A DNA stretch of 64,000 nt from Methanoculleus receptaculi (GTDB lineage Archaea > Halobacteriota > Methanomicrobia > Methanomicrobiales > Methanoculleaceae), in the NCBI RefSeq assembly GCF_033472595.1, contig NZ_CP137642.1:930001-994000 (forward strand), written 5' to 3'. Positions 1 through 64,000 of this stretch are shown piece by piece. How positions within the stretch are numbered: the stretch's first letter is position 1; each line of letters starts with the position of its first letter. The notes under the pieces are model-generated. The model had not been told where the DNA came from, did no database searches, and saw only the letters and a list, made by a program, of their open reading frames with translations. The translations under genes and the position numbers were made by a program.

Positions 1-555
1 GAGATACGCAAAAAAGTGAATGAAGCAATGGATCCAATCATCGAAGAGGGGTATAACCGGCTCCTTGAGACCCTGGGCACCCTGGAGGCGGAGAAGGAAG
101 AGGCTGCCGCGAAAGTCAGGGAGAACGCAGCCGCTCTCCTTGCAAGGATGGCCGCCGATGCAGCGCCGGCGGTAAAGAAGGTCGGGCTTGAGATGCTCCG
201 GCGTGCAAGGAGGGAGGCCTCAGGGCAGCTCTACGACCAGGAGTTTTACGAGAAGAGGATGATACTCCTCGGGAAGGGGGAGCCGCTCCCCTACCGCCCC
301 GACGATACGGCAAAGCCGGTCGATGTGCAGATCTGCGTACTCGACGAGGACGGGGTCTTCCACGAACTGATGTACACCAACACCGAGATCCGGACAGACT
401 CCTACCTGTCTGTGCTGACGCCGGAGGAGGCGTTTGAGATCTACGGCTACGAGATCCTCTTCATGCTCTACCGGGCGCTCTACGAGTATGCGGAGAAGGA
501 GGAGGAGCTCATGGCGGCCCTCGCGCGGACGCTGGAGTACATCGCTATTCCGTGA
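1..555 (+). CDS. hypothetical protein, open at the left window edge
   Basis: No family is recognised. The frame is open from base 1, and neither the GTG at 16 nor the ATG at 28 has a ribosome binding site, so the real start probably lies before the window. The visible part is about 180 residues. Its N-terminal half is charged and alanine-rich, probably helical or coiled coil. The C-terminal half is acidic and mixed, ending in a helical, glutamate-rich stretch. There are no membrane segments or cysteine motifs. The stop is 7 bp from the stop of the convergent gene that follows. Confidence 0.6.
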   Translation, partial: EIRKKVNEAMDPIIEEGYNRLLETLGTLEAEKEEAAAKVRENAAALLARMAADAAPAVKKVGLEMLRRARREASGQLYDQEFYEKRMILLGKGEPLPYRPDDTAKPVDVQICVLDEDGVFHELMYTNTEIRTDSYLSVLTPEEAFEIYGYEILFMLYRALYEYAEKEEELMAALARTLEYIAIP

Positions 556-562
556 GAGCGTC

Positions 563-1015
563 TCAGCGTTTTCCGAAGATCGGGAAGAAGGGTTCAGTAG
601 GGTCGTGTCCGGCACGGAGCGCCGCAAGCATGTAGGAGCGCTGGAACCGCTCTCCCCCGGCGTTCTCGTAGGTGACGACCGCTTTTGCTTCTGAGACCAT
701 CGACTCAAGTTCGAGACTTGACCTCTCGTCAGGGCCGAGCGAGGGGTGATCAAACTCGATATTCAGGGGGACCAGGGCGAGATGGATGTTGTTCGCCACG
801 GCGGTGCCGGTGTTGGTGAGGATGATCCTGCGGGCGTCTTCTGATAGGTCTGCGGTGACAAGCGGGAAGTCTGCGGTCTCCCCCATGATATGGATGCTCA
901 TCAACAGGGTGAGCAGGCAGACCAGCGCGATCAGGGCGACGAAGTAGTCGATGAATAAGAGCACGAGCGTTATGAGGCCGCCGGCCACCAGAACGATCTT
1001 CTGGTTCCTGTCCAT
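563..1015 (-). CDS. small membrane-anchored protein with an extracytoplasmic domain
   Basis: The product is 150 residues. Residues about 7-42 form one long or two short hydrophobic segments. A soluble domain of about 100 residues follows, with a beta-rich pattern resembling CARDB-type or DUF11-type adhesion modules (a run containing ILTNTGTAVANNI). The resemblance is only suggestive and no catalytic motif is seen. The gene is monocistronic, divergent from serS with 88 bp between the starts, and convergent with the first gene. It is likely a surface or envelope protein of unknown role. Confidence 0.6.
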   Translation of the reverse strand: MDRNQKIVLVAGGLITLVLLFIDYFVALIALVCLLTLLMSIHIMGETADFPLVTADLSEDARRIILTNTGTAVANNIHLALVPLNIEFDHPSLGPDERSSLELESMVSEAKAVVTYENAGGERFQRSYMLAALRAGHDPTEPFFPIFGKR

Positions 1016-1103
1016 GATTATGGATTGATCCGCACGGGATTATAACTCTTGGCCGACAACATGACCATATACCGTCACGCCGAAGTAAGTAGAGAGAAAG
1101 AGC

Positions 1104-2381
1104 ATGCTTGATCTGAAGTTCGTTCGCGAACACCCCGAGATCGTCAGGGCCGACCTCATGAAGAGAGGGGATACCGATAAACTGCCCTGGGTCGACGAGG
1201 TGCTGGAGATGGACCGGCGGGTCCGTGAACTCACGGTTGAGATCGGGAACCTGCGCAACCGCAGGAACGTTGTCTCACGAGAGATCAGCCGGGCAAGGAG
1301 GTCCGGAGAGGATATATCGCCGCTCCTCTCCGAGGCGGCGGGTCTGCCGGAGCGGATCAGGGAGGCCGAGGCTGAGCGCGGCCGCCTCTCCGAAGCGGTG
1401 CGCTATCGGCTGATGCGCCTCCCGAACATCCTCCACGAGAGCGTGCCGATCGGGAGTGACGAGACGGGGAACGTCGAGATCCGGTGCTGGGGGGAGCCGA
1501 AAGTTCCGGAGTTTGACCTGGTGAACCACGGGGCGCTTGCCGTCGAGCATGGTTGGGCGGACTTCGAACGCGCAGCAAAGATCGCGGGCGCGGGGTTCTA
1601 CTTCCTGAAAGGCAGGCTTGCCCTGCTCGATATGGCTCTCCAGCGGTTCGCGATGGATCTCCTCATCAGGCGCGGCTACACCCCGATCATCCCGCCCTAC
1701 ATGATGAACCGGGCCTCATACGAGGGGGTGACTGACCTTGCTGACTTTGAGAACGTGATGTATAAGATCGACGGCGAGGATGAGTACCTGATCGCGACGA
1801 GCGAGCACCCCATGGCCGCGATCTACAGCGATGAGATCTTCGAGGAGAAAGACCTCCCGCTCAGGTTTGCAGGTATCAGCCCCTGTTTCCGGCGCGAGAT
1901 CGGGGCGCACGGGATCGATACAAAGGGGCTGTTTCGCGTCCACCAGTTCCACAAGGTGGAGCAGTTCATCTACTCCACCCCGGAACAGTCCTGGGACCTT
2001 CACGAGGAACTGATAGCAAACGCCGAGGAGGTCTTCCAGCGGCTCGGTCTGCCCTACCGGGTTGTCCTGATATGTACCGGGGATATCGGGACGGTCGCCG
2101 CGAAGAAGTACGACCTTGAGGTCTGGATGCCGCGGGAGGAGCGCTACCGCGAGGCGGTATCGTGCTCGAACTGCACGGCATACCAGGCGGTCCGGCTAAA
2201 CATCAAGGTGCGCGACCCTGTTGAGTTCACGAAGAAACGCTATCTCCACACCCTGAACAGCACCGCGATAGCGACAACACGGGCTATCCGGGCGATCCTG
2301 GAGAACTACCAGAACCCGGACGGCTCGGTCACGGTGCCGGAGGCCCTGAGGCCCTACCTCTACGGCGAGGAGACGCTGTAG
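1104..2381 (+). CDS. serS: seryl-tRNA synthetase, bacterial/eukaryotic type
   Basis: This enzyme charges tRNA-Ser with serine in the cytoplasm. The 425-residue length is typical. An N-terminal antiparallel coiled coil (about 25-105) precedes a class II catalytic core. Motif 2 is visible around FRREIGAHG, and motif 3 (AIATTRAIRAILENYQNPDG) lies near the C-terminus. It is the common SerRS, not the rare zinc-dependent methanogen type. The start is supported by a purine-rich GAGAGAAAGAG just upstream and a TATA-like CCATATACC near 1068. It is monocistronic and convergent with the ABC permease gene. Confidence 0.97.
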   Translation: MLDLKFVREHPEIVRADLMKRGDTDKLPWVDEVLEMDRRVRELTVEIGNLRNRRNVVSREISRARRSGEDISPLLSEAAGLPERIREAEAERGRLSEAVRYRLMRLPNILHESVPIGSDETGNVEIRCWGEPKVPEFDLVNHGALAVEHGWADFERAAKIAGAGFYFLKGRLALLDMALQRFAMDLLIRRGYTPIIPPYMMNRASYEGVTDLADFENVMYKIDGEDEYLIATSEHPMAAIYSDEIFEEKDLPLRFAGISPCFRREIGAHGIDTKGLFRVHQFHKVEQFIYSTPEQSWDLHEELIANAEEVFQRLGLPYRVVLICTGDIGTVAAKKYDLEVWMPREERYREAVSCSNCTAYQAVRLNIKVRDPVEFTKKRYLHTLNSTAIATTRAIRAILENYQNPDGSVTVPEALRPYLYGEETL

Positions 2382-2400
2382 GAGGGTCTTTCCCCTCCCT

Positions 2401-3102
2401 TCACGGGATCGTCGTAACGATCCTCTCTTTTGATACCCTGCCGGCGATGAAGCGGGCAAGACCGAGGAGCGCAACCCCTGCTGCCGCGAGAGCCGCTTCG
2501 GCCGCGGCCGAGATCTCCGCCCCTCCGGATATGATGCCCTGGAGCGCGCTGATAAGGAAAATGAACCCGAATATGAAGAGGAACCCAAGGATCTGGTTCT
2601 CCCGCATCCCGAGGGCGAGCTGGGCGGCGCCGATGAACCCGGCGGCGGTGAGGATCCAGACCGGGACGACTACCAGCATGTGAGGGATGAGCAGGAGATC
2701 GAGGCTGGGTGGAGCCTCCAGCATGGCTGAGGCCGTCGCGAACGTCAAAACGGCTGAGAGCAGGGTTGTCAGGTAGGCCGGGATGGCGACTCCGGCGGTC
2801 TTTCCCGCCCAGAGGTGCCGGAGCGAGACGGGGGCGCAGAGGAGCGTCTCGATGCTGCCGTCCCGTTTCTCCCGGAGGAAGGCGTCGGAGCAGAAGATGT
2901 AGCCCATGAGGATGGCAACGGGGAGGGTGATCGCGACAACGACGCCGGAGACGGCAACGGCGCCCTCGCCGGAAGCCGCCACCATCCCGACGGCCGAGAG
3001 GGCGGGGAACCATACGGCGAAGATGAGGGCGGTGATGATGATGCCCCGGTTTCGCAGCGCGATATGAATCTCCCGGCCGGCTATGACGGTAAACGTGCTC
3101 AT
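2401..3102 (-). CDS. ABC-2 type transporter permease
   Basis: This is a 233-residue integral membrane protein with about six hydrophobic segments, the size and pattern of ABC-2 exporter permeases. A charged loop after the second segment (FLREKRDGSIETLLCAPVS) is the signature seen between helices 2 and 3 of this family. Its start overlaps the stop of the upstream ATPase gene by the four bases ATGA, so the two are almost certainly co-translated and form one exporter. The substrate cannot be told from sequence. Confidence 0.9.
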   Translation of the reverse strand: MSTFTVIAGREIHIALRNRGIIITALIFAVWFPALSAVGMVAASGEGAVAVSGVVVAITLPVAILMGYIFCSDAFLREKRDGSIETLLCAPVSLRHLWAGKTAGVAIPAYLTTLLSAVLTFATASAMLEAPPSLDLLLIPHMLVVVPVWILTAAGFIGAAQLALGMRENQILGFLFIFGFIFLISALQGIISGGAEISAAAEAALAAAGVALLGLARFIAGRVSKERIVTTIP

Positions 3103-4031
3103 GAGCCGCCCTCCGATTGGCCGACGTTTTCGAGGTAGATCTCTTCAAGCGACCGCGAAGAGCGGCGAACCTCAAGGAGCCTGAACCCTGCGGCGGCGAG
3201 CGCCGCGATGAGGTCGGGGATGACGCCGGGGTCGGTGAGGGTGCAGCGCAGGACCTCTCCATCCTCCTCGCAGCCGCTGACGTAAGGGAGCGCCATTGCG
3301 GTTTCGCGGGCGCGGGCACGATCGCCCGGGTCGGCAAGGACGACCGTCATCTCTGGGCGGCCGGAGGCGGCGGTGAGGTTCTTCACCGAGTCGAACGCCC
3401 GGATCCTGCCGCCCGCCAGGATCGCGACGGTGGAGCAGATCCGCTGGACCTCGTCGAGGTGGTGGGAGTTTAAGAAGACGGTCATCTCTTCGCGCTGTGA
3501 GAGGTCGACTATGAGGTCGCGGACCATCCGCTGCGCACCGGGGTCAAGCCCGGACGAGGGTTCGTCCAGGAAGACGACCTCGGGCCGGTGGAGGATTGCC
3601 CGGGCGATCCCGAGCCTTCGTTTCATGCCGGTTGAGAACGTTCCGACGGGGTCGTTTCGCCGGTCCTCGAGGTCTACGAGCGCCAGGAGTTCATCGATCC
3701 GGTCGCGGGGGTCGTCGAGATCGTAGAGCCCGGCGTAGTAGGCCAGGTTGTCTGCGGCGCTCAGCCGGTCGGCAAGGCCGTTGTTCTCGAAGAGGACGCC
3801 GACCTTTGCGCGGGCAGCGTCGTCGAGGGCGAGGTCGCGGCCGAGAACCCGGCACTCGCCGGCGCCGGGGGTGAGGAGCCCGAGCAGGATCCGGATGGTT
3901 GTGGTCTTCCCGGCGCCGTTGGGGCCGAGGTAGCCGAAGATCTCACCGTGAGCGACGGAAAAGGTGACGCCGCGGAGGATCTCCCGGCCGTCAAACGAAC
4001 GCGAGAGCCCGCGGACATCGACGGCGTTCAT
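3099..4031 (-). CDS. ABC transporter ATP-binding protein, CcmA/DrrA type
   Basis: This is the ATPase partner of the downstream ABC-2 permease. With the start chosen here the protein has 310 residues. Walker A is GPNGAGKTT (36-44), the signature is the degenerate FSTGMKRRL, and Walker B is VVFLDEPSSGLDP. A C-terminal extension of about 90 residues is typical of exporter ATPases. The frame is open upstream to 4226, but the ATG at 4031 has GGAG at good spacing and starts the conserved domain directly; ATGs at 4040 and 4112 are possible. The gene is divergent from the NCS2 permease. Confidence 0.93.
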   Translation of the reverse strand: MNAVDVRGLSRSFDGREILRGVTFSVAHGEIFGYLGPNGAGKTTTIRILLGLLTPGAGECRVLGRDLALDDAARAKVGVLFENNGLADRLSAADNLAYYAGLYDLDDPRDRIDELLALVDLEDRRNDPVGTFSTGMKRRLGIARAILHRPEVVFLDEPSSGLDPGAQRMVRDLIVDLSQREEMTVFLNSHHLDEVQRICSTVAILAGGRIRAFDSVKNLTAASGRPEMTVVLADPGDRARARETAMALPYVSGCEEDGEVLRCTLTDPGVIPDLIAALAAAGFRLLEVRRSSRSLEEIYLENVGQSEGGS

Positions 4032-4192
4032 GGCCGCCATCTCCGGCGGACCCGCTCTCTGGCCGCGATATAGGGTAGATGCATCGTGTGAAACGTTATC
4101 GGGCTGAGACATAATAATAACCGACTTTTTGGGTCGAGGAAGGGCTATATTTTGGGGAGCGCCCACATACTCCTTGAACCCGGGGTTTGTGA

Positions 4193-5479
4193 ATGGAGTT
4201 TTCCTGCGGTATTGACGAGCGGCCACGGCCGGGGCTGCTCCTGGTCTACGGGCTCCAGTGGCTGGCGGTGAGCGTCCCTGTCATCCTGATCGCCGGGAGG
4301 GTGGCGGCCGGCCTCGAGCCTGCGGGTGCGGCGATCCCCTATCTGCAGAGGCTATTCCTCCTGGCCGCGGTGCTGCTGGTGGTGCAGGTCTACATGGGTC
4401 ACAGGCTCCCGATCGTTCTCGGCCCGGCGACGGTGCTCCTTGTCGGCATCCTGGCAAGCCAGGATGCGGGTTCAGCCGCCATCAACGCCTCGCTTCTGAT
4501 CGGGGGGCTTTTGCTCAGCGCGATCGCGCTGACGGGGTTTGTGGGGCACCTCAAAAGGCTCTTCACGCCGCGTGTGATAGTGGTCGTCCTGATGCTCATT
4601 GCGTTCACCCTTGCACCCGTCATCCTGGGTCTTGTCACGGAGGGTGGTGATGGGGCTACGGCGACAGCGGCCTTCCTCTTTGCCGTGGGGTTTGCTCTCG
4701 TCCTCTTTGCGGCGTACGGGCTTCTTGAGGGGTTCTGGCGGTCGACGGTGGCGGTATGGGGTCTCGTCTTCGGCACCGTGGTCTACATTGCTCTTTTCGG
4801 GGGCGTCGCCGCTCTCCCTGCCGATACGGCGCTGTTTGCTCTGCCCGGGGATCTGGCTGCACCGCTTGCCATCCCCGATCCCGGGGTGCTTGCGGCCTTC
4901 CTGATCTGTTACCTGGCGCTTGCCACGAACGATCTCGGGTCGATCCAGTCGGTCGGCAGCCTTCTTGCGGCTGAGGGGATGGACGAGCGGGTTAACCGGG
5001 GGGTGGGTGTCACCGGTCTTGGCAACGTCATTGCGGGGCTGATGGGGGTTATAGGGCCGGTGAACTTCTCGCTGAGTCCTGGTGTCATCGCGGCCACGGG
5101 CTGTGCCTCGCGGTTTGCGCTCGTCCCTGCGGCCGTGGGGCTGGGGCTGATAGCGTTCTCGCCGCGCGCTATCGGCTGCATGGAGTGCATACCGGGTCCG
5201 GTCATAGGCGTCGTCCTGGCCTACGTCATGGCCACCCAGATTGCGGCAGGGCTGGTCTTTGGCCAGGAGAGCGGGGCGCTGGAGACGTTTGATGGCGGGC
5301 TGATCGTCGGTATCCCCCTCCTGCTCGGGACGCTGGTGGCGTTCCTGCCGGCGGAGGCTGTTGCGGGTCTACCTGCGGTGCTCCGGCCGGTGCTTGCAAA
5401 CGGGTTTGTGGTTGGTATCGTCACGGTGCTCGGGCTTGAGCACCTTGTCTACCGGCGGCGGTCGGGAGGGGCGGGGTGA
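4193..5479 (+). CDS. NCS2 family nucleobase (uracil/xanthine) permease
   Basis: The 428-residue protein is almost entirely hydrophobic, with about 12-14 membrane helices. The N-terminal YGLQWLAVSVPV and the DLGSIQSVGSLL stretch in the middle match the nucleobase-cation symporter 2 family, which imports uracil, xanthine or related bases. Substrate specificity is not decided by what is visible. The ATG at 4193 follows an AT-rich region with a TATA-like GGCTATATTTTG about 45 nt upstream. The gene is followed by a partial tRNA-Ile copy and then tRNA-Ile. Confidence 0.9.
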   Translation: MEFSCGIDERPRPGLLLVYGLQWLAVSVPVILIAGRVAAGLEPAGAAIPYLQRLFLLAAVLLVVQVYMGHRLPIVLGPATVLLVGILASQDAGSAAINASLLIGGLLLSAIALTGFVGHLKRLFTPRVIVVVLMLIAFTLAPVILGLVTEGGDGATATAAFLFAVGFALVLFAAYGLLEGFWRSTVAVWGLVFGTVVYIALFGGVAALPADTALFALPGDLAAPLAIPDPGVLAAFLICYLALATNDLGSIQSVGSLLAAEGMDERVNRGVGVTGLGNVIAGLMGVIGPVNFSLSPGVIAATGCASRFALVPAAVGLGLIAFSPRAIGCMECIPGPVIGVVLAYVMATQIAAGLVFGQESGALETFDGGLIVGIPLLLGTLVAFLPAEAVAGLPAVLRPVLANGFVVGIVTVLGLEHLVYRRRSGGAG

Positions 5480-5588
5480 GGGAGACGATCGGGTTCCATG
5501 GAGCAGATTCGCGGTTTTATGTGCCGGTGAAACCGCCCAACGAGACCGGTTGAGTGGAGAACGGACCTGATATAACTTGAACGGCCGG

Positions 5589-5617
5589 CCTCCCGGCTAT
5601 CAGCCGGGTGCACCACC
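5589..5617 (-). repeat. partial duplicate of tRNA-Ile (anticodon arm)
   Basis: Bases 5589-5617 match tRNA-Ile bases 5685-5713 at 28 of 29 positions. They cover the anticodon stem-loop and part of the D arm, but the acceptor and T arms are missing. The two copies are in the same orientation, 96 bp apart. Such a fragment can mark an old integration or a tandem duplication that later decayed. Confidence 0.7.
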
Positions 5618-5657
5618 GTTAAAACAAACACTGTAAACAACGTAAAATAAGGATCAG

Positions 5658-5730
5658 TGGGCCCGATGCGGTTCGAACGCACGACCTCCCGGTTATCAGC
5701 CGGGTGCACCACCAGCTATGCTACGGGCCC
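5658..5730 (-). tRNA. tRNA-Ile(GAU)
   Basis: Read on the minus strand this folds as a full cloverleaf. The acceptor is GGGCCCG paired with CGGGCCC, the anticodon stem is CCCGG/CCGGG around loop CTGATAA (anticodon GAT), and the T loop is GTTCGAA. The discriminator base is A and no CCA is encoded. There is no intron. Confidence 0.95.
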
Positions 5731-6055
5731 GGTGGGATTTACCTTACATAGTAAGCCATGGTGGCACTTAATTGTTTTGGGTTGGGGGTTGCGTTGATAA
5801 GAGGCCATCAATCCAATGCCCTCACTGGTTTGATGGCAACTTTCAGCGACCACGCAGATCCCTCCCTCATCCCCCTCACTCTGCATAATTAGAATCCTCC
5901 CCCTCATCTCCCACCCTCTCATAGAGACGATACCTCGAGCCTTGAGAGCAAATTGTGGCAGAACCTGGAAAACTGAAGACAGCTCCCGCTCTTCATGTCC
6001 CCCCATATTTCGGGGGGGGGAAGTTCCCTCAACTCCGACTGAGTATCAGATTCCC

Positions 6056-7153
6056 TCAGACCAGTGCACTCAGGTGCGTTGGATTCTTCAGTCCCGCGCG
6101 CAACCCGAACAGAAGGAGAATTTGATATGCAACGAAGTTGAGAGTCATATAGAGTTTCCGGCTCTCATGTCGGATCCCCTTGAGGTGAAAGGTTACAGAA
6201 GCCTTAATCCGGCCATGTATCCGTTCACACTCACCGCGGCTTTGTATGAGAGTTGGGAATTCCGGGTCGAGAAGATTCTTGTTTCGCAAATGCATCCCGA
6301 CCTGTTCAACTCTTCCATGCTGGTATAGGAATCGCAACTGTTGAGTCAGGGGAGCATGGATATCTCCCCCTGCTCTCCAGAGTTTGTTGACCCAATGCCG
6401 GATGCGTGGTTCCGTCCCTTCTTCCTGGATCACTGCCCCATCCCGGGTATCAATACAGGGTCGAGCATTCAGATGATACCAGAGGTGTGCATGTGCCTCG
6501 TATGAGTCGTATCCGGCATCAAGCAGCACAAGACTGAGTTTGGGTTTCAGCGCCTCCACTCTCTCGATAAGTGGAAAAAGGTGGGTTAAATCCGCATCAG
6601 TCCCATTCGAGTAGACCATGGTGAGTGGGTATGGTCCGAGATGGAAGATATGCGCTTTATCCATCTTAACCTGGTAATGTGGGTGAAAAAGAGCATATCT
6701 GTCATACCGGGATGCTTCGATTGGAGTTGAATCGATGATCCCAACCCTCTCCTCCTGTGCCCAGAGAACAATTGCCTCACCGACAAGATGCATGAGCCGT
6801 TCCACACCTTCGACGCCGAGACGATATTTCACAAAACTGTGGAGTGTTGCAGGATTGGGCAATAGATACCCTGCTTCAGTCTTCTCTGCACCAAGGTTGA
6901 AACAATCATCCTCTGTCAGGAGACGAATTGTCCGGACATAGGACTGTTTCCTGAAACACTTGATGACAAGTAGTTTGATCATAAGAATAACCGGATAATG
7001 GAACCGAGAGACCTGTCTGGAGTAGTATTCTCGTTCAATAGTCTGTGCAATGGTGTCCAGATAGGGCGAACTGAGGAACTCCGTGAGAGAGAACCCTGGT
7101 TCAATCTCTTCAAATCCGTCTTCTTTTGCCAAAAACTCGGTGTTAAAGGCCAT
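6056..7153 (-). CDS. DDE transposase, IS4/IS5/IS1182-like
   Basis: The protein has 365 residues from the chosen ATG. The acidic triad can be assigned to D in GIIDSTPIEASRYD, D in LLDAGYDS, and E in ECERIHGRIK. That arrangement fits the IS5/IS1182 group, though I cannot assign the exact family. The frame extends to 7210. The ATG at 7153 lies about 23 nt from the centre of the palindromic TATA box GGTATATATACC (7171-7182), so the message is probably leaderless. The gene looks full length and may be active. I could not find terminal inverted repeats or a target duplication with confidence. Confidence 0.85.
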   Translation of the reverse strand: MAFNTEFLAKEDGFEEIEPGFSLTEFLSSPYLDTIAQTIEREYYSRQVSRFHYPVILMIKLLVIKCFRKQSYVRTIRLLTEDDCFNLGAEKTEAGYLLPNPATLHSFVKYRLGVEGVERLMHLVGEAIVLWAQEERVGIIDSTPIEASRYDRYALFHPHYQVKMDKAHIFHLGPYPLTMVYSNGTDADLTHLFPLIERVEALKPKLSLVLLDAGYDSYEAHAHLWYHLNARPCIDTRDGAVIQEEGTEPRIRHWVNKLWRAGGDIHAPLTQQLRFLYQHGRVEQVGMHLRNKNLLDPEFPTLIQSRGECERIHGRIKASVTFHLKGIRHESRKLYMTLNFVAYQILLLFGLRAGLKNPTHLSALV

Positions 7154-7384
7154 GAGCCATTTTGGGGCCAGGTATATATACCTGACGGAACACCTCTTAC
7201 CGAGGCGCAAAAAAAATTAGCAGACCTGGTAAATCTCCGGTAAAAACCAGATAAACTGGCACGGTGCGCCAGAGGCGCGCATACTACCGGAAAAGAGAGA
7301 AGAGTTTATAAGCCAGATCGTTGATTTGATGGGCTCGATAAAGCCGTTCGACCCAGCATCAGGAATAAAGATATCGCGGACGTC

Positions 7385-7723
7385 CTAACATCCGTGCCGG
7401 AAAATGGGTTCGTCTCCATCTGTATCTGGATCCTCCTGGGACGAATGGCCGGGGAACTCGATTGGCAGGTTCAGGCATTCTTTCTTGTGCCGATTAACAG
7501 CAAATTCCATATGTTCTCTTTGTTGATGCCACTCACTCCAAGGGTTCGTGATGCTCCAGACGCCAGCATCGACCGCACGGATCAGGTCGTCGCTCGCCAG
7601 CGCATGCAGAATTCCATCATGATTCTCCGGCAGTGGGATGTTCATAAGGTTGAAGTAAGCGGGATAGTCAAGCAACCTCAAGACGTCTTTATTCGGAACA
7701 CGTGGACGGTGCTCTGGAAACAT
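7385..7723 (-). pseudogene. fragment of a Schlafen/AlbA_2-type ATP-binding protein (COG2865-like)
   Basis: The first 60 or so residues (RVPNKDVLRLLDYPAYFNL through DAGVWSITN) resemble the stretch that follows the AlbA_2 domain in COG2865 proteins, which usually continues into LGAILFAK. Here that continuation is replaced by unrelated sequence, and the N-terminal AlbA_2 domain is absent. I read this as an internal remnant left after insertion or deletion, next to a transposase and just before tRNA-Glu. Identification rests on remembered family consensus, not a search. Confidence 0.55.
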
Positions 7724-7762
7724 ACAAAGAAATGGCCCGGGAATAAAAACCCCAAGTATATA

Positions 7763-7835
7763 TGCTGCTATGGGGATTTGAACCCCAGTCGTCGGCGTGA
7801 AAGGCCGACATGATTGGCCCCTACACTATAGCAGC
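7763..7835 (-). tRNA. tRNA-Glu(UUC)
   Basis: On the minus strand the acceptor stem is GCTGCTA/TAGCAGC. The anticodon stem TCGGC/GCCGA encloses loop CTTTCAC, giving anticodon TTC. The T arm is CTGGGGTTCAAATCCCC. The discriminator base is A and CCA is not encoded. Confidence 0.95.
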
Positions 7836-7925
7836 CCATCCAATGTGCCATACAACTTGGGCACCGATAAATAAAAAAGTTGTGCCGCAGCGATCCCGGG
7901 CCGGATCTCAAAAACCGCTCCCCCT

Positions 7926-9116
7926 CTACCTGCCGCTCTGACCCGGCTTCTCTCTCGTCAGCGCCTCGACAATATGCCTTGCGCCTTCAAACCCGAGCGT
8001 CCTCTGGCTGCCGTGCATCATATCCAGGTGCTCGATCCCGAGCGAGGCGGCCAGCGGCCGCTCAAGCATGCCGCCAAAGATCAGGTCGATCCTCCCGGCT
8101 AAAAGCCTCTCCCGGATCACCTCCTGCTCCGGCTCGACCAGGATCGCGCACCCCGGCCCGGCCAGGCCGCTCAACCGCTCCAGGTTGCCCGGGTCGAAGT
8201 CCACAACGATTAGCGACGGCGCAAGCCCCAGGTCCGCCAGGAACCGGGTCATCCCGATCGCCCTCGTCGGCCCGCTTACGATCGCCACCCGCCTCCCGGC
8301 CAGGGCCTCCCGGCAGAGTTCGTCGCCCTCCTCATCCCGGAGAGGGTAACGCCCAATCCCCAGAGTGTCGGCAACGCTGTCCAGGAACCGGATGGTGGCG
8401 GCATGACCCACAGGGATATCGGCGACGATGAACGGCGTGCCGCAGACCCGCTCAAGCAACTTCGCCGCCTCAAGCCCGGCCGGCTCGCAGAGAACGATGT
8501 TTAACACCGCCTCCCCCAGGCGCTCAAGGTCATCGACCGCTGCGTTCGCGGTCAGCGTCGCGTTGACGCGGACGCCGATGAGACCCAGTATCCGCACAAG
8601 TTCCCTCAGGTCCGGCCCGCCCCGGAGAAGACCGACCAGGTTGACCGACCGATCCCTGACCTCGCCCGGCGGCCCCCGGACAAACTCCTCGACCAGCCGG
8701 CAGAGGGTCTCGCTGTAACCCTCCCTGAAATCCCCCTCAAACCCGCCGGCCTCAATACCGACAACCCGTGCAGATGTCGAGGCGGCCCTCGCCGCGGCGT
8801 TTAGATCCTCGCCGATGATGCTTGAGACGCAGCATGAGAGCACCGCGATCAGGTCAGGGTGGAGGCTCGCATCGATCTCCTCAATAGCCTCCGTGAGCTT
8901 CTCCTCGGCGCCGAAGATGACATCATGCTCATCAAGACAGGTCGAGTAGACCTCCGATGGCCGGTCGCCCCGCATCCCCAGGATGTAGTTGATGTGATAT
9001 ACACAGCCCTTCGGGCCGTGGACGAGCACAACGCACCGCTTCACCGTAGAAAGCGCTTTTATCGCGCCAAAGACCTTGCACGTCGCCCTCGGGATCTTAA
9101 CCGCACTGCCCGCCAT
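7926..9116 (-). CDS. orphan nitrogenase component 1-like protein (NifD/CfbD superfamily)
   Basis: The 396-residue protein is a NifD-like oxidoreductase subunit. C38 sits in HGPKGCVYH (P-cluster type GPxGC), C60 in STCLDEHDVIFGAEEKL, which resembles NifD KEKDIIFG, and C95/C96 precede VSSIIGED, the position of the third NifD cluster cysteine. It is clearly distinct from the CfbD encoded 2.4 kb upstream on the same strand. No NifH-type reductase or second NifK-like subunit is adjacent, so it may use CfbC encoded elsewhere. It might act in F430 maturation or on another tetrapyrrole or thioether; the substrate is unknown. A possible TATA element, GGTATAAC, lies near 9175. Confidence 0.8.
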   Translation of the reverse strand: MAGSAVKIPRATCKVFGAIKALSTVKRCVVLVHGPKGCVYHINYILGMRGDRPSEVYSTCLDEHDVIFGAEEKLTEAIEEIDASLHPDLIAVLSCCVSSIIGEDLNAAARAASTSARVVGIEAGGFEGDFREGYSETLCRLVEEFVRGPPGEVRDRSVNLVGLLRGGPDLRELVRILGLIGVRVNATLTANAAVDDLERLGEAVLNIVLCEPAGLEAAKLLERVCGTPFIVADIPVGHAATIRFLDSVADTLGIGRYPLRDEEGDELCREALAGRRVAIVSGPTRAIGMTRFLADLGLAPSLIVVDFDPGNLERLSGLAGPGCAILVEPEQEVIRERLLAGRIDLIFGGMLERPLAASLGIEHLDMMHGSQRTLGFEGARHIVEALTREKPGQSGR

Positions 9117-9213
9117 AAATGCGGCACACCTCCAGGAAACCTCCTGATGATCAACTCTTCAGCCTTCAGGTAGTTATACCTGCAGCCTCGCCGGAGAGAA
9201 AAAAGTGGAAGCC

Positions 9214-10083
9214 TTACCCCTCGATCGGGGTGCCATCCTTCTGGGTGGCCGTCCTGAAGGCGGCCATCAGCTGCCTGGTGATGGGTCCGGGCTTCCCGTT
9301 CCCGATCACCCGCCCGTCGATCTCGCGGATCGGCGCAACCTCCGCCGCCGTCCCCGTGACAAAGACCTCGTCGGCCGTATAAAGGTCGAAATACCCGAGA
9401 TCACGCTCAAGAACCGTGATCCCCATCGATGCCGCGATCTCCAGCACAACCATCCGGGTGATCCCGCGCAGGTTGTTCAGTGTCGGCGGAGTGATGATCA
9501 CACCGTCCTTGACGACAAATATGTTGTCCCCGGACCCCTCAGAGACGTGACCCTTCGTATCGAAGAAGATCGCCTCATCGACCCCCCTGTAGTTTGCCTC
9601 GATCTTTGCCAGGATGTTGTTTAAGTAGTTGAGGCTCTTCACGTTCGGCGGCATCGACTCCGGCGGCGTGCGCCGGACCGAGACGCAGATCGCCCGGAGC
9701 CCATTATCGTAGAGGTCGCCGTACATCGCCCCCCAGGTGACGGCGATGACGATGACGGTCGGTTTTGCGCATTTCAGCGGGTCAAGCCCGAGATCGCCCT
9801 TACCCCGCGTCACGATCGGGCGGATGTAGGCGTCCCGCAGGCTGTTTTGCCGCAGCGTCTCCTTGATGACCTCCGCCATCTCCGCCTTCGTGAGCGGGAT
9901 GGCGAGATCGATTGCCTTTGCCGAGTCGTAGAGCCGTGCAAGGTGCTCGTCAAGACGGAAAATTTTACCGTTGTAGGCGCGTATCCCCTCGAAAACACCG
10001 TCACCATAGAGGAGCCCGTGGTCAAAGACCGAGACCCTGGCCTCCTCCTCCGGGACGAATCTGCCGTCAAGGTAAATTATCAT
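9214..10083 (-). CDS. ilvE: branched-chain amino acid aminotransferase
   Basis: This is a PLP-dependent fold type IV enzyme of 289 residues that interconverts valine, leucine and isoleucine with their 2-oxo acids. The N-terminal [20 protein letters not shown] and FEGIRAYNG match the family, and K149 in [12 protein letters not shown] is the expected PLP lysine. The frame opens upstream, but the ATG at 10083 begins the conserved domain exactly. It lies 55 bp after cfbB on the same strand, so it may be read from the cfb transcript although its chemistry is unrelated. Confidence 0.95.
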
Positions 10084-10138
10084 GGGAGTAGTGTGGTATC
10101 GATTTCTTTGTATGTCTTGTGTTTCGTGCACCCCGTTC

Positions 10139-11512
10139 TCAGCCCTCCCGGCAGGCGTCAACGAAGTGCTCAAACATCCCCCGGCTTGCAACCGGGTGGA
10201 GATGCGTGTAGCTCGCGATCGTCTGATCGCGGACGGCGCCGTCGAGCCCGTCGCGGATCCCGCTCCCCCTGCTCAGCCTGTAGGCGTAGCGCGTCCCCGG
10301 CGCCAGGTCAACACTGCTGTAGTGGAACTCGTGGCCCCGGAACCCCGCCTCGCCCATAGGGCTCTCTGCAACGCTCCTCCCGACCACGTAGCCGAGCATC
10401 CGCCTCGCGGGCATCCGGGTCTCGCCCTGGAACACCCCGACAAGGTCGCAGGACTCCTCCCTCTCCCGGCCCGCAAACCCGGCTTTGAGCACCATCCTCC
10501 CGGTCAGGTAGATAAGACCGCCACACTCCGCGTAGATCGGCGTCCCGTTCCTGGAGACCTCGAGGAGCCCCTCCCTCATCGCGGTGTTCGCCTCGAGTTC
10601 CGCGCCGAAGACCTCCGGATAACCCCCGCCGATGATGTAGCCGTCCGCCTCCGGCAGACGGTCGTGAACCGGGGAGAACGGGACAACCTCCGCCCCGAGC
10701 GATGCCAGGACGTCAAAGAGGTCGGCGTAGTAGAAGTTGAATGCCTCATCCAGCGCGACCCCGATCCTCACATCCGGCTCCTCTGGAACCGCAAACACCG
10801 CATCATCCTCCGCCGGGGGTTCAACCTCACGGGCAATCGAGAGCAGCGCCTCGAGATCGACGTTCCCGGCAACCACCCGTTTCACCGCCTCGATCCGCGC
10901 CATGAACTCTTCCTGCTCCCGGCCCTCGCGGTACGGGACAAGACCCAGGTGCCGCATCGAGAGTTCCATCTCCGGTGAACGGGGGATGGCGCCGAGAACC
11001 GGGATGCCGCAGTAGTGCTCGATCGCGCATACGACCTTCTCCCGGTGCCTGCTTCCCGTGACGTTGTTCGCGATGACCCCCTGGATATCTATGCCGCTCT
11101 CAAACCCCTGGAACCCCCTCACTATCGCTGCCGCGCTCCGGGTGATGCTCCGGGCGTTCACCACCAGCACCACGGGAAGGTCGAGCAGTTTTGCTATCGC
11201 CGCAGTGCTCCCCAGGTCTGAGAGGGCCTCTGCCCCCTCAAACAGCCCCCGGACGCCCTCGATGACGGCGATCTCCGCTCCCCGGCAGCCGTGGGCAAAG
11301 ACCGCCCGGTTCTCCGCCGGGCTCATCACGTAGCCGTCCAGGTTCCGGCAGGGCCGCCCGGTCACCCCGGCAAGGTACGAGGGGTCGATGTAGTCCATCC
11401 CCACCTTGAACGTCTGGACAGTCCTCCGGGTCGAGAGCAGCGCCGAGAGCGCCAGGGTGATGCTCGTCTTCCCGCTCCCTGAGCGGTCGCCGGCAACCAG
11501 GAATGCCTTCAT
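10139..11512 (-). CDS. cfbB: Ni-sirohydrochlorin a,c-diamide synthase
   Basis: CfbB amidates the a and c acetate side chains of Ni-sirohydrochlorin using glutamine and ATP, the second step of coenzyme F430 synthesis. The 457-residue protein has an N-terminal dethiobiotin-synthetase-like domain with P-loop [10 protein letters not shown] (8-17) and a C-terminal class I glutaminase domain with nucleophile C330 in [10 protein letters not shown]. It is homologous to cobyrinate a,c-diamide synthase (CbiA), and the neighbouring cfbA, cfbD and cfbE decide for the F430 role. Its start overlaps the stop of cfbD by ATGA. Confidence 0.93.
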
Positions 11513-12573
11513 CGCATGCTCCGCAGAACCGCCCCGAACTCGCTCTCGACGATCTCACGGACGCCCAGCGTCTTTGGGTGGAGGTCGATCTCGACCATAA
11601 CGTGCCGGTGCCCCATCTCCCGCAGCGGTTCGACCTGCCGCGGGCCGTTCGTGATCGAGAAGACCTCTATCCCCTCCGTGTATTCCGGGGGGATGGCGTG
11701 GGGAACTCCGACCAGGAGGGCGAAATCCGGGTCGATCTCACGGATCCGCTCCCCGATCGCCTGGCCGTTTGCCCCGTACTCGTCCAGCGCCCCGACGAGT
11801 TCGGGCTCGAGACCGCGGCCTCTCATCCCGGCGAGTATGCGTGCGGCGTCCTCCCTGACCTTCGGGAGCCCGCGGTCTTCCAGGTTTGCCATGTAGGTGA
11901 CCGCGGCCTCCGGGCAGGCATCATGGAGTGCTATCAGCTCGTCGGCGAAGATGTAGGCGGTCTCTTTCTTGGCGTTCATGACCGCAGCACCCGTGGCGCC
12001 GCTCCCTGCGAGTTCGAGGAGACGCTCCGCCGCGATGTGTTTGAGGTCACCCCGGGACGGCTCGATGTAGGCCCGGGAAGCCGCTCCCCTCAGCCGTTCC
12101 ACCTCGTTTGCCTTCAGAAGGAGTGAACGCTGCCGTTCCAGTTCACCTGCACTGATCCAGCCCACCGCTGCCGCGGGCTCCAGGGTTGCCAGGACACCCT
12201 CGATGTTCTCCCGGAACCCGGCATGGATATCCACCGCTATCGCCGGTGTGGCTATCCCGGCGTCCAGGATAGCCGACTGGAGGTCCTCACCGATGATCAT
12301 CGCAACACACGTCCCGACAACCGCCATCCGCCGGGGCGCAAACATCTCTTCCGCCTCACGGAGCACCCGCACCAGGAGGTCGTGGCCGCCGAAGATGAAC
12401 TCGTTGTCTGCAAGCGATGTTGTCAGGACATGCATACCGTCCTCCTCAAGGAGCCGGGCGTGTTTGAACGAGCAGCCCGACGGCCCGTGGAGTATGGCCA
12501 CGTCGACGCCGAGGTCCCGGGCGGTGTAAAGAGCCGCAACGATGGAACTCGGCCTTGGTTGAATGTAGTCCAT
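11509..12573 (-). CDS. cfbD: Ni-sirohydrochlorin a,c-diamide reductive cyclase, catalytic subunit
   Basis: CfbD, with the NifH-like CfbC, reduces and cyclises Ni-sirohydrochlorin a,c-diamide in F430 biosynthesis. It is the family formerly called methanogenesis marker 13. The 354-residue protein shows the family start IQPRPSSIVAALYTARDL. Two conserved cluster cysteines are C34 (HGPSGCSFKHARLLEEDG) and C89 (VGTCVAMIIGED), and the C-terminal end contains ITNGPRQV and HVMVEIDLHPKTLGV. cfbC is not in this window. The gene lies 4 bp after cfbE and overlaps cfbB. Confidence 0.96.
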   Translation of the reverse strand: MDYIQPRPSSIVAALYTARDLGVDVAILHGPSGCSFKHARLLEEDGMHVLTTSLADNEFIFGGHDLLVRVLREAEEMFAPRRMAVVGTCVAMIIGEDLQSAILDAGIATPAIAVDIHAGFRENIEGVLATLEPAAAVGWISAGELERQRSLLLKANEVERLRGAASRAYIEPSRGDLKHIAAERLLELAGSGATGAAVMNAKKETAYIFADELIALHDACPEAAVTYMANLEDRGLPKVREDAARILAGMRGRGLEPELVGALDEYGANGQAIGERIREIDPDFALLVGVPHAIPPEYTEGIEVFSITNGPRQVEPLREMGHRHVMVEIDLHPKTLGVREIVESEFGAVLRSMR

Positions 12574-12577
12574 GATC

Positions 12578-13732
12578 TCATCTCCAGGTTTTTACCGCGA
12601 GCACTATCGCGCCCTCCGGCGTGATCTCGCGGGCGGCGGCAAACCCCTCCTCAAGCGTCGCCGCCTCCTCTCCGTCGCCGACATAGACGGTTGCATCAGG
12701 CCGGACGGCCGCAACCGCCCGGCTGATCTCGGTTGCGGGGAAACCCTCGCAGACGGCGCGGGCCTCTTCGCCGATGACGAGTGTCAGGGGGGCGTCGCCT
12801 GCAAGTTCTCTTGCGTAGCGGGCGGCTTCAACCGTGGTCGCCATGTTCGTCCCGCTGTTTGCGTTGTCGACCACCAGGAGGCTTCCGTCCCGGCGGACGG
12901 CCATCCGCCCGGGGATGGGTGTGAACCCGCCCAGGGGGGAGGGATCGATCCCGAGGACGCAGGCGGTCGCGGCCGCAAGCGACAGCGCCGTTCGGTAGCC
13001 CGCAAGGCTTAAGAGCGGGTTTTGAAACGACCCGGCGATCCCGTAGCCCGAGTAGCGGCAGGCCTCCCCCTCGACGGATACCACGCTCCCGACCGGGATG
13101 CAGCCGGGGATGTCAACCCCCTGCGGGAGCACGACCGTCCGTGCACGGGCGAGCAACCCGAGTTTCGCGGCAAGAGCCCGTCTCTTCCCTGCGGCGATGG
13201 GGTAGTCCTCCGCCGATGTCAGGACGGCCGCATCCCCGGCGCCGGTGACACCGAGCGACTCCTCGGCAACCAGCCAGCCGCCGATCCGCTCCGCCTCGCG
13301 CGCCGCCGGTATCAGGGAGGCCGGGGTGATGCTCTTCTTCCAGAGGAGTTCCCGTTCGGGGTAGCGGTAGGTGCCGGTCGAGGTGTGCAGGACGCCCGGC
13401 CCCGGCATCAGCGCGGCGATGGCGTGGGCGGTGGTGGTCTTCCCCCGTGCCCCGGTGATCTCGATGAACGGCCGCCCCGCGTCGCCGGCGATGAGAAGCC
13501 CGACAATCTCGTGGTGCGAGACCGCTGGGCCGTGCTGCTGGAGGAGCGGGTGGTCGGGGTCGAGGTGGACCGGCGCGGTGACAAGGTCGTAGGTGCGGAC
13601 GAGCGCCTCCTCGACGGGGATACCGATCTCTCCCCGGTAGACGTCCACCTCGTCCACCCGGTGACCGGCATCCCGGAGCGCCACGGCGAGGTCCGCCCCG
13701 CCGTGGATGGTGTCCAGCACCAGTATGCGCAT
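12578..13732 (-). CDS. cfbE: coenzyme F430 synthase (Mur ligase family)
   Basis: CfbE makes the carbocyclic ring of F430 by activating the last propionate with ATP. The 384-residue protein is a compact Mur-ligase relative. Its P-loop is EITGARGKTTT (91-101), and the central domain carries AEESLGVTGAGD and a C-terminal LVVDNANSGTN region. It is shorter than true Mur ligases, as known CfbE proteins are. It lies between cfbA (6 bp) and cfbD (4 bp) in a tightly packed operon. Confidence 0.92.
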   Translation of the reverse strand: MRILVLDTIHGGADLAVALRDAGHRVDEVDVYRGEIGIPVEEALVRTYDLVTAPVHLDPDHPLLQQHGPAVSHHEIVGLLIAGDAGRPFIEITGARGKTTTAHAIAALMPGPGVLHTSTGTYRYPERELLWKKSITPASLIPAAREAERIGGWLVAEESLGVTGAGDAAVLTSAEDYPIAAGKRRALAAKLGLLARARTVVLPQGVDIPGCIPVGSVVSVEGEACRYSGYGIAGSFQNPLLSLAGYRTALSLAAATACVLGIDPSPLGGFTPIPGRMAVRRDGSLLVVDNANSGTNMATTVEAARYARELAGDAPLTLVIGEEARAVCEGFPATEISRAVAAVRPDATVYVGDGEEAATLEEGFAAAREITPEGAIVLAVKTWR

Positions 13733-13738
13733 TCCGGG

Positions 13739-14146
13739 TCAGCGTTCCAGTTCGGCTATCGCCTCAGCCGCGTTCTTCAGCATCAACTCGGCCAGCAGCG
13801 GGTCGCTCCCGATGGGGCTGGCGTAGACAAGGGGGACGTCCTTTCCGTTCATGTGGAATGTGCCGGCCCGGGCACCCTCGGGCAGCCCCAGGATCGCAGG
13901 GATGTCTTTCTCGATGTGGACACCCCTTGCCAGGAAGAGCGGGACGACGACCAGCATCTCGATCTTCTCTTTCCGGAACGCCTCGAGCTGTTCCTGCACG
14001 GTGGGGGTGTTGAGGCTCATGAAACCCGCCCTGACGATGTATTCGTCCGTCTTCTCGGCGATGAGTCTTGCGGTGGTCTCCACGAGGTCCTTGTTGTAGG
14101 GGAGCTTGCTCCCATGGCCGACCAGTAGCATGCCCTTTTTAGCCAT
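13739..14146 (-). CDS. cfbA: sirohydrochlorin nickelochelatase (CbiX-small type)
   Basis: CfbA inserts nickel into sirohydrochlorin, the first committed step towards F430; the same family also inserts cobalt. The 135-residue length is that of the homodimeric CbiXS form. The two metal-binding histidines are H11 (VGHGSKLP) and H77 (ARGVHIEKD). It is the first gene of the leftward cfb operon. The ATG lies 20-30 nt from an AT-rich box, with no clear ribosome binding site, so the transcript is probably leaderless. Confidence 0.95.
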   Translation of the reverse strand: MAKKGMLLVGHGSKLPYNKDLVETTARLIAEKTDEYIVRAGFMSLNTPTVQEQLEAFRKEKIEMLVVVPLFLARGVHIEKDIPAILGLPEGARAGTFHMNGKDVPLVYASPIGSDPLLAELMLKNAAEAIAELER

Positions 14147-14185
14147 ATATTACAAGGTACTACGATACTCGATTAAAATAATTAC
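14147..14185 (-). promoter_or_regulatory. putative promoter of the cfb operon
   Basis: Upstream of cfbA on the minus strand is an AT-rich run (TTATTTTAATC, around 14168-14178) about 25-30 nt from the ATG. That is the spacing expected for an archaeal TATA box driving a leaderless message. Confidence 0.5.
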
Positions 14186-14309
14186 TGATCCTTATTGAGC
14201 AGCGGTTTTCCAGGCTCCCGCCCGCATCCGGGGTTGAGGCTGCCCCTCCATGGACGGATTCCGGGTGGCGGCACCGCCGTGCACCTTTTTGCGAGACGCC
14301 GTTGCGGAG

Positions 14310-14790
14310 AGATTGGAGAGGCGGGGGTGTTCCAGGGGGAGGGGTTTTCAATGAAACGCAGGAGACAGGGGAGGGGATGTTCCATCCCCCCCGTGGGGGC
14401 GGTATCCCATCGATACAGTGCCACGGCCAGGATGAGCAGATCCGCGGTTCGATGCGATCACCCACACCGAAATCCTCTCCCTCTCCCCGTGCACGGCTAT
14501 CCGGACTATCGCCACAGACTGCCCGCCCCCTATTGAGGGGGCGGGAGGAGACCGCGGAGCGGCCGGGCGGTGGGGGTGGTCGACGAATACCGTTCCCGGT
14601 GACACGTTGAAACAGGGGGGAGCCGTCTCCGCCTCCCCCCTCCCCGGCGAGCCCCTCCCCCCCGCGGGGCGATTCCCCATGGATACAGTCTCCGGGGATC
14701 TGGCAGTCTCTTCGCGGTCTCACCTGACACCCCCCCAAAGATCCTGCCCCAGCCCAGAGCACGATATCCGGTGCTATCATCATACACTTG
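14310..14790 (+). repeat. mosaic intergenic repeat, block 1
   Basis: This fills most of the 795-bp gap between cfbA and the marker-9 gene. In order it holds a GCAGGAGACAGGGGAGGGG block (about 14353), a CCATCGATACAGTG block, variable segment V1 (AGGATGAGCAGATCCGCGG, about 14431), a CACGGCTATCCGG block, the GC palindromic core (14519-14577), linker L3 (GTCGACGAATACCGTTC), then a second CGGGGCGATTCCCCATGG block followed by variable segment V2 (GATCTGGCAGTCTCTTCGCG, about 14697). Long open frames through it on both strands are artefacts of its composition. Confidence 0.85.
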
Positions 14791-14941
14791 CCCCCCTCAA
14801 GCGGCCGCGTGGTCAGCCGCATAAGACGTTTCACCGCGGTGGTGATCTGGGGCATCAAACCATGAGCGGACCGACTTGATGACCCTTCCCGTGACGCGAC
14901 GCAAATCAATATCCCCTATCACCGCCAACGGTTGGAGAAGT

Positions 14942-16081
14942 ATGAGAGAAGCTTTTGATCGTTTTGAACTCATCATAAACGATCGGATCGTAAGGACGCC
15001 TGTAGCAATAGCCTCCATGGCCGGGATCGTGGATGCGGCCTACGTTCTTGAGCGGGCGGAGCATGTTGGTGCGGCTTTCATAGGCGGTTACTCGATCGAC
15101 CGCCCCACGATGGAGGCAAGCCGGCAGATGGCAGACGCCGGCCGAAAAGAGTTTCTATATGATGACCCCCTGGAAGCGCTGGGTCGCGAGATCGCTGCCA
15201 TCCAGAGCAGCGACGTTGTTCTCGGGATCAACCTCCGTGGCAGCAGCCCTGAGTCATACGCCGGTGTTGCGGAGGCGTTTGAGGACAATGTGGTCTACGA
15301 GATCGATGCCCACTGCCGGCAGCAGCCGATGCTTGAGGCCGGCTGTGGCGAGCATCTCCTCCAGCACCCTTCAAAACTCTTTGAGATCATCCGCGCCCTG
15401 AAGGCCGAGGACGTCACCGTCTCGGTGAAGATGAGGGCCGGGGTCGCCGCAGACGATGCCGCTCTTGCCCGAAGCATATGGAAGGCGGGGGCGGATATCA
15501 TACACGTCGATCTGATGGACTTTGGGCATTCGAAGGTCCGCCAGATCAGAAACGCCTCCCCCCTGACTTTGATCGCAAACAACTCCATGACCTCCTTCGA
15601 CCGCGTGATGGATGCCTTCTCCCACGGCGCGGATATGGTCTCGGTTGCCCGGAAGTCCGATCCCTGGACACTTGCGGGACTGGATGCCGCGATCACCCGG
15701 GCGGCCGAGGAAGGGGGCTGGTACAACGCCCCGAAACAGATCTGCCGGGGCGGGGATATCCGGGCTCTGGCCTTCTGCTGCATGCCGGTGAAACCCTGTC
15801 CGCTCATTGCGACCCTCCAGAAGGTCGGGCTCTCCCCGGAGGACTACCTCAACCTGAAACAGGAGGCGGTGAAGGGGACGCCGCTTGAGGGCGGGGCGAT
15901 CACATGTTTCGGGAGTCTTGCATGGTGCTGCAAGACCAGTTCCCCCTGCATGTTCCGGAACATGACCCTGGAGAGTATAAACCTCTCGCCGCAGGATTAC
16001 ATGCGCTGCAAACGCCGTCTCTCTGAGACGATCATGCACAGGATATTCGATGAAACAGAATCTGGTGATGGGTCGGGCTGA
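14942..16081 (+). CDS. methanogenesis marker 9 domain protein (TIM-barrel with cysteine-rich C-terminus)
   Basis: The 379-residue protein has a dihydrouridine-synthase-like barrel (about 10-270). A methanogen-specific C-terminal domain follows with many cysteines: ICRGGD, FCCMPVKPCP, ITCFGSLAWCCKTSSPCM and MRCKRR. The pattern suggests an iron-sulfur or zinc site. This C-terminal domain is what I recognise as putative methanogenesis marker domain 9; its reaction is not known. The frame opens at 14876, but the ATG at 14942 follows GGAGAAGT and is preferred. The next gene starts 32 bp before this stop, so the two are co-translated. Confidence 0.82.
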   Translation: MREAFDRFELIINDRIVRTPVAIASMAGIVDAAYVLERAEHVGAAFIGGYSIDRPTMEASRQMADAGRKEFLYDDPLEALGREIAAIQSSDVVLGINLRGSSPESYAGVAEAFEDNVVYEIDAHCRQQPMLEAGCGEHLLQHPSKLFEIIRALKAEDVTVSVKMRAGVAADDAALARSIWKAGADIIHVDLMDFGHSKVRQIRNASPLTLIANNSMTSFDRVMDAFSHGADMVSVARKSDPWTLAGLDAAITRAAEEGGWYNAPKQICRGGDIRALAFCCMPVKPCPLIATLQKVGLSPEDYLNLKQEAVKGTPLEGGAITCFGSLAWCCKTSSPCMFRNMTLESINLSPQDYMRCKRRLSETIMHRIFDETESGDGSG

Positions 16082-16874
16082 ACGTGCGCAGATGGCGATG
16101 ATGCTTGAGGTCTGCGCCTACCCGAAGCCCGGGAACGTCGACCGCTGCCATGACTACCCCGATACCCGGCTCGAACACTTCCTGGCCTCGGCCATCATGG
16201 TCCGCCCGGTCTTTGATGAGGCCGAGAAGACCGGCGGCCGCGTCGGTAGGCTGATCCGCGATGCGGTCATGCGGACGAACGGCCACTCTGGCGGAAACAC
16301 CCATTTCGGTGCGTTCATCCTCCTCGTTCCCCTGGTTCTCGGCGGGGATATCGAGGGGGCGCGGCGGGTTATCGCCGGGACGGATCTCCAGGACGCTCTC
16401 GATTTCTACGCGGCGTTCGCACTCACGAACGTCAGGGTGTTAAAGAGCGATGAACTTGACGTGAACGACCCGGCATCGGTTGCCGCCATCCGGGAGAGGG
16501 GTATGACCCTTGCCGACATCATGGCCTACTCGGCGCCGAGGGATATGGTTGCCCGGGAGTGGACGAACGGTTTTGCCCTGACGAGGCGGTGTGCCGACCT
16601 GCTCCACGCCCACGGCTGCGGGAGGAAGGCGATCGTTGCGGCGTTCATGGAGATCCTGGCCTCGGAGCCGGACACCTTCATAGCGAAGAAGCACGGGGTG
16701 GCTGCGGCGGAGAGGACGATGCGGCAGGCGGCCGAGGTGCTTGAGGGCAGCCGCGACCTGGCGGCTTTCGACTCTGACTGTGTCTCAGCCGGGATCAACC
16801 CCGGTTCGATCGCCGATATCACCATAGCCGGGATCTACGTGGCCCTGGGGGAGGGGTGGCGGTGGGACTGCTGA
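16050..16874 (+). CDS. triphosphoribosyl-dephospho-CoA synthase family protein (CitG-like)
   Basis: The 274-residue, mostly helical protein shows the CitG/MdcB pattern: EVCAYPKPGNVDRCHDY near the start, RTNGHSGGNTHFGAFILLVPL around residue 80, and SVSAGINPGSIADI-like sequence (CVSAGINPGSIADITIAG) near the end. Methanogens have no citrate lyase, so the family reaction (transfer of a triphosphoribosyl group) is only a guide; an archaeal cofactor role is likely. It overlaps the marker-9 gene and the DUF447 gene. An alternative start is the ATG at 16068. Confidence 0.8.
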   Translation: MKQNLVMGRAERAQMAMMLEVCAYPKPGNVDRCHDYPDTRLEHFLASAIMVRPVFDEAEKTGGRVGRLIRDAVMRTNGHSGGNTHFGAFILLVPLVLGGDIEGARRVIAGTDLQDALDFYAAFALTNVRVLKSDELDVNDPASVAAIRERGMTLADIMAYSAPRDMVAREWTNGFALTRRCADLLHAHGCGRKAIVAAFMEILASEPDTFIAKKHGVAAAERTMRQAAEVLEGSRDLAAFDSDCVSAGINPGSIADITIAGIYVALGEGWRWDC

Positions 16875-17431
16875 GCGAGGGGATCAGTGAGGTGATCGCG
16901 ACCACCTGCCGCAACGCTGCGCCCATCGGGATCATCAACCGCGGCGGTTCGATGCACATGGTCCTCTTCCGGGGGAGCCATACAGCCCGGAACGTCGCCC
17001 GGGACCGCCGGGTGGTGGCAAACTTCGTCTTTGACCCGGTGATCTACGTCCGGACGGCGTTTGACGACCTCCCGGACGATGATTTTGTCACCGAGAAGGT
17101 CGGGGGAGAGGTCTTCTGCCGTCTCCATGAGGTGGAGGCCTGGGCTGCGTTCACCGCCGAGGTGGAACGATCGAACACCGAGGCGCTTGTCGTCCGACTC
17201 ACTCCCGTGAAGGAAGAGGTTCTGGAACTCCGGCTGCATCCGGTGAACCGGGGGTTTGCAAGTATTATTGAGGCCACTGTCCATGCAACCCGTTACGTCA
17301 GGAAACACGACCCCTGGCTCTTACAACTGATCGAGCACCACGCCGCCCTTGCCCGGAGGTGCGGCGGTGCCAGGGAGCATGAGGCGCTCAGGCTGCTTGA
17401 GGAGTATATCGCCGGGAAGACGGGGAAGTGA
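16856..17431 (+). CDS. DUF447 family protein, FMN-binding split-barrel-like
   Basis: The 191-residue protein starts at GTG 16856, inside the end of the CitG-like gene. The segment EVIATTCRNAAPIGIINRGG followed by a beta-rich half resembles pyridoxamine-oxidase-like split barrels, which bind FMN, and matches DUF447 (PF04289). A helical C-terminal part ends in a lysine tail. It is the last gene of a three-gene overlapping unit with the marker-9 and CitG-like genes, which argues for a shared, probably cofactor-linked pathway. Confidence 0.75.
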   Translation: MAVGLLSEGISEVIATTCRNAAPIGIINRGGSMHMVLFRGSHTARNVARDRRVVANFVFDPVIYVRTAFDDLPDDDFVTEKVGGEVFCRLHEVEAWAAFTAEVERSNTEALVVRLTPVKEEVLELRLHPVNRGFASIIEATVHATRYVRKHDPWLLQLIEHHAALARRCGGAREHEALRLLEEYIAGKTGK

Positions 17432-17463
17432 GGGGTTCTCCCCATGTAAGTCCCCGGGGATGC

Positions 17464-17470
17464 TTTTTTT
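17464..17470 (+). terminator. oligo-T terminator after the marker-9 operon
   Basis: A run of seven T (17464-17470) begins 33 bp after the DUF447 stop, the usual archaeal termination signal. Confidence 0.5.
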
Positions 17471-17569
17471 GAATTCCGTGAAACGGCCTCCTTTATTACC
17501 TCCCGGGAAGGGCCGGCAAGCCCAATTACTCAAGTTATATATACCCCTCAGGCTGATTCAGGGTTATCC

Positions 17570-18010
17570 ATGAAGAGCATCGTTGAGACCGCAGGGGAGG
17601 ACGCGCAGTTGAGCATATCCGTTGAGTTGCTGCGGGCAGGAGGGCAGGATAAGACACTCCTCGGGCCGGGGGAGTATACAGTATTGTTCCCGACGAACGA
17701 TGCGTATTCCCTCTTTTCGGAAGAGTTGCTGGACTCCGTCCGGGCCGACCCGGTGAAGGTTGCAAACCTGGTCAGGTTCCACGTCATCCTGGGCAAACTC
17801 ACCACATACGAACTGGCGGGGATGGAAGCGATCAAGACGCTGCAGGGTGAACACCTGGAGATCTCCGGGGCGCCTCCTGGGATACGGCTGAACGGAGCCG
17901 CCATCATAAAGCCCGACATCGAGTGCACAAACGGTATATACCATATCATCGACCGCGTTCTCCTGCCGCGCGCCCTCGAGGCACGGTTGAAGCAGTATGG
18001 CACCGGTTGA
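17570..18010 (+). CDS. fasciclin (FAS1) domain protein
   Basis: The 146-residue protein is a single FAS1 domain. The H1 box is recognisable as YTVLFPTNDAYSLF, and the H2-type end as GIYHIIDRVLLP. There is no signal peptide, so unlike most FAS1 adhesion proteins this one seems cytoplasmic. A strong TATA box (TTATATATAC, about 17533-17543) lies about 30 nt before the ATG, giving an almost leaderless message. It is monocistronic. Confidence 0.88.
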   Translation: MKSIVETAGEDAQLSISVELLRAGGQDKTLLGPGEYTVLFPTNDAYSLFSEELLDSVRADPVKVANLVRFHVILGKLTTYELAGMEAIKTLQGEHLEISGAPPGIRLNGAAIIKPDIECTNGIYHIIDRVLLPRALEARLKQYGTG

Positions 18011-18028
18011 GTGCTGGACACATCGTTC

Positions 18029-18283
18029 TCACTCTCTGGTCCCTCCCCGTTTTCCAATCATCATCCAGGCTGCGAGGCAGACCGCCCCGACCGCCAGGTT
18101 GATCGCCCCCAGACCCCACACCAGGCTGCTTCCGGCAAGGAAGACCAGAATCAGACCGGCGCTGCCAAAGACCAGACCGGCGCAGTTGATCAGGGCGGAT
18201 GCGGAGCATGAGCAGATCGGCACAGTCCCGGTTCGTCCGGTCGAGGGCGTTCTAAAAGGCGTCCATCTCCTCCCGCGCCGCAC
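18029..18283 (-). CDS. small hypothetical membrane protein
   Basis: Residues from about 28 onwards form two hydrophobic segments ([20 protein letters not shown] and [21 protein letters not shown]) separated by a short loop. The first 25 residues read like non-coding sequence and overlap the methylase fragment, so the gene may have lost its true 5' end. No family is recognised. Confidence 0.4.
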
Positions 18284-18440
18284 ACAGCACCGCCCTGCAG
18301 GCCGCCAGAGGCCGGCGCGCCCACCAGATATGCAGGGTCGAGATATGGCCGTGGCGGATGGACTTCTCCCGCCGTGCGTGCTCGGATATTTTCTTAATCG
18401 GGAGATCGACTTCGATGAGACGTTTTGGGTAGTGGATCAT
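18252..18440 (-). pseudogene. N-terminal fragment of a DUF1156 adenine-specific DNA methylase
   Basis: Residues 1-52 ([20 protein letters not shown], then [19 protein letters not shown] and [10 protein letters not shown]) match the invariant beginning of DUF1156 methylases, which run to about 900 residues. The frame then ends after a few unrelated residues, so more than 90 percent of the gene is missing. In intact genomes this methylase sits with a DUF499 ATPase and a DUF3883 helicase as a defence cassette. The helicase end survives 2 kb away on the same strand. Confidence 0.8.
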
Positions 18441-18565
18441 TCGTATAACTCCGGAGGTGGATGGTTCTCGCTGGACCAGGGGATGAGTGCGTGCTCTCAG
18501 AAGAGAGACTGGTATTCTCTATTGTATAGTCGATTCGATCTGATAATTTCGCCCCGCATAAGAAA

Positions 18566-18600
18566 TCCCTATATATTTACTTCATGAATATGATGGTACA
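18566..18600 (+). promoter_or_regulatory. TATA promoter of the Panacea-like/PIN pair
   Basis: CCCTATATATTTAC (18568-18581) is a strong archaeal TATA box. Its centre is about 26 nt before the ATG at 18601, and no ribosome binding site precedes that ATG, so the message should be leaderless. Confidence 0.65.
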
Positions 18601-19542
18601 ATGCTTCAGTCCGAAGTCGTCTCTCACCTGATCCAGCAGATCTATCACTCTCGCCCCGATCTCAAGTTATCAAAAAGAGCGGTACATAAAATCCTCTTCA
18701 AGGTGCGGACGGCCCTCCCCGAAGACGACCCGGTCAGAAAGAATATCCCGTTTTACTGGTACAACTACGGCCCTTATTCAGAGGTCGTCGAGGCCTCTAT
18801 CGATACCCTGAAGGTCAACGGCATCCTCAGAGAGGAGGAGACGCACAGGGGCAACTCCCTCCTCATGCTTACCACCAACCTTACCGATACCCTCAATGAG
18901 CTTGAAGAGGCCTCTGCCATCGTCGAGCGCATCGTCAGGAATATCGATCCTTATCACATCGAACCTTTCGTCAACCAGATCTACCGGGAAGATGCTCCCT
19001 ACGAGTTCATGCCCCTCTATAAAGTGGATTTTCTGAACCTCTTCGAAGAATACCTCAAATTACACCCTGTCGGCCAAACCACCCTCAACCGGTACATTGA
19101 GGACGACACAAATCCCCAGATCGACCGCCTGGAAAATCTCATCTACGACTGCGAGGCCGAACTCGTCGAGGAACCGCTCTTCGAAGAGTTCAACGACGAG
19201 TTCACCTCATATGTCTCAGGAGCCGGAAAGGCCTTCGACATCATCAGAAAGAATGAGGATAACGCCTACACGATCACCGAATCGACCTGTAAGACCGCTG
19301 TGGAGATCTGGTACACCTTTGTCAAAGGGGTGCGCATTCTGGACGAAGGACACGACGAGTACTACGACAATAAACTTGAACAATGGGAAGTGGAATACCG
19401 TTCGGCCATCTCGAATATGATCTCAGAGGTGAACGCATTTAACCGAAACATTCGGGAATCGGTCCGCCCTACAAACCGCCGGAATGCCAACGACCGCTCA
19501 AAGAGGATCCTCTCCTCTCTGATCGAGGGTTACCTCTCCTGA
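18601..19542 (+). CDS. hypothetical protein with Panacea/SocA-like N-terminus, candidate antitoxin
   Basis: The 313-residue soluble protein begins with a helical domain in which KLSKRAVHKILF and YWYNYGPYSEVVEASIDTL (YGPYS at 56-60) resemble the hallmark of Panacea (DUF4065/SocA) antitoxin domains: a small helical start, then W-x-YGP-[YF]S. The acidic helical C-terminal part of about 200 residues has no recognised family. A PIN-domain gene starts 14 bp downstream. The likely role, an antitoxin partner of that PIN protein, is inference from domain and gene order. The gene is less GC-rich than its neighbours and sits among remnants of mobile or defence genes. Confidence 0.6.
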   Translation: MLQSEVVSHLIQQIYHSRPDLKLSKRAVHKILFKVRTALPEDDPVRKNIPFYWYNYGPYSEVVEASIDTLKVNGILREEETHRGNSLLMLTTNLTDTLNELEEASAIVERIVRNIDPYHIEPFVNQIYREDAPYEFMPLYKVDFLNLFEEYLKLHPVGQTTLNRYIEDDTNPQIDRLENLIYDCEAELVEEPLFEEFNDEFTSYVSGAGKAFDIIRKNEDNAYTITESTCKTAVEIWYTFVKGVRILDEGHDEYYDNKLEQWEVEYRSAISNMISEVNAFNRNIRESVRPTNRRNANDRSKRILSSLIEGYLS

Positions 19543-19556
19543 AGAGAGCGACCACG

Positions 19557-20279
19557 ATGCCCCCCCTCCATCATTTTCTCGACACAAACATCCTTGTCGG
19601 ATCCCGGATCGAATGGGATGGACAGCACCATCACACTCACCGATACATGCAGCAGGACGGCTTCCTCCGGCATACGAGCGAGCGGGTGTATAAGGAATGC
19701 ACCGGCGTATTTGGTCTGTTCAGGAGAACGATAACAAAATACCTGAACTATCTTGTAAAATCCCTCCCTGTCTCTCCTGACCCCTTCACCCTCGATCGGA
19801 CCATCCAGAAACTCACCGAGCGGCATACCCTCTCACTAAAAAACGAGAAAGAGAAGAATGTGCTCGGTTCTTTTGTGCAGCAGAACATGGACGATCTCCG
19901 CAACTGTGCCCTGGGAACAGAACAAGATCGGGACACCTTCAGACAGGAGATCATCGACGCCATCAAGGGAGCATTGGATTCACTGGATAGAGATTGCCGT
20001 CCCGACGACCCTTCAGCCCCGGTCGTCTGTTACACCTGCTGCCCCGAGAATTATGACTCACATCTCCCGGATCAAAAAAGCGCTCTGATCACCGCCATCG
20101 GCTACGAACCAGACATCCTTGTGATACTGGACGCATATTTCATACAGATTAATCGGATAAGGGAGGATGTCAGTCTCGTCACCGCTGACAAGACCCATAT
20201 TCTGAACAACCGCAAGAAAATCGAGGAGACACTCCCCGGCATCACCATTCGAGAACCGGGGTCTTTCTTCACCGGGTAA
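19557..20279 (+). CDS. PIN-domain protein, candidate toxin nuclease
   Basis: The 240-residue protein has the PIN acidic set: D9 in HFLDTNILVG, E47 in SERVYKECTG, D192 in DILVILDAYF and D211 in VSLVTADKTHI. PIN domains are Mg-dependent single-strand RNases and act as toxins in VapBC pairs. This one is about 100 residues longer than VapC, with a helical insertion (60-150). It follows the Panacea-like gene by 14 bp and no VapB-type antitoxin is nearby. Its stop is 6 bp from the convergent gene's stop. Confidence 0.78.
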   Translation: MPPLHHFLDTNILVGSRIEWDGQHHHTHRYMQQDGFLRHTSERVYKECTGVFGLFRRTITKYLNYLVKSLPVSPDPFTLDRTIQKLTERHTLSLKNEKEKNVLGSFVQQNMDDLRNCALGTEQDRDTFRQEIIDAIKGALDSLDRDCRPDDPSAPVVCYTCCPENYDSHLPDQKSALITAIGYEPDILVILDAYFIQINRIREDVSLVTADKTHILNNRKKIEETLPGITIREPGSFFTG

Positions 20280-20284
20280 GCAGA

Positions 20285-21256
20285 TCACCCCTCAGACGCC
20301 CGCAGAATAGCGTCTTTCCCCGCCTGATAGTGCTCCACCGTCACCACCGGCTTCCATCCCAGCCGGACCGGATCCCGGATCAGACGAACCTCAGGCGTAG
20401 ATGCACAGTTGTACACCACATACAACCAGTAATCGTTCTTCAACCGCGTCGCCGTCCTGTACTCGTTCTCTGTCAGGAACACATCGCCCGTACCGGCACG
20501 CCCCTTCACCTCGATAAAGCGGACATCGACGGAGACCCCCGGGTTCTCGGGATCGAACCGCCGGGAGATCTGATCAAAACCGCGGTTTTCAAGTTCCACG
20601 CTCTCGACCGCATACCCCTCCCCGTCCTCCGTCACCATCGTATCAAAGTAACTCACCGCCGGACACTTTTCCAGCAGCCCCGAGTGGGTCGCCCCGCAGC
20701 TCGCATAACCGTTGAGAATCCGGTAGGTCTGCTGGTATGAGAGCCCGATCGCCTCCTGCAGCATCTTGATCGTAAACTGCTCCAACCCCATCGCCGCCAC
20801 CGTCTCCAGGGCGGCGGCCTCCTTGGTCATGGTGTCTTTGGTGGGGATCTTGAGGCGCCGGATCTTTCGGTCCGGGAGGTCGGTGTGGCCGTTCTCGATC
20901 GCCCACCCATAGAACCGTTTGAGGATGATGTGGTCGGCGATGGTGTTCTGCTTGAAGGGTTTGCCGCGGGCGCTGATGGCGGTCTTGAGGGCGGAGATGC
21001 CCTGGTAGATGTCGGCCATGCTGTTCTCCAGGTATGGCCCGATAAACCGCCGCCACCCGACGAGGGTGAAGACGATCTTGTTTGTTCGACCTGCACTGAT
21101 GTTGTTGCAGGACTGCGATTCGGCGATGAACTCGCGGATCAGGTCGGCGTCACACGCGGTGAGCCTGCCGTTGGCGAGACCACGGTTGATGGAGTTGTGC
21201 TCTTGATGCAATGGAAAAGAGCTGTCTGAAAGTGTTGGCGCACATTTCATACGCAT
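20285..21256 (-). CDS. chimeric protein: integrase N-terminus, HTH segment, DUF3883 helicase C-terminus
   Basis: The 323-residue frame joins three parts. Residues 1-130 look like the SAM-like core-binding half of an archaeal tyrosine integrase; the catalytic domain is absent. Residues about 155-190 (IKMLQEAIGLSYQQTYRILNG) look like a helix-turn-helix. Residues about 215-323 match the DUF3883 tail of SNF2-type defence helicases (RFIEVKGRAGTGDVFLTENE, then YWLYVVYNCASTPEVRLI). It starts 53 bp from the 3' end of tRNA-Glu(CUC), as an integrase gene would. It is probably a deletion fusion; whether it is still expressed is unknown. Confidence 0.65.
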   Translation of the reverse strand: MRMKCAPTLSDSSFPLHQEHNSINRGLANGRLTACDADLIREFIAESQSCNNISAGRTNKIVFTLVGWRRFIGPYLENSMADIYQGISALKTAISARGKPFKQNTIADHIILKRFYGWAIENGHTDLPDRKIRRLKIPTKDTMTKEAAALETVAAMGLEQFTIKMLQEAIGLSYQQTYRILNGYASCGATHSGLLEKCPAVSYFDTMVTEDGEGYAVESVELENRGFDQISRRFDPENPGVSVDVRFIEVKGRAGTGDVFLTENEYRTATRLKNDYWLYVVYNCASTPEVRLIRDPVRLGWKPVVTVEHYQAGKDAILRASEG

Positions 21257-21308
21257 GCCTTCGGTCGGGGCGGGAAAAAGGATGTCGGATTTAGACCGAA
21301 AGTCAGTA

Positions 21309-21383
21309 TGCTGCTATGGGGATTTGAACCCCAGTCGCAGGAGTGAGAGTCCTGCATGATTGGCCGGTCTACACTATAGCAGC
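21309..21383 (-). tRNA. tRNA-Glu(CUC)
   Basis: On the minus strand the acceptor stem is GCTGCTA/TAGCAGC. Anticodon stem CAGGA/TCCTG encloses CTCTCAC, giving anticodon CTC. The T arm is identical to tRNA-Glu(UUC), and the D arm is two bases longer. The integrase-like frame begins just beyond its 3' end, so this tRNA is the probable attachment site of the 18-21 kb island. Confidence 0.95.
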
Positions 21384-21560
21384 GCAGTGCACCAATGTGC
21401 CTTAAAACGTTGTCTGTTATGGTATTTAAACCTGTCCCGCCATTCTCCTCCCGATTTCTGACGGCAACCACTCGATCTGAGCCTGATCCGGGCTTCTTTC
21501 TTTGCAATTTCTGGCACAGACACCCATAAGTAGCTTCCCATCTAACCTATACCGGCAGCA

Positions 21561-22676
21561 ATGAGCAGTCTCGAAGAGCAGATACGGGAGATCGAGGACG
21601 AAATCAGGAAAACTCCCTACAACAAGGCGACCTCCAAACACATCGGCCGCCTCAAGGCGAAAGTCGCGAAGATCCGTGACGAGGCTGTGACCCGGGCGAT
21701 GGCCTCCGCCGGAGGGGGGGAGGGCTACTCCGTCAGGAAATCGGGAGACGCCACCGTTGTCCTCGTTGGGTTCCCGTCAGTCGGTAAGAGCACGCTGCTC
21801 AACAGTCTCACCGGTGAGAACCTGAGCGAGACAGCCTCCTACGCCTTCACGACAGTCTCCGTCATACCGGGCTTGATGGAGCACCGGGGCGCAAAGATCC
21901 AGATCCTGGATATCCCGGGGCTGATAGCCGGCGCAGCCATGGGGAAGGGCCGCGGGAAGGAGGTCATCGCTGTCGTGCGGAGCGCTGACCTGATCCTGAT
22001 ACTGGTCGACGTCTTCAACCAGCAGCACACAGACGTCCTCCTCCGCGAACTCCACGATGCAGGTATCCGGATCAACCGGGAGAGGCCCGATATAACCATC
22101 AAGAAGACCGGCAACGGCGGGATAAGGCTGAACACCGTCGGTGCTGTTGACCTCGATATAGAGGAGATCCGCTCGATCCTGGCCGAGAACAAGATCATGA
22201 ACGCCGAGGTCCTGATCCGTGAAGGAGTCACCCAGGACGATTTCATCGATGCGATGATTGGAAACCGAGTCTACGTCCCGGCGTTCATCGCGGTCAACAA
22301 GGTCGACCTGGTCGACGAGAGGATGCGGCAGGAGATCGAGGAGAACCTTACCGAGAGGTTCGGTGAGCCCCCGATCATGGTCTCTGCGCAGAGCGGCTAC
22401 AACATCGAAGAACTCAGGGACGCCATCTTTGATAGCCTGCGGTTCATGCGCGTCTACCTGAAACCGGTCGGCGGCCCCGCCGACCTGGACGAGCCGCTGA
22501 TCATCCGGAGCCCGGCGACGGTCGAGGACGTCTGCAACCGTCTCCACCGCGACTTTGCGGATAAGTTCCGTTACGCAAAGGTTTGGGGCAGATCCGCCAA
22601 GCACGACGCCCAGCGCGTCGGGCTCAACCACCGGCTCGCCGACGGCGACATCCTGACCATAGTCACCCGCCGCTGA
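21561..22676 (+). CDS. DRG-family GTP-binding protein (Obg-HflX superfamily)
   Basis: The 371-residue protein is a ribosome-associated GTPase of the archaeal/eukaryotic DRG type. An N-terminal helical region (1-60) precedes the G domain, with G1 VLVGFPSVGKSTLLNSLTG, G3 DIPGL and G4 NKVD. A C-terminal TGS domain ends VGLNHRLADGDILTIVTRR. Length and order match DRG. The stop overlaps the convergent trm1 stop by 14 bp. A TATA-like CCTATACC lies about 15 nt before the ATG, so the 5' end is uncertain. Confidence 0.95.
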   Translation: MSSLEEQIREIEDEIRKTPYNKATSKHIGRLKAKVAKIRDEAVTRAMASAGGGEGYSVRKSGDATVVLVGFPSVGKSTLLNSLTGENLSETASYAFTTVSVIPGLMEHRGAKIQILDIPGLIAGAAMGKGRGKEVIAVVRSADLILILVDVFNQQHTDVLLRELHDAGIRINRERPDITIKKTGNGGIRLNTVGAVDLDIEEIRSILAENKIMNAEVLIREGVTQDDFIDAMIGNRVYVPAFIAVNKVDLVDERMRQEIEENLTERFGEPPIMVSAQSGYNIEELRDAIFDSLRFMRVYLKPVGGPADLDEPLIIRSPATVEDVCNRLHRDFADKFRYAKVWGRSAKHDAQRVGLNHRLADGDILTIVTRR

Positions 22677-23778
22677 TGACCTCCTGGAGGAGGGGCAGCG
22701 GGGCATCTGTTTTCAGGGCGGTGCCCGAGTAGTGGGCGCGGCTTGCGCTGTAGCCAAGAGACCTGAGCCGCTCGATCACGCTCTCGATCCCGGCCGGGGA
22801 GACCCGTAGCGATCCTGCCAGAACGTGGTGGTCGTAGTGGCTTGATGTATCGAGTTCCTGCCGGCAGGTTGAGAGCAGCCTCGAGATCCGGGGGGCGGTT
22901 CCGGCTGTGACCGACGGCAGGGCCTCCTGCATCGCGGCGAGGGTCTGGTCGTCGTTGATCCTGCCCGTCCAGAGGGGGCCGACCGCGACGAGGCGGGCGC
23001 CGCAGAGCGGGCAGTCTGCAGGTTCGGGGAGAATCCCGGCCTCTTCCGTCCGGTAGAGGCAGCCGGGGCACTGCATCACGTAACCTATCCGTGCCAGCGT
23101 CCGGTCGGCCGCTGCAGCGCCGCTGCGGAGCCGGAGGTGCAGCCGGTGGAAGTGCTCGTGGGCGTAACAGAAGAGCGGTTCCACGCCGCGGTCGTAGCGG
23201 ATCACCTCGCGCACGACAAACCCGAGCAGCGTCCGGAGACCCACCTCGGCATGGTACTCGGTGTTCCTTGGCCGGGAGAAGTAGCGGCGCATCCCCGCCG
23301 GGAGGTGCGCACCGCAGAGCGGTGCGGTGTCGGTGGCGGTGACGAAGAGGTAGTTCCCGGCGCTCCGTGCGGCGGAGTCGGTAAAGGGCGCCGGTGTCCC
23401 GAAGGGGTCGAGGTCGACGGCATCAAACCTTCTCCCGCTCATAAGCACGTTTGCGTCCTGGCAGGTGACCTCGATCTCCAGGCCGGAAGTCTCGACGTTA
23501 TGCCGGATCAGGTCGGCCGCTCTCTCGCTCCGGTCGTTGATCGTCACCGGTATCCCGGCCTCGCCTGCCACCCGGAGCCCCCGGACGCCTGAAGCCCCCA
23601 TGGCGTCGAGGTAATCCCGCGGCCGGAGGAGTGTGACCAGCAGGACGGTGGTGTCACGGTTCAACTCCATGCGCGGATTGTAAAAGACCGGGGCGTTTCC
23701 CGGCGGGAACTGGAGACCCGGGTCCTGCCGGGGCACAAAAAAGCGGGTTCTCCCTTCGGTAACCTCAACGAGATCCAT
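22663..23778 (-). CDS. trm1: tRNA (guanine(26)-N2)-dimethyltransferase
   Basis: Trm1 dimethylates G26 of tRNA using SAM. The 371-residue protein has the SAM-binding region around YLDAMGASGVRGLR and the family-specific catalytic motif DLDPFGTP. A C-terminal zinc ribbon follows (CPGC near 250, CPLC near 272) and then a winged-helix-like tail. It is convergent with the DRG gene and divergent from tRNA-Arg 72 bp away, a natural place for a tRNA-modification gene though perhaps chance. Confidence 0.95.
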   Translation of the reverse strand: MDLVEVTEGRTRFFVPRQDPGLQFPPGNAPVFYNPRMELNRDTTVLLVTLLRPRDYLDAMGASGVRGLRVAGEAGIPVTINDRSERAADLIRHNVETSGLEIEVTCQDANVLMSGRRFDAVDLDPFGTPAPFTDSAARSAGNYLFVTATDTAPLCGAHLPAGMRRYFSRPRNTEYHAEVGLRTLLGFVVREVIRYDRGVEPLFCYAHEHFHRLHLRLRSGAAAADRTLARIGYVMQCPGCLYRTEEAGILPEPADCPLCGARLVAVGPLWTGRINDDQTLAAMQEALPSVTAGTAPRISRLLSTCRQELDTSSHYDHHVLAGSLRVSPAGIESVIERLRSLGYSASRAHYSGTALKTDAPLPLLQEVISGG

Positions 23779-23849
23779 ATTTTTCCGGGAAACGTGGATG
23801 CTCGATATCCTTATACCTTCTCATGGGCAACACTCTTAGTCCAGTGCGT

Positions 23850-23924
23850 GGGCTTGTGGCCTAGCCAGGATATGGCGTCAGCCTCCTAAGCTGAATGTCG
23901 GGGGTTCAAATCCCCCCAAGCCCG
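23850..23924 (+). tRNA. tRNA-Arg(CCU)
   Basis: The acceptor stem is GGGCTTG/CAAGCCC. Anticodon stem TCAGC/GCTGA encloses CTCCTAA, giving anticodon CCT. The T arm is GGGGGTTCAAATCCCCC, the discriminator is G, and there is no intron or CCA. A TATA-like CTTATACC lies about 35 nt upstream. Confidence 0.95.
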
Positions 23925-23928
23925 TTGC

Positions 23929-23934
23929 TTTTTT
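23929..23934 (+). terminator. oligo-T terminator after tRNA-Arg
   Basis: Six T directly follow the tRNA, four bases after its 3' end. Confidence 0.5.
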
Positions 23935-23984
23935 CCAATACCGCATGAACTGCGAGGTTCGTCTCACCTGGAAATGGTATCCGG

Positions 23985-24650
23985 GTAATAGGAGAGAGGG
24001 GTGGGTGTGGTCGACGAATACCGTTCAACCAGAGACGCAGGAGAGAGGGGAGTGGGGAGATGGGGGTGTTTCCACGAATACCGTTCAACCAGAGACGCAG
24101 GAGAGAGGGGAGGGGGATGCACCATCCCCCTCCCCGTCAGCCCCTCCCCCACGGGGCGATATCCAATAGATGCACTGCCATGAGAGGGATCCTCTCTGCC
24201 GTCAACGTGAACACCCTCACCGAGATCCCTTTCCTGCTCCCCATGGCACGGTATCCGGTACTATCGCCACGCACTGCCCGCCCCCTCTGGAGGGGCGGGA
24301 GGAGGCCGCGGAGCGGCCGGGCGGTGGGGGTAGCTCTAACTCCCACGGAAAAAGGGTGTCTGATGGAAATGCAGGAGACAGGGGAGGGGGATGCTCCATC
24401 CCCCGCCCCTGCGAGCCCCTCCCCCACGGGGTGATTCTCCATCGATACAGTGTCCCGGTCAGGATGAGCAGATCCGCGGCTCGATGTGAACACCCTCACC
24501 GAGATCCCTTTCCTGCTCCCCATGCACGGTATCCGGTGCTATCATATCATAACTTGCCCGCCCGACTTTCCGGGCCCTGGCGGTGTGGGTGTGGCCGACG
24601 TAAAACCGTTCAGCCAGAGATGCCGGGAGAGAGGATACCCCCTCCCATGA
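23985..24650 (+). repeat. mosaic intergenic repeat, block 2
   Basis: Linker L3 (GACGAATACCGTTCAACCAG) occurs twice in tandem (about 24014 and 24076). Then follow a CAGGAGAGAGGGGAGGGGG block, variable segment V4 (TCTGCCGTCAACGTGAACACC, about 24193), the GC palindromic core (24275-24331), the CAGGAGACAGGGGAGGGGG block, segment V1 (about 24461), and a degenerate second core (about 24555). It fills the 840-bp gap between tRNA-Arg and the UbiA gene; no gene is seen here. Confidence 0.85.
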
Positions 24651-24764
24651 GGGATCACGCTCGAGGATCCTCTCACGTATACCCGCTGCGAGCGCGCGGC
24701 CGTCCTGCACCGTTGCAAATAACCGGGTTATTTATCTCGCAGGGGTGAACCTGACTCCTCGATA

Positions 24765-25604
24765 ATGAGCGCATCAGCCTTTCTCAGGATTACCCGGCCG
24801 CACAACGCCATAGTTGCCGGGCTTACCGCGCTCCTTGGCTACCTCATCGCCACGGGAACGCTCACGGTGCCATCGCTCCTCCTCGCCGTTATCGTTGCGC
24901 TCATAACCGCCGGCGGGAACGTCATAAACGACATATTCGATATCGATATCGACCGGATCAACCGGCCGGACCGCCCTCTCCCGGCCGGGAAGATCAGCCC
25001 CGGCGCTGCAAAGACCTACGCCCTGGCTCTATTCCTCTCCGGGATCGTGCTTGCCGCGCTGACGACACCGCTCTGCCTTGCCATAGCCCTCATCAACTCG
25101 GTCATCCTGGTTGCCTATGCCGCCCGGCTGAAACGCACCCCTCTCATCGGAAACGTCGCCGTCGCCTACCTGACAGCCAGCGTCTTCCTCTTCGGCGGGG
25201 CGTTTGCAGGCGTCTTCGGGCTCATCAGCAACCTCTCGCTTGCGGCGATCACGTTGCTTGCAACCCTGGCAAGGGAGGTTCTGAAGGATGCAGAGGACGT
25301 CGAGGGTGATGCGGCGGGCGGCGCACGCACCCTCCCCATGATCATAGGCATACGGCGGACGGGGATCTTCGCCTTTGCCTGCGCCTGTTGTGCCGTGGCG
25401 GTAAGCCTCCTCCCCTTCGGCAGATGGTGGGGCGGGTTCTACCTTGCCGGCATCGCAGTAGTGGATATAGTCATCGTGGCCGGAGCCGCCAGAGGGGCGG
25501 CCTGCACGCGGCCGGACTGTGTCCGTGCGTCCCGGGCAACATCCATACTCCGGGCGGGGATGTTTGCTGCGCTCGCCGTCTTTGCAATTGCCGCAGTTAT
25601 CTGA
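24765..25604 (+). CDS. UbiA prenyltransferase, probable digeranylgeranylglyceryl phosphate synthase
   Basis: The 279-residue membrane protein has about eight hydrophobic helices and both UbiA aspartate motifs: NVINDIFDIDIDRINRPDRP and REVLKDAEDVEGD. In archaea this subgroup attaches the second geranylgeranyl chain to make the diether core of membrane lipids. The RITRPHN start and high similarity to the archaeal pattern favour that role over other UbiA functions. The gene is alone, with mosaic repeats on both sides. Confidence 0.88.
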   Translation: MSASAFLRITRPHNAIVAGLTALLGYLIATGTLTVPSLLLAVIVALITAGGNVINDIFDIDIDRINRPDRPLPAGKISPGAAKTYALALFLSGIVLAALTTPLCLAIALINSVILVAYAARLKRTPLIGNVAVAYLTASVFLFGGAFAGVFGLISNLSLAAITLLATLAREVLKDAEDVEGDAAGGARTLPMIIGIRRTGIFAFACACCAVAVSLLPFGRWWGGFYLAGIAVVDIVIVAGAARGAACTRPDCVRASRATSILRAGMFAALAVFAIAAVI

Positions 25605-25790
25605 GCGGGGGTGTTTCCAGCGAGAGAGGTTTTCGGATGAGACGTCGAGACAGGGGCGATATCCCATCGATACAGTGCCACGGGTAGGATGAGCACCTCC
25701 ACGGCTCGATGTGAACACCCTGCCGAAATCATGCTTCCGTCCCCCGGACACGTCATCATACACTGCCGCGGGAGAGCATCAGGACCGTCC
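25605..25790 (+). repeat. mosaic intergenic repeat, block 3 (partial)
   Basis: This shortened copy starts directly after the UbiA stop. It holds a GATATCCCATCGATACAGTG block, variable segment V1 in its CACCTCCACGGCTCGATGTG form (about 25686), and a degraded ACGTCATCATACACTGCC end. The GC palindromic core is missing. The remaining 200 bp to the bactofilin gene hold a TATA-like ATAATTTTATC at about 25959. Confidence 0.75.
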
Positions 25791-26007
25791 CCGTGAATCC
25801 ATCATCAGGATTCAGTTTCCCCCCCGTAACACGGCTTTCCAGGTGCAATCACCGCAGCCTCTCCGTCACCCTCTCACAGCGCCGGCGACGGAGGCTTTCT
25901 GGGTCTCCGGCGGTGCTCTCCTTCCGGCAGGTTACCGTCCTGTTGCGCTGACAATCGCTGATAATTTTATCTGGTTATGGACGAGAGTTGTTAGCCGGGA
26001 GATCTCC

Positions 26008-26418
26008 ATGAAGGTTTACCGGCACGGGGACACGTACATAGCACCTAAAGGTTCCTTCTTTGACGGGAACGTGAAGATAGAGGGAAATTTTATCACTCCC
26101 CCCTGGACGCATATCTGGGGGAACATGATTGTCAGCGGCCGGCTTGAACTCGGCCCCGGATCCACCGTCGGCGGGTTTGTCGAGGCCGAGAGCGCCATCA
26201 TCGGCCACGACGCCAGGATCAAAGGGCCGCTCCGGGTGCTCGAGAGAGCCACCATCTGTGACAACGCCTGCCTCCACTCTATCCAGGCCGGCGGAGACGT
26301 CATACTGCGGCCCGGGGTGAAGACCGGGGTCGTAACCAGCGAAAAGACGATCTACGTCTATGGGAAAGTCAGCACCGAACAGTTACTGGGCCGGGCCGTG
26401 AAGGTCCACGCCCCCTGA
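26008..26418 (+). CDS. bactofilin/polymer-forming cytoskeletal-like protein
   Basis: The 136-residue protein is a right-handed beta-helix. Short repeats of about 6-7 residues carry glycine at turns (APKGSFFDGNVKIEGNF, VSGRLELGPGSTVGGFVEAE, GGDVILRPGVKTG), the bactofilin pattern. Such proteins polymerise without nucleotide and scaffold the envelope; the role in methanogens is unknown. The frame opens at 25711 but the ATG at 26008 follows a GGGAGAT ribosome binding site. Its 3' end overlaps the convergent DUF116 gene by 36 bp. Confidence 0.72.
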   Translation: MKVYRHGDTYIAPKGSFFDGNVKIEGNFITPPWTHIWGNMIVSGRLELGPGSTVGGFVEAESAIIGHDARIKGPLRVLERATICDNACLHSIQAGGDVILRPGVKTGVVTSEKTIYVYGKVSTEQLLGRAVKVHAP

Positions 26419-27087
26419 CGCCGCGTCGAGACCGAGCAGGGCGGCATCCCTCAACGCCGCCCAGTCGGCGATAGTCTCCACACAACCGTCTTTCAGGTTC
26501 ACAACACCGATGGCGGTGATCCCCATCCGGTCGGCCATATCTATCCCGTCCTTCACCTCCACAAGACAGCCGACACCGATGATCGCCCGCGGATGATGCT
26601 TCCTGGCCATCCTCTTTATGAACGTCGAGCCCGGCACAATGAATACCCTGTAGCCCAGTTTTTCAAGCCACAGAATGTTCTCCCCCACCTGGCAGCGGCC
26701 GCAGTTCCGGCATTTCAGGCCTTCCGGCGTCAGGTTCGCCGGACACTGTGCCGAGCGCAGGCACTGCGGCAGGAAGATCGCACGCTCCTCCACCGGGGTC
26801 TCCGCGAAGGCTTTCTGGTTCATACTGTTGCGAAGCGTTATGAAGAACGTGATGAGATCCCTGTCATCCAGCCCGAGAAGTTTGCAGAACGCCTTCACAA
26901 GCCCTTCCAGTGCGACCATGCCCGGTATCAGGATCTGCGGCAGGTAAAACTTGCCCCTCCGGACAGAGGCGACGGTGAGGAGCGCGAGCGCCACCGCGAA
27001 GAGCAGCATCCCCAGGATTACAAAGAACGTCACCTCTCCAATCAGGGTCATCACCTGCCCCCAGGCGCCGGTTGCAAGGAGACTCAT
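26383..27087 (-). CDS. DUF116 family membrane-anchored protein
   Basis: The 234-residue protein has two hydrophobic segments in the first 60 residues. A soluble domain follows with the DUF116 cysteine pattern: FLPQCLRSAQCPA and GLKCRNCGRC, then a GVGCLVEV loop and LKDGCVETI. The cysteines suggest a metal or iron-sulfur site. It is the last gene of the operon gamma-carbonic anhydrase/HdrA-like/mtnA/DUF116 and overlaps mtnA by ATGA. Function is unknown. Confidence 0.82.
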   Translation of the reverse strand: MSLLATGAWGQVMTLIGEVTFFVILGMLLFAVALALLTVASVRRGKFYLPQILIPGMVALEGLVKAFCKLLGLDDRDLITFFITLRNSMNQKAFAETPVEERAIFLPQCLRSAQCPANLTPEGLKCRNCGRCQVGENILWLEKLGYRVFIVPGSTFIKRMARKHHPRAIIGVGCLVEVKDGIDMADRMGITAIGVVNLKDGCVETIADWAALRDAALLGLDAASGGVDLHGPAQ

Positions 27088-28136
27088 CGTTTCCCCTCCA
27101 TCAGCCGGAACGACTCCGTATAGGGCGGCCGCAGCACCCCGACCTCAGTGACGATCGCATCGACCAGGTCGAGCGGAGTGGCGTCGAAGGCGTAGTTTAA
27201 GACCGCCGCACCATCGGGTGCGAGCACCCGGTCACCGCATCGGGCAAGTTCGTCGCGGTCCCGCTCCTCGACAACGACATCAGCCTCGCTCCTCGCGGGA
27301 TCGAACGTCGAGACCGGTGCCGCCACATAGAACGGGATACCGTGGTGCCGGGCGGAGATGGCGTGCATGTATGTCCCGATCTTGTTGAAGACCGCGTCCC
27401 GCGTGATCCTGTCTGCACCGACGATGACGGCGTCGATCACCCCTTTCCGCATAAGATAGGCCGCTGCCGAGTCGGTGATGAGGGTCACATCGATCCCGTC
27501 CCGTGCGAGTTCCCAGCAGGTCAGGCGTGAACCCTGGTTCAGCGGCCGGGTCTCGCAGGCGATCACCCGCACATCCTTTCCCGCCTCAACCGCCGACCGG
27601 ACGACCCCGAGCGCCGTCCCCCAGCAGCGGCAGGCAAGCGCCCCCGCGTTGCAGTGGGTGAGCACCGTGCACCTCTCCGGCAGGAGTTCGGCTCCGAACG
27701 CGCCGATCCTCCGGCAGGTCACCTCGTCCTCCTCGGCAACGGCGCCCGCCTCGCGGACCGCGGCCTCCTTTGCCGCCTCGACCGACCCTGCCGCATCGGC
27801 CGCGCCGAGGACGCGGTCGATCCCCCAACCCAGGTTGACCGCGGTAGGCCGGGTGCTCCGGAGAATCTCGGCTGCCCGGTGGAGATCCCGGCGGAACCGC
27901 ACAGGATCCCTCTCGCCGCTCCGGGCGGCTGCAAGCGCCACACCCATCGCCCCTGCGATCCCTAGCGCCGGGGCGCCGCGGATCGCGAGCCTCCGGATCG
28001 CATCGGCGAGTTCGTCGACGGTTCTGCAGCGGCCAACCTCATACCGCCCCGGGAGAAGGGTCTGGTCGATGTAGATGATGCAGTTGTTCTCCGCATCCCA
28101 GGCAATGGTGTAGGTGGTCTCTCCTTTCATCTTCAC
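27084..28136 (-). CDS. mtnA: S-methyl-5-thioribose-1-phosphate isomerase
   Basis: This 350-residue aldose-ketose isomerase belongs to the eIF2B-like family. RRLAIRGAPALGIAGAMGVALA, the catalytic cysteine in LTHCNAGALA and the aspartate in IVGADRIT are all present. MtnA acts in recycling methylthioadenosine, and in methanogens also on 5-deoxyribose phosphates. A ribose-1,5-bisphosphate isomerase role is less likely because the MtnA hallmarks fit well. It overlaps the genes on both sides by ATGA. Neither the phosphorylase nor the later steps are nearby. Confidence 0.9.
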   Translation of the reverse strand: MKMKGETTYTIAWDAENNCIIYIDQTLLPGRYEVGRCRTVDELADAIRRLAIRGAPALGIAGAMGVALAAARSGERDPVRFRRDLHRAAEILRSTRPTAVNLGWGIDRVLGAADAAGSVEAAKEAAVREAGAVAEEDEVTCRRIGAFGAELLPERCTVLTHCNAGALACRCWGTALGVVRSAVEAGKDVRVIACETRPLNQGSRLTCWELARDGIDVTLITDSAAAYLMRKGVIDAVIVGADRITRDAVFNKIGTYMHAISARHHGIPFYVAAPVSTFDPARSEADVVVEERDRDELARCGDRVLAPDGAAVLNYAFDATPLDLVDAIVTEVGVLRPPYTESFRLMEGKR

Positions 28137-29407
28137 CCCGCGCGGATCACGTCCAGGTAGGCCCGCATCGCCGCCGCCTCGCCCATCGCGACCGAGTCGG
28201 GGATGTCCCTTGGAGCGGTGGCGGTTCCCGCAACATAGATCCCGGGCTTCACCGTCAGCACGGGGCCGAGCTTCTGGTCGGCAACCCCGAAGAACCCCGA
28301 CTCGTCACGCGGGATCCCAAGCATCCGGGCGATCTCCTCCGCACCACCGGCGGGTTCAAGACCGACGGAGAGCACCACAAGGTCGGGGTGGACGGTCTCC
28401 ACCTCACCGGTCTCGGTGTTCTCCGCGATCAGCGTCAGCCGATCGTTTTCTTCGAGCACCTCCCCAGGGAACCCCCGGACGAACCTGACGCCAAGACTCT
28501 TTGCCCGCTCGAAGTACTCCTCGTAACCCTTGCCGTATGCCCTGATATCGTTGTAGAAGACAGTAACCTCGATCTCCGGGTTCTTCTCCCGGATGAGCAT
28601 CGCGTTCTTCATGGCATACATGCAGCAGACGCCCGAACAGTAGGGGCGGTCGATGGAGATGTCACGTGAACCGACGCACTGGACAAACGCCACGCTTCGA
28701 GGAGTCCTGCCGTTTGAGAGCCGCCGGATCTTCCCGCCGGTGGGGCCGCTTGCGTTGATCAGCCGCTCGAACTCAAGGCTCGTGATGACGTCCGGGATCA
28801 GGAGGTAGCGCAGCTGGGTCTTGTTTCTGGCATCAAACGTCGCGTAACCGGTTGCAACGATGATGCTTGCCGCCTCAAGGTCGATCGTGCGCTCCTCGTC
28901 CTCGTGGAGGATTGCGTCCCTGCCGCAGACGTCGTAACAGAGACCGCACTCGATGCAGTGCTCAGCGTCCTTCACGACGATATCGGGGACGGCCTGGGTG
29001 TGAGGTTTGTAGATGGCTTTTCGAACACCGACACCGGCGTCAAACCGGTTGTAGACCTCCACAGGACAGATCAGGGTGCAGTCCCCGCAGCCGTTGCACT
29101 CGTTCTCCAGGATGTAGCGAGGGTGTTTCCTGACCCTGACCCTGAAGTTCCCGACCTCGCCCTCGACCGACTCGACCTCTGAACAGGTGTGGATGGTGAT
29201 ATTCGGGTGCCGGGCAACGTCCACCATCTTTGGGGAGAGGATGCACATCGAGCAGTCGTTTGTGGGGAACGTCTTGTCGAGCTGTGCCATGTGCCCACCG
29301 ATGCTGGGCTCACGTTCTATGAGGTGGACATGGATGTTGTGGCCTGCGAGGTCGAGCGCTGCCTGGATACCCGCAACCCCGGCGCCGATGACGACGGCAT
29401 CAGCCAC
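28133..29407 (-). CDS. short HdrA-like flavin/iron-sulfur protein
   Basis: The 424-residue protein resembles the middle of heterodisulfide reductase subunit A. It has FAD motif IGAGVAG (7-13), the NDCSMC cluster cysteines (52, 55), and two [4Fe-4S] ferredoxin motifs (C104/107/110/114 and C151/154/157/161). Later come CVGSRD and YCSGVCCMYA. Canonical HdrA has about 650 residues; the N-terminal cluster domain and the C-terminal ferredoxin part are missing here. The start is GTG at 29407, eight bases after GGAGG. No hdrB/hdrC or mvh genes are adjacent, so it is not the methanogenesis HdrA by context. Confidence 0.85.
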   Translation of the reverse strand: MADAVVIGAGVAGIQAALDLAGHNIHVHLIEREPSIGGHMAQLDKTFPTNDCSMCILSPKMVDVARHPNITIHTCSEVESVEGEVGNFRVRVRKHPRYILENECNGCGDCTLICPVEVYNRFDAGVGVRKAIYKPHTQAVPDIVVKDAEHCIECGLCYDVCGRDAILHEDEERTIDLEAASIIVATGYATFDARNKTQLRYLLIPDVITSLEFERLINASGPTGGKIRRLSNGRTPRSVAFVQCVGSRDISIDRPYCSGVCCMYAMKNAMLIREKNPEIEVTVFYNDIRAYGKGYEEYFERAKSLGVRFVRGFPGEVLEENDRLTLIAENTETGEVETVHPDLVVLSVGLEPAGGAEEIARMLGIPRDESGFFGVADQKLGPVLTVKPGIYVAGTATAPRDIPDSVAMGEAAAMRAYLDVIRAG

Positions 29408-29891
29408 GGCGGTAACCTCCTGCAAGCCGGACGTATGTCTCCGCGTTCTGAACGATCCCGGCCTCCTCTTCGGCGGTTGTCCCCCGAACAACCTTTCCGG
29501 GCACGCCGAGGACCAGGGAGGCCGCCGGGATCTCTTTTCCTTCGGTCACCACCGCGCCGGCGCCGATGATGGATCCCTCCCCAACCACAGCACCGTTCAG
29601 GACGATTGCGCCCATCCCGACGAGCACACGGTCGCGGATGGTGCAGCCGTGCAGGATGGCGCCGTGGCCGACAGAGACCTGGCTCCCGATGCTGACCGGG
29701 TGGCCGGGGGTGGTGTGGACGGTGGCGTTGTCCTGGATGTTTGAGCCAGTTCCAACCGTGATCCTGTCCCGGTCACCGCGGATAACAGCACCGAACCAGA
29801 CACTAACGTCGTCGGCGAGCGTCACGTCCCCGATGACCGTTGCATTCTCTGCGATAAAGACGCGGCTCCCCACAACCGTTCCGCTCTCCAT
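29400..29891 (-). CDS. gamma-class carbonic anhydrase/acyltransferase-like hexapeptide protein
   Basis: The 163-residue left-handed beta-helix starts FIAENATVIGDVTLADDVSV. It has RGDRDRITVGTGSNIQDNATVH, with metal-binding type histidines in HTTPGHP and VGHGAILHG, as in gamma carbonic anhydrases of the YrdA/Cam group. It lacks the signal peptide and acidic loop of Methanosarcina Cam, so it is the cytoplasmic type whose activity varies. It is the first gene of the four-gene operon and overlaps the HdrA-like gene by 8 bp. Confidence 0.88.
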   Translation of the reverse strand: MESGTVVGSRVFIAENATVIGDVTLADDVSVWFGAVIRGDRDRITVGTGSNIQDNATVHTTPGHPVSIGSQVSVGHGAILHGCTIRDRVLVGMGAIVLNGAVVGEGSIIGAGAVVTEGKEIPAASLVLGVPGKVVRGTTAEEEAGIVQNAETYVRLAGGYRRG

Positions 29892-29994
29892 AGTAAGTCT
29901 AGTATTTGTTCTGGCGATACAAAACCTTCTCCATCGCCGGTGGCGGTCAGGCCATACCTCTCTCCCCGGGTTCGGTGAACCTTTTCGGGGACGG

Positions 29995-30550
29995 ATCCAG
30001 GGGGAGGGTGTTTCCACGAAAGACGCTCCTCACAGGGTGGCGATTGTCCCAATCGATACACTGCCGGGGAGCGCATCAACCAACGTCTCAGTGGATCCCC
30101 CGTCAGGATCCCGTTCCTCCCCCCGTGCACGGCTATCCGGGGCTATCATCATGCACTCACCCGCCCCCCTCTCGCAGAGGGGGTGGTCTATGAACACCGT
30201 TCAATCGGAGATGCAGGAGACAGGGGAGGGGGATGCTCCATCCCCCTCCCCATCAGCCCCTCCCCGTGGGGGCGATTCCCGATCGATACGGTGTCGGGGG
30301 ATCTGGCAGTATCTTCGCGGTCTCACCTGACACTCCTGAAAGATCCTCTCTCCGCCCATGGCACGGTATCCGGTGCTATCACCCCTCACTGCCCGCCCCC
30401 TATGGAGGGGGCGGGAGGAGGCGCGGAACGCGCCGGGAGGTGGGGGTTATTCCAGAGGCTAAAACACTGTCACGGCGGCACGTCGCGACAGGGGCGGTGG
30501 AGGCGGCTCGATGCAAACCGTTCAGCCAGAGATTCAGGAGAGCAACCCCA
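29995..30550 (+). repeat. mosaic intergenic repeat, block 4
   Basis: In order it holds V5 (GCATCAACCAACGTCTCAG, about 30072, with GATCCCCCGTCAGGATCC), a CACGGCTATCCGGGGC block, a core remnant, linker L2 (TCTATGAACACCGTTCAATC, 30187), the CAGGAGACAGGGGAGGGGG block, CGATTCCCGATCGATACGGTG, V2 (GATCTGGCAGTATCTTCGCG, 30301), and the full GC palindromic core (30389-30447). It ends with an imperfect L3 (AAACCGTTCAGCCAGAGATT, 30515). It fills the 715-bp gap before coaD. Confidence 0.85.
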
Positions 30551-30607
30551 GCGCCACCCGCTCCGCCGACCACTACCCCTAATACCCATCAGTGCAAACG
30601 CCTCTTG

Positions 30608-31066
30608 ATGAGAGTGGTGGTCGGGGGGACGTTTGACCCCCTCCATGCCGGGCACCGGAAACTCCTCTCCCGCTCCTTTGACCTTGCCGGCCCCGCCGGC
30701 GAGGTTGTGATCGGGCTGACAACCGATGAGTTCGCCGGTACCAAGGAGCATCCCGTCCAGCCATACCAGAAACGACTGGATAACGTCACGGCATTCATCC
30801 TGGAGAAGGGTTACACCGCCTCCTGGGCGGTTGAACCTCTCTCCGACCGCTATGGGAGCGCCGTCGATGCCGATTTCGATATCCTTGTCGTCTCCGAGGA
30901 GACATTCCATGTTGCCCTGGATATCAACGAACTCCGGCGGCAGAACGGCCTGGCAAAGGTCGACCTCTACGTTGTCTCGTGCGTCCTCGCCGAGGACGAA
31001 CGGCGGATCTCGAGCACCCGTATATACCGGGGCGAGATCGACCCGCACGGGCGCCTGATCAGATGA
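30608..31066 (+). CDS. coaD: phosphopantetheine adenylyltransferase, archaeal type
   Basis: This enzyme transfers AMP to 4'-phosphopantetheine in coenzyme A synthesis. The 152-residue cytidylyltransferase-fold protein has the HxGH-type motif in VVGGTFDPLHAGHRKLL and the ISSTRIYRGE end motif. The frame is open far upstream through repeat sequence, but the domain begins at the ATG at 30608. There is no good ribosome binding site. The stop overlaps the convergent pyrI stop by 8 bp. Confidence 0.93.
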   Translation: MRVVVGGTFDPLHAGHRKLLSRSFDLAGPAGEVVIGLTTDEFAGTKEHPVQPYQKRLDNVTAFILEKGYTASWAVEPLSDRYGSAVDADFDILVVSEETFHVALDINELRRQNGLAKVDLYVVSCVLAEDERRISSTRIYRGEIDPHGRLIR

Positions 31067-31526
31067 TGTGGTTTGCTATATCGTCCTTGATCAACCAGTC
31101 GCAGTAGAGGCAGTGCAGCCCCTTATCAAGCACCTCAAAGGTGCTCTCCACCGGTTCGTTTGTGTTCGTGATGCAGCCGGGGTTCGGGCATCTGACCACG
31201 CCCTTGATGACGTGGGGGATCTCCACACCCTTCTTCTCCACGACCCCATACTCCCGGATGATGTTGATCCTTGCCTGCGGCGCAAGCAGGGCTATCAGGT
31301 CGACCTCCTCCTTGCGGAGTTCCCGGTTCTCGATCTTCACGATATCCTTCTTCCCCAACCGCCTGCTCTCGACGTTTGTCGCGATGCTCAGGCACTCGTT
31401 TGTCGACCCCGTGATGCCAAGGATCCGCAGGACGTTCAGCGCCTCGCCGGCCGTGATATGATCTATGACGGTGCCGTTCCGGATGGGGCTGACGAGCAGC
31501 CCGTGTGCGGTATCTTTCCTGCTCAT
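31059..31526 (-). CDS. pyrI: aspartate carbamoyltransferase regulatory chain
   Basis: PyrI binds nucleotide effectors and a structural zinc, and assembles with PyrB into the feedback-regulated ATCase of pyrimidine synthesis. The 155-residue length is standard. The N-terminal allosteric part includes HITAGEALNVLRILG. The C-terminal zinc domain has four cysteines in RCPNPGCITN and LHCLYCDW. It overlaps pyrB by ATGA, so the two chains are co-translated. Confidence 0.97.
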   Translation of the reverse strand: MSRKDTAHGLLVSPIRNGTVIDHITAGEALNVLRILGITGSTNECLSIATNVESRRLGKKDIVKIENRELRKEEVDLIALLAPQARINIIREYGVVEKKGVEIPHVIKGVVRCPNPGCITNTNEPVESTFEVLDKGLHCLYCDWLIKDDIANHII

Positions 31527-32419
31527 CTCATCACCTCGTGAAGGAGCGCCATCCTGACCGGAACACCGTTGCGCGCCTGCTCAAAGTAGCGCGCATACGG
31601 CGTCCTATCCACAGCAGGATCGATCTCCCCGGCGCGCGGCAGGGGGTGGAGGATCATCAGGTGATCCCGGACGCCCTCCAGCAGTTGTGTTGTTATCCGG
31701 TAACTCGAGGCTACGTTGTAGTATGACGCCGTGTCCGGGAAACGTTCGCGCTGGATCCTCGTGACATACAGAACGTCGAGTTCCCTGATCGCCTCCTCAA
31801 CGCTCGCGTGCTCGACCACCTCCACACCGCGCTCCCGCAGTTCAACCGCTATGTTCACCGGCATCTCAAGCCCCGTAGGCGCGATCGTGTGCAGGGTGAC
31901 GCCGTAGAGGGAGAGTGCAAGCGCCAGCGAGTGCGCCGTCCTCCCGTAACGGAGATCCCCCAGAAGCCCCGCATCGATACCGTCAAGCGGCATGGACTTG
32001 CGGATGGTGTAGAGGTCAAGCAGCGTCTGGCTCGGGTGCTGCCCCGCACCGTCGCCGGCGTTGATCACCGGGACGGAGGAGAACTCGGCTGCAAGGCGTG
32101 CCGCCCCCTCTTTAGGGTGGCGGAGCACGATGGCGTCCACGTAGCCGCTCACCACCCGGATGGTGTCTGCGAGCGTCTCCCCCTTGACGATGGAACTCGC
32201 CTCCACAGAATCGACGTTGATCGACTGCCCGCCGAGCCGGGCCAGGGCGGCTGCAAACGACATCCGTGTGCGGGTGCTGGGTTCAAAGAAGAGAAGCGCC
32301 ACGAGCCTGTCCTTGAGCAGCCCCGGCGGGTAACGCCCGGTCTCGAAGACCTCTGCTCTATCTAGCAGGTAATCGAGGTCTTCCCTTTCAAAATCGCGGA
32401 TAGAGATAATGTGGTACAT
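31523..32419 (-). CDS. pyrB: aspartate carbamoyltransferase catalytic chain
   Basis: PyrB joins carbamoyl phosphate and aspartate, the first committed step of pyrimidine synthesis. The 298-residue protein has the carbamoyl-phosphate loop FEPSTRTRMSFAAAL near residue 50, VLRHPKEGAA, DGAGQHPSQTLLD and the HPLPRAGEI end motif. It is the first gene of a pyrBI pair. The upstream 150 bp to the divergent small CxxC gene probably hold promoters for both. Confidence 0.97.
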   Translation of the reverse strand: MYHIISIRDFEREDLDYLLDRAEVFETGRYPPGLLKDRLVALLFFEPSTRTRMSFAAALARLGGQSINVDSVEASSIVKGETLADTIRVVSGYVDAIVLRHPKEGAARLAAEFSSVPVINAGDGAGQHPSQTLLDLYTIRKSMPLDGIDAGLLGDLRYGRTAHSLALALSLYGVTLHTIAPTGLEMPVNIAVELRERGVEVVEHASVEEAIRELDVLYVTRIQRERFPDTASYYNVASSYRITTQLLEGVRDHLMILHPLPRAGEIDPAVDRTPYARYFEQARNGVPVRMALLHEVMR

Positions 32420-32573
32420 CGTGCGGCTACCTTCCGGGGCTCGCGTTCAACCTTTCCGCCCCATCCTCTCATGGATACTGGTTCACCGCGCAGAAAGAAA
32501 ATACCTTTTCGCGTGATCGGATGAGAACCTTTCTCATCCCCGGCCGCCCCATACTTACTCAACGGAGGATAGA

Positions 32574-32765
32574 ATGGTTCCAGGCGAGAAAGAAAGGTAT
32601 GCCGCCGAGACCTGCTCCCATTGCGGGGGGCTCGGCTGCACCTACTGCAGCGGAAAGGGCAGCGTGATGGTAGAGCAGCCATCGCGCAGGTGCAGGCACT
32701 GCGGCGGCGACGGGTGCATCTACTGCGGCTACACCGGCTGGGAGCACCCGCTGAAAGAGTATTAG
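32574..32765 (+). CDS. DnaJ-type zinc-finger mini-protein
   Basis: The 63-residue protein has four CxxC units: CSHCGGLGCTYCSGKG and CRHCGGDGCIYCGYTG. This is the CxxCxGxG-like pattern of the DnaJ zinc domain, but the protein has no J domain. It probably binds two zinc ions. The two halves are about 25 residues apart and clearly duplicated. It is convergent with the tRNA methyltransferase gene. The role is unknown; redox chaperone or RNA-binding roles are possible. Confidence 0.75.
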   Translation: MVPGEKERYAAETCSHCGGLGCTYCSGKGSVMVEQPSRRCRHCGGDGCIYCGYTGWEHPLKEY

Positions 32766-32770
32766 CCTCG

Positions 32771-33496
32771 CTACCGGCGCGCGATAGTGATGTAGCCGCT
32801 GTGGGCGACCCGGGTCGACGGCCTGGTTCCCCTGGCGGAACGCGTCAATTCACGCTCGATGCACTCGTAGCAGTGGACCTCGCGAAAGATCGGTGCCGCG
32901 GCATCGAGTGCGGTGAACGTATGCTCAAGGAACGGGGTGTAGCACGCCAGGTAGCCGCCGGGCCTGAGGAGCGAGAATGCATGCTCCACGTGTGCCGGGG
33001 TTATCGTCATGTCCAGGTGGACCACATCGAACTCTCCGGTTGCCTGGAGCATATCGCCCGCCATCACCTCGACGTTATCGAGCCTGGCGTTTCTGATGTT
33101 CTTCTCTGCAAGCGCTGCAAACTCCGGGCGCACCTCGCAGGTCTTCACGTGGCGGGCGATATTTCCAAAGTAGATCGCGGCGACACCGCTCCCCGTCCCC
33201 GCGTCGAGGACGGTGTCGTCCCGGTTCATCCCGGTGTAGGCTATAACCAGCCCTATGTCTTTTGGAAGCATGGGAACGCCGCTGCGCTTTGCGTGGACAA
33301 AAAAATCGGTTGGCCGCGGGCGCAGCACGATGAACGGGACGCCGAGGTGTGTCCTGACCTCGTCGCCCGGGTTCATCCCGGGGAGTGCCGAGAGGTCGAT
33401 CGTCCCGCGGTCGGTGGAGAACTGCCCCTCCTCCGCCGTCACGAAGTACTCCCGGTCCTCTCCGACGAGCAGGAGGCGTTCGCCGGTCTCGATCAT
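32771..33496 (-). CDS. trmI: tRNA (adenine-N1)-methyltransferase, TrmI type
   Basis: TrmI methylates A57/A58 in the T loop of archaeal tRNAs. The 241-residue protein has an N-terminal beta domain, then the conserved KRSGVPMLPKDIGLVIAYTGM linker and SAM motif VLDAGTGSGVAAIYFG. Further motifs are CEVRPEFAALAEKN and LDMTITPAHVEHA. Its start overlaps the NAC gene stop by 4 bp, placing it in a translation-linked operon with NAC, a PUA protein and a DHH nuclease. Confidence 0.93.
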   Translation of the reverse strand: MIETGERLLLVGEDREYFVTAEEGQFSTDRGTIDLSALPGMNPGDEVRTHLGVPFIVLRPRPTDFFVHAKRSGVPMLPKDIGLVIAYTGMNRDDTVLDAGTGSGVAAIYFGNIARHVKTCEVRPEFAALAEKNIRNARLDNVEVMAGDMLQATGEFDVVHLDMTITPAHVEHAFSLLRPGGYLACYTPFLEHTFTALDAAAPIFREVHCYECIERELTRSARGTRPSTRVAHSGYITIARR

Positions 33497-33834
33497 TGCT
33501 CGGCGAGTTTCAGTATGGCTTCGGCGATATCGCCGCGGGTCTCGATGAGCGCGGCCCGTGCAGCCTCTTCTGTTGCTCCGGTCTGGGATGCTACGAGCGC
33601 GACGTCCTCGTCCGGGATCTCAGGGGCGGTCTCCTCAAACCGGGGTTCGCCGGTGATCTGGTAGGAGGTTACCCCCTGCATCCTGGTTGCGACGACCTGG
33701 GCCTCTTCAAAGATGTAGTCCCCGGCGGACGTCTGGATGATGACCCTCTCAACGCCCTCGAGTTCCTCCATCTCCATGCCCATCTGCTTCATCATCTGCT
33801 TCATCTTCTTAGGGTTTATCTTTCCTGGATACAT
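33493..33834 (-). CDS. nac: nascent polypeptide-associated complex protein
   Basis: Archaeal NAC binds nascent chains at the ribosome exit as a homodimer. The 113-residue protein has the NAC start YPGKINPKKMKQMMKQMGM, a beta-barrel NAC domain (about 30-70), and a C-terminal UBA domain (VALVASQTGATEEAARAALI). It overlaps trmI (4 bp) and the PUA gene (19 bp). Confidence 0.96.
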   Translation of the reverse strand: MYPGKINPKKMKQMMKQMGMEMEELEGVERVIIQTSAGDYIFEEAQVVATRMQGVTSYQITGEPRFEETAPEIPDEDVALVASQTGATEEAARAALIETRGDIAEAILKLAEQ

Positions 33835-34322
33835 TCGGATCCTCTCCCCTGCCTTACTTTTACGGCTACACCGTAATTAAATGCCAGCATCTCCCGGCCG
33901 GAGAGGAGGGCGGCGCCGGTGGCAAGGAGGTTATCATCCCCGGTCACCACCAGCACCTCGTCCCCTGCGCGGATGCTTTCGTCGGCAGAGACCACGTGTT
34001 TTGCCATAGCGTTCCTGCCGTCAGCGATGAACGCCGCTACATCCTCCTGCACCGCCACCCTGTAGCCCGGCGGCGGTATGTGGGCGGCAAGACGAACCGC
34101 TCCGGCGATCCCGAGGGTGAGGCGGCCGTCCTGCGCACGAACGGTCGCAAGCCTCTCGCCGTCGAGACGCACCTGCCGGATACGCCCTGTCGTGGATAAC
34201 TGGAACGTGCATCCGTCGGGGAATATGGCCTCCCCTGCCCCTCTCCCAAACTGGAAGTCACCTATCGTCCTGACCCGCTGCAGCAAACTGTCTTTTGAGT
34301 ACCCGGTTGACGTCATCAACAA
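33816..34322 (-). CDS. PUA domain RNA-binding protein
   Basis: The 168-residue protein ends in a PUA domain (ADESIRAGDEVLVVTGDDNLLATGAALLSGREM, residues about 110-160), typical of tRNA/rRNA modification proteins. The N-terminal half (FGRGAGEAIFPDGCTFQLS) resembles the archaeal family related to the PUA-bearing part of archaeosine tRNA-guanine transglycosylase. The ATG at 34322 lies 65 bp inside the upstream DHH gene. TTG 34286 or ATG 34316 would also fit. Confidence 0.82.
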   Translation of the reverse strand: MLMTSTGYSKDSLLQRVRTIGDFQFGRGAGEAIFPDGCTFQLSTTGRIRQVRLDGERLATVRAQDGRLTLGIAGAVRLAAHIPPPGYRVAVQEDVAAFIADGRNAMAKHVVSADESIRAGDEVLVVTGDDNLLATGAALLSGREMLAFNYGVAVKVRQGRGSECIQER

Positions 34323-35655
34323 ACTCCTCTTCTGTTTCGCGGGGGATGAACGCCCCGGCGGCGATACGGTGCCCGCCGCCGGCGCCGCCCACCGATGCCG
34401 AGGCCTCGACGAGCGCCTGCTGGAGGTCGATCCCGCGGCTGAGCGCCCATTCGTTCGTCCGCATCGAGACCTTGGTGAGGTCCGGGTCGTCCACCATTGC
34501 GCTGAGAACCATGATAGGTTTACGCCAGTTCAGTTTTGAGAGCGCCATGCCCGCTCCTATCCCGACGATGGTGTCGGGGAACCGGTCACCGGTGTGGATG
34601 TACTGGAGGTGGGATAGTTCGGTGACGCCTGTGTCAAGGATGTAGTGGAGCAGGTCGCGTATGACGGAGCGGTGGTGGCCGAGCATGTACTCCGCCTCGC
34701 GGTAGGCCTCGCCGCGCATCCCCCGGCAGATGCTGCTCCCCACCCCTGGTTTTGCCCAGCGGCCACAGGCGTTGAGGAGGGTGGCATACTCCGAGGCGTT
34801 CCGGAGCGGTGTGCGTTCCGGTTCGTCCGGGAAGATGTATGTCTCGGCGAGGAGGCGGCCGGTATCCTGGCCGTGGGCGATGAGGTGCTGGGTCAGGGCG
34901 CTGACGATCCTGCGCCGGTCGCCGAACGGGAGTTCTTCCCAGACGAGCCAGCCGCCGCGGGGGTTCTTCAGTTCGACGCCGAGCCGTTCGAGGAACCGGA
35001 GCGCGCCGTTTGTGTTGTTGGAGATCCCGTCGATGTAGGGTTCGTCGCAGTAGCCAAGACAGATGTGGACGGGGCGGGTGGAGAGGCCGTAGCAGTTGAG
35101 GTCGCGGCTCTGCACGATGATGTTGCCATACTCGACGCCGTCCTGGACGATCTCGCGTGCGGGGCCGACCAGGCCGCAGTTCTCGCGGGCCATCATGTCG
35201 CCGACGTTCCCGATCACGGCGAGTTTGGCGAGGTCGATGTTTGTCGGGTCAAGCGTCTTTGCGACCAGGTAGGCGAGGCCGGCGGCGCTCATCCGGGTGA
35301 TGCCGTGGTCGAGGCAGTTGATCATGGGGTAGGCCGTTGTGCAGGGCTGGCTGACGTGGTGATCCAGGATCAGGACGTCCTCTGCGGAGAGACCGCGGCT
35401 CTCGAGGAGGGCCTGCTGCCCGGCGCCCAGGTCTGCAAATAGTTTGAGGGAGTCGTCGTCCGGGATGTGCCGCATCGCCATCGGTTCGAGCTGGCGAACG
35501 AAGACCGATTCGAGCGGTATGCCCTCGCGGCTGAGCGCCTGCGCCAGGATCGCCTCCGTGCTGATGCCGTCGGCGTCGATGTGGGAGACGATCGTCACCG
35601 AGTCAGCGTCAGAGATAATGTCCGCCGCTCTCCGCAGATCGCGCTCGAGGTTCAT
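34258..35655 (-). CDS. DHH family single-strand nuclease, RecJ/GAN-like
   Basis: The 465-residue protein has the DHH motifs: SHIDADGISTEAI (motif I), VLILDHHVSQP (motif III) and a DHHA1 end with SVGGAGGGHRIAAGAF. Archaeal members include GAN, the Cdc45-like nuclease that binds GINS at the replication fork. This one has that size, but other RecJ-like paralogues do too. It is the first gene of the operon DHH, PUA, NAC, trmI, linking replication/repair and translation. Confidence 0.88.
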   Translation of the reverse strand: MNLERDLRRAADIISDADSVTIVSHIDADGISTEAILAQALSREGIPLESVFVRQLEPMAMRHIPDDDSLKLFADLGAGQQALLESRGLSAEDVLILDHHVSQPCTTAYPMINCLDHGITRMSAAGLAYLVAKTLDPTNIDLAKLAVIGNVGDMMARENCGLVGPAREIVQDGVEYGNIIVQSRDLNCYGLSTRPVHICLGYCDEPYIDGISNNTNGALRFLERLGVELKNPRGGWLVWEELPFGDRRRIVSALTQHLIAHGQDTGRLLAETYIFPDEPERTPLRNASEYATLLNACGRWAKPGVGSSICRGMRGEAYREAEYMLGHHRSVIRDLLHYILDTGVTELSHLQYIHTGDRFPDTIVGIGAGMALSKLNWRKPIMVLSAMVDDPDLTKVSMRTNEWALSRGIDLQQALVEASASVGGAGGGHRIAAGAFIPRETEEEFVDDVNRVLKRQFAAAGQDDR

Positions 35656-35811
35656 CTTCCATACCTATGGGTGGTGCAGCCACTTAACTTGTGGGGCGAA
35701 CGGGGTTTTGAGGGGAGGCGATACCGGTTCTGAGAGCGAGAAGATGGTTTTGCGGGAAAACACCGCCGGTCTCTAGACGTCTCCAGGAATACGGTCTTTA
35801 TTCAGGCTATC

Positions 35812-36285
35812 ACCGCCTCTGCCTCCTGCGTCTCACCACAGGGGGTGGAAACAGGATCTTGACGGGGATCAACCGACACACGGTGGTTGATGCACTCCCG
35901 GGCAGTGTATCAATGGGGAATCGCCCCACGGGGGAGGGGCTGACGGGGAGGGGGTGGAAGATCCCCCTCCCCTGTCTCCTGCATTTCACCGAAAACGTCT
36001 TTTCCTGCGAATAGGCGAGCCACCCCCACCTCCCGGCCGCTCCGCGGCCTCCTCCCGCCCCCTCGAGAGGGGGCGGGCAGTGTGGGGCGATTTGACCCTG
36101 GATAGCCGTGCACATGGGGAGTGGAGTGGAATTAGCAGGAAGGTTCTCGCCTGAAACCGGGTGGGTGGATGCACTCAGTTGCACCGTATCGATGGGGAAT
36201 CGCCCCGCGAGGTGGGGCTGACGGGAGATCCCCCTCCCCTGTCTCCTGTCTCAGCCGTTGAACGGTGTTCATAGACCACCCTCAC
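35812..36285 (-). repeat. mosaic intergenic repeat, block 5 (minus orientation)
   Basis: Read on the minus strand it contains linker L2 (ending GTTCATAGACC on the plus strand, about 36260-36283), the CAGGAGACAGGGGAGGGG block, segment V3 (GGTTTCAGGCGAGAACCTTC form, about 36140-36170), the GC palindromic core (36021-36080), linker L1 (TATTCGCAGGAAAAGACG, about 35994-36015), another CAGGAGACAGGGGAGGGG block, then V5 (about 35852-35905). It occupies most of the 720-bp gap between divergent genes. Confidence 0.85.
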
Positions 36286-36374
36286 ATTCCTCCCCGGAGA
36301 CCGGACTCAAAAGGTATCTAAGAGAGAAACGCATAGCACCGATGGGTGCATGGTTTCCCGGAGGAGAGCGTTGG

Positions 36375-37778
36375 ATGACCACAAAGGATATGCGTGAGTT
36401 TCTGGAGACCGGCGTTATCGACGCCGGGCGTATGCGTGCCGTCGAGGAGAACGCCATAGCGCTTGGCCTGCCGTCGCTTGTGATGATGGAGAGCGCCGGC
36501 CGGGCGGTTGCTGCCGCCGTGCAGTCTTTCAGCCCTTCCCGCGTCCTTCTGCTCTGCGGGAGGGGGAACAACGGCGGCGACGGTATGGCGGCGGCACGCT
36601 GCCTCCAGCACCTCGACGCCGTCGACGTTGTCTACCCGGACTGCGGTTCGATTACACCCTCAACCGCCGCGGAACTCGGCCTGCTCAGGCACTGCTCTGT
36701 CGCTCTCCACCCGATCAGGTGCGCTGCCGAGGTCGATGGGATCTCGCACCTTTTTGATAGGGCAGATATCATCGTCGATGCGATGCTCGGCACAGGCGCC
36801 TCCGGTGCGCCTCGCGAACCGCTTGCAACCCTGGTTGCCCGCGCGAACACGAGCGCTGCGCCGGTCATCGCCGTCGATATCCCCACCCCCGGTATACGGG
36901 CAAACCGGATCCTCTCGTTCCACCGCCCAAAGATCCAGGGCGCAGATCTCGTGGATATAGGAATCCCGCTTGAAGCCGAGGTCTACACCGGTCCCGGAGA
37001 CCTCACGCTCCTTCCGAGAAGAGACGAGAATGCCCACAAGGGCGCCGGCGGCGAGGTTCTCGTCATCGGCGGCGGCCCCTACCAGGGTGCGCCGTATATC
37101 GCGGCGCTCGGGGCGCTGCGTGCCGGCGCGGATATCGTGCGGGTCGCCTCCCCCGCCTGCATCCCGATCCCCGACCTGATCCACGAGCGCCTGGATGGCG
37201 ACCTGATCACCCCTGACCACCTGGAGACCATCCTCCGACTCGTGGAGAGGGCCGATGTCGTCGTCTGCGGTATGGGGCTTGGGGGGGCGAGCCACGAGGT
37301 CGTCCTTGGCGTTTCGGAGGCGGCAGGGCGCGCGGTCTTTGATGCCGACGCCCTCCGCCGACCGCTGCCAGCGGCGAAAGAGACCATCTACACCCCCCAT
37401 GCCGGTGAGTTTGCCCGGATGACCGGGACGGAACCCCCTGCGGAGGTTGCGGCCCGTGGCCGGTGTGTGAGGGCCGCCGCTGCAACCGGGACGGTCCTCC
37501 TCAAGGGCCCGGTCGACGTGATATCCGATGGCTCCCGTGTCCGTTTCAACCGGACCGGCACCCCTGCCATGACCACCGGCGGGACGGGCGACCTGCTTGC
37601 CGGGGTTGCGGGCGCGCTGTTCTGCCACCTCCCGGCCTTCGAGTCGGCCTGCATCGCCGCATACGTGAACGGCAGGGCGGGGATGCGGGCGGCGGAAGAG
37701 AGGGGGAACGGCATCCTTGCCACCGATATACTGGACTTTATCCCGCAGGAGGTCTTCCTCCGCCGCCCGCCGGATTGA
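36375..37778 (+). CDS. nnr: bifunctional NAD(P)H-hydrate epimerase/dehydratase
   Basis: This enzyme repairs NADH and NADPH damaged by hydration. The 467-residue protein fuses an N-terminal YjeF epimerase domain (1-215; [14 protein letters not shown] and [14 protein letters not shown]) with a C-terminal ADP-dependent dehydratase of ribokinase fold (216-467; [12 protein letters not shown] and [15 protein letters not shown]). The frame opens at 36258, but the ATG at 36375 follows GGAGGAGAG and begins the domain. It is probably transcribed with moaC, 52 bp downstream. Confidence 0.95.
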
Positions 37779-37830
37779 GACTGCAGGCAGCGTCCACATT
37801 TATCCCCGGCAGGTGCAAAGATCTCCTCTG

Positions 37831-38331
37831 ATGGATATGAACGAGTCCGGCGAAGACGGCAGGGCGCCGGTCTTCACCCACATCGAGAACGACCGCGCAC
37901 AGATGGTGGACATCTCGGCAAAGACCGAGGTTGCCCGCGAGGCGGTTGCAAGCGGCCGGATCTACCTCCGGGCTGAGACACTCAGGGCAATCAGGGAGGG
38001 GACCACGGTCAAGGGCAACGTTCTTGCAACCGCACGGGTTGCGGCCACCCTGGCGGTGAAGGAGACGCCGCGCATAATCCCGATGTGCCACCCAATACCG
38101 CTTGCAGGGGTCACCATAGATTTTGAGGAGGGCGATGGTTGCCTGGAGGCCACCGCCCGCGTGAAGTCTTTCGGGAGGACCGGCGTCGAGATGGAGGCGC
38201 TCACCGGCGTCTCTGTCGCCCTGCTCACGGTCTGGGATATGGTTAAATCGGCCGAGAAGGACGAGAACGGTCAGTACCCGGTCACCCGGATCGATGCCAT
38301 CCGCGTTCTGGAGAAGAAAAAGGGAGGGTGA
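37831..38331 (+). CDS. moaC: cyclic pyranopterin monophosphate synthase
   Basis: MoaC closes the cyclic phosphate in the first stage of molybdopterin (tungstopterin) cofactor synthesis, which methanogens need for formylmethanofuran dehydrogenase. The 166-residue protein shows [12 protein letters not shown], then the hallmark [20 protein letters not shown] and [10 protein letters not shown]. The frame runs back into nnr, but the ATG at 37831 begins at the usual family distance before VDISAK. Confidence 0.96.
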
Positions 38332-38354
38332 GCGGGGCCGATCAGATCGCTTCT

Positions 38355-38535
38355 TTTGAAACACCCCCGCCTCAGAGGGGGCGGGCAAGTGTCTCTGGCG
38401 ATTGGCCCGGGGGCCCGTGTCCGGGGACGGAGCCGGATCTTTCAGGAGTGTCAGGTGAGACCGCGAAGGGACTGCCAGATCCCCGGACGCGGTATCTATG
38501 GGGAATCGCCCCCCCCGTGAGGAGGGGGAGACGGA
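38355..38535 (-). repeat. mosaic intergenic repeat, block 6 (partial, minus orientation)
   Basis: On the minus strand it carries a GGGGCGATTCCCCATAGATA-type block, segment V2 (plus-strand form CAGGTGAGACCGCGAAGGGA, 38453-38472), then a shortened core (plus-strand CGCCTCAGAGGGGGCGGG, about 38368). Half of the module set is missing. It fills the gap between moaC and rpl15e. Confidence 0.75.
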
Positions 38536-38632
38536 ATCCTTTATCAGCGCCCCCGTCGATCTATATGGAGCCAACGGGATACGTCCCGGAAAGGAATGTG
38601 GCGGAAACGCTGAACCTGAGGTGATTGAGAGC

Positions 38633-39223
38633 ATGGCAAAATCGATGTATGCCTACGTACGTGAGGCCTGGAAACAGCCTGACACGTCCGAGGTGAAAGA
38701 CCTCCTCTGGGAGCGTCTCCAGGTCTGGCGGCGCAAGGGGAGTGTCGTGCGCGTTGAGCGCCCCACAAGGATCGACCGCGCCCGTTCGCTTGGCTACAAG
38801 GCCAAGCAGGGCATAATCGTCGTGCGGGTCAAGATCCGCCGCGGCGGCCGGAGGAAGCCCCGTTACGTTCGCGGCCGCAGAACAGCGCGCATGGGTATGC
38901 GCCGGATGACCCCGGCAAAGAGCCTCCAGCGCATGGCCGAGGAGCGTGCATCCCGCAGGTACCCGAACATGGAGGCCCTGAACTCCTACTGGGTCGGGGA
39001 GGACGGGCGCCACAAGTGGTTTGAGGTGATCCTGGTCGATGGCCACCACCCTGCCATCCAGAGCGACCGGAACCTCTCCTGGCTGGCCGACCCCGTTCAC
39101 CGGGGCCGGGCGGAGCGCGGCAAGACCTCCGCCGGCGTGAAGGGGCGCGGGATGCGGAAACGCGGGAGCGGAACCGAGAAGACTCGGCCCAGCGTCCGGT
39201 CGCATGCAAACCGCGGCAAATAA
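38633..39223 (+). CDS. rpl15e: 50S ribosomal protein L15e
   Basis: The 196-residue basic protein is a large-subunit ribosomal protein found only in archaea and eukaryotes. [13 protein letters not shown] at the start, the central [19 protein letters not shown] and the lysine/arginine-rich tail are all as expected. The frame opens earlier, but the ATG at 38633 begins the conserved MAKSMYAYV. It opens the RNase P-proteasome superoperon, 19 bp before rnp3, though a T-run lies between them. Confidence 0.97.
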
Positions 39224-39227
39224 ACAC

Positions 39228-39234
39228 TTTTTTT
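39228..39234 (+). terminator. T-run after rpl15e
   Basis: Seven T follow the stop by four bases. The next gene starts 9 bp later, so it may cause only partial termination. Confidence 0.35.
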
Positions 39235-39242
39235 AAACGACG

Positions 39243-39890
39243 ATGAAGATCACAGATGCCTGTATATTCCCCTATCCTGACGGCGACTCCACGGTTTCGC
39301 GGATGGCGATCGAGGCGGGAGAACTCGGGTTCGATAGCCTCGTCGCCATAGGGGATGCCGGGCATCGGTTGTCCTGCGCCGTTGAGATCCTCCAGGGCGC
39401 TATCATCACCGCCCGGTCCGTAAAAGAGGTTCTGCGCGACCTGCGCGACCCCGCCGTCCGGCGCGCCGATCTGGTCTGCGTCGATGCCGGAGATCTCTCG
39501 TTCAACCGCGCTCTTGCAAGCACCAAGGATGTGAACGTCATCAGTAAGATCCATGCCACCCGGCAGAACGCCTTTGACCACGTCGCCGCACGGACGGCGG
39601 CGGAGAGGGGCGTGGCGGTGGAGATCTCTATTGCCCCCCTGATCCACCTCCGCGGGGCTAAACGCCAGCAGGCGCTGAACCGGTATGCGGATATCCTCGC
39701 GCTGCACCGGCGTTACGGGTTTATGCTCACCATATCGAGCGCCGCCAGTTCGATACTCGACCAGCGTTCGGTTCGAGAGATCCGGGGGCTCTGCGGGCTC
39801 TTCGGCATGACCGGGGCCGAGGTGAACGAGGCTCTATCGTCTGTGGGCCGGATGATCGAGCACTCCAGTCCCCCCGGGGGGGTCAGATGA
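39243..39890 (+). CDS. rnp3: ribonuclease P protein component 3 (Rpp30)
   Basis: Rnp3 is a TIM-barrel-like protein that pairs with Rnp2 and activates the RNase P RNA for tRNA 5' processing. The 215-residue protein starts KITDACIFPYPDGDS and has SISKIHATRQNAFDHV-like and EISIAPLIHLRGAKRQQAL segments typical of Rpp30, with AAS-type strands near the end. It overlaps the rnp2 start by 4 bp, matching the known Rnp2-Rnp3 complex. Confidence 0.92.
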   Translation: MKITDACIFPYPDGDSTVSRMAIEAGELGFDSLVAIGDAGHRLSCAVEILQGAIITARSVKEVLRDLRDPAVRRADLVCVDAGDLSFNRALASTKDVNVISKIHATRQNAFDHVAARTAAERGVAVEISIAPLIHLRGAKRQQALNRYADILALHRRYGFMLTISSAASSILDQRSVREIRGLCGLFGMTGAEVNEALSSVGRMIEHSSPPGGVR

Positions 39891-40369
39891 GGCCCAGGCC
39901 GCCGACGATGCGGACGAAACGGCGCTACATACTGGCAAGGATCCTTCCATACGGTGCAGCAGTTGACCCGAAACAACTCTACCTCTCCGTCATCGAGGCC
40001 GCGGCATCCCTCCTCGGCGATGCGGCCGTCGGTCTCGCCCAGCCCGCCGTCGTCTACTGCGATGCGGGGTATGTCGTCATCCGGTGCCGGCGCGGGGCTG
40101 AGAGGGAGATCGCCGCAGCGCTTGCAACAGTCACCGCGGTCGGCGATGACCGGGTTTCGCTCCGGACGGTCGCCACATCCGGGACAATCCGTGCGCTGCG
40201 GCGCCGGATGAGACCGATCCGGCCCATTCCTGAGGATGGGGAGATTATGATAGGCGAGAGGGCTTATGCTGTCTGCCGGTATCCGGGTCAAAAGGTTGAT
40301 TTGATTGAAAAGGGTATTAAGCATCAGAAAAGATTCTTTTTCAGCGAACTCGATTTGGAGGAACGATAA
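39887..40369 (+). CDS. rnp2: ribonuclease P protein component 2 (Pop5)
   Basis: The 160-residue RRM-like protein binds Rnp3 and the catalytic domain of RNase P RNA. RTKRRYILARI at the start, AVVYCDAGYVVIRCRRGAER and a TSGTIRALRR segment fit Pop5. The first eight residues before MRTKRRY may not be translated, since the ATG at 39908 is an alternative. Its stop shares a base with the start of psmA (TAATG). Confidence 0.9.
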   Translation: MRPRPPTMRTKRRYILARILPYGAAVDPKQLYLSVIEAAASLLGDAAVGLAQPAVVYCDAGYVVIRCRRGAEREIAAALATVTAVGDDRVSLRTVATSGTIRALRRRMRPIRPIPEDGEIMIGERAYAVCRYPGQKVDLIEKGIKHQKRFFFSELDLEER

Positions 40370-41106
40370 TGCAACCACAATATCAGATGGGATACGACCG
40401 GGCTATCACGGTCTTCAGCCCCGATGGAAGACTCTATCAGGTTGAGTATGCAAGGGAAGCGGTAAAACGCGGCACGACGGCCGTTGGGCTCAAGTGCAGC
40501 GAGGGTGTCGTGCTGATAGTCGACAAAAGGGTGACATCCCGCCTCCTTGAACCGGCCTCCATCGAGAAGATCTTCAAGATCGATGCGCACATAGGTGTGG
40601 CCTCCTCCGGTCTTGTGGGGGATGCACGCTCCCTCGTGGACAGGGCGCGGGTCGAGGCCCAGATCAACAGGGTCTCCTACAACGAGCCCATCGATGTCGA
40701 GACACTGGCCAAGAAACTCTGCGACCATATGCAGATCTATACCCAGTTCGGCGGTGCGCGTCCCTACGGCACGGCGCTCCTGATCGCCGGGATCAGCGAC
40801 GGTAAGGGCAGACTCTTTGAGACCGACCCGAGCGGCACGCTGCTCGAGTACAGGGCAACCGGGATCGGGACAGGTCGGCCGGCGGTCATGCAGGTCTTTG
40901 AGGAGGAGTATCGTGAGGATGCGACCTTCTCGGAGGCGATCGCTCTCGGCATCAAGGCGCTCCATGCAGCGACCGAGGGGAAACTGGACGTGAGCGCAAT
41001 CGAGATCGGTGTTGTCTCCATCGAGACGGGGGGGTTCCGGAAGATGGAGAGGGATGAGATCCAGTCCTACGTTGATAAGTTTGAGGAGAGCGTGCCATCA
41101 GAATGA
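40369..41106 (+). CDS. psmA: proteasome subunit alpha
   Basis: Alpha subunits form the outer rings of the 20S proteasome and its gate. The 245-residue protein has the N-terminal gate [35 protein letters not shown], and the [18 protein letters not shown] region. There is no propeptide threonine, so it is not a beta subunit. psmB and the PAN ATPase lie elsewhere. GGAGG precedes the ATG within rnp2, and the stop overlaps the SBDS gene by 4 bp. Confidence 0.98.
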
Positions 41107-41807
41107 TCCCGCTTGACCGTGCGGTTGTGGCGAGGTTCGAGAGTCACGGGGAACGGTTTGAGGTGCTGGTCGACCCCGACCAGGCGATGCGCATCCGGCA
41201 GGGGGAAGCGATAGACCTTGAGGACGTCGTTGCGGCCGACTCCGTCTTCTCGAACGCCGCTCATGGTGAGAGGGCCTCGGACGAGGCTCTCATGAAGGTC
41301 TTCAAGACGACCGAGTTTGAAGAGATTGCGCCGAAGATCATCCAGAAGGGCGAGATCCATCTGACGGCAGAGCAGCGGCGCCATATCATCGCGGACAAAC
41401 GGAACCGGGTCATAACGTTCATAGCAAGGAACGCTATCAACCCGCAATCGGGCTACCCCCACCCCCCGCAGCGGATCGAGCTCGCGATGGAGGAGGCGAA
41501 GGTGAACATCGATCCCTTCAAGTCGGTCGAGGAGCAGGTGAAGGAGGTTGTCAAGGCCCTCCGCCCGATCCTTCCCATCAGGTTTGAGGAGATCCGGATC
41601 GCCGTCAGGTTCCCGCCGGAACATGCTGCAAGGGCTTACGGGGAACTCCAGGCCGCAGCAGCGATCGAGCAGAACGAGTGGCAGAAGGACGGTTCCTGGA
41701 TCGCGGTGGTCAGGATTCCGGCCGGTATCCAGGAGGAGTTCTACAACCTGGTGAACAAGATCTCGAGAGGGAGCGCCGAGACCAAGATCGTCGGGCGTGT
41801 ATCGTGA
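41103..41807 (+). CDS. sbds: ribosome maturation protein SBDS
   Basis: SBDS, with EF-2 family GTPases, helps late 50S maturation. The 234-residue protein has the N-terminal FYSH domain ([31 protein letters not shown]), a helical middle domain ([20 protein letters not shown]) and a ferredoxin-like C-terminal domain. The start shown (ATG 41103) overlaps psmA. In many archaea exosome genes follow; here L37Ae follows after 56 bp. Confidence 0.96.
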
Positions 41808-41863
41808 GTAACTAATATTAGTCGAGACCACAGAAGTTAGAGGACATACAAGAGGTAGGCGAA

Positions 41864-42154
41864 ATGGCAGGCCGCAAGCAGAGTGCAAAAGGCAGGGTTG
41901 TCGGGAGTTCCGGTCGATACGGCCCCAGGTACGGCAGGTTTATCAGGAAGAGAGTGAACCAGATCGAGCATATCTCCCGCGCGGCTCACGTCTGTCCCCG
42001 CTGTGACCTGGAAGCGGTCAGGCGTGTGGGGACGGGGATCTGGGAGTGCCGCAAGTGCGGGTTCAAGTTCGCAGGCGGGAGTTACGTCCCGCAGACGCCG
42101 GCTATGCGTGTCGCTGCGCGGAGCATCGAGCGTTCGCTGCAGAAGGAGGGTTAA
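41864..42154 (+). CDS. rpl37ae: 50S ribosomal protein L37Ae
   Basis: This 96-residue large-subunit protein has a zinc ribbon with cysteines in CPRCDLEAV and ECRKCGFKFAGG. The start SAKGRVVGSSGRYGPRYGR is characteristic. It is 6 bp ahead of rpoP, and they form one unit with the Brix and Pcc1 genes. Confidence 0.96.
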   Translation: MAGRKQSAKGRVVGSSGRYGPRYGRFIRKRVNQIEHISRAAHVCPRCDLEAVRRVGTGIWECRKCGFKFAGGSYVPQTPAMRVAARSIERSLQKEG

Positions 42155-42160
42155 CCGGCC

Positions 42161-42292
42161 GTGGCTGCCTATAAGTGCGCTAGGTGTAAGCAGAAGGTTG
42201 AGATAGACATCAATATACGCTGTCCCTACTGTGGGCACCGCATCCTCTTCAAGGAGCGCGGGGCCGCGATAAAAGACCTGAAGGCTCGATGA
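42161..42292 (+). CDS. rpoP: DNA-directed RNA polymerase subunit P (Rpb12)
   Basis: This short gene encodes 43 residues from GTG 42161. The product has the zinc ribbon [10 protein letters not shown] and [16 protein letters not shown] that defines archaeal RpoP/Rpb12, ending in a basic tail. GGAGGG of the L37Ae end (42145-42150) serves as ribosome binding site. Its stop overlaps the Brix gene by 4 bp (ATGA). Confidence 0.95.
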
Positions 42293-42696
42293 CGGTCGTC
42301 ACGACGTCGCGCAAACCGGTTCCGGAGGTGCGGTCACTCGCACGGGATCTTGCGTTTGCGATCGGCGCCGAATACGCCACCCGCGGGAAGATGGGCATGG
42401 GCGACCTCCTGTCGTCCCACGATGGGCCGGTTCTGATCGTCTCGAGGTCAGGTCAATCTTTTCTTATTCAGGTCTTTTCAGGGGGTGAGGCGGTTGCCGG
42501 GATCCGTGTTCTCTCGTTTGCGGTCGAGGAGCGGGAGGGTGCGATCTCCCGCGGCCTTGCGGTATCTGACCGCGCCCTCGCCAGTGCGCTGGAGGGTCTG
42601 GTCGATATGGTCTTTTTTGTGGACGCGCTCCCGGAAGACCGGATCGTGTTTGACGGGCGGCAGCGGCGGCGCTATACCCTGAGGGTGGCGCCATGA
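42289..42696 (+). CDS. Brix domain ribosome biogenesis protein
   Basis: The 135-residue protein is a minimal archaeal Brix/Imp4-like protein. [20 protein letters not shown] and [13 protein letters not shown] match the family start. Brix proteins help assemble rRNA processing complexes. It is short compared with other archaeal members (about 150-190 residues). It sits between rpoP and pcc1 with 4-bp overlaps on both sides. Confidence 0.88.
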
Positions 42697-42968
42697 GGCA
42701 TTCGGCGGTATTCCGGTTTACGGCTCCTGGTGCCCGTGCAATCTATCTCTCCGTCTGCCAGGAGGAGGGGGATGTGGGTGAGCGTTCGTCTGCGAGGGTC
42801 AGGCTTGAGGATGAGGAGACCCTTATCCTGGAGGTGAGCGCTGCGGATATACCGGCGCTTCGTGCGGCCCTTAACACCTGGCTCCGGCTGATCAATATAG
42901 CGGTTGAGGTGCGGGAGGCTGCTCTCTCCCGGGGCGGGAGCGCCCTCCCGCCTGAACCCTACATTTAA
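42693..42968 (+). CDS. pcc1: KEOPS complex subunit Pcc1
   Basis: Pcc1 dimerises and holds Kae1 in the KEOPS complex that makes t6A37 in tRNA. The 91-residue protein shows the small alpha-beta fold pattern with LEDEETLILEVSAADIPALRA and a C-terminal LNTWLRLINIAVEV helix, as in archaeal Pcc1. The context (Brix upstream, prefoldin downstream) is the conserved archaeal arrangement. Confidence 0.88.
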   Translation: MRHSAVFRFTAPGARAIYLSVCQEEGDVGERSSARVRLEDEETLILEVSAADIPALRAALNTWLRLINIAVEVREAALSRGGSALPPEPYI

Positions 42969-43078
42969 TTGTATTCGCGGCCTTATGTTGTAGAGAAAGG
43001 CGGCCAGGGAGGGTGAGACCTTCTCTGCCGCTCCAGATACTGTTATCGATCTTCGTCGTATCCAAGGAGGAGATGAAT

Positions 43079-43444
43079 ATGGAGAACATACCGCAAAAAT
43101 TGCAGAACCAGCTGGTGATGCTTCAGCAGATGCAGCAGCAGCTGCAGACCGTGATCACGCAGAAGGCGCAGTATGACATGATGATCCGCGAGGCCAGGCG
43201 CGCGCTCGAGGACCTGGCCGATGTCCCGGAGGATGCAGTGGTCTTCATGAACGTCGGCAGCGTCATGATGCAGAAGAGCAAGGAGAAGGTGGTTGCAGCC
43301 ATAAACGAGCGCATCGAGACGCTCGAACTCCGGCTCAGGTCGCTTGAGAAGCAGGAGAAGGCGCTGCAGCAGAGGTACGAGCAGCTCTCGTCCCAGGTTC
43401 GGGATGCGCTGGAAGGAAAACAGAAGACGCCGGGCCCGGTCTGA
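43079..43444 (+). CDS. pfdB: prefoldin subunit beta
   Basis: Prefoldin beta forms the hexameric jellyfish chaperone with alpha subunits. The 121-residue protein consists of two long coiled-coil helices (about 1-45 and 75-115) around a beta hairpin (VPEDAVVFMNVGSVMMQ), typical of the family. The AAGGAGG at 43064-43070 fits ATG 43079 (8-nt spacing) better than ATG 43073. It ends the superoperon. Confidence 0.95.
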   Translation: MENIPQKLQNQLVMLQQMQQQLQTVITQKAQYDMMIREARRALEDLADVPEDAVVFMNVGSVMMQKSKEKVVAAINERIETLELRLRSLEKQEKALQQRYEQLSSQVRDALEGKQKTPGPV

Positions 43445-43514
43445 GCCCCATCCCGAAAAAGCTCCATTTTTCCGGCATAAATCGCTCTTTTCTCTCGTTC
43501 GTTCTTCTGCACCG

Positions 43515-43680
43515 CCGCCTATGCGCTGGCCCGGCCGCAGGGGATGGGGGATGTTTCCATCCCCCTCCCCCACGGGGGGCGATTTCCCATGGATACGGTT
43601 TTTCCGCGGCTATCGCTGAACCCTCCATGGGAACCCTGTTTCCCCCGTGGCACGGCCATCGGGTTAATCGCTTCCGGCTC
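43515..43680 (+). repeat. mosaic intergenic repeat, block 7 (degraded)
   Basis: It contains GGGGGATGTTTCCATCCCCC, CCTCCCCCACGGGGGGCGA and CCCATGGATACGG in the usual order, then a degraded CACGGCCATCGGGTTAATCG. The variable segment here (CCGCGGCTATCGCTGAACCC) is not one of the recurrent ones, and the GC core is missing. Confidence 0.6.
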
Positions 43681-43737
43681 CTCAACGGTCTCTGAAAAAA
43701 GGGTTTGTGGAATGAGGAAAGGTGAGAAGGCTCTCTC

Positions 43738-45312
43738 TCACGCTTTCTGGTTCAGGTCGTGTTTGCGCATCCTGCATACCAGGTTGATCGCATTGACCAC
43801 CGCCTCTACGGAGGCCAGGACGATGTCATCGTTTGCGGCGCTGGCGTCAAAGACCCGGCCCTTCTCGTCCTCGACGGCGATCGTGACGTGCCCGATTGCA
43901 TCGGTGCCCCCGGAGATCGCCTCGATGTTGAACTCCTTCAACAGGATGGGGGCCGGCATGATCCCGAGAATCGCTTTCACGGCCGCGTCCACAGGACCGT
44001 TGCCGACGTTCGAGAAGATGTGCTCTTTCCCGTCAACGAGCGCCCTGACGCTTGCAGTCGGGATCACATGGTTCCCGGTCATGATCGCGACGTCCTGGAG
44101 TTCCAGGGTCTTCTCGTCGGGTGCAAGGTGCATGACGCTCTCCGCGATCTCGTAGAGGTCTGCATCCGTCATCCGTTTGCCCTTCCCGGCAATTGCCTTC
44201 ACCCGCTGGACGATCTCGTCGAGCTGAGCATCGGTTGGCTCGATCTGCACCTCAATCAGCATCTGTCTGATGGCATGTTTCCCGGCGTGTTTCCCGAGTT
44301 TGAGCCTGCGCCGGTGGCCGACCATCTCCGGTGTCATGATCCCGGGCTCAAACGTGTCTGAGCGCGTGATAACGCCGTGGGAGTGGATCCCGCTCTCGTG
44401 GGCGAAGGCGTTCTCGCCTACGATCGGCTGCGTTGGCGGGATGCTGATCCCGGAGTAGCGCGATACAAGCCTTGAGGTCTCGACCAGGCCCGTCGTCCGG
44501 ATGCCGGTATCGATCCCATAGATGGAGGTGAGGGCCATCACCGTCTGCGCAAGGTCGGCGTTCCCCGCCCGTTCTCCGAGACCGTTCACCGTCACCTGGA
44601 CCTGCGACGCCCCGGCCTCGACCGCCGCCAGGGTGTTTGCCACGGCAAGCCCGAAGTCGTTGTGGCAGTGGACGTCGAGCGGGCAGTTCACCTCGCTCTC
44701 GATCCTCTCGATGAGGCGTTTCATCGCGCCCGGCGTGATCACCCCGACGGTGTCCGGGATGTTGATGATCGTGGCTCCAGCATCCATCGCGGCGCGGCAG
44801 ACCCGGATCAGGTAGTCCCAGTCGGTCCTGGTGGCATCCATCGGGGAGAACATGCACTGGTCGACGTGGTCACGTGCATACGTGATGATCTCGTTGACCG
44901 TATCGAGCACCTGCTCGCGTGTCTTGCGGATGGTGTACTCCCTCTGGACGTCGGATGTCGGTATGAATACATGAACCATATCGACACCGCAGTCGATGCA
45001 CGCATCCACATCGGATGTGAGCGACCGCGCCAGTCCGCAGACCTGTGACGAGAGGCCCAGACCCACGACGGCTTTGACGCTCTGGCGTTCGGTCTCCGAG
45101 GACGCGGGGAAACCTGCCTCGATGACGTGTACTCCTATTTTTGAGAGCTGTTCGGCAATAGCGAGCTTCTCTTCGAGCGTGAACGAGATGCCCGGTGTCT
45201 GTTCACCGTCGCGCAGCGTGGTGTCGAAAACAGTTACATTCTTTTTCGCATGGCTATCGGTGAAGAAGGCAGTACGCTTCAGCGTTTCCAGGTGCTTCAG
45301 CGTTTGTAGGTT
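43738..45312 (-). CDS. leuA: 2-isopropylmalate synthase (or citramalate/homocitrate synthase paralogue), start disrupted
   Basis: The enzyme condenses acetyl-CoA with a 2-oxo acid. The catalytic domain begins VTVFDTTLRDGEQTPG (near 45230), continues through HCHNDFGLAVANTLAAVEAG and GLGERAGNADL, and ends in a LeuA regulatory domain (EAISGGTDAIG). The length, about 520 residues, fits LeuA. CimA and AksA share these motifs, so the substrate is not certain. The ATG at 45066 is too late. The true frame reaches a stop at 45315 with no ATG, GTG or TTG. The ATG at 45316, about 26 nt from a TATA box (45339-45346), would enter this frame if one A of the next AAA were absent. Confidence 0.88.
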   Translation of the reverse strand, partial: NLQTLKHLETLKRTAFFTDSHAKKNVTVFDTTLRDGEQTPGISFTLEEKLAIAEQLSKIGVHVIEAGFPASSETERQSVKAVVGLGLSSQVCGLARSLTSDVDACIDCGVDMVHVFIPTSDVQREYTIRKTREQVLDTVNEIITYARDHVDQCMFSPMDATRTDWDYLIRVCRAAMDAGATIINIPDTVGVITPGAMKRLIERIESEVNCPLDVHCHNDFGLAVANTLAAVEAGASQVQVTVNGLGERAGNADLAQTVMALTSIYGIDTGIRTTGLVETSRLVSRYSGISIPPTQPIVGENAFAHESGIHSHGVITRSDTFEPGIMTPEMVGHRRRLKLGKHAGKHAIRQMLIEVQIEPTDAQLDEIVQRVKAIAGKGKRMTDADLYEIAESVMHLAPDEKTLELQDVAIMTGNHVIPTASVRALVDGKEHIFSNVGNGPVDAAVKAILGIMPAPILLKEFNIEAISGGTDAIGHVTIAVEDEKGRVFDASAANDDIVLASVEAVVNAINLVCRMRKHDLNQKA

Positions 45313-45454
45313 TCATACCTACTCGTTATCAGCGAAGGTATATAAAGTATTTGGGCAACCCGCCGGCGGCCGAGAGGGCGGCCATCAAAGATTGGGCCGG
45401 TGAATCTCCATCGCCACAGACCGCGCTCTACCCCCAGGATATTTTTGCAAAGAC

Positions 45455-46165
45455 AACATTCCGGGGAGAGATGGGGGGCGTTTCCACCCAAACGCCCAGG
45501 GGGCGATTCTCCATCGATACGGTGCAACGGAGTGCATCCCCTCACCCGGTTTCAGGCGAGAACCTCACCGAAGATCCTGTCTCTCCCCCTGTGGCACGGC
45601 TATCCGGTCAATCGCCCCACACTGCCCGCCTCATCTCGCAGGGGGGGTGGTCTATGAACACCGTTCAATCGGAGATGCAGGAGACAGGGGCGGGGAGAAG
45701 TCCCGTCCCCCTCCCCGTCAGCCCCTCCCCCATGGGGACGATTCCCCATTGATACACTGCCAGTGAATAGCATCCCCTCACCCGGTTTCAGGCGAGAACC
45801 TCACCGAAGATCCTGTCTCTCCCCCTGTGCACGGCTATCCGGTCAATCGCCAAACACTTGCCCGCCCCCTCTCGAGGGGGCGGGAGGAGGCCGCGGAGCG
45901 GGCGGGCGGTGGGGGTGGCTCGCCTATTCGCAGGAAAAGACGTTTTCGGTGAGATGCAGGAGACAGGGGAAGGGGCGTTCCATCCCCTCCCCGTCAGCCC
46001 CTCCCCCGTGGGGGGCGATTCTCCATCGATACACTGCCACGGGAGAGATCCTCCCTCTGCCGTCAACGTGAACACCCTTGACTGAAATCCTGTTCCACTC
46101 CCCTGACACGGCTATCGTGCCAATCGCCCCACACTGCCCGCCCTCACAGGTGCCGGGCCGCAGCG
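45455..46165 (+). repeat. mosaic intergenic repeat, block 8 (longest)
   Basis: In order it holds CGATTCTCCATCGATACGGTG, V3 (CACCCGGTTTCAGGCGAGAA, 45542), GGCACGGCTATCCGGTCAAT, a short core, linker L2 (TCTATGAACACCGTTCAATC, 45652), CAGGAGACAGGGG, CGATTCCCCATTGATACACTG, V3 again (45780), CACGGCTATCCGGTCAAT, the full GC core (45860-45917), linker L1 (45919-45947), CAGGAGACAGGGGAAGGGG, then V4 (GCCGTCAACGTGAACACC, 46058) and a last CACGGCTATCGTGCCAATCG. It spans the gap between leuA and hxlR and holds no gene. Confidence 0.88.
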
Positions 46166-46195
46166 GAACCTCAAGATCATTGGTTTGATGGCCAC

Positions 46196-46564
46196 TCAAC
46201 TTCTCCCTTCTTTTGCGCACCGGCACGTGCCCTCATCGTCGATACCGAGATACTCAAGGCCCCAGGCACAGAGTGCTTCCATCACCGGTACCAGCGTCCT
46301 TCCAAACCCGGTGATGGCATACTCCACCCGTGGCGGCACCTCCGGGTAGACCGTCCGCATAACAAGACCGTCCCCCTCGAGTTCCCGGAGCTGTTTTGTG
46401 AGCATCTTTGCGTTGACCCCCGGCAGTTCGCGCTGCAGCTCGGAGAACCGTTTGATACCGCCGCAGAGGTGCCATAGTATCAGCGGCTTCCACTTCCCCC
46501 CGATTACATCGAGCGCCGCCTCGATGGGGCAGTGGAAGGTCTTGCCGTTCTTCGTGTAGGCCAT
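46196..46564 (-). CDS. HxlR family transcriptional regulator
   Basis: The 122-residue winged-helix protein has the HxlR pattern: HCPIEAALDVIGGKWKPLIL, then RFSELQRELPGVNAKMLTKQ and LRELEGDGLVMRTVYPEVPP. HxlR proteins respond to electrophiles or redox signals via cysteine; C12 is conserved here. It is divergent from the flavoprotein gene 133 bp away, its likely target. Confidence 0.93.
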   Translation of the reverse strand: MAYTKNGKTFHCPIEAALDVIGGKWKPLILWHLCGGIKRFSELQRELPGVNAKMLTKQLRELEGDGLVMRTVYPEVPPRVEYAITGFGRTLVPVMEALCAWGLEYLGIDDEGTCRCAKEGRS

Positions 46565-46697
46565 AGTTACACCAATGAAAGTATCTTACTAAAATATGCG
46601 TATATCCTATATATCCCCAAAGGATCTATTTTACCATAACACAGCGTCCGTCAGCGCCCCCATCGCGGCTGGCGGACCGCCGTGCGAGGTGATAACC
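46565..46697. promoter_or_regulatory. divergent promoter region between hxlR and the flavoprotein gene
   Basis: This 133-bp gap is AT-rich next to hxlR. CCTATATATCC (46607-46617) could serve as TATA box in either direction. GTATCTTACTAAAATATGCGTATAT (about 46580) holds an imperfect GTATc/gCGTAT dyad, a candidate HxlR operator. The flavoprotein start has GAGGTGAT as ribosome binding site. Confidence 0.45.
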
Positions 46698-47261
46698 ATG
46701 GAGAAGAGAGAGATCAACGGAAACTTTGCCCTCCCGATGCCTATCGTGCTCATCGGGGCAGAGGTTGGCGGAAAGGTGAACTTCATGCCCGCAGGCTGGT
46801 GCACGCAGGTGAACGGAAACCCGCCGATGATCCTCTGCGCACTCGCAAGGAACCATCATACAACAAAGGGGATCCTGGAGACCGGGGCGTTCTCGGTGAA
46901 CGTCCCCTCGCCGGCCCTCCTGGATAAGACCGACTACTGCGGGCTCGTCTCCGGAGCGGAGGTCGATAAATCGGGATTATTTGAGGTCTTCTACGGGAAA
47001 CTCAAGAAAGCACCCATGATCCGGGACTGCCCGGTCAACTTCGAGTGCCGGGTCTTCCAGACCGTTCCGCTGCCCAGCCACACGGCCTTCATCGGCGAGA
47101 TCGTGACGGCGTATGCCGATGAAGCGGTGACAGTTGATGGGAAACCCGACTACGTGGCCATCAACCCGCTCGTCCTGACCATGGCCGACAACGCTTACCA
47201 CGGCCTCGGCGAGGCCGTCGGGAACGCCTGGAGCGCCGGGAAAGCCCTTATCCAGAAGTGA
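46698..47261 (+). CDS. flavin reductase-like FMN-binding protein (flavoredoxin family)
   Basis: The 187-residue split-barrel protein binds FMN. LPMPIVLIGAEVGGKVNFMP, ALARNHHTTKGILETGAFSV and SHTAFIGEIVTAYAD are the family landmarks. Relatives reduce flavins or transfer electrons to other proteins. The ATG at 46698 follows GAGGTGAT at good spacing. The divergent hxlR gene suggests redox or xenobiotic induction, as for many HxlR-flavoprotein pairs. Confidence 0.9.
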   Translation: MEKREINGNFALPMPIVLIGAEVGGKVNFMPAGWCTQVNGNPPMILCALARNHHTTKGILETGAFSVNVPSPALLDKTDYCGLVSGAEVDKSGLFEVFYGKLKKAPMIRDCPVNFECRVFQTVPLPSHTAFIGEIVTAYADEAVTVDGKPDYVAINPLVLTMADNAYHGLGEAVGNAWSAGKALIQK

Positions 47262-47296
47262 ACCCTGGAGGCGACAGGCCCCTTACAACCGCCGCC

Positions 47297-48583
47297 TCAC
47301 GGCAGGCAGCCGTCCACGTAGCCCAGGAACCGCTCCACCACCGCCGTCGAGTAGGGTCCATCCTCGTAGGCGCTGGCCAGGGTCAGGCGGTCGCGGAAGG
47401 TGGATGCTATCATCAGGAACCCGTAGGGCCAGCAGACACAGGGGAGGTACCGGATATCCAGGATATCCAGGTCTTCACCCCCCTTCCCCGGGACGGGGAG
47501 GAACTCACCCGGGTCAAAGACCCCGAGATTGGAGAAGACCGGGTTCTTGAGCCCGGAGGCGGTGTAGCGCTCGATCATATCATCGAAGAACTCCAGCACC
47601 GCCGGCATCCCGCGGGCGATGATCCCCTCGTAGAAGAGGATTGCCGCAAGCCCGAGGTGCCCGGCCTTGCGGCGTGTCGTTATCGCCGCAACGTCACCTA
47701 TTATATCCTCAAGCCCCGCCCCCTCGGTGAGGGTGATCTCGTATGCGGCAGAGAGGTTCGCAATGGGGCAGTCGTCGTAGAGCCCCGGGTACCTCCGCCG
47801 GAGGTCGACCGACGTCAGGATGGAGCGGGGCGAGCCTATGTCGGAGGGGTCGTCCCGGATCTTCCGGAAGGCCAGGAAGAACGCGGCGACGAGGACGTCG
47901 TTAACAGTGGCGCCGTGCTCCTTTCCAAACGCTTTTATGAGTTTGAGCCTTTCGGGCGCAAGCGTCCTGGACGCAACCCGCGGTCTTCCCCGGCCCGGGC
48001 GCTCGGCCGGGAAACTCCAGCGGTCGACGAAAGGCTCCTCCCCGGCAAGCGCCTCCCTCCTCTCCTCCCTGGTGTGAAGGTTGAGGATCCTCTTTATGCT
48101 CCGGTTGCAGGGGTTTCGCTCTGGCGGCCGGTGATCGCGGTTCTCCATGAGCCTGCGGTAGACCGAGAAGACGTCCCGCGCAATGGCAAGGGCGCCGCCG
48201 GCGTCGCAGAACCCGTGATGGCAGGTGACCGCGAGACGGTCGCCCTCGCCATCCCGGTACAGCCCGACCCGAACCTGCGGCCCCTTTCGGACGTCAAGCG
48301 GCGGCGGGGGCGTCGTGAGCGGCTGGCCGCCCTGCTCGATGAAGAACGCCCCGTTCCAGGACTCTTTCGGGGTCTCCTCCCAGACCGGCCGGCCTTCGAC
48401 CTCCGTGTAGCGCGACCGCAGGTACGGATCGGATGCGATCAGCCTCATCGTCGCCTCCCGCATGACCTCTGCCTCGATCCCGCCGTCGAACGTGAAGACC
48501 ACGTGCATCGTGGGGTCGTAGATCCGTTCGAAATAGACGTTGAAGACGTCGAAGGATGAGGCGGGATGGCGGGCCGGTGGCAT
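47297..48583 (-). CDS. stand-alone condensation-domain/acyltransferase-like protein
   Basis: The 428-residue protein resembles a single condensation domain (CoA-dependent acyltransferase fold, as in NRPS C domains, PapA5 and alcohol acetyltransferases). The active-site HHxxxD motif appears as VTCHHGFCDAGGALAIARD near residue 120, with D in place and A-G-G in place of the usual DG. A later VNDVLVAAFFLAFRK helix and DDCPIANLS fit the second half. It is not part of a modular synthetase. The acyl donor and acceptor are unknown. The gene is monocistronic and convergent with the flavoprotein gene. Confidence 0.75.
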   Translation of the reverse strand: MPPARHPASSFDVFNVYFERIYDPTMHVVFTFDGGIEAEVMREATMRLIASDPYLRSRYTEVEGRPVWEETPKESWNGAFFIEQGGQPLTTPPPPLDVRKGPQVRVGLYRDGEGDRLAVTCHHGFCDAGGALAIARDVFSVYRRLMENRDHRPPERNPCNRSIKRILNLHTREERREALAGEEPFVDRWSFPAERPGRGRPRVASRTLAPERLKLIKAFGKEHGATVNDVLVAAFFLAFRKIRDDPSDIGSPRSILTSVDLRRRYPGLYDDCPIANLSAAYEITLTEGAGLEDIIGDVAAITTRRKAGHLGLAAILFYEGIIARGMPAVLEFFDDMIERYTASGLKNPVFSNLGVFDPGEFLPVPGKGGEDLDILDIRYLPCVCWPYGFLMIASTFRDRLTLASAYEDGPYSTAVVERFLGYVDGCLP

Positions 48584-48651
48584 GAACGTAAGTTATCTCT
48601 CTCCTGCGGGATAACTGCTTTTGTCGCGGAAGCGCTGTGCGGCTCCCGGTA

Positions 48652-49221
48652 TCACCGGCGCGAGAGGTAGGGGTTTCCTTTCAGGTAGAACCTCAGGGGG
48701 AGGTCGGCCGCCTTCGTGATCCCGACCCGTGTCGTCTGGACGATCTCCTCCCTGCGGGCTGTTGGGGGGTAGATCCGGAGCGGGCCGCAAGAGAGCGAGG
48801 TTCCGTCAAGGTCGGTCGTTATACCGAGCGCCTCCGTCAGTTTTCCCGGGCCGTTTGCAAGCGAGATCAGGTCATCCCTTCCCCGCCGTGCCTGCATCAG
48901 GTCGATCCCTGCAACCGGTTCGAGCGCCCGGATCAGGACGGCCTCTCCTCTTCCTTCCGCGCCGGTCACGGCGTTGACACAGGTGTGGAGGCCGTAGATC
49001 CGGTAGACGTAAGCGTGGCCTGCCGGGCCGAACATCGCCCTGTTCCTCTCTGTCATCCCGCGGTAGGAGTGGGCCGCAGGGTCGTCCCGGAGGTAAGCCT
49101 CGACCTCGACGATCCTGCCGGCCGCCGCTCCGTCTTTATCCCGATTGATGAGCAGGCAGCCGAGCAGGTCACGGGCAACGGCCACGGTGTCGCGTTCGTA
49201 GAAAGACTGTGGAAGGCCCAT
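48652..49221 (-). CDS. DNA-3-methyladenine glycosylase (AAG/MPG type)
   Basis: This base-excision repair enzyme removes alkylated purines. The 189-residue protein shows FYERDTVAVARDLLGCLLIN, the catalytic glutamate region IVEVEAYLRDDPAAHSYRG, AYVYRIYGLHTCVNAV and GPGKLTEALGI. The frame runs far upstream through repeat sequence, but ATG 49221 begins the domain. A mosaic repeat lies immediately upstream, so its promoter is either within or next to that repeat. Confidence 0.93.
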   Translation of the reverse strand: MGLPQSFYERDTVAVARDLLGCLLINRDKDGAAAGRIVEVEAYLRDDPAAHSYRGMTERNRAMFGPAGHAYVYRIYGLHTCVNAVTGAEGRGEAVLIRALEPVAGIDLMQARRGRDDLISLANGPGKLTEALGITTDLDGTSLSCGPLRIYPPTARREEIVQTTRVGITKAADLPLRFYLKGNPYLSRR

Positions 49222-49274
49222 GGTGCAAAGGTCTCTCCTCCGCGCCAGATAAGGTTTTGGCGGGATCACGACGC

Positions 49275-49540
49275 CAAAACACCCCCACCACCCGGCCGCT
49301 CCGCGGCCTCCTCCCGCCCCCTCGAGAGGGGGCGGCAAGTGTTTGGCGATTGACCGGATAGCCGTGCACATGGGGAGAGGCAGGATCTTTGGGGGGGTGT
49401 CAGGTGAGACCGCGAAGAGACTGCCAGATCCCCCGACACTGTATCGATGGGGAATCGCCCCTGGGGGGGACGGGACTTCTCCCCGCCCCTGTCTCCTGCA
49501 TCTCACCGAAAACGTCTTTTCCTGCGAATAGGCGAGCACG
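49275..49540 (-). repeat. mosaic intergenic repeat, block 9 (minus orientation)
   Basis: On the minus strand it starts with linker L1 (plus-strand CGTCTTTTCCTGCGAATAGG, 49513-49532). Then come the CAGGAGACAGGGG block, a GGGCGATTCCCCATCGATAC block, V2 (plus-strand GGTGAGACCGCGAAGAGACT, 49402-49421), TGCACGGCTATCCGGTCAAT, and the GC core (49281-49340). It lies between the glycosylase and the cupin gene. Confidence 0.85.
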
Positions 49541-49606
49541 GCTCAAAAGTTAAATATTAACAGTTCTATATACAGTTTGTCAATAACACTCGAAGGAGGT
49601 TCTGCG

Positions 49607-50008
49607 ATGAAGAAGGGATTTGTAACGGATATCGAGACCGAGACGAAGAAGAACACCTACTTCCGCCGCGTCCTGTATACCGGGAACTACAGTCAGGTTG
49701 TGCTGATGTGCCTCAAGCCCGGCGAGGAGATCGGTGCGGAGGTGCACGAGGACGTCGACCAGTTCTTCCGGTTTGAGGAGGGGGAGGGTGTCGTCGTGAT
49801 CGATGGTGTTGAGCACCCGGTCAGGGACGGCACCGCTGTGGTCGTGCCAAACGGCGCGAACCACAACGTGATCAACACCTCAAAGAAGGCTCCTCTAAAA
49901 CTCTACACGATCTACTCACCGCCCGAGCACCGCGACGGGGTCATCCACCTGACTCGCCAGGAGGCCATGGCCGACAACGAGCACTTCGATGGAAAGACGA
50001 CTGAATAA
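49607..50008 (+). CDS. small cupin protein
   Basis: The 133-residue beta-barrel protein has cupin motif 1 (GEEIGAEVHEDVDQFFRFEEG) and motif 2 (VVVPNGANHNVINTSKKAP), with metal ligands H, D/Q and E in the first and H in the second. Relatives are phosphomannose isomerase-like small cupins with no fixed function. A strong GGAGG ribosome binding site precedes ATG 49607, and AT-rich promoter sequence (TTCTATATACAG) lies about 40 nt upstream. It is monocistronic. Confidence 0.88.
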   Translation: MKKGFVTDIETETKKNTYFRRVLYTGNYSQVVLMCLKPGEEIGAEVHEDVDQFFRFEEGEGVVVIDGVEHPVRDGTAVVVPNGANHNVINTSKKAPLKLYTIYSPPEHRDGVIHLTRQEAMADNEHFDGKTTE

Positions 50009-50104
50009 ATACTTAAAAAACCAGCCTCTTTTTCCACGGGCTCAACTCCCAAAAAGCGATCAGCCTTCACTGGCCCCAGATGCATCATGTAGTTTTTTTG
50101 AAAC

Positions 50105-50350
50105 CGTCTTCGCCGGGGAGGAATCTCTCCATCGATGCACTGCCGCGTCCCGGCGGACGCCTATCAAAACCCGCCTCCATCATCCGGCCTTATCCACGTC
50201 TTTTCAGCCGCTCGATCCTCTCTGCCGCACGGCGCCGGGCCTCCTCTGTAGCCTCGATACGGTGCCACGGGTAGGATGAGCACCTCCGCGGCTTGATGTT
50301 AACACCCTGCCGAAATCCTGTTCATCTCTCCTGGCACAATCATCCCACGC
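50105..50350 (+). repeat. mosaic intergenic repeat, block 10 (partial)
   Basis: It contains CTCTCCATCGATGCACTGCC, an unrelated 100-bp stretch, then TCGATACGGTGCCACGG and V1 in its CACCTCCGCGGCTTGATGTT form (50280). It ends with CCGAAATCCTGTTC and GGCACAATCATCCCACG. The GC core is absent. Confidence 0.65.
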
Positions 50351-50351
50351 C

Positions 50352-51398
50352 TCACCGATTATGTCTCTTCCTGCCGCCGGGCGTCCCCCCGATCTTGATC
50401 TTCTGATCGCTCCCTGTGAGTATGCCCACCTTGCGCAGTTCGGCGACGATGCTTGAGGCCATGCGCCGGTCTATGGCGATCTCATACGTCATCAACTCTC
50501 CATCCTCATCGACCGTCTCCACCCGGAGAAGGCCCGAGAGGTCGTCCACCGAGATCCCCGGCTTCTGCCTCACCTCCTCGAGGAGTGTCGAGATGATGAA
50601 CCCCTTCACCCTGAGGTTGTCCTCCAGGGCGGTCGCAGACTTGATATCCACGGTGGTGCCCTCCAGGGCGGTGAGCACCTCGTCCGGCTCGCAGGCAAAA
50701 TGGATCGCGGGGTCGATAACAACCTGGTAGAGGGGATCGATCCAGTAGACGGCCTTTCTCTTCAGCCCGGCGTCCTCCGGGAGGTCGATATCGAGATCAG
50801 GCAGGTTATCGGTGGAGATCTCCAACACAACCTGCCCGGCGGGGGTCTCCCGGGTCAGCCGGTAGCCTTCAGGCGTCTCCTCTAAGATACCGTTTCTCAT
50901 CAACACTGCGTGGAGCACGAAGAGGGGAGCGTCCGCCGGCAGGAGATCGTGGTCACCGAACAGGATCTCAAACAGCGCCGACTCATCCAGTTCTTCACCG
51001 GCATCTTTCTTCCCCTCTATCCATTCCCGGGCCTTGTCCGCCACCTTGCGGAACAGATCCTCCTGCGACCGCTTGAGGTCATCGTTGGTGTAGAGGATAT
51101 CCCCCGGCTTATGCCCCTCCAGCAGCGCCGCTATCTGGTCGCGCTGGCGCCGGTACTTCTCCGCGCCCTCCAGGAACCACTGGGTGTCATCCGATAACTC
51201 TGGCGGCTCTTCCCCGCTCTGCGCGGCAGCCTCCTCGAACCAGGCTATCAGGTCATCGAGCGCTCCCTCCACCACATCATCGGCGTTGGCGATCCCCCGG
51301 ACCTCTCTTCTGGCGCGGCAGCCCTTGCTCTTGAGAAAACTGATAAACTCCACTGCGTCAACCTCTTCACTGAAGGCGACGACCTCTTCGAGGATCAT
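50352..51398 (-). CDS. hypothetical acidic protein with C-terminal winged-helix-like domain
   Basis: The 348-residue protein is strongly acidic. The first half is helical (NADDVVEGALDDLIAWFEEA, then KYRRQRDQIAALLEG). The C-terminal 90 residues (GFIISTLLEEVRQKPGISVD, MASSIVAELRKVGILTG) look like a winged helix. There is no cysteine motif or membrane segment. No family is recognised, and the gene stands alone between a mosaic repeat and the DUF457-like gene. Confidence 0.7.
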   Translation of the reverse strand: MILEEVVAFSEEVDAVEFISFLKSKGCRARREVRGIANADDVVEGALDDLIAWFEEAAAQSGEEPPELSDDTQWFLEGAEKYRRQRDQIAALLEGHKPGDILYTNDDLKRSQEDLFRKVADKAREWIEGKKDAGEELDESALFEILFGDHDLLPADAPLFVLHAVLMRNGILEETPEGYRLTRETPAGQVVLEISTDNLPDLDIDLPEDAGLKRKAVYWIDPLYQVVIDPAIHFACEPDEVLTALEGTTVDIKSATALEDNLRVKGFIISTLLEEVRQKPGISVDDLSGLLRVETVDEDGELMTYEIAIDRRMASSIVAELRKVGILTGSDQKIKIGGTPGGRKRHNR

Positions 51399-51552
51399 AC
51401 CATAGGGTGGGCGCTGGTAGAATTAAAAAGGTTCTCACCTGGAGGTGGTGACCCACTCCCCGGCCGCTGCATCGGTGGAGGAATCACCCCCCTTGTCTCT
51501 GCACGCCGCTCTTCTCCCGGCGCGGAACCCGGCCAGAAAGAGATCACCGCTC

Positions 51553-52080
51553 TCAACCACCCACCTTCCAGCCCTTCTTCTCCAATGCCCACCAGAACAC
51601 CAGAGCACCGACCAGTGCTATGACCCCGACGACCAGGACTTCGGTATTCGCGACCCCATACCAGTCCCGGGTGTACTCAAACGCCCCGATACCGTAGTGC
51701 TGGTTTGAGAGCGGCCAGAAGAACGCGTAGCCCCCTTCATATACCAGGGCGTCCTCGAAGAGGTGCGCTCCAAACCCTGCGGCGGCAAAGAAGAACGAGT
51801 CCACGAGCCTGACCCCGACCGGGTGGAGCAGGAGCGCCACAATGACCGCATACGCCAGCATGACCGCAACGTTGTGGAAGTATCCGTGCCTGATGGGGCT
51901 CCCATGCACCATGACCGTGATCCCGATACGCTGCAGCAGGCCGTCCGCGACGATATCGAGATCCGGCAGATACGCGCTCGCGACAACGAGCCAGGCGTGA
52001 TCCCTCCCGGTATACCTCCGGTAGAGCGTGCCAAGGACGATAGCGATCGCCGTAGAGTAGACCAGGTGTTCGAGGAGCAT
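51553..52080 (-). CDS. membrane-bound metal-dependent hydrolase, YdjM/DUF457-like
   Basis: The 175-residue protein has four to five hydrophobic segments and the metal-ligand pattern of this family: LLEHLVYSTAIA near the start, YLPDLDIVAD, IRHGYFHN and FGAHLFEDALVYEG. Family members are predicted membrane hydrolases of unknown substrate. It is the last clearly chromosomal gene before the accessory region. Confidence 0.82.
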   Translation of the reverse strand: MLLEHLVYSTAIAIVLGTLYRRYTGRDHAWLVVASAYLPDLDIVADGLLQRIGITVMVHGSPIRHGYFHNVAVMLAYAVIVALLLHPVGVRLVDSFFFAAAGFGAHLFEDALVYEGGYAFFWPLSNQHYGIGAFEYTRDWYGVANTEVLVVGVIALVGALVFWWALEKKGWKVGG

Positions 52081-52535
52081 TATTTCCTGTGCTGTTGTCC
52101 TCTCATCCTCTCACTCCCGCCATTGGCCATTCTCGATCAAACCCTATTTTGCGAACACTCAGTATATACCACTTTTTATATCGCAGGGGGGGTGAAGGGG
52201 GCAAAGCGGGAAGTAAATCAGAGGCATCCTGGGTATTTCTCATAATGTTGAACGCCCGCGTTCTGGTCGCGAGCCCACACTGCGGACAGGAGTGGACACG
52301 GTCAGAGAGCGTCTTTTTGACGGTCATCAGATCTGGAACACTGCGGAATCGCCGGCCGGGAGAAGAACGAGCGTCCCCTGGTGAGTTTCATCAAGGGGAG
52401 GCATCGCCGACCCTGTTCCCCTCAGGGAGACGTGATGAACCGCAGGCTCGGGGCAGGAGCACAGCACGAGTGGCACTTTTATTCATTGTGGCAAATATGC
52501 AAATTAATAAATACCATCCCTATCTACAGACATGT
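52081..52535. other. intergenic region with no gene seen
   Basis: The 455 bp between the hydrolase and the antitoxin gene hold frames that read like noise. Promoter-like boxes CAGTATATACC (about 52160) and TTTTTATATCG (about 52174) face rightward. A second AT-rich stretch (52495-52515) just before the antitoxin start is its likely promoter. Confidence 0.5.
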
Positions 52536-52766
52536 ATGTCTTCCGCCACACGCGATATCGGCAGCCAGATCAAGCGCATTCCTGTGAAAGAACCCACCTG
52601 GAGAGACCTGCACGATCTCAAAGAGGCAGGGGAGAGTTACGACGATCTTCTGTCCCGGATGATCCGGCGAGAGCGGGACTATCGCGACTGGAAGATGATC
52701 GTCGAGATCGAGGAGAGCGGTGAGTTCGTAGCCTTCGACCCGGACGAGATCCTACAGGATGACTGA
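52536..52766 (+). CDS. antitoxin of a RelBE-type pair
   Basis: The 76-residue protein (SSATRDIGSQIKRIPVKEPT, then WRDLHDLKEAGESYDDLLSR and MIRRERDYRDWKMIVEI) has the pattern of small archaeal VapB/RelB-like antitoxins. A DNA-binding start is followed by a helix (DLHDLKEAGESYDDLLSRMI) and an acidic toxin-binding tail (EESGEFVAFDPDEI). The frame opens upstream, but ATG 52536 is 30 nt downstream of an AT-rich box. Its toxin partner is interrupted by a transposon. Confidence 0.8.
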   Translation: MSSATRDIGSQIKRIPVKEPTWRDLHDLKEAGESYDDLLSRMIRRERDYRDWKMIVEIEESGEFVAFDPDEILQDD

Positions 52767-52977
52767 GGTATCGGAAGCGGGAAAGCGTGTTTGCCATTCT
52801 GATCGAGAGAAGGGCACGGGAGTTCTTGAAGGGGCTCCCCCCCAAAACCCGGCGTATCGTCGTTGAAAAGATCCAGGAACTCGCGGAGAACCCATTTCCG
52901 GGAGACCGAGACAAGGAAAAACTTGAGTATCCCCATCCCCCTGCCATCTACCGCCTCCATATCAGCAGATCCTTCAC

Positions 52978-54208
52978 CGATCAAACAGGCAGGAAGCCCA
53001 CCCCTTTAGGGGTGGGTGGAATACCGTCATAAGCACCTATTTATACCTAAAGAACCAGGGATTCTCTACATCATGCTACTTACAATAAAGGTGAAGTTGC
53101 TGACGTCGCAGGAACAACACGACGATCTCCTGAAAACAATGGAGCGATTCAACGAAGCCTGTAACTACATCTCCGACGTAGCATGGTCGAACCGAACGTT
53201 TGGGAAGATCAGACTCCAGAAGATCCTCTACTACGAGGTTCGGGAGAGATTCGGTCTTTCTGCTCAGATGGTCGTCCGAGCGGTCAGCAAAGTCTCCGAG
53301 AGTTACAAGATCGACCGGTCTGTGAAACATACCTTCAAGTCTCATGGGGCTGTCGCCTACGACCATCGGAACCTGACGATTAAAGGTGCAGATCGGGTAT
53401 CGATCCTAACACTCAATGGTCGGACACTGGTTCCAATGGTGTATGGGGATTACCGACCCCTCGATCAAACCCGGATCAGAGGACAGGCGGATCTCATCTA
53501 CTTTGATGGGGTCTTCTACCTGATGCTGGTCGTCGACATCCCGGAAGAGAAGCAGATTGAGAACCCCGACGGCATCCTCGGCGTGGATCTGGGGGTCACC
53601 AATCTGGCAACCACAAACGATGGAGTCCAGTTCTCCGGCGAGAAGTGCGAGGCTGTGCGGAAACGATACTCGGCACTCAAGGCGCGACTTCAATCCGTTG
53701 GGACCTGGGATGCGAAAAAGCATCTGAAGCGGATCTCAAGAAGAGAGAGGAGATTCAAGAAAGACACGAATCATTGTATCTCAAAGCAGATCGTTGAAAC
53801 GGCACAAGGCACGAACCGGGCGATTGCCCTTGAAGACCTGAAAGGGATTCAACCCGGTAGCACGGTTTCTAAGCCATTACGGTCTGCTCTCGGCAAATGG
53901 GCGTTCTATGAGTTGGCATCGTTCATCCAGTACAAGGCACAACTCCTTGGTGTTCCGGTGGTGTTTGTTGACCCCCGCTATACTTCGCAGCAATGTTCAG
54001 TCTGCGGTTTTGTCAGCAAAGAGAACCGGAAGTCGCAGTCTGAGTTTGTCTGTCTGGAGTGCGGTCATTCGGAGAACGCTGATATCAATGCCGCCAAAAA
54101 TATTGCACTCAGGGCTGCCGTCAACCAGCCTATTGCACTCCACTCCTCGAATCAAGTAGAGGAGAGATGGAAGGGCAAGCCCACCCCTTTAGGGGGTGGG
54201 TAGTTGAC
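52978..54208 (+). mobile_element. IS200/IS605-type element carrying only tnpB
   Basis: The boundaries are set by restoring the relE frame. The left flank is TTCAC (52973-52977), and the element ends TTGAC (54204-54208). Subterminal palindromes CCCACCCC-TTTA-GGGGTGGG (52997-53016) and CCCACCCC-TTTAG-GGGGTGGG (54180-54200) are the expected hairpins. There is no target duplication, as expected for single-strand transposition. No tnpA is present, so mobility would need a transposase in trans. Confidence 0.88.
53073..54203 (+). CDS. tnpB: TnpB, RNA-guided endonuclease of the IS605/IS1341 group
   Basis: The 376-residue protein is intact. The RuvC residues are D172 (GVDLGVTNLATT), E254 (IALEDLKGI) and D337 (ENADINAAKN). 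The zinc finger is C308/C311 and C327/C330. Known TnpB proteins use an omegaRNA made from the element's 3' end and flank to cut the empty donor site. Here the guide would come from 54209 onward, the relE 3' part. TATA-like TATTTATACC (about 53038) lies 30 nt before the ATG, so the message may be leaderless. Confidence 0.93.
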   Translation: MLLTIKVKLLTSQEQHDDLLKTMERFNEACNYISDVAWSNRTFGKIRLQKILYYEVRERFGLSAQMVVRAVSKVSESYKIDRSVKHTFKSHGAVAYDHRNLTIKGADRVSILTLNGRTLVPMVYGDYRPLDQTRIRGQADLIYFDGVFYLMLVVDIPEEKQIENPDGILGVDLGVTNLATTNDGVQFSGEKCEAVRKRYSALKARLQSVGTWDAKKHLKRISRRERRFKKDTNHCISKQIVETAQGTNRAIALEDLKGIQPGSTVSKPLRSALGKWAFYELASFIQYKAQLLGVPVVFVDPRYTSQQCSVCGFVSKENRKSQSEFVCLECGHSENADINAAKNIALRAAVNQPIALHSSNQVEERWKGKPTPLGGG

Positions 54209-54386
54209 TGTCTTTTACATCATAGAGCCTGAGGAGAACGTCGTTGAGATCGAGAAGATCATGACGATCGAGAAAGCCCATAAGGATTATTCGCGCAGGT
54301 AGCCTCCTCCCCAGGCACAGGTGTCTCGTCCTTCCTTTCGCCGGGGGATTCGGGGCTGCAGTCCGTAGTTCACTTGACTCCGATAC

Positions 54387-54674
54387 TCAGAGACCTAATC
54401 CATAAGTCATCATCAAGGTGCTTCCTGGTGTCACTCCGGAGCCCGGCAATCTCTTCTTTCGTCTCTCTCGCGACCTGGGCTCTGGTCCTGCTTGTCCGGC
54501 CACAGGTCTAATTTCGTATCCATGCTTTGGAGTATATCCACAGCGTAATATCTCCTCCTGGAGGTTTTCTCCCCGGATGATCTCAAAGGTGGCGTAGTCT
54601 CCTGTGGCTTCTTCCCACCTGATGTTGAACGATTTGGTAACGTAACGAAAGTTCTGTAAAATTGAATTGGCCAT
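54387..54674 (-). CDS. hypothetical small protein, possibly decayed
   Basis: The first 60 residues ([20 protein letters not shown], then [20 protein letters not shown]) read like a real protein. The last 35 are arginine- and proline-rich and may result from a frameshift. No family is recognised. The remaining bases 54303-54386 show nothing. Confidence 0.35.
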
Positions 54675-54903
54675 GGATCCCTTACCGTTAATCGAAGATT
54701 ATCTTTCCGATCAGGAGAATGGCATGAAGACCCAGGTGATGCTCGCAGAGGCCCTCCAGCAGGCAGGAGCCGCCCAGTACGAACGCACCGATGCGCGGAA
54801 AGCGCATCGGAACGGCTACAAGGACCGATCCCTCAAGACCCGATACGGGGAGACAGTCCTCCGGAAACCCCAGTTCCGCGAATTTCAGAAGGGCATCCAA
54901 TGA
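54673..54903 (+). pseudogene. N-terminal fragment of an IS256 (Mutator) family transposase
   Basis: Residues [20 protein letters not shown] then [20 protein letters not shown] match the N-terminal zinc-finger-like region of IS256 transposases, whose consensus is close to RNGYRPRTLKTRVGELVL. The frame stops after 76 residues, and the DDE domain (about 330 residues) is missing. The break falls exactly at the start codon of the DUF1828/DUF1829 gene (ATGA overlap). Confidence 0.75.
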
Positions 54904-55664
54904 TCGATGAGATCCAGAGCCTGGTGGACGAATACGCCCGTTGGCTCAAGGAAAAGACTCTAATAAGGCAGGTGGACGAGTGGGTGGAGATCACAACACC
55001 CTACCTCGACCGGCACAACGACTATCTCCAGATCTACGCCCGGCGCCGGAACGGCGACTATGTTCTCACCGATGCTGGATACATCCTCCAGGATCTGGAG
55101 TTGTCCGGTTGCAGACTTGATACTCCGAAGAGAAAGTCTCTGTTGATGATGACGCTCAACGGGTTTGGCGTGAAACTGAGCGGAGATAGGCTCGAAGTGC
55201 AGACATCTGCTGCAAACTTCGCACCCAGCAAACACAACCTGATACAGGCGATGCTCGCTGTCAATGATCTCTTTGGACTTGCAACACCGATGACAGCGAG
55301 CCTGTTCTACGAAGATGTGGTCGCCTGGCTTGAGGAGCACAAGATCCGGTACGCAGCCAACGTCAAATTCACCGGCCAGAGTGGGTTCGACCACCTCTTT
55401 GACTTCATCATCCCCAAGTCCTATAGCCAGCCGGAACGAATCATCAAGACAATCAGCAGCCCAAACAGAGATACGGCCCAGGCGGTTGCGTTCGCCTGGA
55501 TTGATATAAAGGACGTCCGCCCTCCTGATTCAAAAGCCTATGCCATCCTGAACGATATTGACCGCCCGGTCCCGGGAAATGTTCTGGATGCGCTGAAGAA
55601 CTATAACGTGAAGCCGGTCTTATGGAGTGACCGGGAAGCTGTTGCTGGAGAGTTAGCAGCATGA
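54900..55664 (+). CDS. DUF1828/DUF1829 domain protein
   Basis: The 254-residue protein begins with a DUF1828-like domain ([20 protein letters not shown] and [17 protein letters not shown], residues about 35-80). A DUF1829-like C-terminal domain follows ([20 protein letters not shown], then [17 protein letters not shown]). Such two-domain proteins are common in mobile and defence regions; their biochemistry is not established. It follows a truncated transposase directly and may rely on that fragment's promoter. Confidence 0.78.
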
Positions 55665-55846
55665 GTCCCGCACTCTCATCTTCGGTGAGATCGGGGCGCC
55701 AACGGGTGACTTTGCTCTTCTGTCACCACCCCTTCTTTTGCGACTCCATAGTTCTCATCCCTGCGAACTACTAACCAACTACTAATGTGTGTGAAATTAG
55801 TATTTAGTGTACCCTCTCTTTAAGGAGATGATGCAATTTCAACAAA

Positions 55847-55883
55847 GTGAACTACCCCGCGCCTCTCGGGCGGGGTAGTTCAC
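55847..55883 (+). repeat. 37-bp palindrome, copy 1
   Basis: Arms GTGAACTACCCCG and CGGGGTAGTTCAC (13 bp, perfect) enclose the loop CGCCTCTCGGG. It directly precedes the broken 5' end of a DUF4143 gene fragment. The form is that of subterminal hairpins of IS200/IS605-type elements. Confidence 0.85.
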
Positions 55884-55884
55884 C

Positions 55885-56166
55885 CGGGGCAAAGAGTCCA
55901 ACCTCTACTTCTGGCGGGACAAACACGGGCATGAAATCGACTGCATCATCGAGTATCAGGGGTGGGATCCCGTCCCGGTCGAGATCAAGTCGGGCAGAAC
56001 GGCAAGTGCCGACTTCTTTGACGAGATCACGTACTGGAACGGGCTCTCCGGCAACACCCCGGATCGATCGTTCGTGGTCTATGGGGGCGACCGGTCCCAG
56101 CGCCGGGCAACAGGGCAGCTGATCGGGTACCGGGATCTGGAGCCGATCGTTCCGTACCTGGAGTGA
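55885..56166 (+). pseudogene. C-terminal fragment of an AAA ATPase with DUF4143 domain
   Basis: The open frame starts without a start codon right after the palindrome. It encodes SNLYFWRDKHGHEIDCIIEY, VPVEIKSGRTASADFFDEI and SFVVYGGDRSQRRATGQLIG. These are the nuclease-like DUF4143 motifs (D..E.K pattern) at the end of archaeal and bacterial ATP-binding proteins of about 400 residues. Everything before is missing. Confidence 0.8.
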
Positions 56167-56615
56167 TAGGCACCCCACCAGATCGCTCTTTACCCCCCGG
56201 TTCCATACCTTCTCCTATGCCCGACGACCGGGAGATCATCAGGGTGGCCATCCGAAAGGCACGCGAACTCGGGGCGGCGGGCCGCGACCTACATCTTCCC
56301 GCGCCTGATCGCCATCACCGAAGGGGATCGGTTGTGAGTGCTCCAAACCCATTTGTGTGTATCAAAACCGCGATCCTACACACAAAATATCTTGCGATTA
56401 CCGGGATATACACAAACACGTCATGGAAGCGGTTGTGGGTCATCTGCGATCCACAACAATATTTTTGGGGTCACAAAATGTATTTTCATGTCCCACAAAA
56501 CCCATTGTGGGACACCGGTGGGAGACAACGGCCGGATCCGGGCGGCGGCATGAGCACGGGAACAGGGCCGACTGAAAGGGAACCGTATTCAACCCCTGGA
56601 AAACAGAGATGTATC
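56167..56615. other. non-coding stretch with three TTGTG/CACAA inverted repeats
   Basis: No gene is supported. A short frame (MPDDREIIRVAIRKARELGA, from 56218) may be a gene remnant. The AT-rich part holds three inverted repeats: TTTGTGTGTA/TACACACAAA (56352-56361 and 56377-56386), TTGTGG/CCACAA (56433-56438 and 56451-56456), and TGTCCCACAA/TTGTGGGACA (56489-56498 and 56505-56514, a 10-bp stem with 6-nt loop). Confidence 0.7.
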
Positions 56616-56709
56616 ATGGACGAAGAGACGGACAGGATGTTTGCGTATGTCAGGGCGGCGGTTCCGGGATCGGGAGCGCACGGATTCGAGCATACCGAGA
56701 GGGTGCGGA
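56616..56709 (+). pseudogene. N-terminal fragment of an HD-domain phosphohydrolase
   Basis: ATG 56616 begins MDEETDRMFAYVRAAVPGSG followed by AHGFEHTERV, the N-terminal signature of small HD-domain hydrolases (first metal-binding H in the FxHTxRV motif). The HD pair itself is missing, because the gene ends where an opposite-strand gene fragment begins. Confidence 0.7.
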
Positions 56710-57057
56710 TATGCGGATCCTCATCCCGGCCGCCCGCATCTCCTCATCCATCCGGGAGAGGAGCAAGCCCGAGAGGTTTTTGCCCCGGAACGCCTGGTGC
56801 ACGGCGAAATCGGTCATCTCGACGTTCTCGTCCTCGCGGTAGATCTCCGCCGAGGAGGCCGCGGCAAGCCGGCCGTCTTCGGTGCGGACGATGAAGTAAC
56901 GGTAGTCCCCGGCCATCGTCGCCCGCAGGTAGCCGGGATCGGCGATGGGAAACGGGTAGGTTGCAAAGACCTCGCCGTAAAGCGCGGCAAGGTCGTCGGC
57001 GTCGTCTTCCGCCGCAGGCGCACACGTCCAGCCCGGCGGCAGGACGACCGGGCGGGC
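56707..57057 (-). pseudogene. internal fragment of a beta-lysine N6-acetyltransferase (AblB-like)
   Basis: The frame encodes ALYGEVFATYPFPIADPGYL, RYFIVRTEDGRLAAASSAEI and NVEMTDFAVHQAFRGKNLSG, matching the GNAT domain of AblB, which makes the osmolyte N-epsilon-acetyl-beta-lysine. Both ends are lost: one joins a glycosyltransferase fragment, the other abuts the HD fragment. No ablA is nearby. Confidence 0.72.
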
Positions 57058-57401
57058 ATCGCTCCGGGCTTGATCTCGCCCCTGAGCCGGGAGCCGAGGG
57101 CCATGTCGGCGCCGGCGTCGAGCCGGGCGAGGAGTTTGGGGATCTCCAGGAAGTCGTAGGTGTTGTCCGCATCCCCGATGACGATATACCGTCCCCGGGC
57201 GCACGCGAGCCCCGCTTCTCCGGTCTGACGACCGTAGCCCCGAGGTCGCGGGCGATCGCCGCCGTCCGGTCGTCGGAGGAGTCGGCGATGATGATCTCGC
57301 CCTCGATCGGCAAACACTCTCTGGATCTTTCTGATGCACTCGCCGATGGTCGCTTCTTCGTTGAGCGCGGGAAGGACGACGGAGAGAGCGGGGGCGTTCA
57401 T
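57040..57401 (-). pseudogene. N-terminal part of a family 2 glycosyltransferase, frameshifted
   Basis: The start (NAPALSVVLPALNEEATIGE) and later pieces EIIIADSSDDRTAAIARDLG and ARGRYIVIGDADNTYDFLEI are classic dolichyl-phosphate mannosyltransferase-like GT2 motifs, with DAD as metal site. They lie in different frames, so there are at least two frameshifts. The protein breaks off after GEIKPGAMP and runs into the AblB fragment. Confidence 0.8.
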
Positions 57402-57650
57402 TTTCTGGAATAGTATCGGGCTCTTGGGGTATGGAGTGTATCGATTGGCGTGCGGGGTTCGGGGGCCAGCGTCCTTCGTCTTCCGGTAGCTTTCGACCGA
57501 TGCTGTGGATCCATCATGAAAATGATAATCTCCGGCTATAACTCCCCGCGAAGAGCGTTTGAGAGAGACATGAGCGGGAGACAGGCCGCGCCCGTTCCAT
57601 AAGAGTGGTCGTTCGATACCTTTATCGCGCCAACGGGGCGATCAATCAGT

Positions 57651-58034
57651 ATGGCTGCCCCCGGCACCGCACGTGAGCACAAACTGCGACTTAAAACCGA
57701 GCTGGAGAGGTTCGTCGACCGCTGGAGCCGGGACCCCTCGATCAGGAAGATAATTCTCTTCGGTTCGGCTGCCCGGGGCGATGTCCGTTGCGACAGCGAT
57801 CTCGATCTCGTCGTTGTTCAGGAGACAGATAAGAAGTTTTTATCACGTCTTGAGCCGTTTTATCGCGATGCTCGTATCGCCATGGATATTCTGGTGTATA
57901 CCCCGGATGAGTTCGCTGCCATGCAGGAAGGGATTTTTCTTAAGAATGCGTTACAGGACGGTGTTGTACTCTATGAAGCAGGAGCCCGAAAAAGAAGGAA
58001 CCCGATGGCTGAAACAGGCAGAACGCGACCTTGA
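57651..58034 (+). CDS. MNT-type nucleotidyltransferase (antitoxin of HEPN-MNT pair)
   Basis: The 127-residue protein has the minimal nucleotidyltransferase motif FGSAARGDVRCDSDLDLVVV with the catalytic D-x-D and a third carboxylate in IAMDILVYTP. In HEPN-MNT pairs the MNT protein adds AMP to the HEPN toxin and neutralises it. The HEPN gene starts 61 bp before this stop. ATG 57651 has no obvious ribosome binding site. Confidence 0.88.
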   Translation: MAAPGTAREHKLRLKTELERFVDRWSRDPSIRKIILFGSAARGDVRCDSDLDLVVVQETDKKFLSRLEPFYRDARIAMDILVYTPDEFAAMQEGIFLKNALQDGVVLYEAGARKRRNPMAETGRTRP

Positions 58035-58377
58035 CGATGCAGAGTATGCTTTTGCCGGCGAGAGGTACAACCTGACCTGCTTCCTGGCCCAGCAGGCTGC
58101 AGAGAAGGCCATCAAGGCATACCTCTATCTCTCCGGAGAGGAGAGAGTGCTCGGCCATTCCGTCGCGGACCTCCTTAACAGGGCCTCCTCACTCAACAGC
58201 GCCTTCGGCACCATCTCGCGGGCAAGGACACTCGACCTCTATTATATCCCAACCCGCTATCCGAACGGGATTCCGGGAGGCCTGCCGTACGAGGCGTTCG
58301 ATCGGGAGGAAGGCGAGAAGGCCCTGGCTCTCGCTACCTCCGTCATCGACCTCGTCAAGGAGATGTTCTCGGGCTAG
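57973..58377 (+). CDS. HEPN domain protein (toxin of HEPN-MNT pair)
   Basis: The 134-residue helical protein shows the HEPN start RWLKQAERDLDDAEYAFAGE and FLAQQAAEKAIKAYLYLSGE, then GHSVADLLNR. HEPN toxins are RNases with an R-x4-6-H motif. The C-terminal segment here (RARTLDLYYIPTRYPNG) has no histidine at that distance, so the nuclease site is either atypical or lost. ATG 57973 is inside the MNT gene, the usual overlapping arrangement. Confidence 0.86.
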   Translation: MKQEPEKEGTRWLKQAERDLDDAEYAFAGERYNLTCFLAQQAAEKAIKAYLYLSGEERVLGHSVADLLNRASSLNSAFGTISRARTLDLYYIPTRYPNGIPGGLPYEAFDREEGEKALALATSVIDLVKEMFSG

Positions 58378-58510
58378 TGCCGTGCCGGGCGGTGCTGGGA
58401 TATGGATCGGCAGCCCGGAGTTGCGCCCTTAGTCCCGTGGCCTCGTGCAGGAGACGATCCACGGAACCCCTATATAGTGTCATAGATAACTCTCCAGTGG
58501 AGGGGATCAA

Positions 58511-58744
58511 CTGTCAGATACTCGTCTCCGCTACACGGTCCTTATGGAGCAGAATGAGGAGGGAGGGTATACCGTAACGGTGCCGTCCCTCCCGGGGTGC
58601 ATCAGCGAGGGGTCTACCTGGGAAGAGGCGCTGGCACACATCGAGGAGGCGATCGCGGGGTATATCGAGGTAGCCAGGAAACTCGGCAAACCCATTCCGG
58701 TTGAAGTATCCGTACCCCTGAATACAAGCAACGCGGGGACATGA
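58511..58744 (+). CDS. hicB: HicB antitoxin, apparent CTG start
   Basis: HicB neutralises HicA and often represses the operon. The protein SDTRLRYTVLMEQNEEGGYT followed by VTVPSLPGCISEG is the HicB partial RNase-H-like fold; the tail is short, without a separate DNA-binding domain. The ATG at 58544 would remove the first beta strand. Upstream in frame, CTG 58511 is preceded by GGAGGGG ending 5 nt before it, so translation probably starts there (77 residues). TATA-like CCTATATAGTG lies near 58470. It overlaps hicA by 4 bp. Confidence 0.85.
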   Translation: MSDTRLRYTVLMEQNEEGGYTVTVPSLPGCISEGSTWEEALAHIEEAIAGYIEVARKLGKPIPVEVSVPLNTSNAGT

Positions 58745-58965
58745 AACTCCCGAGAACCACCGGGGAGACGGTGGTCGGTGCTCTCAAGAGAGCCGGTTTT
58801 GAGGTGGTTGGCATCCGGGGCAGCCATCACTATCTCTATCATGCGCAACGTGACGTCATCGTCACCGTTCCCGTGCACTCTAAAAAGATCCTTGCGCCAA
58901 AGACGCTTCAGGCGATTCTTTTCCAGTCCGGGATCACCGTCGACGAGTTCCGGGCGCTCCTGTAG
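58741..58965 (+). CDS. hicA: HicA toxin
   Basis: HicA is a small double-stranded-RNA-binding-like RNase that cuts mRNA. The 74-residue protein has VGALKRAGFEVVGIRGSHHY with the catalytic histidine in GSHH, then VTVPVHSKKILAPKTLQAIL and a final helix, all standard. It overlaps hicB by ATGA. The pair appears intact. Confidence 0.93.
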   Translation: MKLPRTTGETVVGALKRAGFEVVGIRGSHHYLYHAQRDVIVTVPVHSKKILAPKTLQAILFQSGITVDEFRALL

Positions 58966-59098
58966 CACGTCGTTGTCATTCATCTTCGGGGTAGCGTTAC
59001 GCACCTTTGAAAATGCGGCAGAGCCCTCTCTCCAACCGGATATCTTTAACCATCCCAAAGCCCAATTCTGACGTAACGAACCGGAGGATTACAGGAAG

Positions 59099-60268
59099 AT
59101 GCGGATAACTGTCGTCGGCGGGGGCTACGTCGGCCTGGTCACGGGGGCCTGCTTCGCCTAACTCGAGCACACCGTCGACATCGTCGAGATCGATGCGGGG
59201 AAGGCGGCGGCGATCAACGCCAGACGCGCTCCGATCCACGAGCGGGGGCTCGATGCGCTCCTCGAGCGGCATGCCGGCAAGCGGCTCTTCGCGGGGACGG
59301 ATTATGATCCGGTCTCCGGCGCGGATCTCTCGTTTGTCTGCGTCGGCACCCCGCCGGGAGCGCCGATCTCTCGATGGTCGTCGCCGCAAGCCGGTCGATC
59401 GGGGAGGCCCTTTGCAGCGGGAACGGCTCGCACACCGTCGTGGTGAAGAGCACCGTACCGCCGGGGACGACCGCGGGCCTCGTCGTGCCCGCGACGAGAT
59501 CGGGTTTGCGATGAACCCGGAGTTTCTCCGCGAGGGTCTTGCGGTCGAGGACTTCCTGCACCCGGACCGGATCGTGATCGGGAGCAGGGACGGCCGCTCC
59601 GGGGACGCCGTCGCCGCCGCCTACCAGGGGATTTCGGCCCCGGTGGTACGGTGCGGGCTCACCGCCGCGGAGATGATCAAGTACGCCTCGAACGCCCTCC
59701 TCGCGACGAAGATCTCGTTTGCAAACGAGGTGGGAAACGTCTGCAAACGCCTCGGGATCGATGTCTACGAGGTGATGGAGGGCGTCGGGATGGACCACCG
59801 GGTCTCGCCGCCGGCGCCGGGTTCGGGGGGAGCTGCTTCCCAAAAGACGTCGCGGCCCTCGTCAGCCTCGCGGAAGGACTCGGGGAAGAGCCCGCACTCC
59901 TCCGGTCGGTGCTCGACGTCAACGACAGCCAGCCGCTGCGCATGGTGCGGCTGCTCGAGGAGAAGATCGGCGATCTTTCGGGGAAGCGGGTCGCCGTCCT
60001 CGGCCTCGCCTTCAAGGATAACACCGACGACATCCGGGAGTCCCGGGCGATCCCGGTCGCCGCCTACGACCCGCTTGCCGTACCTTCAATGCGACAGGTC
60101 TTTCCCGGGATCGGCTACGCCGCCTCGGTCGCCGACGCCTGCCTGGTGATGACGGAGTGGCCGGAGTTCTCCGCCCTCAACGGGGAGTTCGACCTGATGA
60201 GGTCCCGGGTCGTCATCGAGGGGCGCCGGATCCTCTCCTGTGACGGCAAAGAGGGGATCTGCTGGTGA
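59099..60268 (+). pseudogene. UDP-sugar 6-dehydrogenase (Ugd/WecC type), inactivated
   Basis: The start RITVVGGGYVGLVTGACFA is interrupted by TAA at 59159-59161. Further parts lie in shifted frames: LSFVCVGTPP, HTVVVKSTVPPGTTAGLVVP, MNPEFLREGLAVEDFLHPDR, MIKYASNALLATKISFANEV and FGGSCFPKDVAALVSLAEGL (with the catalytic cysteine). The C-terminal part, from KRVAVLGLAFKDNTDDIRES, has a deletion before AYDPLAV. At least three frameshifts, one stop and one deletion are visible. The intact enzyme would oxidise a UDP-sugar for surface polysaccharide. Confidence 0.92.
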
Positions 60269-60700
60269 GCGGGAGAGGTATTATGAGACGGCGCCACCCA
60301 TCGTCGGATACTTCTCCAGAATCATTCCTCCTCCAGGTTCCGTGAATCGATCCGGTGTTCGTCGCATCGTGTAAGCGGTGATGACTCGAGCCCGGGCCAG
60401 TGCTTCGCCATTCCCGCAAGGCCACACCCTCCGGAGAGCGGAACCTATCCCGAAAACGGTACGGCTCTGATCGAGTTTGTTCTAAAAGCCCCTGCTGGGA
60501 GGGGGGACACCCGCCCCTGCCCCCCGGGCATCGATTAACCCGAGCCTCGCGGGGGAGGGCATCCTCATACCGCCCGGTTACGGGCATGTGGCCGTCAAAC
60601 GGTAGGGGGAAATCCATCCATGTAGCGGTCATGTCCGAATCTCCGGCGCTTACCGGTCACCTTAAGTGATTGTTGACTATAAAGTAGTATACTTAAGAAT
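60269..60700. other. non-coding stretch, no gene seen
   Basis: No reading frame here resembles a protein. An AT-rich patch at 60669-60700 (GACTATAAAGTAGTATACTTAAG) looks like a promoter and precedes the ATPase fragment. Confidence 0.5.
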
Positions 60701-60709
60701 CAACATCTC

Positions 60710-60880
60710 TTCGTAGACCGGGCAGGTGAACTGCAGTTCCTTACCGATCGGTATCGTTCACCGGTTCCGGAGTGCCTGATCCTGTACGGGCGGCGACGCG
60801 TGGGAAAGACAACGCTTCTTGCCCGATTCCTGCAGACGGTCCCGGGGTTTTACTTCCTGGCCTCAGAGCATGCCTTCTGG
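60710..60880 (+). pseudogene. N-terminal fragment of an archaeal AAA ATPase
   Basis: The frame without a start codon encodes FVDRAGELQFLTDRY, then LILYGRRRVGKTTLLARFLQ (Walker A) and GFYFLASEHAFW. This is the N-terminal end of archaeal ATP-binding proteins with DUF234 or DUF4143 tails. It then runs directly into Doc-like sequence. It could derive from the same kind of gene as the fragment at 55885, but nothing proves they were one gene. Confidence 0.75.
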
Positions 60881-61079
60881 CAGGGTAATAAAAGAACAGC
60901 CTATACATGTTCTCATATTACGCGCAAATGGGTTTGCCTTTGATGTTGAGGGCGATGAAGCGGATCGGTTCATGGTAACTCTTGCGAGTCTGGATGCCGA
61001 GGGCAATGCCACATATACCCGGGAAGAGGTCGAAGAATGGATCCGCAAAAATACAAGGAGATTGGACGGCCTCATTTAG
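60881..61079 (+). pseudogene. fragment of a Doc/Fic-type toxin, frameshifted
   Basis: QGNKRTAYT, the end of the Fic/Doc core motif (GNKRTA), is in the frame of the ATPase fragment. The continuation ILRANGFAFDVEGDEADRFM and a C-terminal VEEWIRKNTRRLDGLI are in the next frame, as in Doc toxins. The N-terminal half with the HxFx part of the motif is missing. Confidence 0.65.
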
Positions 61080-61273
61080 TGCCGGCCGAGGAGTTCCAGT
61101 GCCTTCTGATTCTTCTTGATGGAGGCTTCTAAGGACCACCTTTCCATGACGGTCAATCCCATGCTGGTGGACCCCCTCATCCGGACACTCCGATATCGGT
61201 TATTCGTTGTATGAGATGTTGTCATCGTATTACACCTTCACGAGAACAACATATAACCTCTTGTAGTATTTCA

Positions 61274-61310
61274 GTGAGCTACCCCGCGCCTCTCGGGCGG
61301 GGTAGTTCAC
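61274..61310 (+). repeat. 37-bp palindrome, copy 2
   Basis: This has the same arms and loop as copy 1, with one mismatch in the left arm (GTGAGCTACCCCG). It cuts off the 3' end of the leftward hypothetical gene. Confidence 0.85.
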
Positions 61311-61641
61311 ATCCTGTTTCCGTGATCTGCACGAGGCCTTCCCGTTTCCAGGTGCATTCCTCTTCCATGAGACGCTGGCCGAGGCCATCTTCGATCTCTG
61401 CCAGGACAAAGGTGAGCACGGTCGCAGTGCCCTGGAGAATGCGTGAAATGTTGTTCTTCCTCCGTATGCCGCCCATCGGGATACATTTGATGAACTCATC
61501 GGCGGGGGAGGCGTTCGGCGGGATAAAGGGGCGGACCACGCTTGCAAGTTTTGTATGGCTTTTGTCCGAGAGTGCGGCATAGATCTCATCGCGGTCCTTG
61601 GCGGTGATCCGGGGCGTATCCCCGAGAGCCTGCCTGATCAT
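61279..61641 (-). CDS. hypothetical protein truncated by a palindrome
   Basis: The first 107 residues (IRQALGDTPRITAKDRDEIY, then VRPFIPPNASPADEFIKCIP and TFVLAEIEDGLGQRLMEEEC) look coding. The last ten (CELPRPRGAG) are read from palindrome copy 2, so the original C-terminus is lost. No family is recognised. The 190 bases between the Doc fragment and the palindrome show nothing. Confidence 0.5.
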   Translation of the reverse strand: MIRQALGDTPRITAKDRDEIYAALSDKSHTKLASVVRPFIPPNASPADEFIKCIPMGGIRRKNNISRILQGTATVLTFVLAEIEDGLGQRLMEEECTWKREGLVQITETGCELPRPRGAG

Positions 61642-61782
61642 ACGGCTTCTCCAGTTCTTGCAGGCGTTTCACGACGGCCTCGTCCGCAATGACGGATTGA
61701 GTGGGTATTTCCGCACCCTCCCCTCCCGCTTCATTACAATTATGCCTATCTCAGCAAGAGTGGAGAAATTGCCTCGTACGGT

Positions 61783-61900
61783 TCAAATTCGTCCGGATCT
61801 CCGATGTGCTTCTTCGATGGACATGATGTGGGTGATATAGACGAGGTCGTCGTCCGGATCGATATTGTAGATCACCGTGAACGAACGTGCAATACGCGGT
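61783..61900 (-). pseudogene. C-terminal fragment of a RelE-type toxin
   Basis: On the minus strand RSFTVIYNIDPDDDLVYITH continues IMSIEEAHRR and then a stop. This is the same C-terminal pattern as the interrupted relE at 52.8 kb (SFTVFYIIEPEENVVEIEKI). The 5' part of the toxin gene is replaced by another frame. Confidence 0.65.
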
Positions 61901-62126
61901 TCCGGACGATCGGGTCGATGGTTTCGCCGTCGCGGGTGGTGTACCCGACGCACCCGAAGGGGTTTTCGTTGATGACGCCCTCGACGAGGGTGTTAAACGA
62001 CGTTACGGTGGCGATCGGGGTCGTGAGTTCCCGGACCGCCGTCTTGTTCACGGTCTTCTGCACGAAGTCTGCAATGGGTTTTTTCTCCTTTTTGCCTGCC
62101 AGGCTTCCCGGGAATATGACAGACAA
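61872..62126 (-). CDS. hypothetical protein, truncated
   Basis: The 84-residue frame (IFPGSLAGKKEKKPIADFVQ, then VRELTTPIATVTSFNTLVEG and VINENPFGCVGYTTRDGETI) looks coding up to about residue 70. It then runs into the RelE fragment in another frame. It resembles unnamed methanogen proteins I cannot place. It probably lost its C-terminus when the RelE fragment was joined. Confidence 0.45.
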   Translation of the reverse strand: MSVIFPGSLAGKKEKKPIADFVQKTVNKTAVRELTTPIATVTSFNTLVEGVINENPFGCVGYTTRDGETIDPIVRNRVLHVRSR

Positions 62127-62306
62127 CTATAGGGGTGGACAGGAGGGGATATCAGCCTGACATTATCGGGGAATAGGGAGCGGAGATCGGGCGAAAAAAG
62201 GCCACAAAATAAGTGCAGGCCATGGGGTCGGCCCTCATAGCAGGTTGCCAGCAGGGAATGTTTTTGTGTGCGGGGGAGAGAAGTGATTCACAAAGGAAGA
62301 AGAGAC

Positions 62307-62621
62307 GTGAATCGCAGCAGAACCAGGATCGTCGGGTTGGTAGATCAAGATTCGGTCATCATCTCCTATCATGCCCGGGTCAGAATGTTTGGGCGTAACA
62401 TCTCCACCGACGACCTTTTTTTAGCGATCAGGACCGGTGAAATTATCGAATCATATCCTGATGACGAGCCCTGTCCCTCAGCACTCATGCTCGGCTTTAT
62501 AGGTGACCACGCGTATCATGTAGTACTCGGGATCTGCGATGACCATCTCAGGGTCATCACCGCCTACATGCCGGATGACGAACACTGGATCGATGCGCGA
62601 ACAAGGAGAGAGAAGAAATGA
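62307..62621 (+). CDS. DUF4258 protein, RelE-like candidate toxin
   Basis: The 104-residue protein has the DUF4258 pattern: ISYHARVRMFGRNISTDDLF (the YHAxxRM start), AIRTGEIIESYPDDEPCPSA and AYHVVLGICDDHLRVITAYM. DUF4258 is related to the BrnT/RelE RNase fold. GTG 62307 follows GGAAGAAGAGA. It overlaps the YgiT-type zinc-finger gene by ATGA, the known toxin-antitoxin order for this family. Confidence 0.88.
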   Translation: MNRSRTRIVGLVDQDSVIISYHARVRMFGRNISTDDLFLAIRTGEIIESYPDDEPCPSALMLGFIGDHAYHVVLGICDDHLRVITAYMPDDEHWIDARTRREKK

Positions 62622-62863
62622 TTCCAGAGAGATGTACCCTCTGTAAAGGAACCCTGCAGGAAGGAAAGACCGAGTTCATGGCACGGGTGGGGGATGAGAT
62701 CATTGTCATCAGGGACGTCCCGGCATACGTCTGCGATCGGTGCGGCGAGGCATACTACAGCGCGGAAGTTTCCCGGAAGATCGATGCCGTGATGAGAGAG
62801 TTCCATAGCGGCAGGCTTTGCTGCCGGCCTCTCGCGGCGGGCGAGGTTGAACTCATGGGATGA
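62618..62863 (+). CDS. YgiT-type zinc-finger protein, candidate antitoxin
   Basis: The 81-residue protein has two CxxC units (CTLCKGTL and YVCDRCGEAYYS) as in the N-terminal zinc domain of MqsA/YgiT. There is no HTH domain, so autoregulation would need another protein. As partner of the DUF4258 protein it is expected to bind and block it. Confidence 0.88.
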   Translation: MIPERCTLCKGTLQEGKTEFMARVGDEIIVIRDVPAYVCDRCGEAYYSAEVSRKIDAVMREFHSGRLCCRPLAAGEVELMG

Positions 62864-62988
62864 GGCCCGGGAGGCCCGGTGGCTTTCTGACCAGACGCGC
62901 AACGCTCCGCCCATTTTTCCTGCACATAATCCTTACGGTCAGGCTTTTTCTCTCGGACGTCCCACTGTCCTCCAGGAGGGCTACCTTG

Positions 62989-63241
62989 ATGACCGAGGAG
63001 AAGACCACCCGGGAGCTCGGTTTTACGAGACGAACCGGGACGTGAAGTGGATCTGTAAGACGCTCGCGCGAATGGAGGTGCGCTTGAGGATTTTGAGACC
63101 CGGCTCCGGGCGCTGGAGCGGCGGGTCTCGACGATCAGCGCCGGGGTGGTGGCGGTGAGGAGGGAAGTAAGCATGGATCTCTTCACCACCCTGGGGAGTA
63201 ATTGTACAGATACTCAGTACAATGGGAAGTTCATACGTTAG
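62989..63241 (+). pseudogene. small coiled-coil protein gene with frameshifts
   Basis: ATG 62989 follows GGAGG and starts TEEKTTRELGF. The next piece (YETNRDVKWICKTLARME) and a third (ALEDFETRLRALERRVSTIS, VVAVRREVSMDLFTTLG) lie in other frames, so at least two frameshifts separate them. The intact product would be a small coiled-coil protein; no function is known. Confidence 0.5.
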
Positions 63242-63328
63242 GGGTTGAGCACCACCAAGTCACAGTGTAGGTAGGCACGACCAGTTCTCTTCGCATTAAG
63301 ATAGGTATATAATTATACTCCCGCCATC

Positions 63329-63874
63329 TCATAGCGCAGCCCCTGTAACAAGAATGTGGTTTTGCAGGACGCTCGTGACAAACGGGTCGCCCTCCTCTTT
63401 CATCCGCTCCCACCGGTAGTAGGGGACGACCGTCAACTGCACCTCTCGATCGGTCTCCGCCTCCAGTACCGCCACCCGGTTGTGATCGACCTGGCTCTCG
63501 TCGCCGATGACCAGGATGTCGATGTCACTCTGCTCATCAAAGGTTCCCGCCGCGGTGCTTCCGTAGACTGCGACCGCGATGCTTTCGGGCGCGAGCTCCT
63601 CGATGCCAGCCCGGGCAAGGAGGAGGGTCATGCAGGCCCGCTTCAACTCCCGGGCGGCAAAGGAGTCGTTGTCGAGGGAGAGGATCCGGGCCGTGCCGAG
63701 GCGCGTGGCGGTGAGCAACCCGTCGCGCTCGAAGGCATCGGCATACGCTTTGACGCTTCCCGGACTGACCCCGATCTCCCGGGCGAGTTTATTGATGTGG
63801 ATCTCGCCTGTCGGGTGGGTGAGGAACCAGGCGAGGACCCGGAACCCGACGAACTTCTCGAACTCCCCGAACAT
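63329..63874 (-). CDS. HTH-nucleotidyltransferase fusion protein
   Basis: The 181-residue protein has an N-terminal winged helix (EIHINKLAREIGVSPGSVKA, then DAFERDGLLTATRLG) and a C-terminal MNT-type nucleotidyltransferase (AVAVYGSTAAGTFDEQSDID, with D-x-D in DIDILVIGD). Such fusions act as self-regulating MNT antitoxins or stand alone. No HEPN gene is adjacent in the window. ATG 63874 is preferred over 63898. The promoter overlaps the dyad CAATATATTGAATGATAG and ends at palindrome copy 3. Confidence 0.82.
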   Translation of the reverse strand: MFGEFEKFVGFRVLAWFLTHPTGEIHINKLAREIGVSPGSVKAYADAFERDGLLTATRLGTARILSLDNDSFAARELKRACMTLLLARAGIEELAPESIAVAVYGSTAAGTFDEQSDIDILVIGDESQVDHNRVAVLEAETDREVQLTVVPYYRWERMKEEGDPFVTSVLQNHILVTGAAL

Positions 63875-63902
63875 ACAATATATTGAATGATAGTTCAATA
63901 TA

Positions 63903-63939
63903 GTGAACTACCCCGCCCGAGAGGCGCGTGGTAGTTCAC
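63903..63939 (-). repeat. 37-bp palindrome, copy 3 (inverted)
   Basis: Arms GTGAACTACCCCG and CGTGGTAGTTCAC (one mismatch) enclose CCCGAGAGGCG, the reverse complement of the loop in copies 1 and 2. It lies directly upstream of the HTH-nucleotidyltransferase promoter. Beyond it the last 60 bases show nothing. Confidence 0.85.
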
Positions 63940-64000
63940 AAGGGAGGAAACAGGAACTTCGGCGGCCCCCGCGAAATGACTAAGGCCATCTGTTCGGACT

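What the first reader, a model, noticed from the sequence alone, without database searches (positions are those of the whole stretch)
52787..54302. TnpB element inserted cleanly inside a relE toxin gene
Removing 52978-54208 restores a 94-residue RelE frame. The flank is TTCAC, the element ends in TTGAC, both ends carry an 8-bp stem palindrome, and TnpB has all catalytic residues. The putative guide would match the 3' half of the toxin gene, so TnpB would cut any uninterrupted copy of that toxin allele. The antitoxin remains intact.
Basis: partly seen in the sequence, partly recalled or inferred. Interest (0 to 1): 0.66.

Follow-up and report, generated by a model that had tools for sequence, protein, structure and literature searches.

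The report
Solo TnpB transposon splits archaeal toxin gene
A small transposon that carries an RNA-guided DNA-cutting enzyme (TnpB) but no transposase of its own has landed in a RelE/ParE-type toxin gene of a methanogenic archaeon; its exact borders, guide signal and RNA scaffold can all be shown, but it behaves as this well-known family is expected to.

Summary
A 1,231-bp element (52978-54208) splits a RelE/ParE-superfamily toxin gene after TTCAC. Twenty uninterrupted homologues of the cassette (19 in related genomes, one elsewhere in this genome) read straight through at exactly this point, without target duplication. TnpB (376 aa) has the RuvC triad D172/E254/D337, a CCCC zinc ribbon and guided_TnpB membership. 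Relatives share an NTCAY left flank and a TGAC right end. The last ~90 nt form a covarying omega-RNA scaffold with the ISDra2-type pseudoknot. So this is an IS200/IS605-family solo-tnpB element whose predicted guide is the 3' part of the toxin gene.

The claim that it would cut any uninterrupted copy is too broad. By published seed rules, 1 of 20 known copies matches the seed, 3 differ only at position 1, and 16, including the host's own intact paralogue, have two or more seed mismatches. The element carries no TnpA; the genome's three TnpA genes lie elsewhere.

Side lead: 6 of about 50 insertions of this clade and its sister group lie in or beside toxin-antitoxin genes; enrichment unproven. 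New member of a known kind.

The parts
52536..52766 (+). intact antitoxin ORF, 76 aa (VapB/DUF7557-like, weak)
   Evidence: open frame; PF02697 E=0.0016 and PF24434 E=0.0015, both below curated cut-offs; conserved with the toxin in many genus genomes
52787..52977 (+). 5' part of the interrupted RelE/ParE-type toxin gene (GTG start); reads on into the element and stops at 53032
   Evidence: the intact homologue L078 scores PF05016 above its cut-off
52973..52977 (+). TTCAC, target/TAM-like motif at the left border
   Evidence: conserved in all 20 uninterrupted copies; NTCAY beside 37 placed left ends of related elements (the placement patterns required TCA)
52978..54208 (+). solo-tnpB IS200/IS605-family element, 1,231 bp
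   Evidence: empty-site comparison; hairpin core found only at these two ends in the genome
52994..53016 (+). left-end hairpin CCCACCCC-TTTA-GGGGTGGG preceded by GGAAG
   Evidence: sequence; equivalent hairpin in relatives
53040..53045 (+). TTTATA, archaeal TATA-box-like, about 30 nt before the tnpB ATG
   Evidence: sequence; TTTATACC conserved in the 89%-identical viral copy L117; function inferred
53073..54203 (+). tnpB, 376 aa, RuvC triad D172/E254/D337, zinc ribbon C308/C311/C327/C330
   Evidence: NF040570 E=2.1e-57; PF07282 E=3.9e-24; aligned to TnpB and Cas12f structures; positions
54120..54208 (+). predicted omega-RNA (reRNA) scaffold: GUCAAC (54120-54125) pairs with GUUGAC (54203-54208) as pseudoknot, plus two stems and the RE hairpin
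   Evidence: RNAalifold and pair counts on 26 elements: 95.3% of cells paired, 17 of 24 pairs with double changes, covariation 0.518 against 0.198 in shuffles
54177..54208 (+). right end: GCAAG, hairpin CCCACCCC-TTTAG-GGGGTGGG, TAG stop, terminal TTGAC
   Evidence: sequence; 46 right ends finish in TGAC
54209..54228 (+). predicted guide sequence TGTCTTTTACATCATAGAGC (toxin gene 3' part)
   Evidence: in 35 genus genomes, matches to TCAC+guide (up to 3 mismatches) fall only at homologous toxin sites; reversed-pattern control 0; own copy is preceded by TGAC instead of TCAC
54209..54302 (+). 3' part of the toxin gene, stop TAG at 54300-54302
   Evidence: sequence; same C-terminus in intact homologues

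Best explanation
This is a non-autonomous IS200/IS605-family element (solo tnpB). A Y1 transposase (TnpA) acting in trans inserted it as single-stranded DNA directly 3' of TTCAC, without target duplication, inside a RelE/ParE-type toxin gene, removing the toxin's C-terminal third while the antitoxin stays open (placement shown by comparison; mechanism inferred from the family). The 3' end of the tnpB transcript forms an omega-RNA whose last ~20 nt come from the toxin gene (scaffold supported by covariation; expression and length inferred). TnpB with this RNA should cut DNA reading TTCAC+TGTCTTTTACATCATAGAGC, that is, the empty site left when the element excises or a very close uninterrupted allele, so that repair from an occupied copy restores the element (inferred from ISDra2 and other TnpBs). 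The occupied locus is spared because its guide match follows TTGAC, not TTCAC. The choice of a toxin gene needs no special mechanism: the motif was there and the gene is dispensable.
For: 20 uninterrupted copies fix the borders. TnpB family, catalytic triad and zinc ribbon. Shared NTCAY left flank and TGAC right end across independent insertions. Omega-RNA covariation including the pseudoknot described for ISDra2 (PMC10097598). Guide match confined to homologous toxin sites. An independent border check for the sister group: the G014 element L037 in hicB has its empty site in the window's hicB near 58717. 89%-identical element in a contig with tail/head genes and 99-bp terminal overlap. Retention mechanism: PMC8612924, PMC11870625.
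Against: No TnpA in the element. The genome's three Y1 TnpA genes sit elsewhere; two of their elements read in full have different ends (left TTAAC-like, right TTCAC), so current mobility is unproven. The element is single-copy here. LE has an extra C and the RE hairpin an extra G relative to the closest relative. No identical empty allele was found and the homologous cassettes are not syntenic, so the empty sites are homologues, not the same locus before insertion. No RNA or activity data.
Confidence: 0.88

Rival explanations
1. Decayed, immobile relic: the element inserted long ago and is now neither transposed nor active, with tnpB merely not yet broken.
For: No cognate TnpA found; single copy; small indels at both ends.
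Against: tnpB is fully open with all catalytic residues; promoter-like TATA, hairpins and scaffold pairings are kept; the toxin halves are still recognisable without further damage, suggesting a fairly recent insertion.
Confidence: 0.2
2. Domesticated TnpB: kept by the host as an RNA-guided guard that removes or silences incoming toxin alleles, with the element fixed in place.
For: Guide lies in a toxin family widespread in the genus (20 of 35 genomes have a match to the cassette); no cognate TnpA.
Against: No copy of the element at this site was seen in the 34 congeners searched; triad intact, unlike catalytically dead TldR-type repressors (from general knowledge); most known alleles mismatch the seed, so protection would be narrow; typical ends retained.
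Confidence: 0.05
3. TnpB elements of this clade are drawn to, or selectively kept in, toxin-antitoxin modules, because a TA gene is both dispensable and widely shared and so gives the guide many future targets.
For: 6 of about 50 insertions lie in or beside TA genes: window toxin, L037 hicB, L102 hicB, L143 beside hicA, L027 HEPN/MNT, L028 PIN. Toxin families searched in host genomes.
Against: Post hoc count; background fraction only guessed (P from 0.0001 to 0.04 for assumed backgrounds of 1.6 to 5%); insertions in essential genes are purged, and TA genes cluster in islands. L120 sits in an enolase gene.
Confidence: 0.08

Closest known systems
ISDra2 TnpB / reRNA (Deinococcus radiodurans; PMC8612924, PMC10097598)
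   Same: RuvC DED triad, zinc finger, reRNA from the right end, pseudoknot between the guide-proximal end and an upstream stretch, insertion 3' of a pentamer that serves as TAM, guide taken from the flank
   Different: TAM TTCAC (predicted) instead of TTGAT; no tnpA in the element; pseudoknot partner about 84-89 nt rather than about 102-106 nt upstream of the guide; archaeal promoter
Sulfolobus islandicus solo TnpB elements (SisTnpB1 study, PMC10640517)
   Same: archaeal; solo-tnpB copies with a conserved motif 5' of LE used as TAM; seed at positions 1-10
   Different: TAM TTTAA/TTTAT there; different host lineage
Methanosarcinaceae / Methanomicrobiales tnpB elements found here (L099-L106, L118-L145) and viral copy L114/L117
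   Same: 51-89% identical TnpB, same kind of end signals and scaffold
   Different: other insertion sites; Methanolobus L108 still has a neighbouring divergent Y1 TnpA
Halobacterium IS200/IS605 omega-RNAs (PMC12558985)
   Same: archaeal omega-RNAs associated with IS200/IS605 tnpB
   Different: expression shown there, only predicted here

Membership tests
IS200/IS605 family, solo-tnpB (IS1341-like) element | TnpB with RuvC D/E/D and zinc ribbon | tested here: met
IS200/IS605 family, solo-tnpB (IS1341-like) element | subterminal hairpins rather than terminal inverted repeats | tested here: met
IS200/IS605 family, solo-tnpB (IS1341-like) element | insertion 3' of a short motif without target-site duplication | tested here: met
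   20 uninterrupted copies; L037 against window 58717
IS200/IS605 family, autonomous form | own Y1 TnpA | tested here: not met
   no TnpA ORF in 52978-54208; genome TnpAs are elsewhere
RNA-guided TnpB (OMEGA) nuclease | omega-RNA scaffold at the right end with pseudoknot | tested here: met
   covariation on 26 elements
RNA-guided TnpB (OMEGA) nuclease | RNA expression and TAM-dependent cutting | not testable with these tools
   no RNA or biochemical data
RelE/ParE toxin superfamily (interrupted gene) | profile match of an intact homologue | tested here: met
   L078 PF05016 26.1 bits, cut-off 23
RelE proper (TIGR02385) | NCBIfam cut-off | tested here: not met
   14.6 bits against 27.9

The most novel reading that the evidence does not exclude
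TnpB elements of this archaeal clade preferentially persist in toxin-antitoxin modules, and their guides then act as RNA-guided drives against sister TA alleles arriving on plasmids or viruses, so that TnpB spread is coupled to TA turnover.
Probability: 0.06. Interest if true: 0.6.

Novelty: new member of a known kind. Interest (0 to 1): 0.27.

Why it matters
It gives a cleanly bounded archaeal TnpB with a predicted TAM (TTCAC), guide and scaffold, in a lineage for which I found no characterised TnpB, plus natural target alleles with graded seed mismatches that would allow a direct test of TnpB specificity. Biologically it is what the IS605 model predicts. The only point that could go beyond it is the count of insertions in toxin-antitoxin genes.

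Tried and rejected
Rfam at gathering thresholds found nothing at the element. The sigma-70 promoter/terminator scan was uninformative, as expected for an archaeon. Single-sequence folding gave z = -3.4, but its minimum-energy fold pairs the guide with the scaffold, so I relied on the alignment. Trans-mobilisation by the resident TnpAs was considered, but two of their elements read in full have different ends. An orthologous empty locus was sought: beyond the cassette, only about 65 bp upstream and scattered downstream pieces are similar. The library did not hold the DOI I tried for the main transposon-retention study, and I found no paper on TnpB insertion into TA genes.

Full report
OBSERVATION. 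The window is G000:C1:930001-994000 of a 1.98-Mb archaeal genome in one contig. The name is not given; Rfam finds a euryarchaeal eL15 leader and related elements lie in Methanogenium, Methanosarcina and Methanolobus, so a Methanomicrobiales methanogen, probably Methanoculleus, is my inference. The hairpin core AAGCCCACCCCTTTAGGGG occurs exactly twice in the genome, at the two ends.

BORDERS. The antitoxin plus the 5' part of the toxin gene was searched in the 35 genomes of the genus. Twenty uninterrupted homologues with readable sites were found (19 in other genomes, one elsewhere in this genome at C1:1063461). All read through TTCAC straight into the sequence corresponding to 54209 onwards. 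There is no target duplication. These cassettes are homologues in other surroundings: similarity beyond them is limited mostly to about 65 bp upstream, so they show the target sequence rather than the same chromosomal site before insertion. I compared the halves apart and did not join them.

TOXIN AND ANTITOXIN. The two halves alone match no family above cut-off. An intact 93-aa homologue (L078) matches PF05016 above its cut-off but stays below the NCBIfam RelE cut-off. 'RelE/ParE superfamily' is therefore safe and 'RelE' loose. The interrupted frame runs on into the element and stops at 53032, losing about the C-terminal third of the toxin. The antitoxin (52536-52766) is open, with weak VapB/DUF7557 similarity.

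TnpB. 376 aa from ATG 53073; NF040570 guided_TnpB E=2.1e-57, Cas12f1-like TNB 3.9e-24. It aligns with solved TnpB and Cas12f chains; D172, E254, D337 and four zinc-ribbon cysteines are in place. The closest other copy, 89% identical, is in IMG/VR contig 3300029825_000030, which has a 99-bp terminal overlap and head and minor-tail genes beside the element, suggesting that a virus can carry it.

END SIGNALS. In 37 related insertions whose left end could be placed, the flank is NTCAY, with TTCAC in 20; my placement patterns required TCA, so its invariance is partly by construction. The 46 right ends end in TGAC, 41 of them in TTGAC; the search pattern required TGAC too. The left hairpin is preceded by GGAAG-like and the right by GCAAG-like sequence; GA can pair with TC of TTCAC and CA with TG of TTGAC, which resembles the guide-sequence recognition known for IS608/ISDra2 TnpA (from general knowledge; not tested). 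An independent check comes from the sister group: the element L037 in genome G014 interrupts hicB, and the window's own hicB has the matching empty site...TTGTATTCAG|GGGTACGG, with the right-flank match at 58697-58717 on the minus strand.

OMEGA-RNA. On 26 right ends RNAalifold returned a scaffold in which GUCAAC (54120-54125) closes on the terminal GUUGAC, with two further stems and the end hairpin. 95.3% of cells pair, 17 of 24 pairs have compensatory changes, and the covariation score is 0.518 against 0.198 in shuffles and at most 0.113 when slid. Clear examples are GTCAGC/GCTGAC and GTCAAT/ATTGAC in place of GTCAAC/GTTGAC. ISDra2 has the equivalent pseudoknot (PMC10097598). The terminal hairpin may also be held by transposition; the two inner stems are less easily explained that way.

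GUIDE AND TARGETS. TCAC+20 nt of guide, with up to three mismatches, matches 13 places in 35 genomes: the element's own edge (TGAC instead of TCAC, so protected) and 12 homologous toxin sites; the reversed-pattern control gave none. TAM-proximal positions up to about 10-12 decide cutting (PMC10097598, PMC10640517). Seed mismatches among the 20 uninterrupted copies: none in 1 (G031), one in 3 (G001, G016, G029b, all at position 1), two or more in 16, including the host's own paralogue with three.

MOBILITY. No TnpA in the element. Three Y1 TnpAs exist in the genome; two elements read in full have a TTAAC-like left and a TTCAC right end, so they are not an obvious match. A Methanolobus relative (L108) has a divergent Y1 TnpA next to tnpB. 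Whether this copy can still move is open.

SIDE LEAD. Of about 50 insertions of this clade and its sister group, six are in or beside TA genes. Four toxin families were counted in 14 host genomes to get a feeling for the background. Under assumed backgrounds of 1.6-5% the excess has nominal P of 0.0001-0.04, but the background is a guess, the count was made after the fact, and insertions in essential genes are purged. I do not claim enrichment.

VERDICT. A well-delimited new member of a known kind. Interest is modest.

Noticed in passing
window 57651-58965: A toxin-antitoxin island (MNT nucleotidyltransferase, HEPN, hicB, hicA) lies about 3.5 kb downstream; in genome G014 (L037) a related TnpB element interrupts hicB of what looks like the same island, at a site that is empty here (near 58717).
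   Followed up: partly
L027, L028, L037, L102, L143 and window 52787-54302: Six of about 50 insertions of this TnpB clade and its sister group are in or beside toxin-antitoxin genes; background not properly measured.
   Followed up: partly
L120 (G066:C3:27319-28431): A 62-63% identical TnpB element sits inside an enolase gene (Enolase_N on the left, enolase-like sequence continuing on the right); whether another enolase copy exists was not checked.
   Followed up: no
window 52994-53016 and 54177-54200: The left- and right-end stems are identical in sequence here, while the 89%-identical viral copy has different left (CCCACGAC) and right (CCCACCCC) stems, which suggests homogenisation of the two ends.
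   Followed up: no
window 54667-54903 and L063 1081-1390: A Mutator-type transposase fragment lies beside both toxin-antitoxin cassettes of this genome, in inverted relation.
   Followed up: no
L030, L032, L033, L040: A more distant tnpB element (about 36% identity) has the same right flank (CCCTCTAAAAAGGATCACCG) in four congeneric genomes, so it looks like an old, vertically kept insertion.
   Followed up: no
L064 (G001:C1:1079695): A truncated copy of the same cassette: antitoxin whole, toxin cut after about 45 nt with unrelated sequence following; no TnpB element was noticed there.
   Followed up: partly
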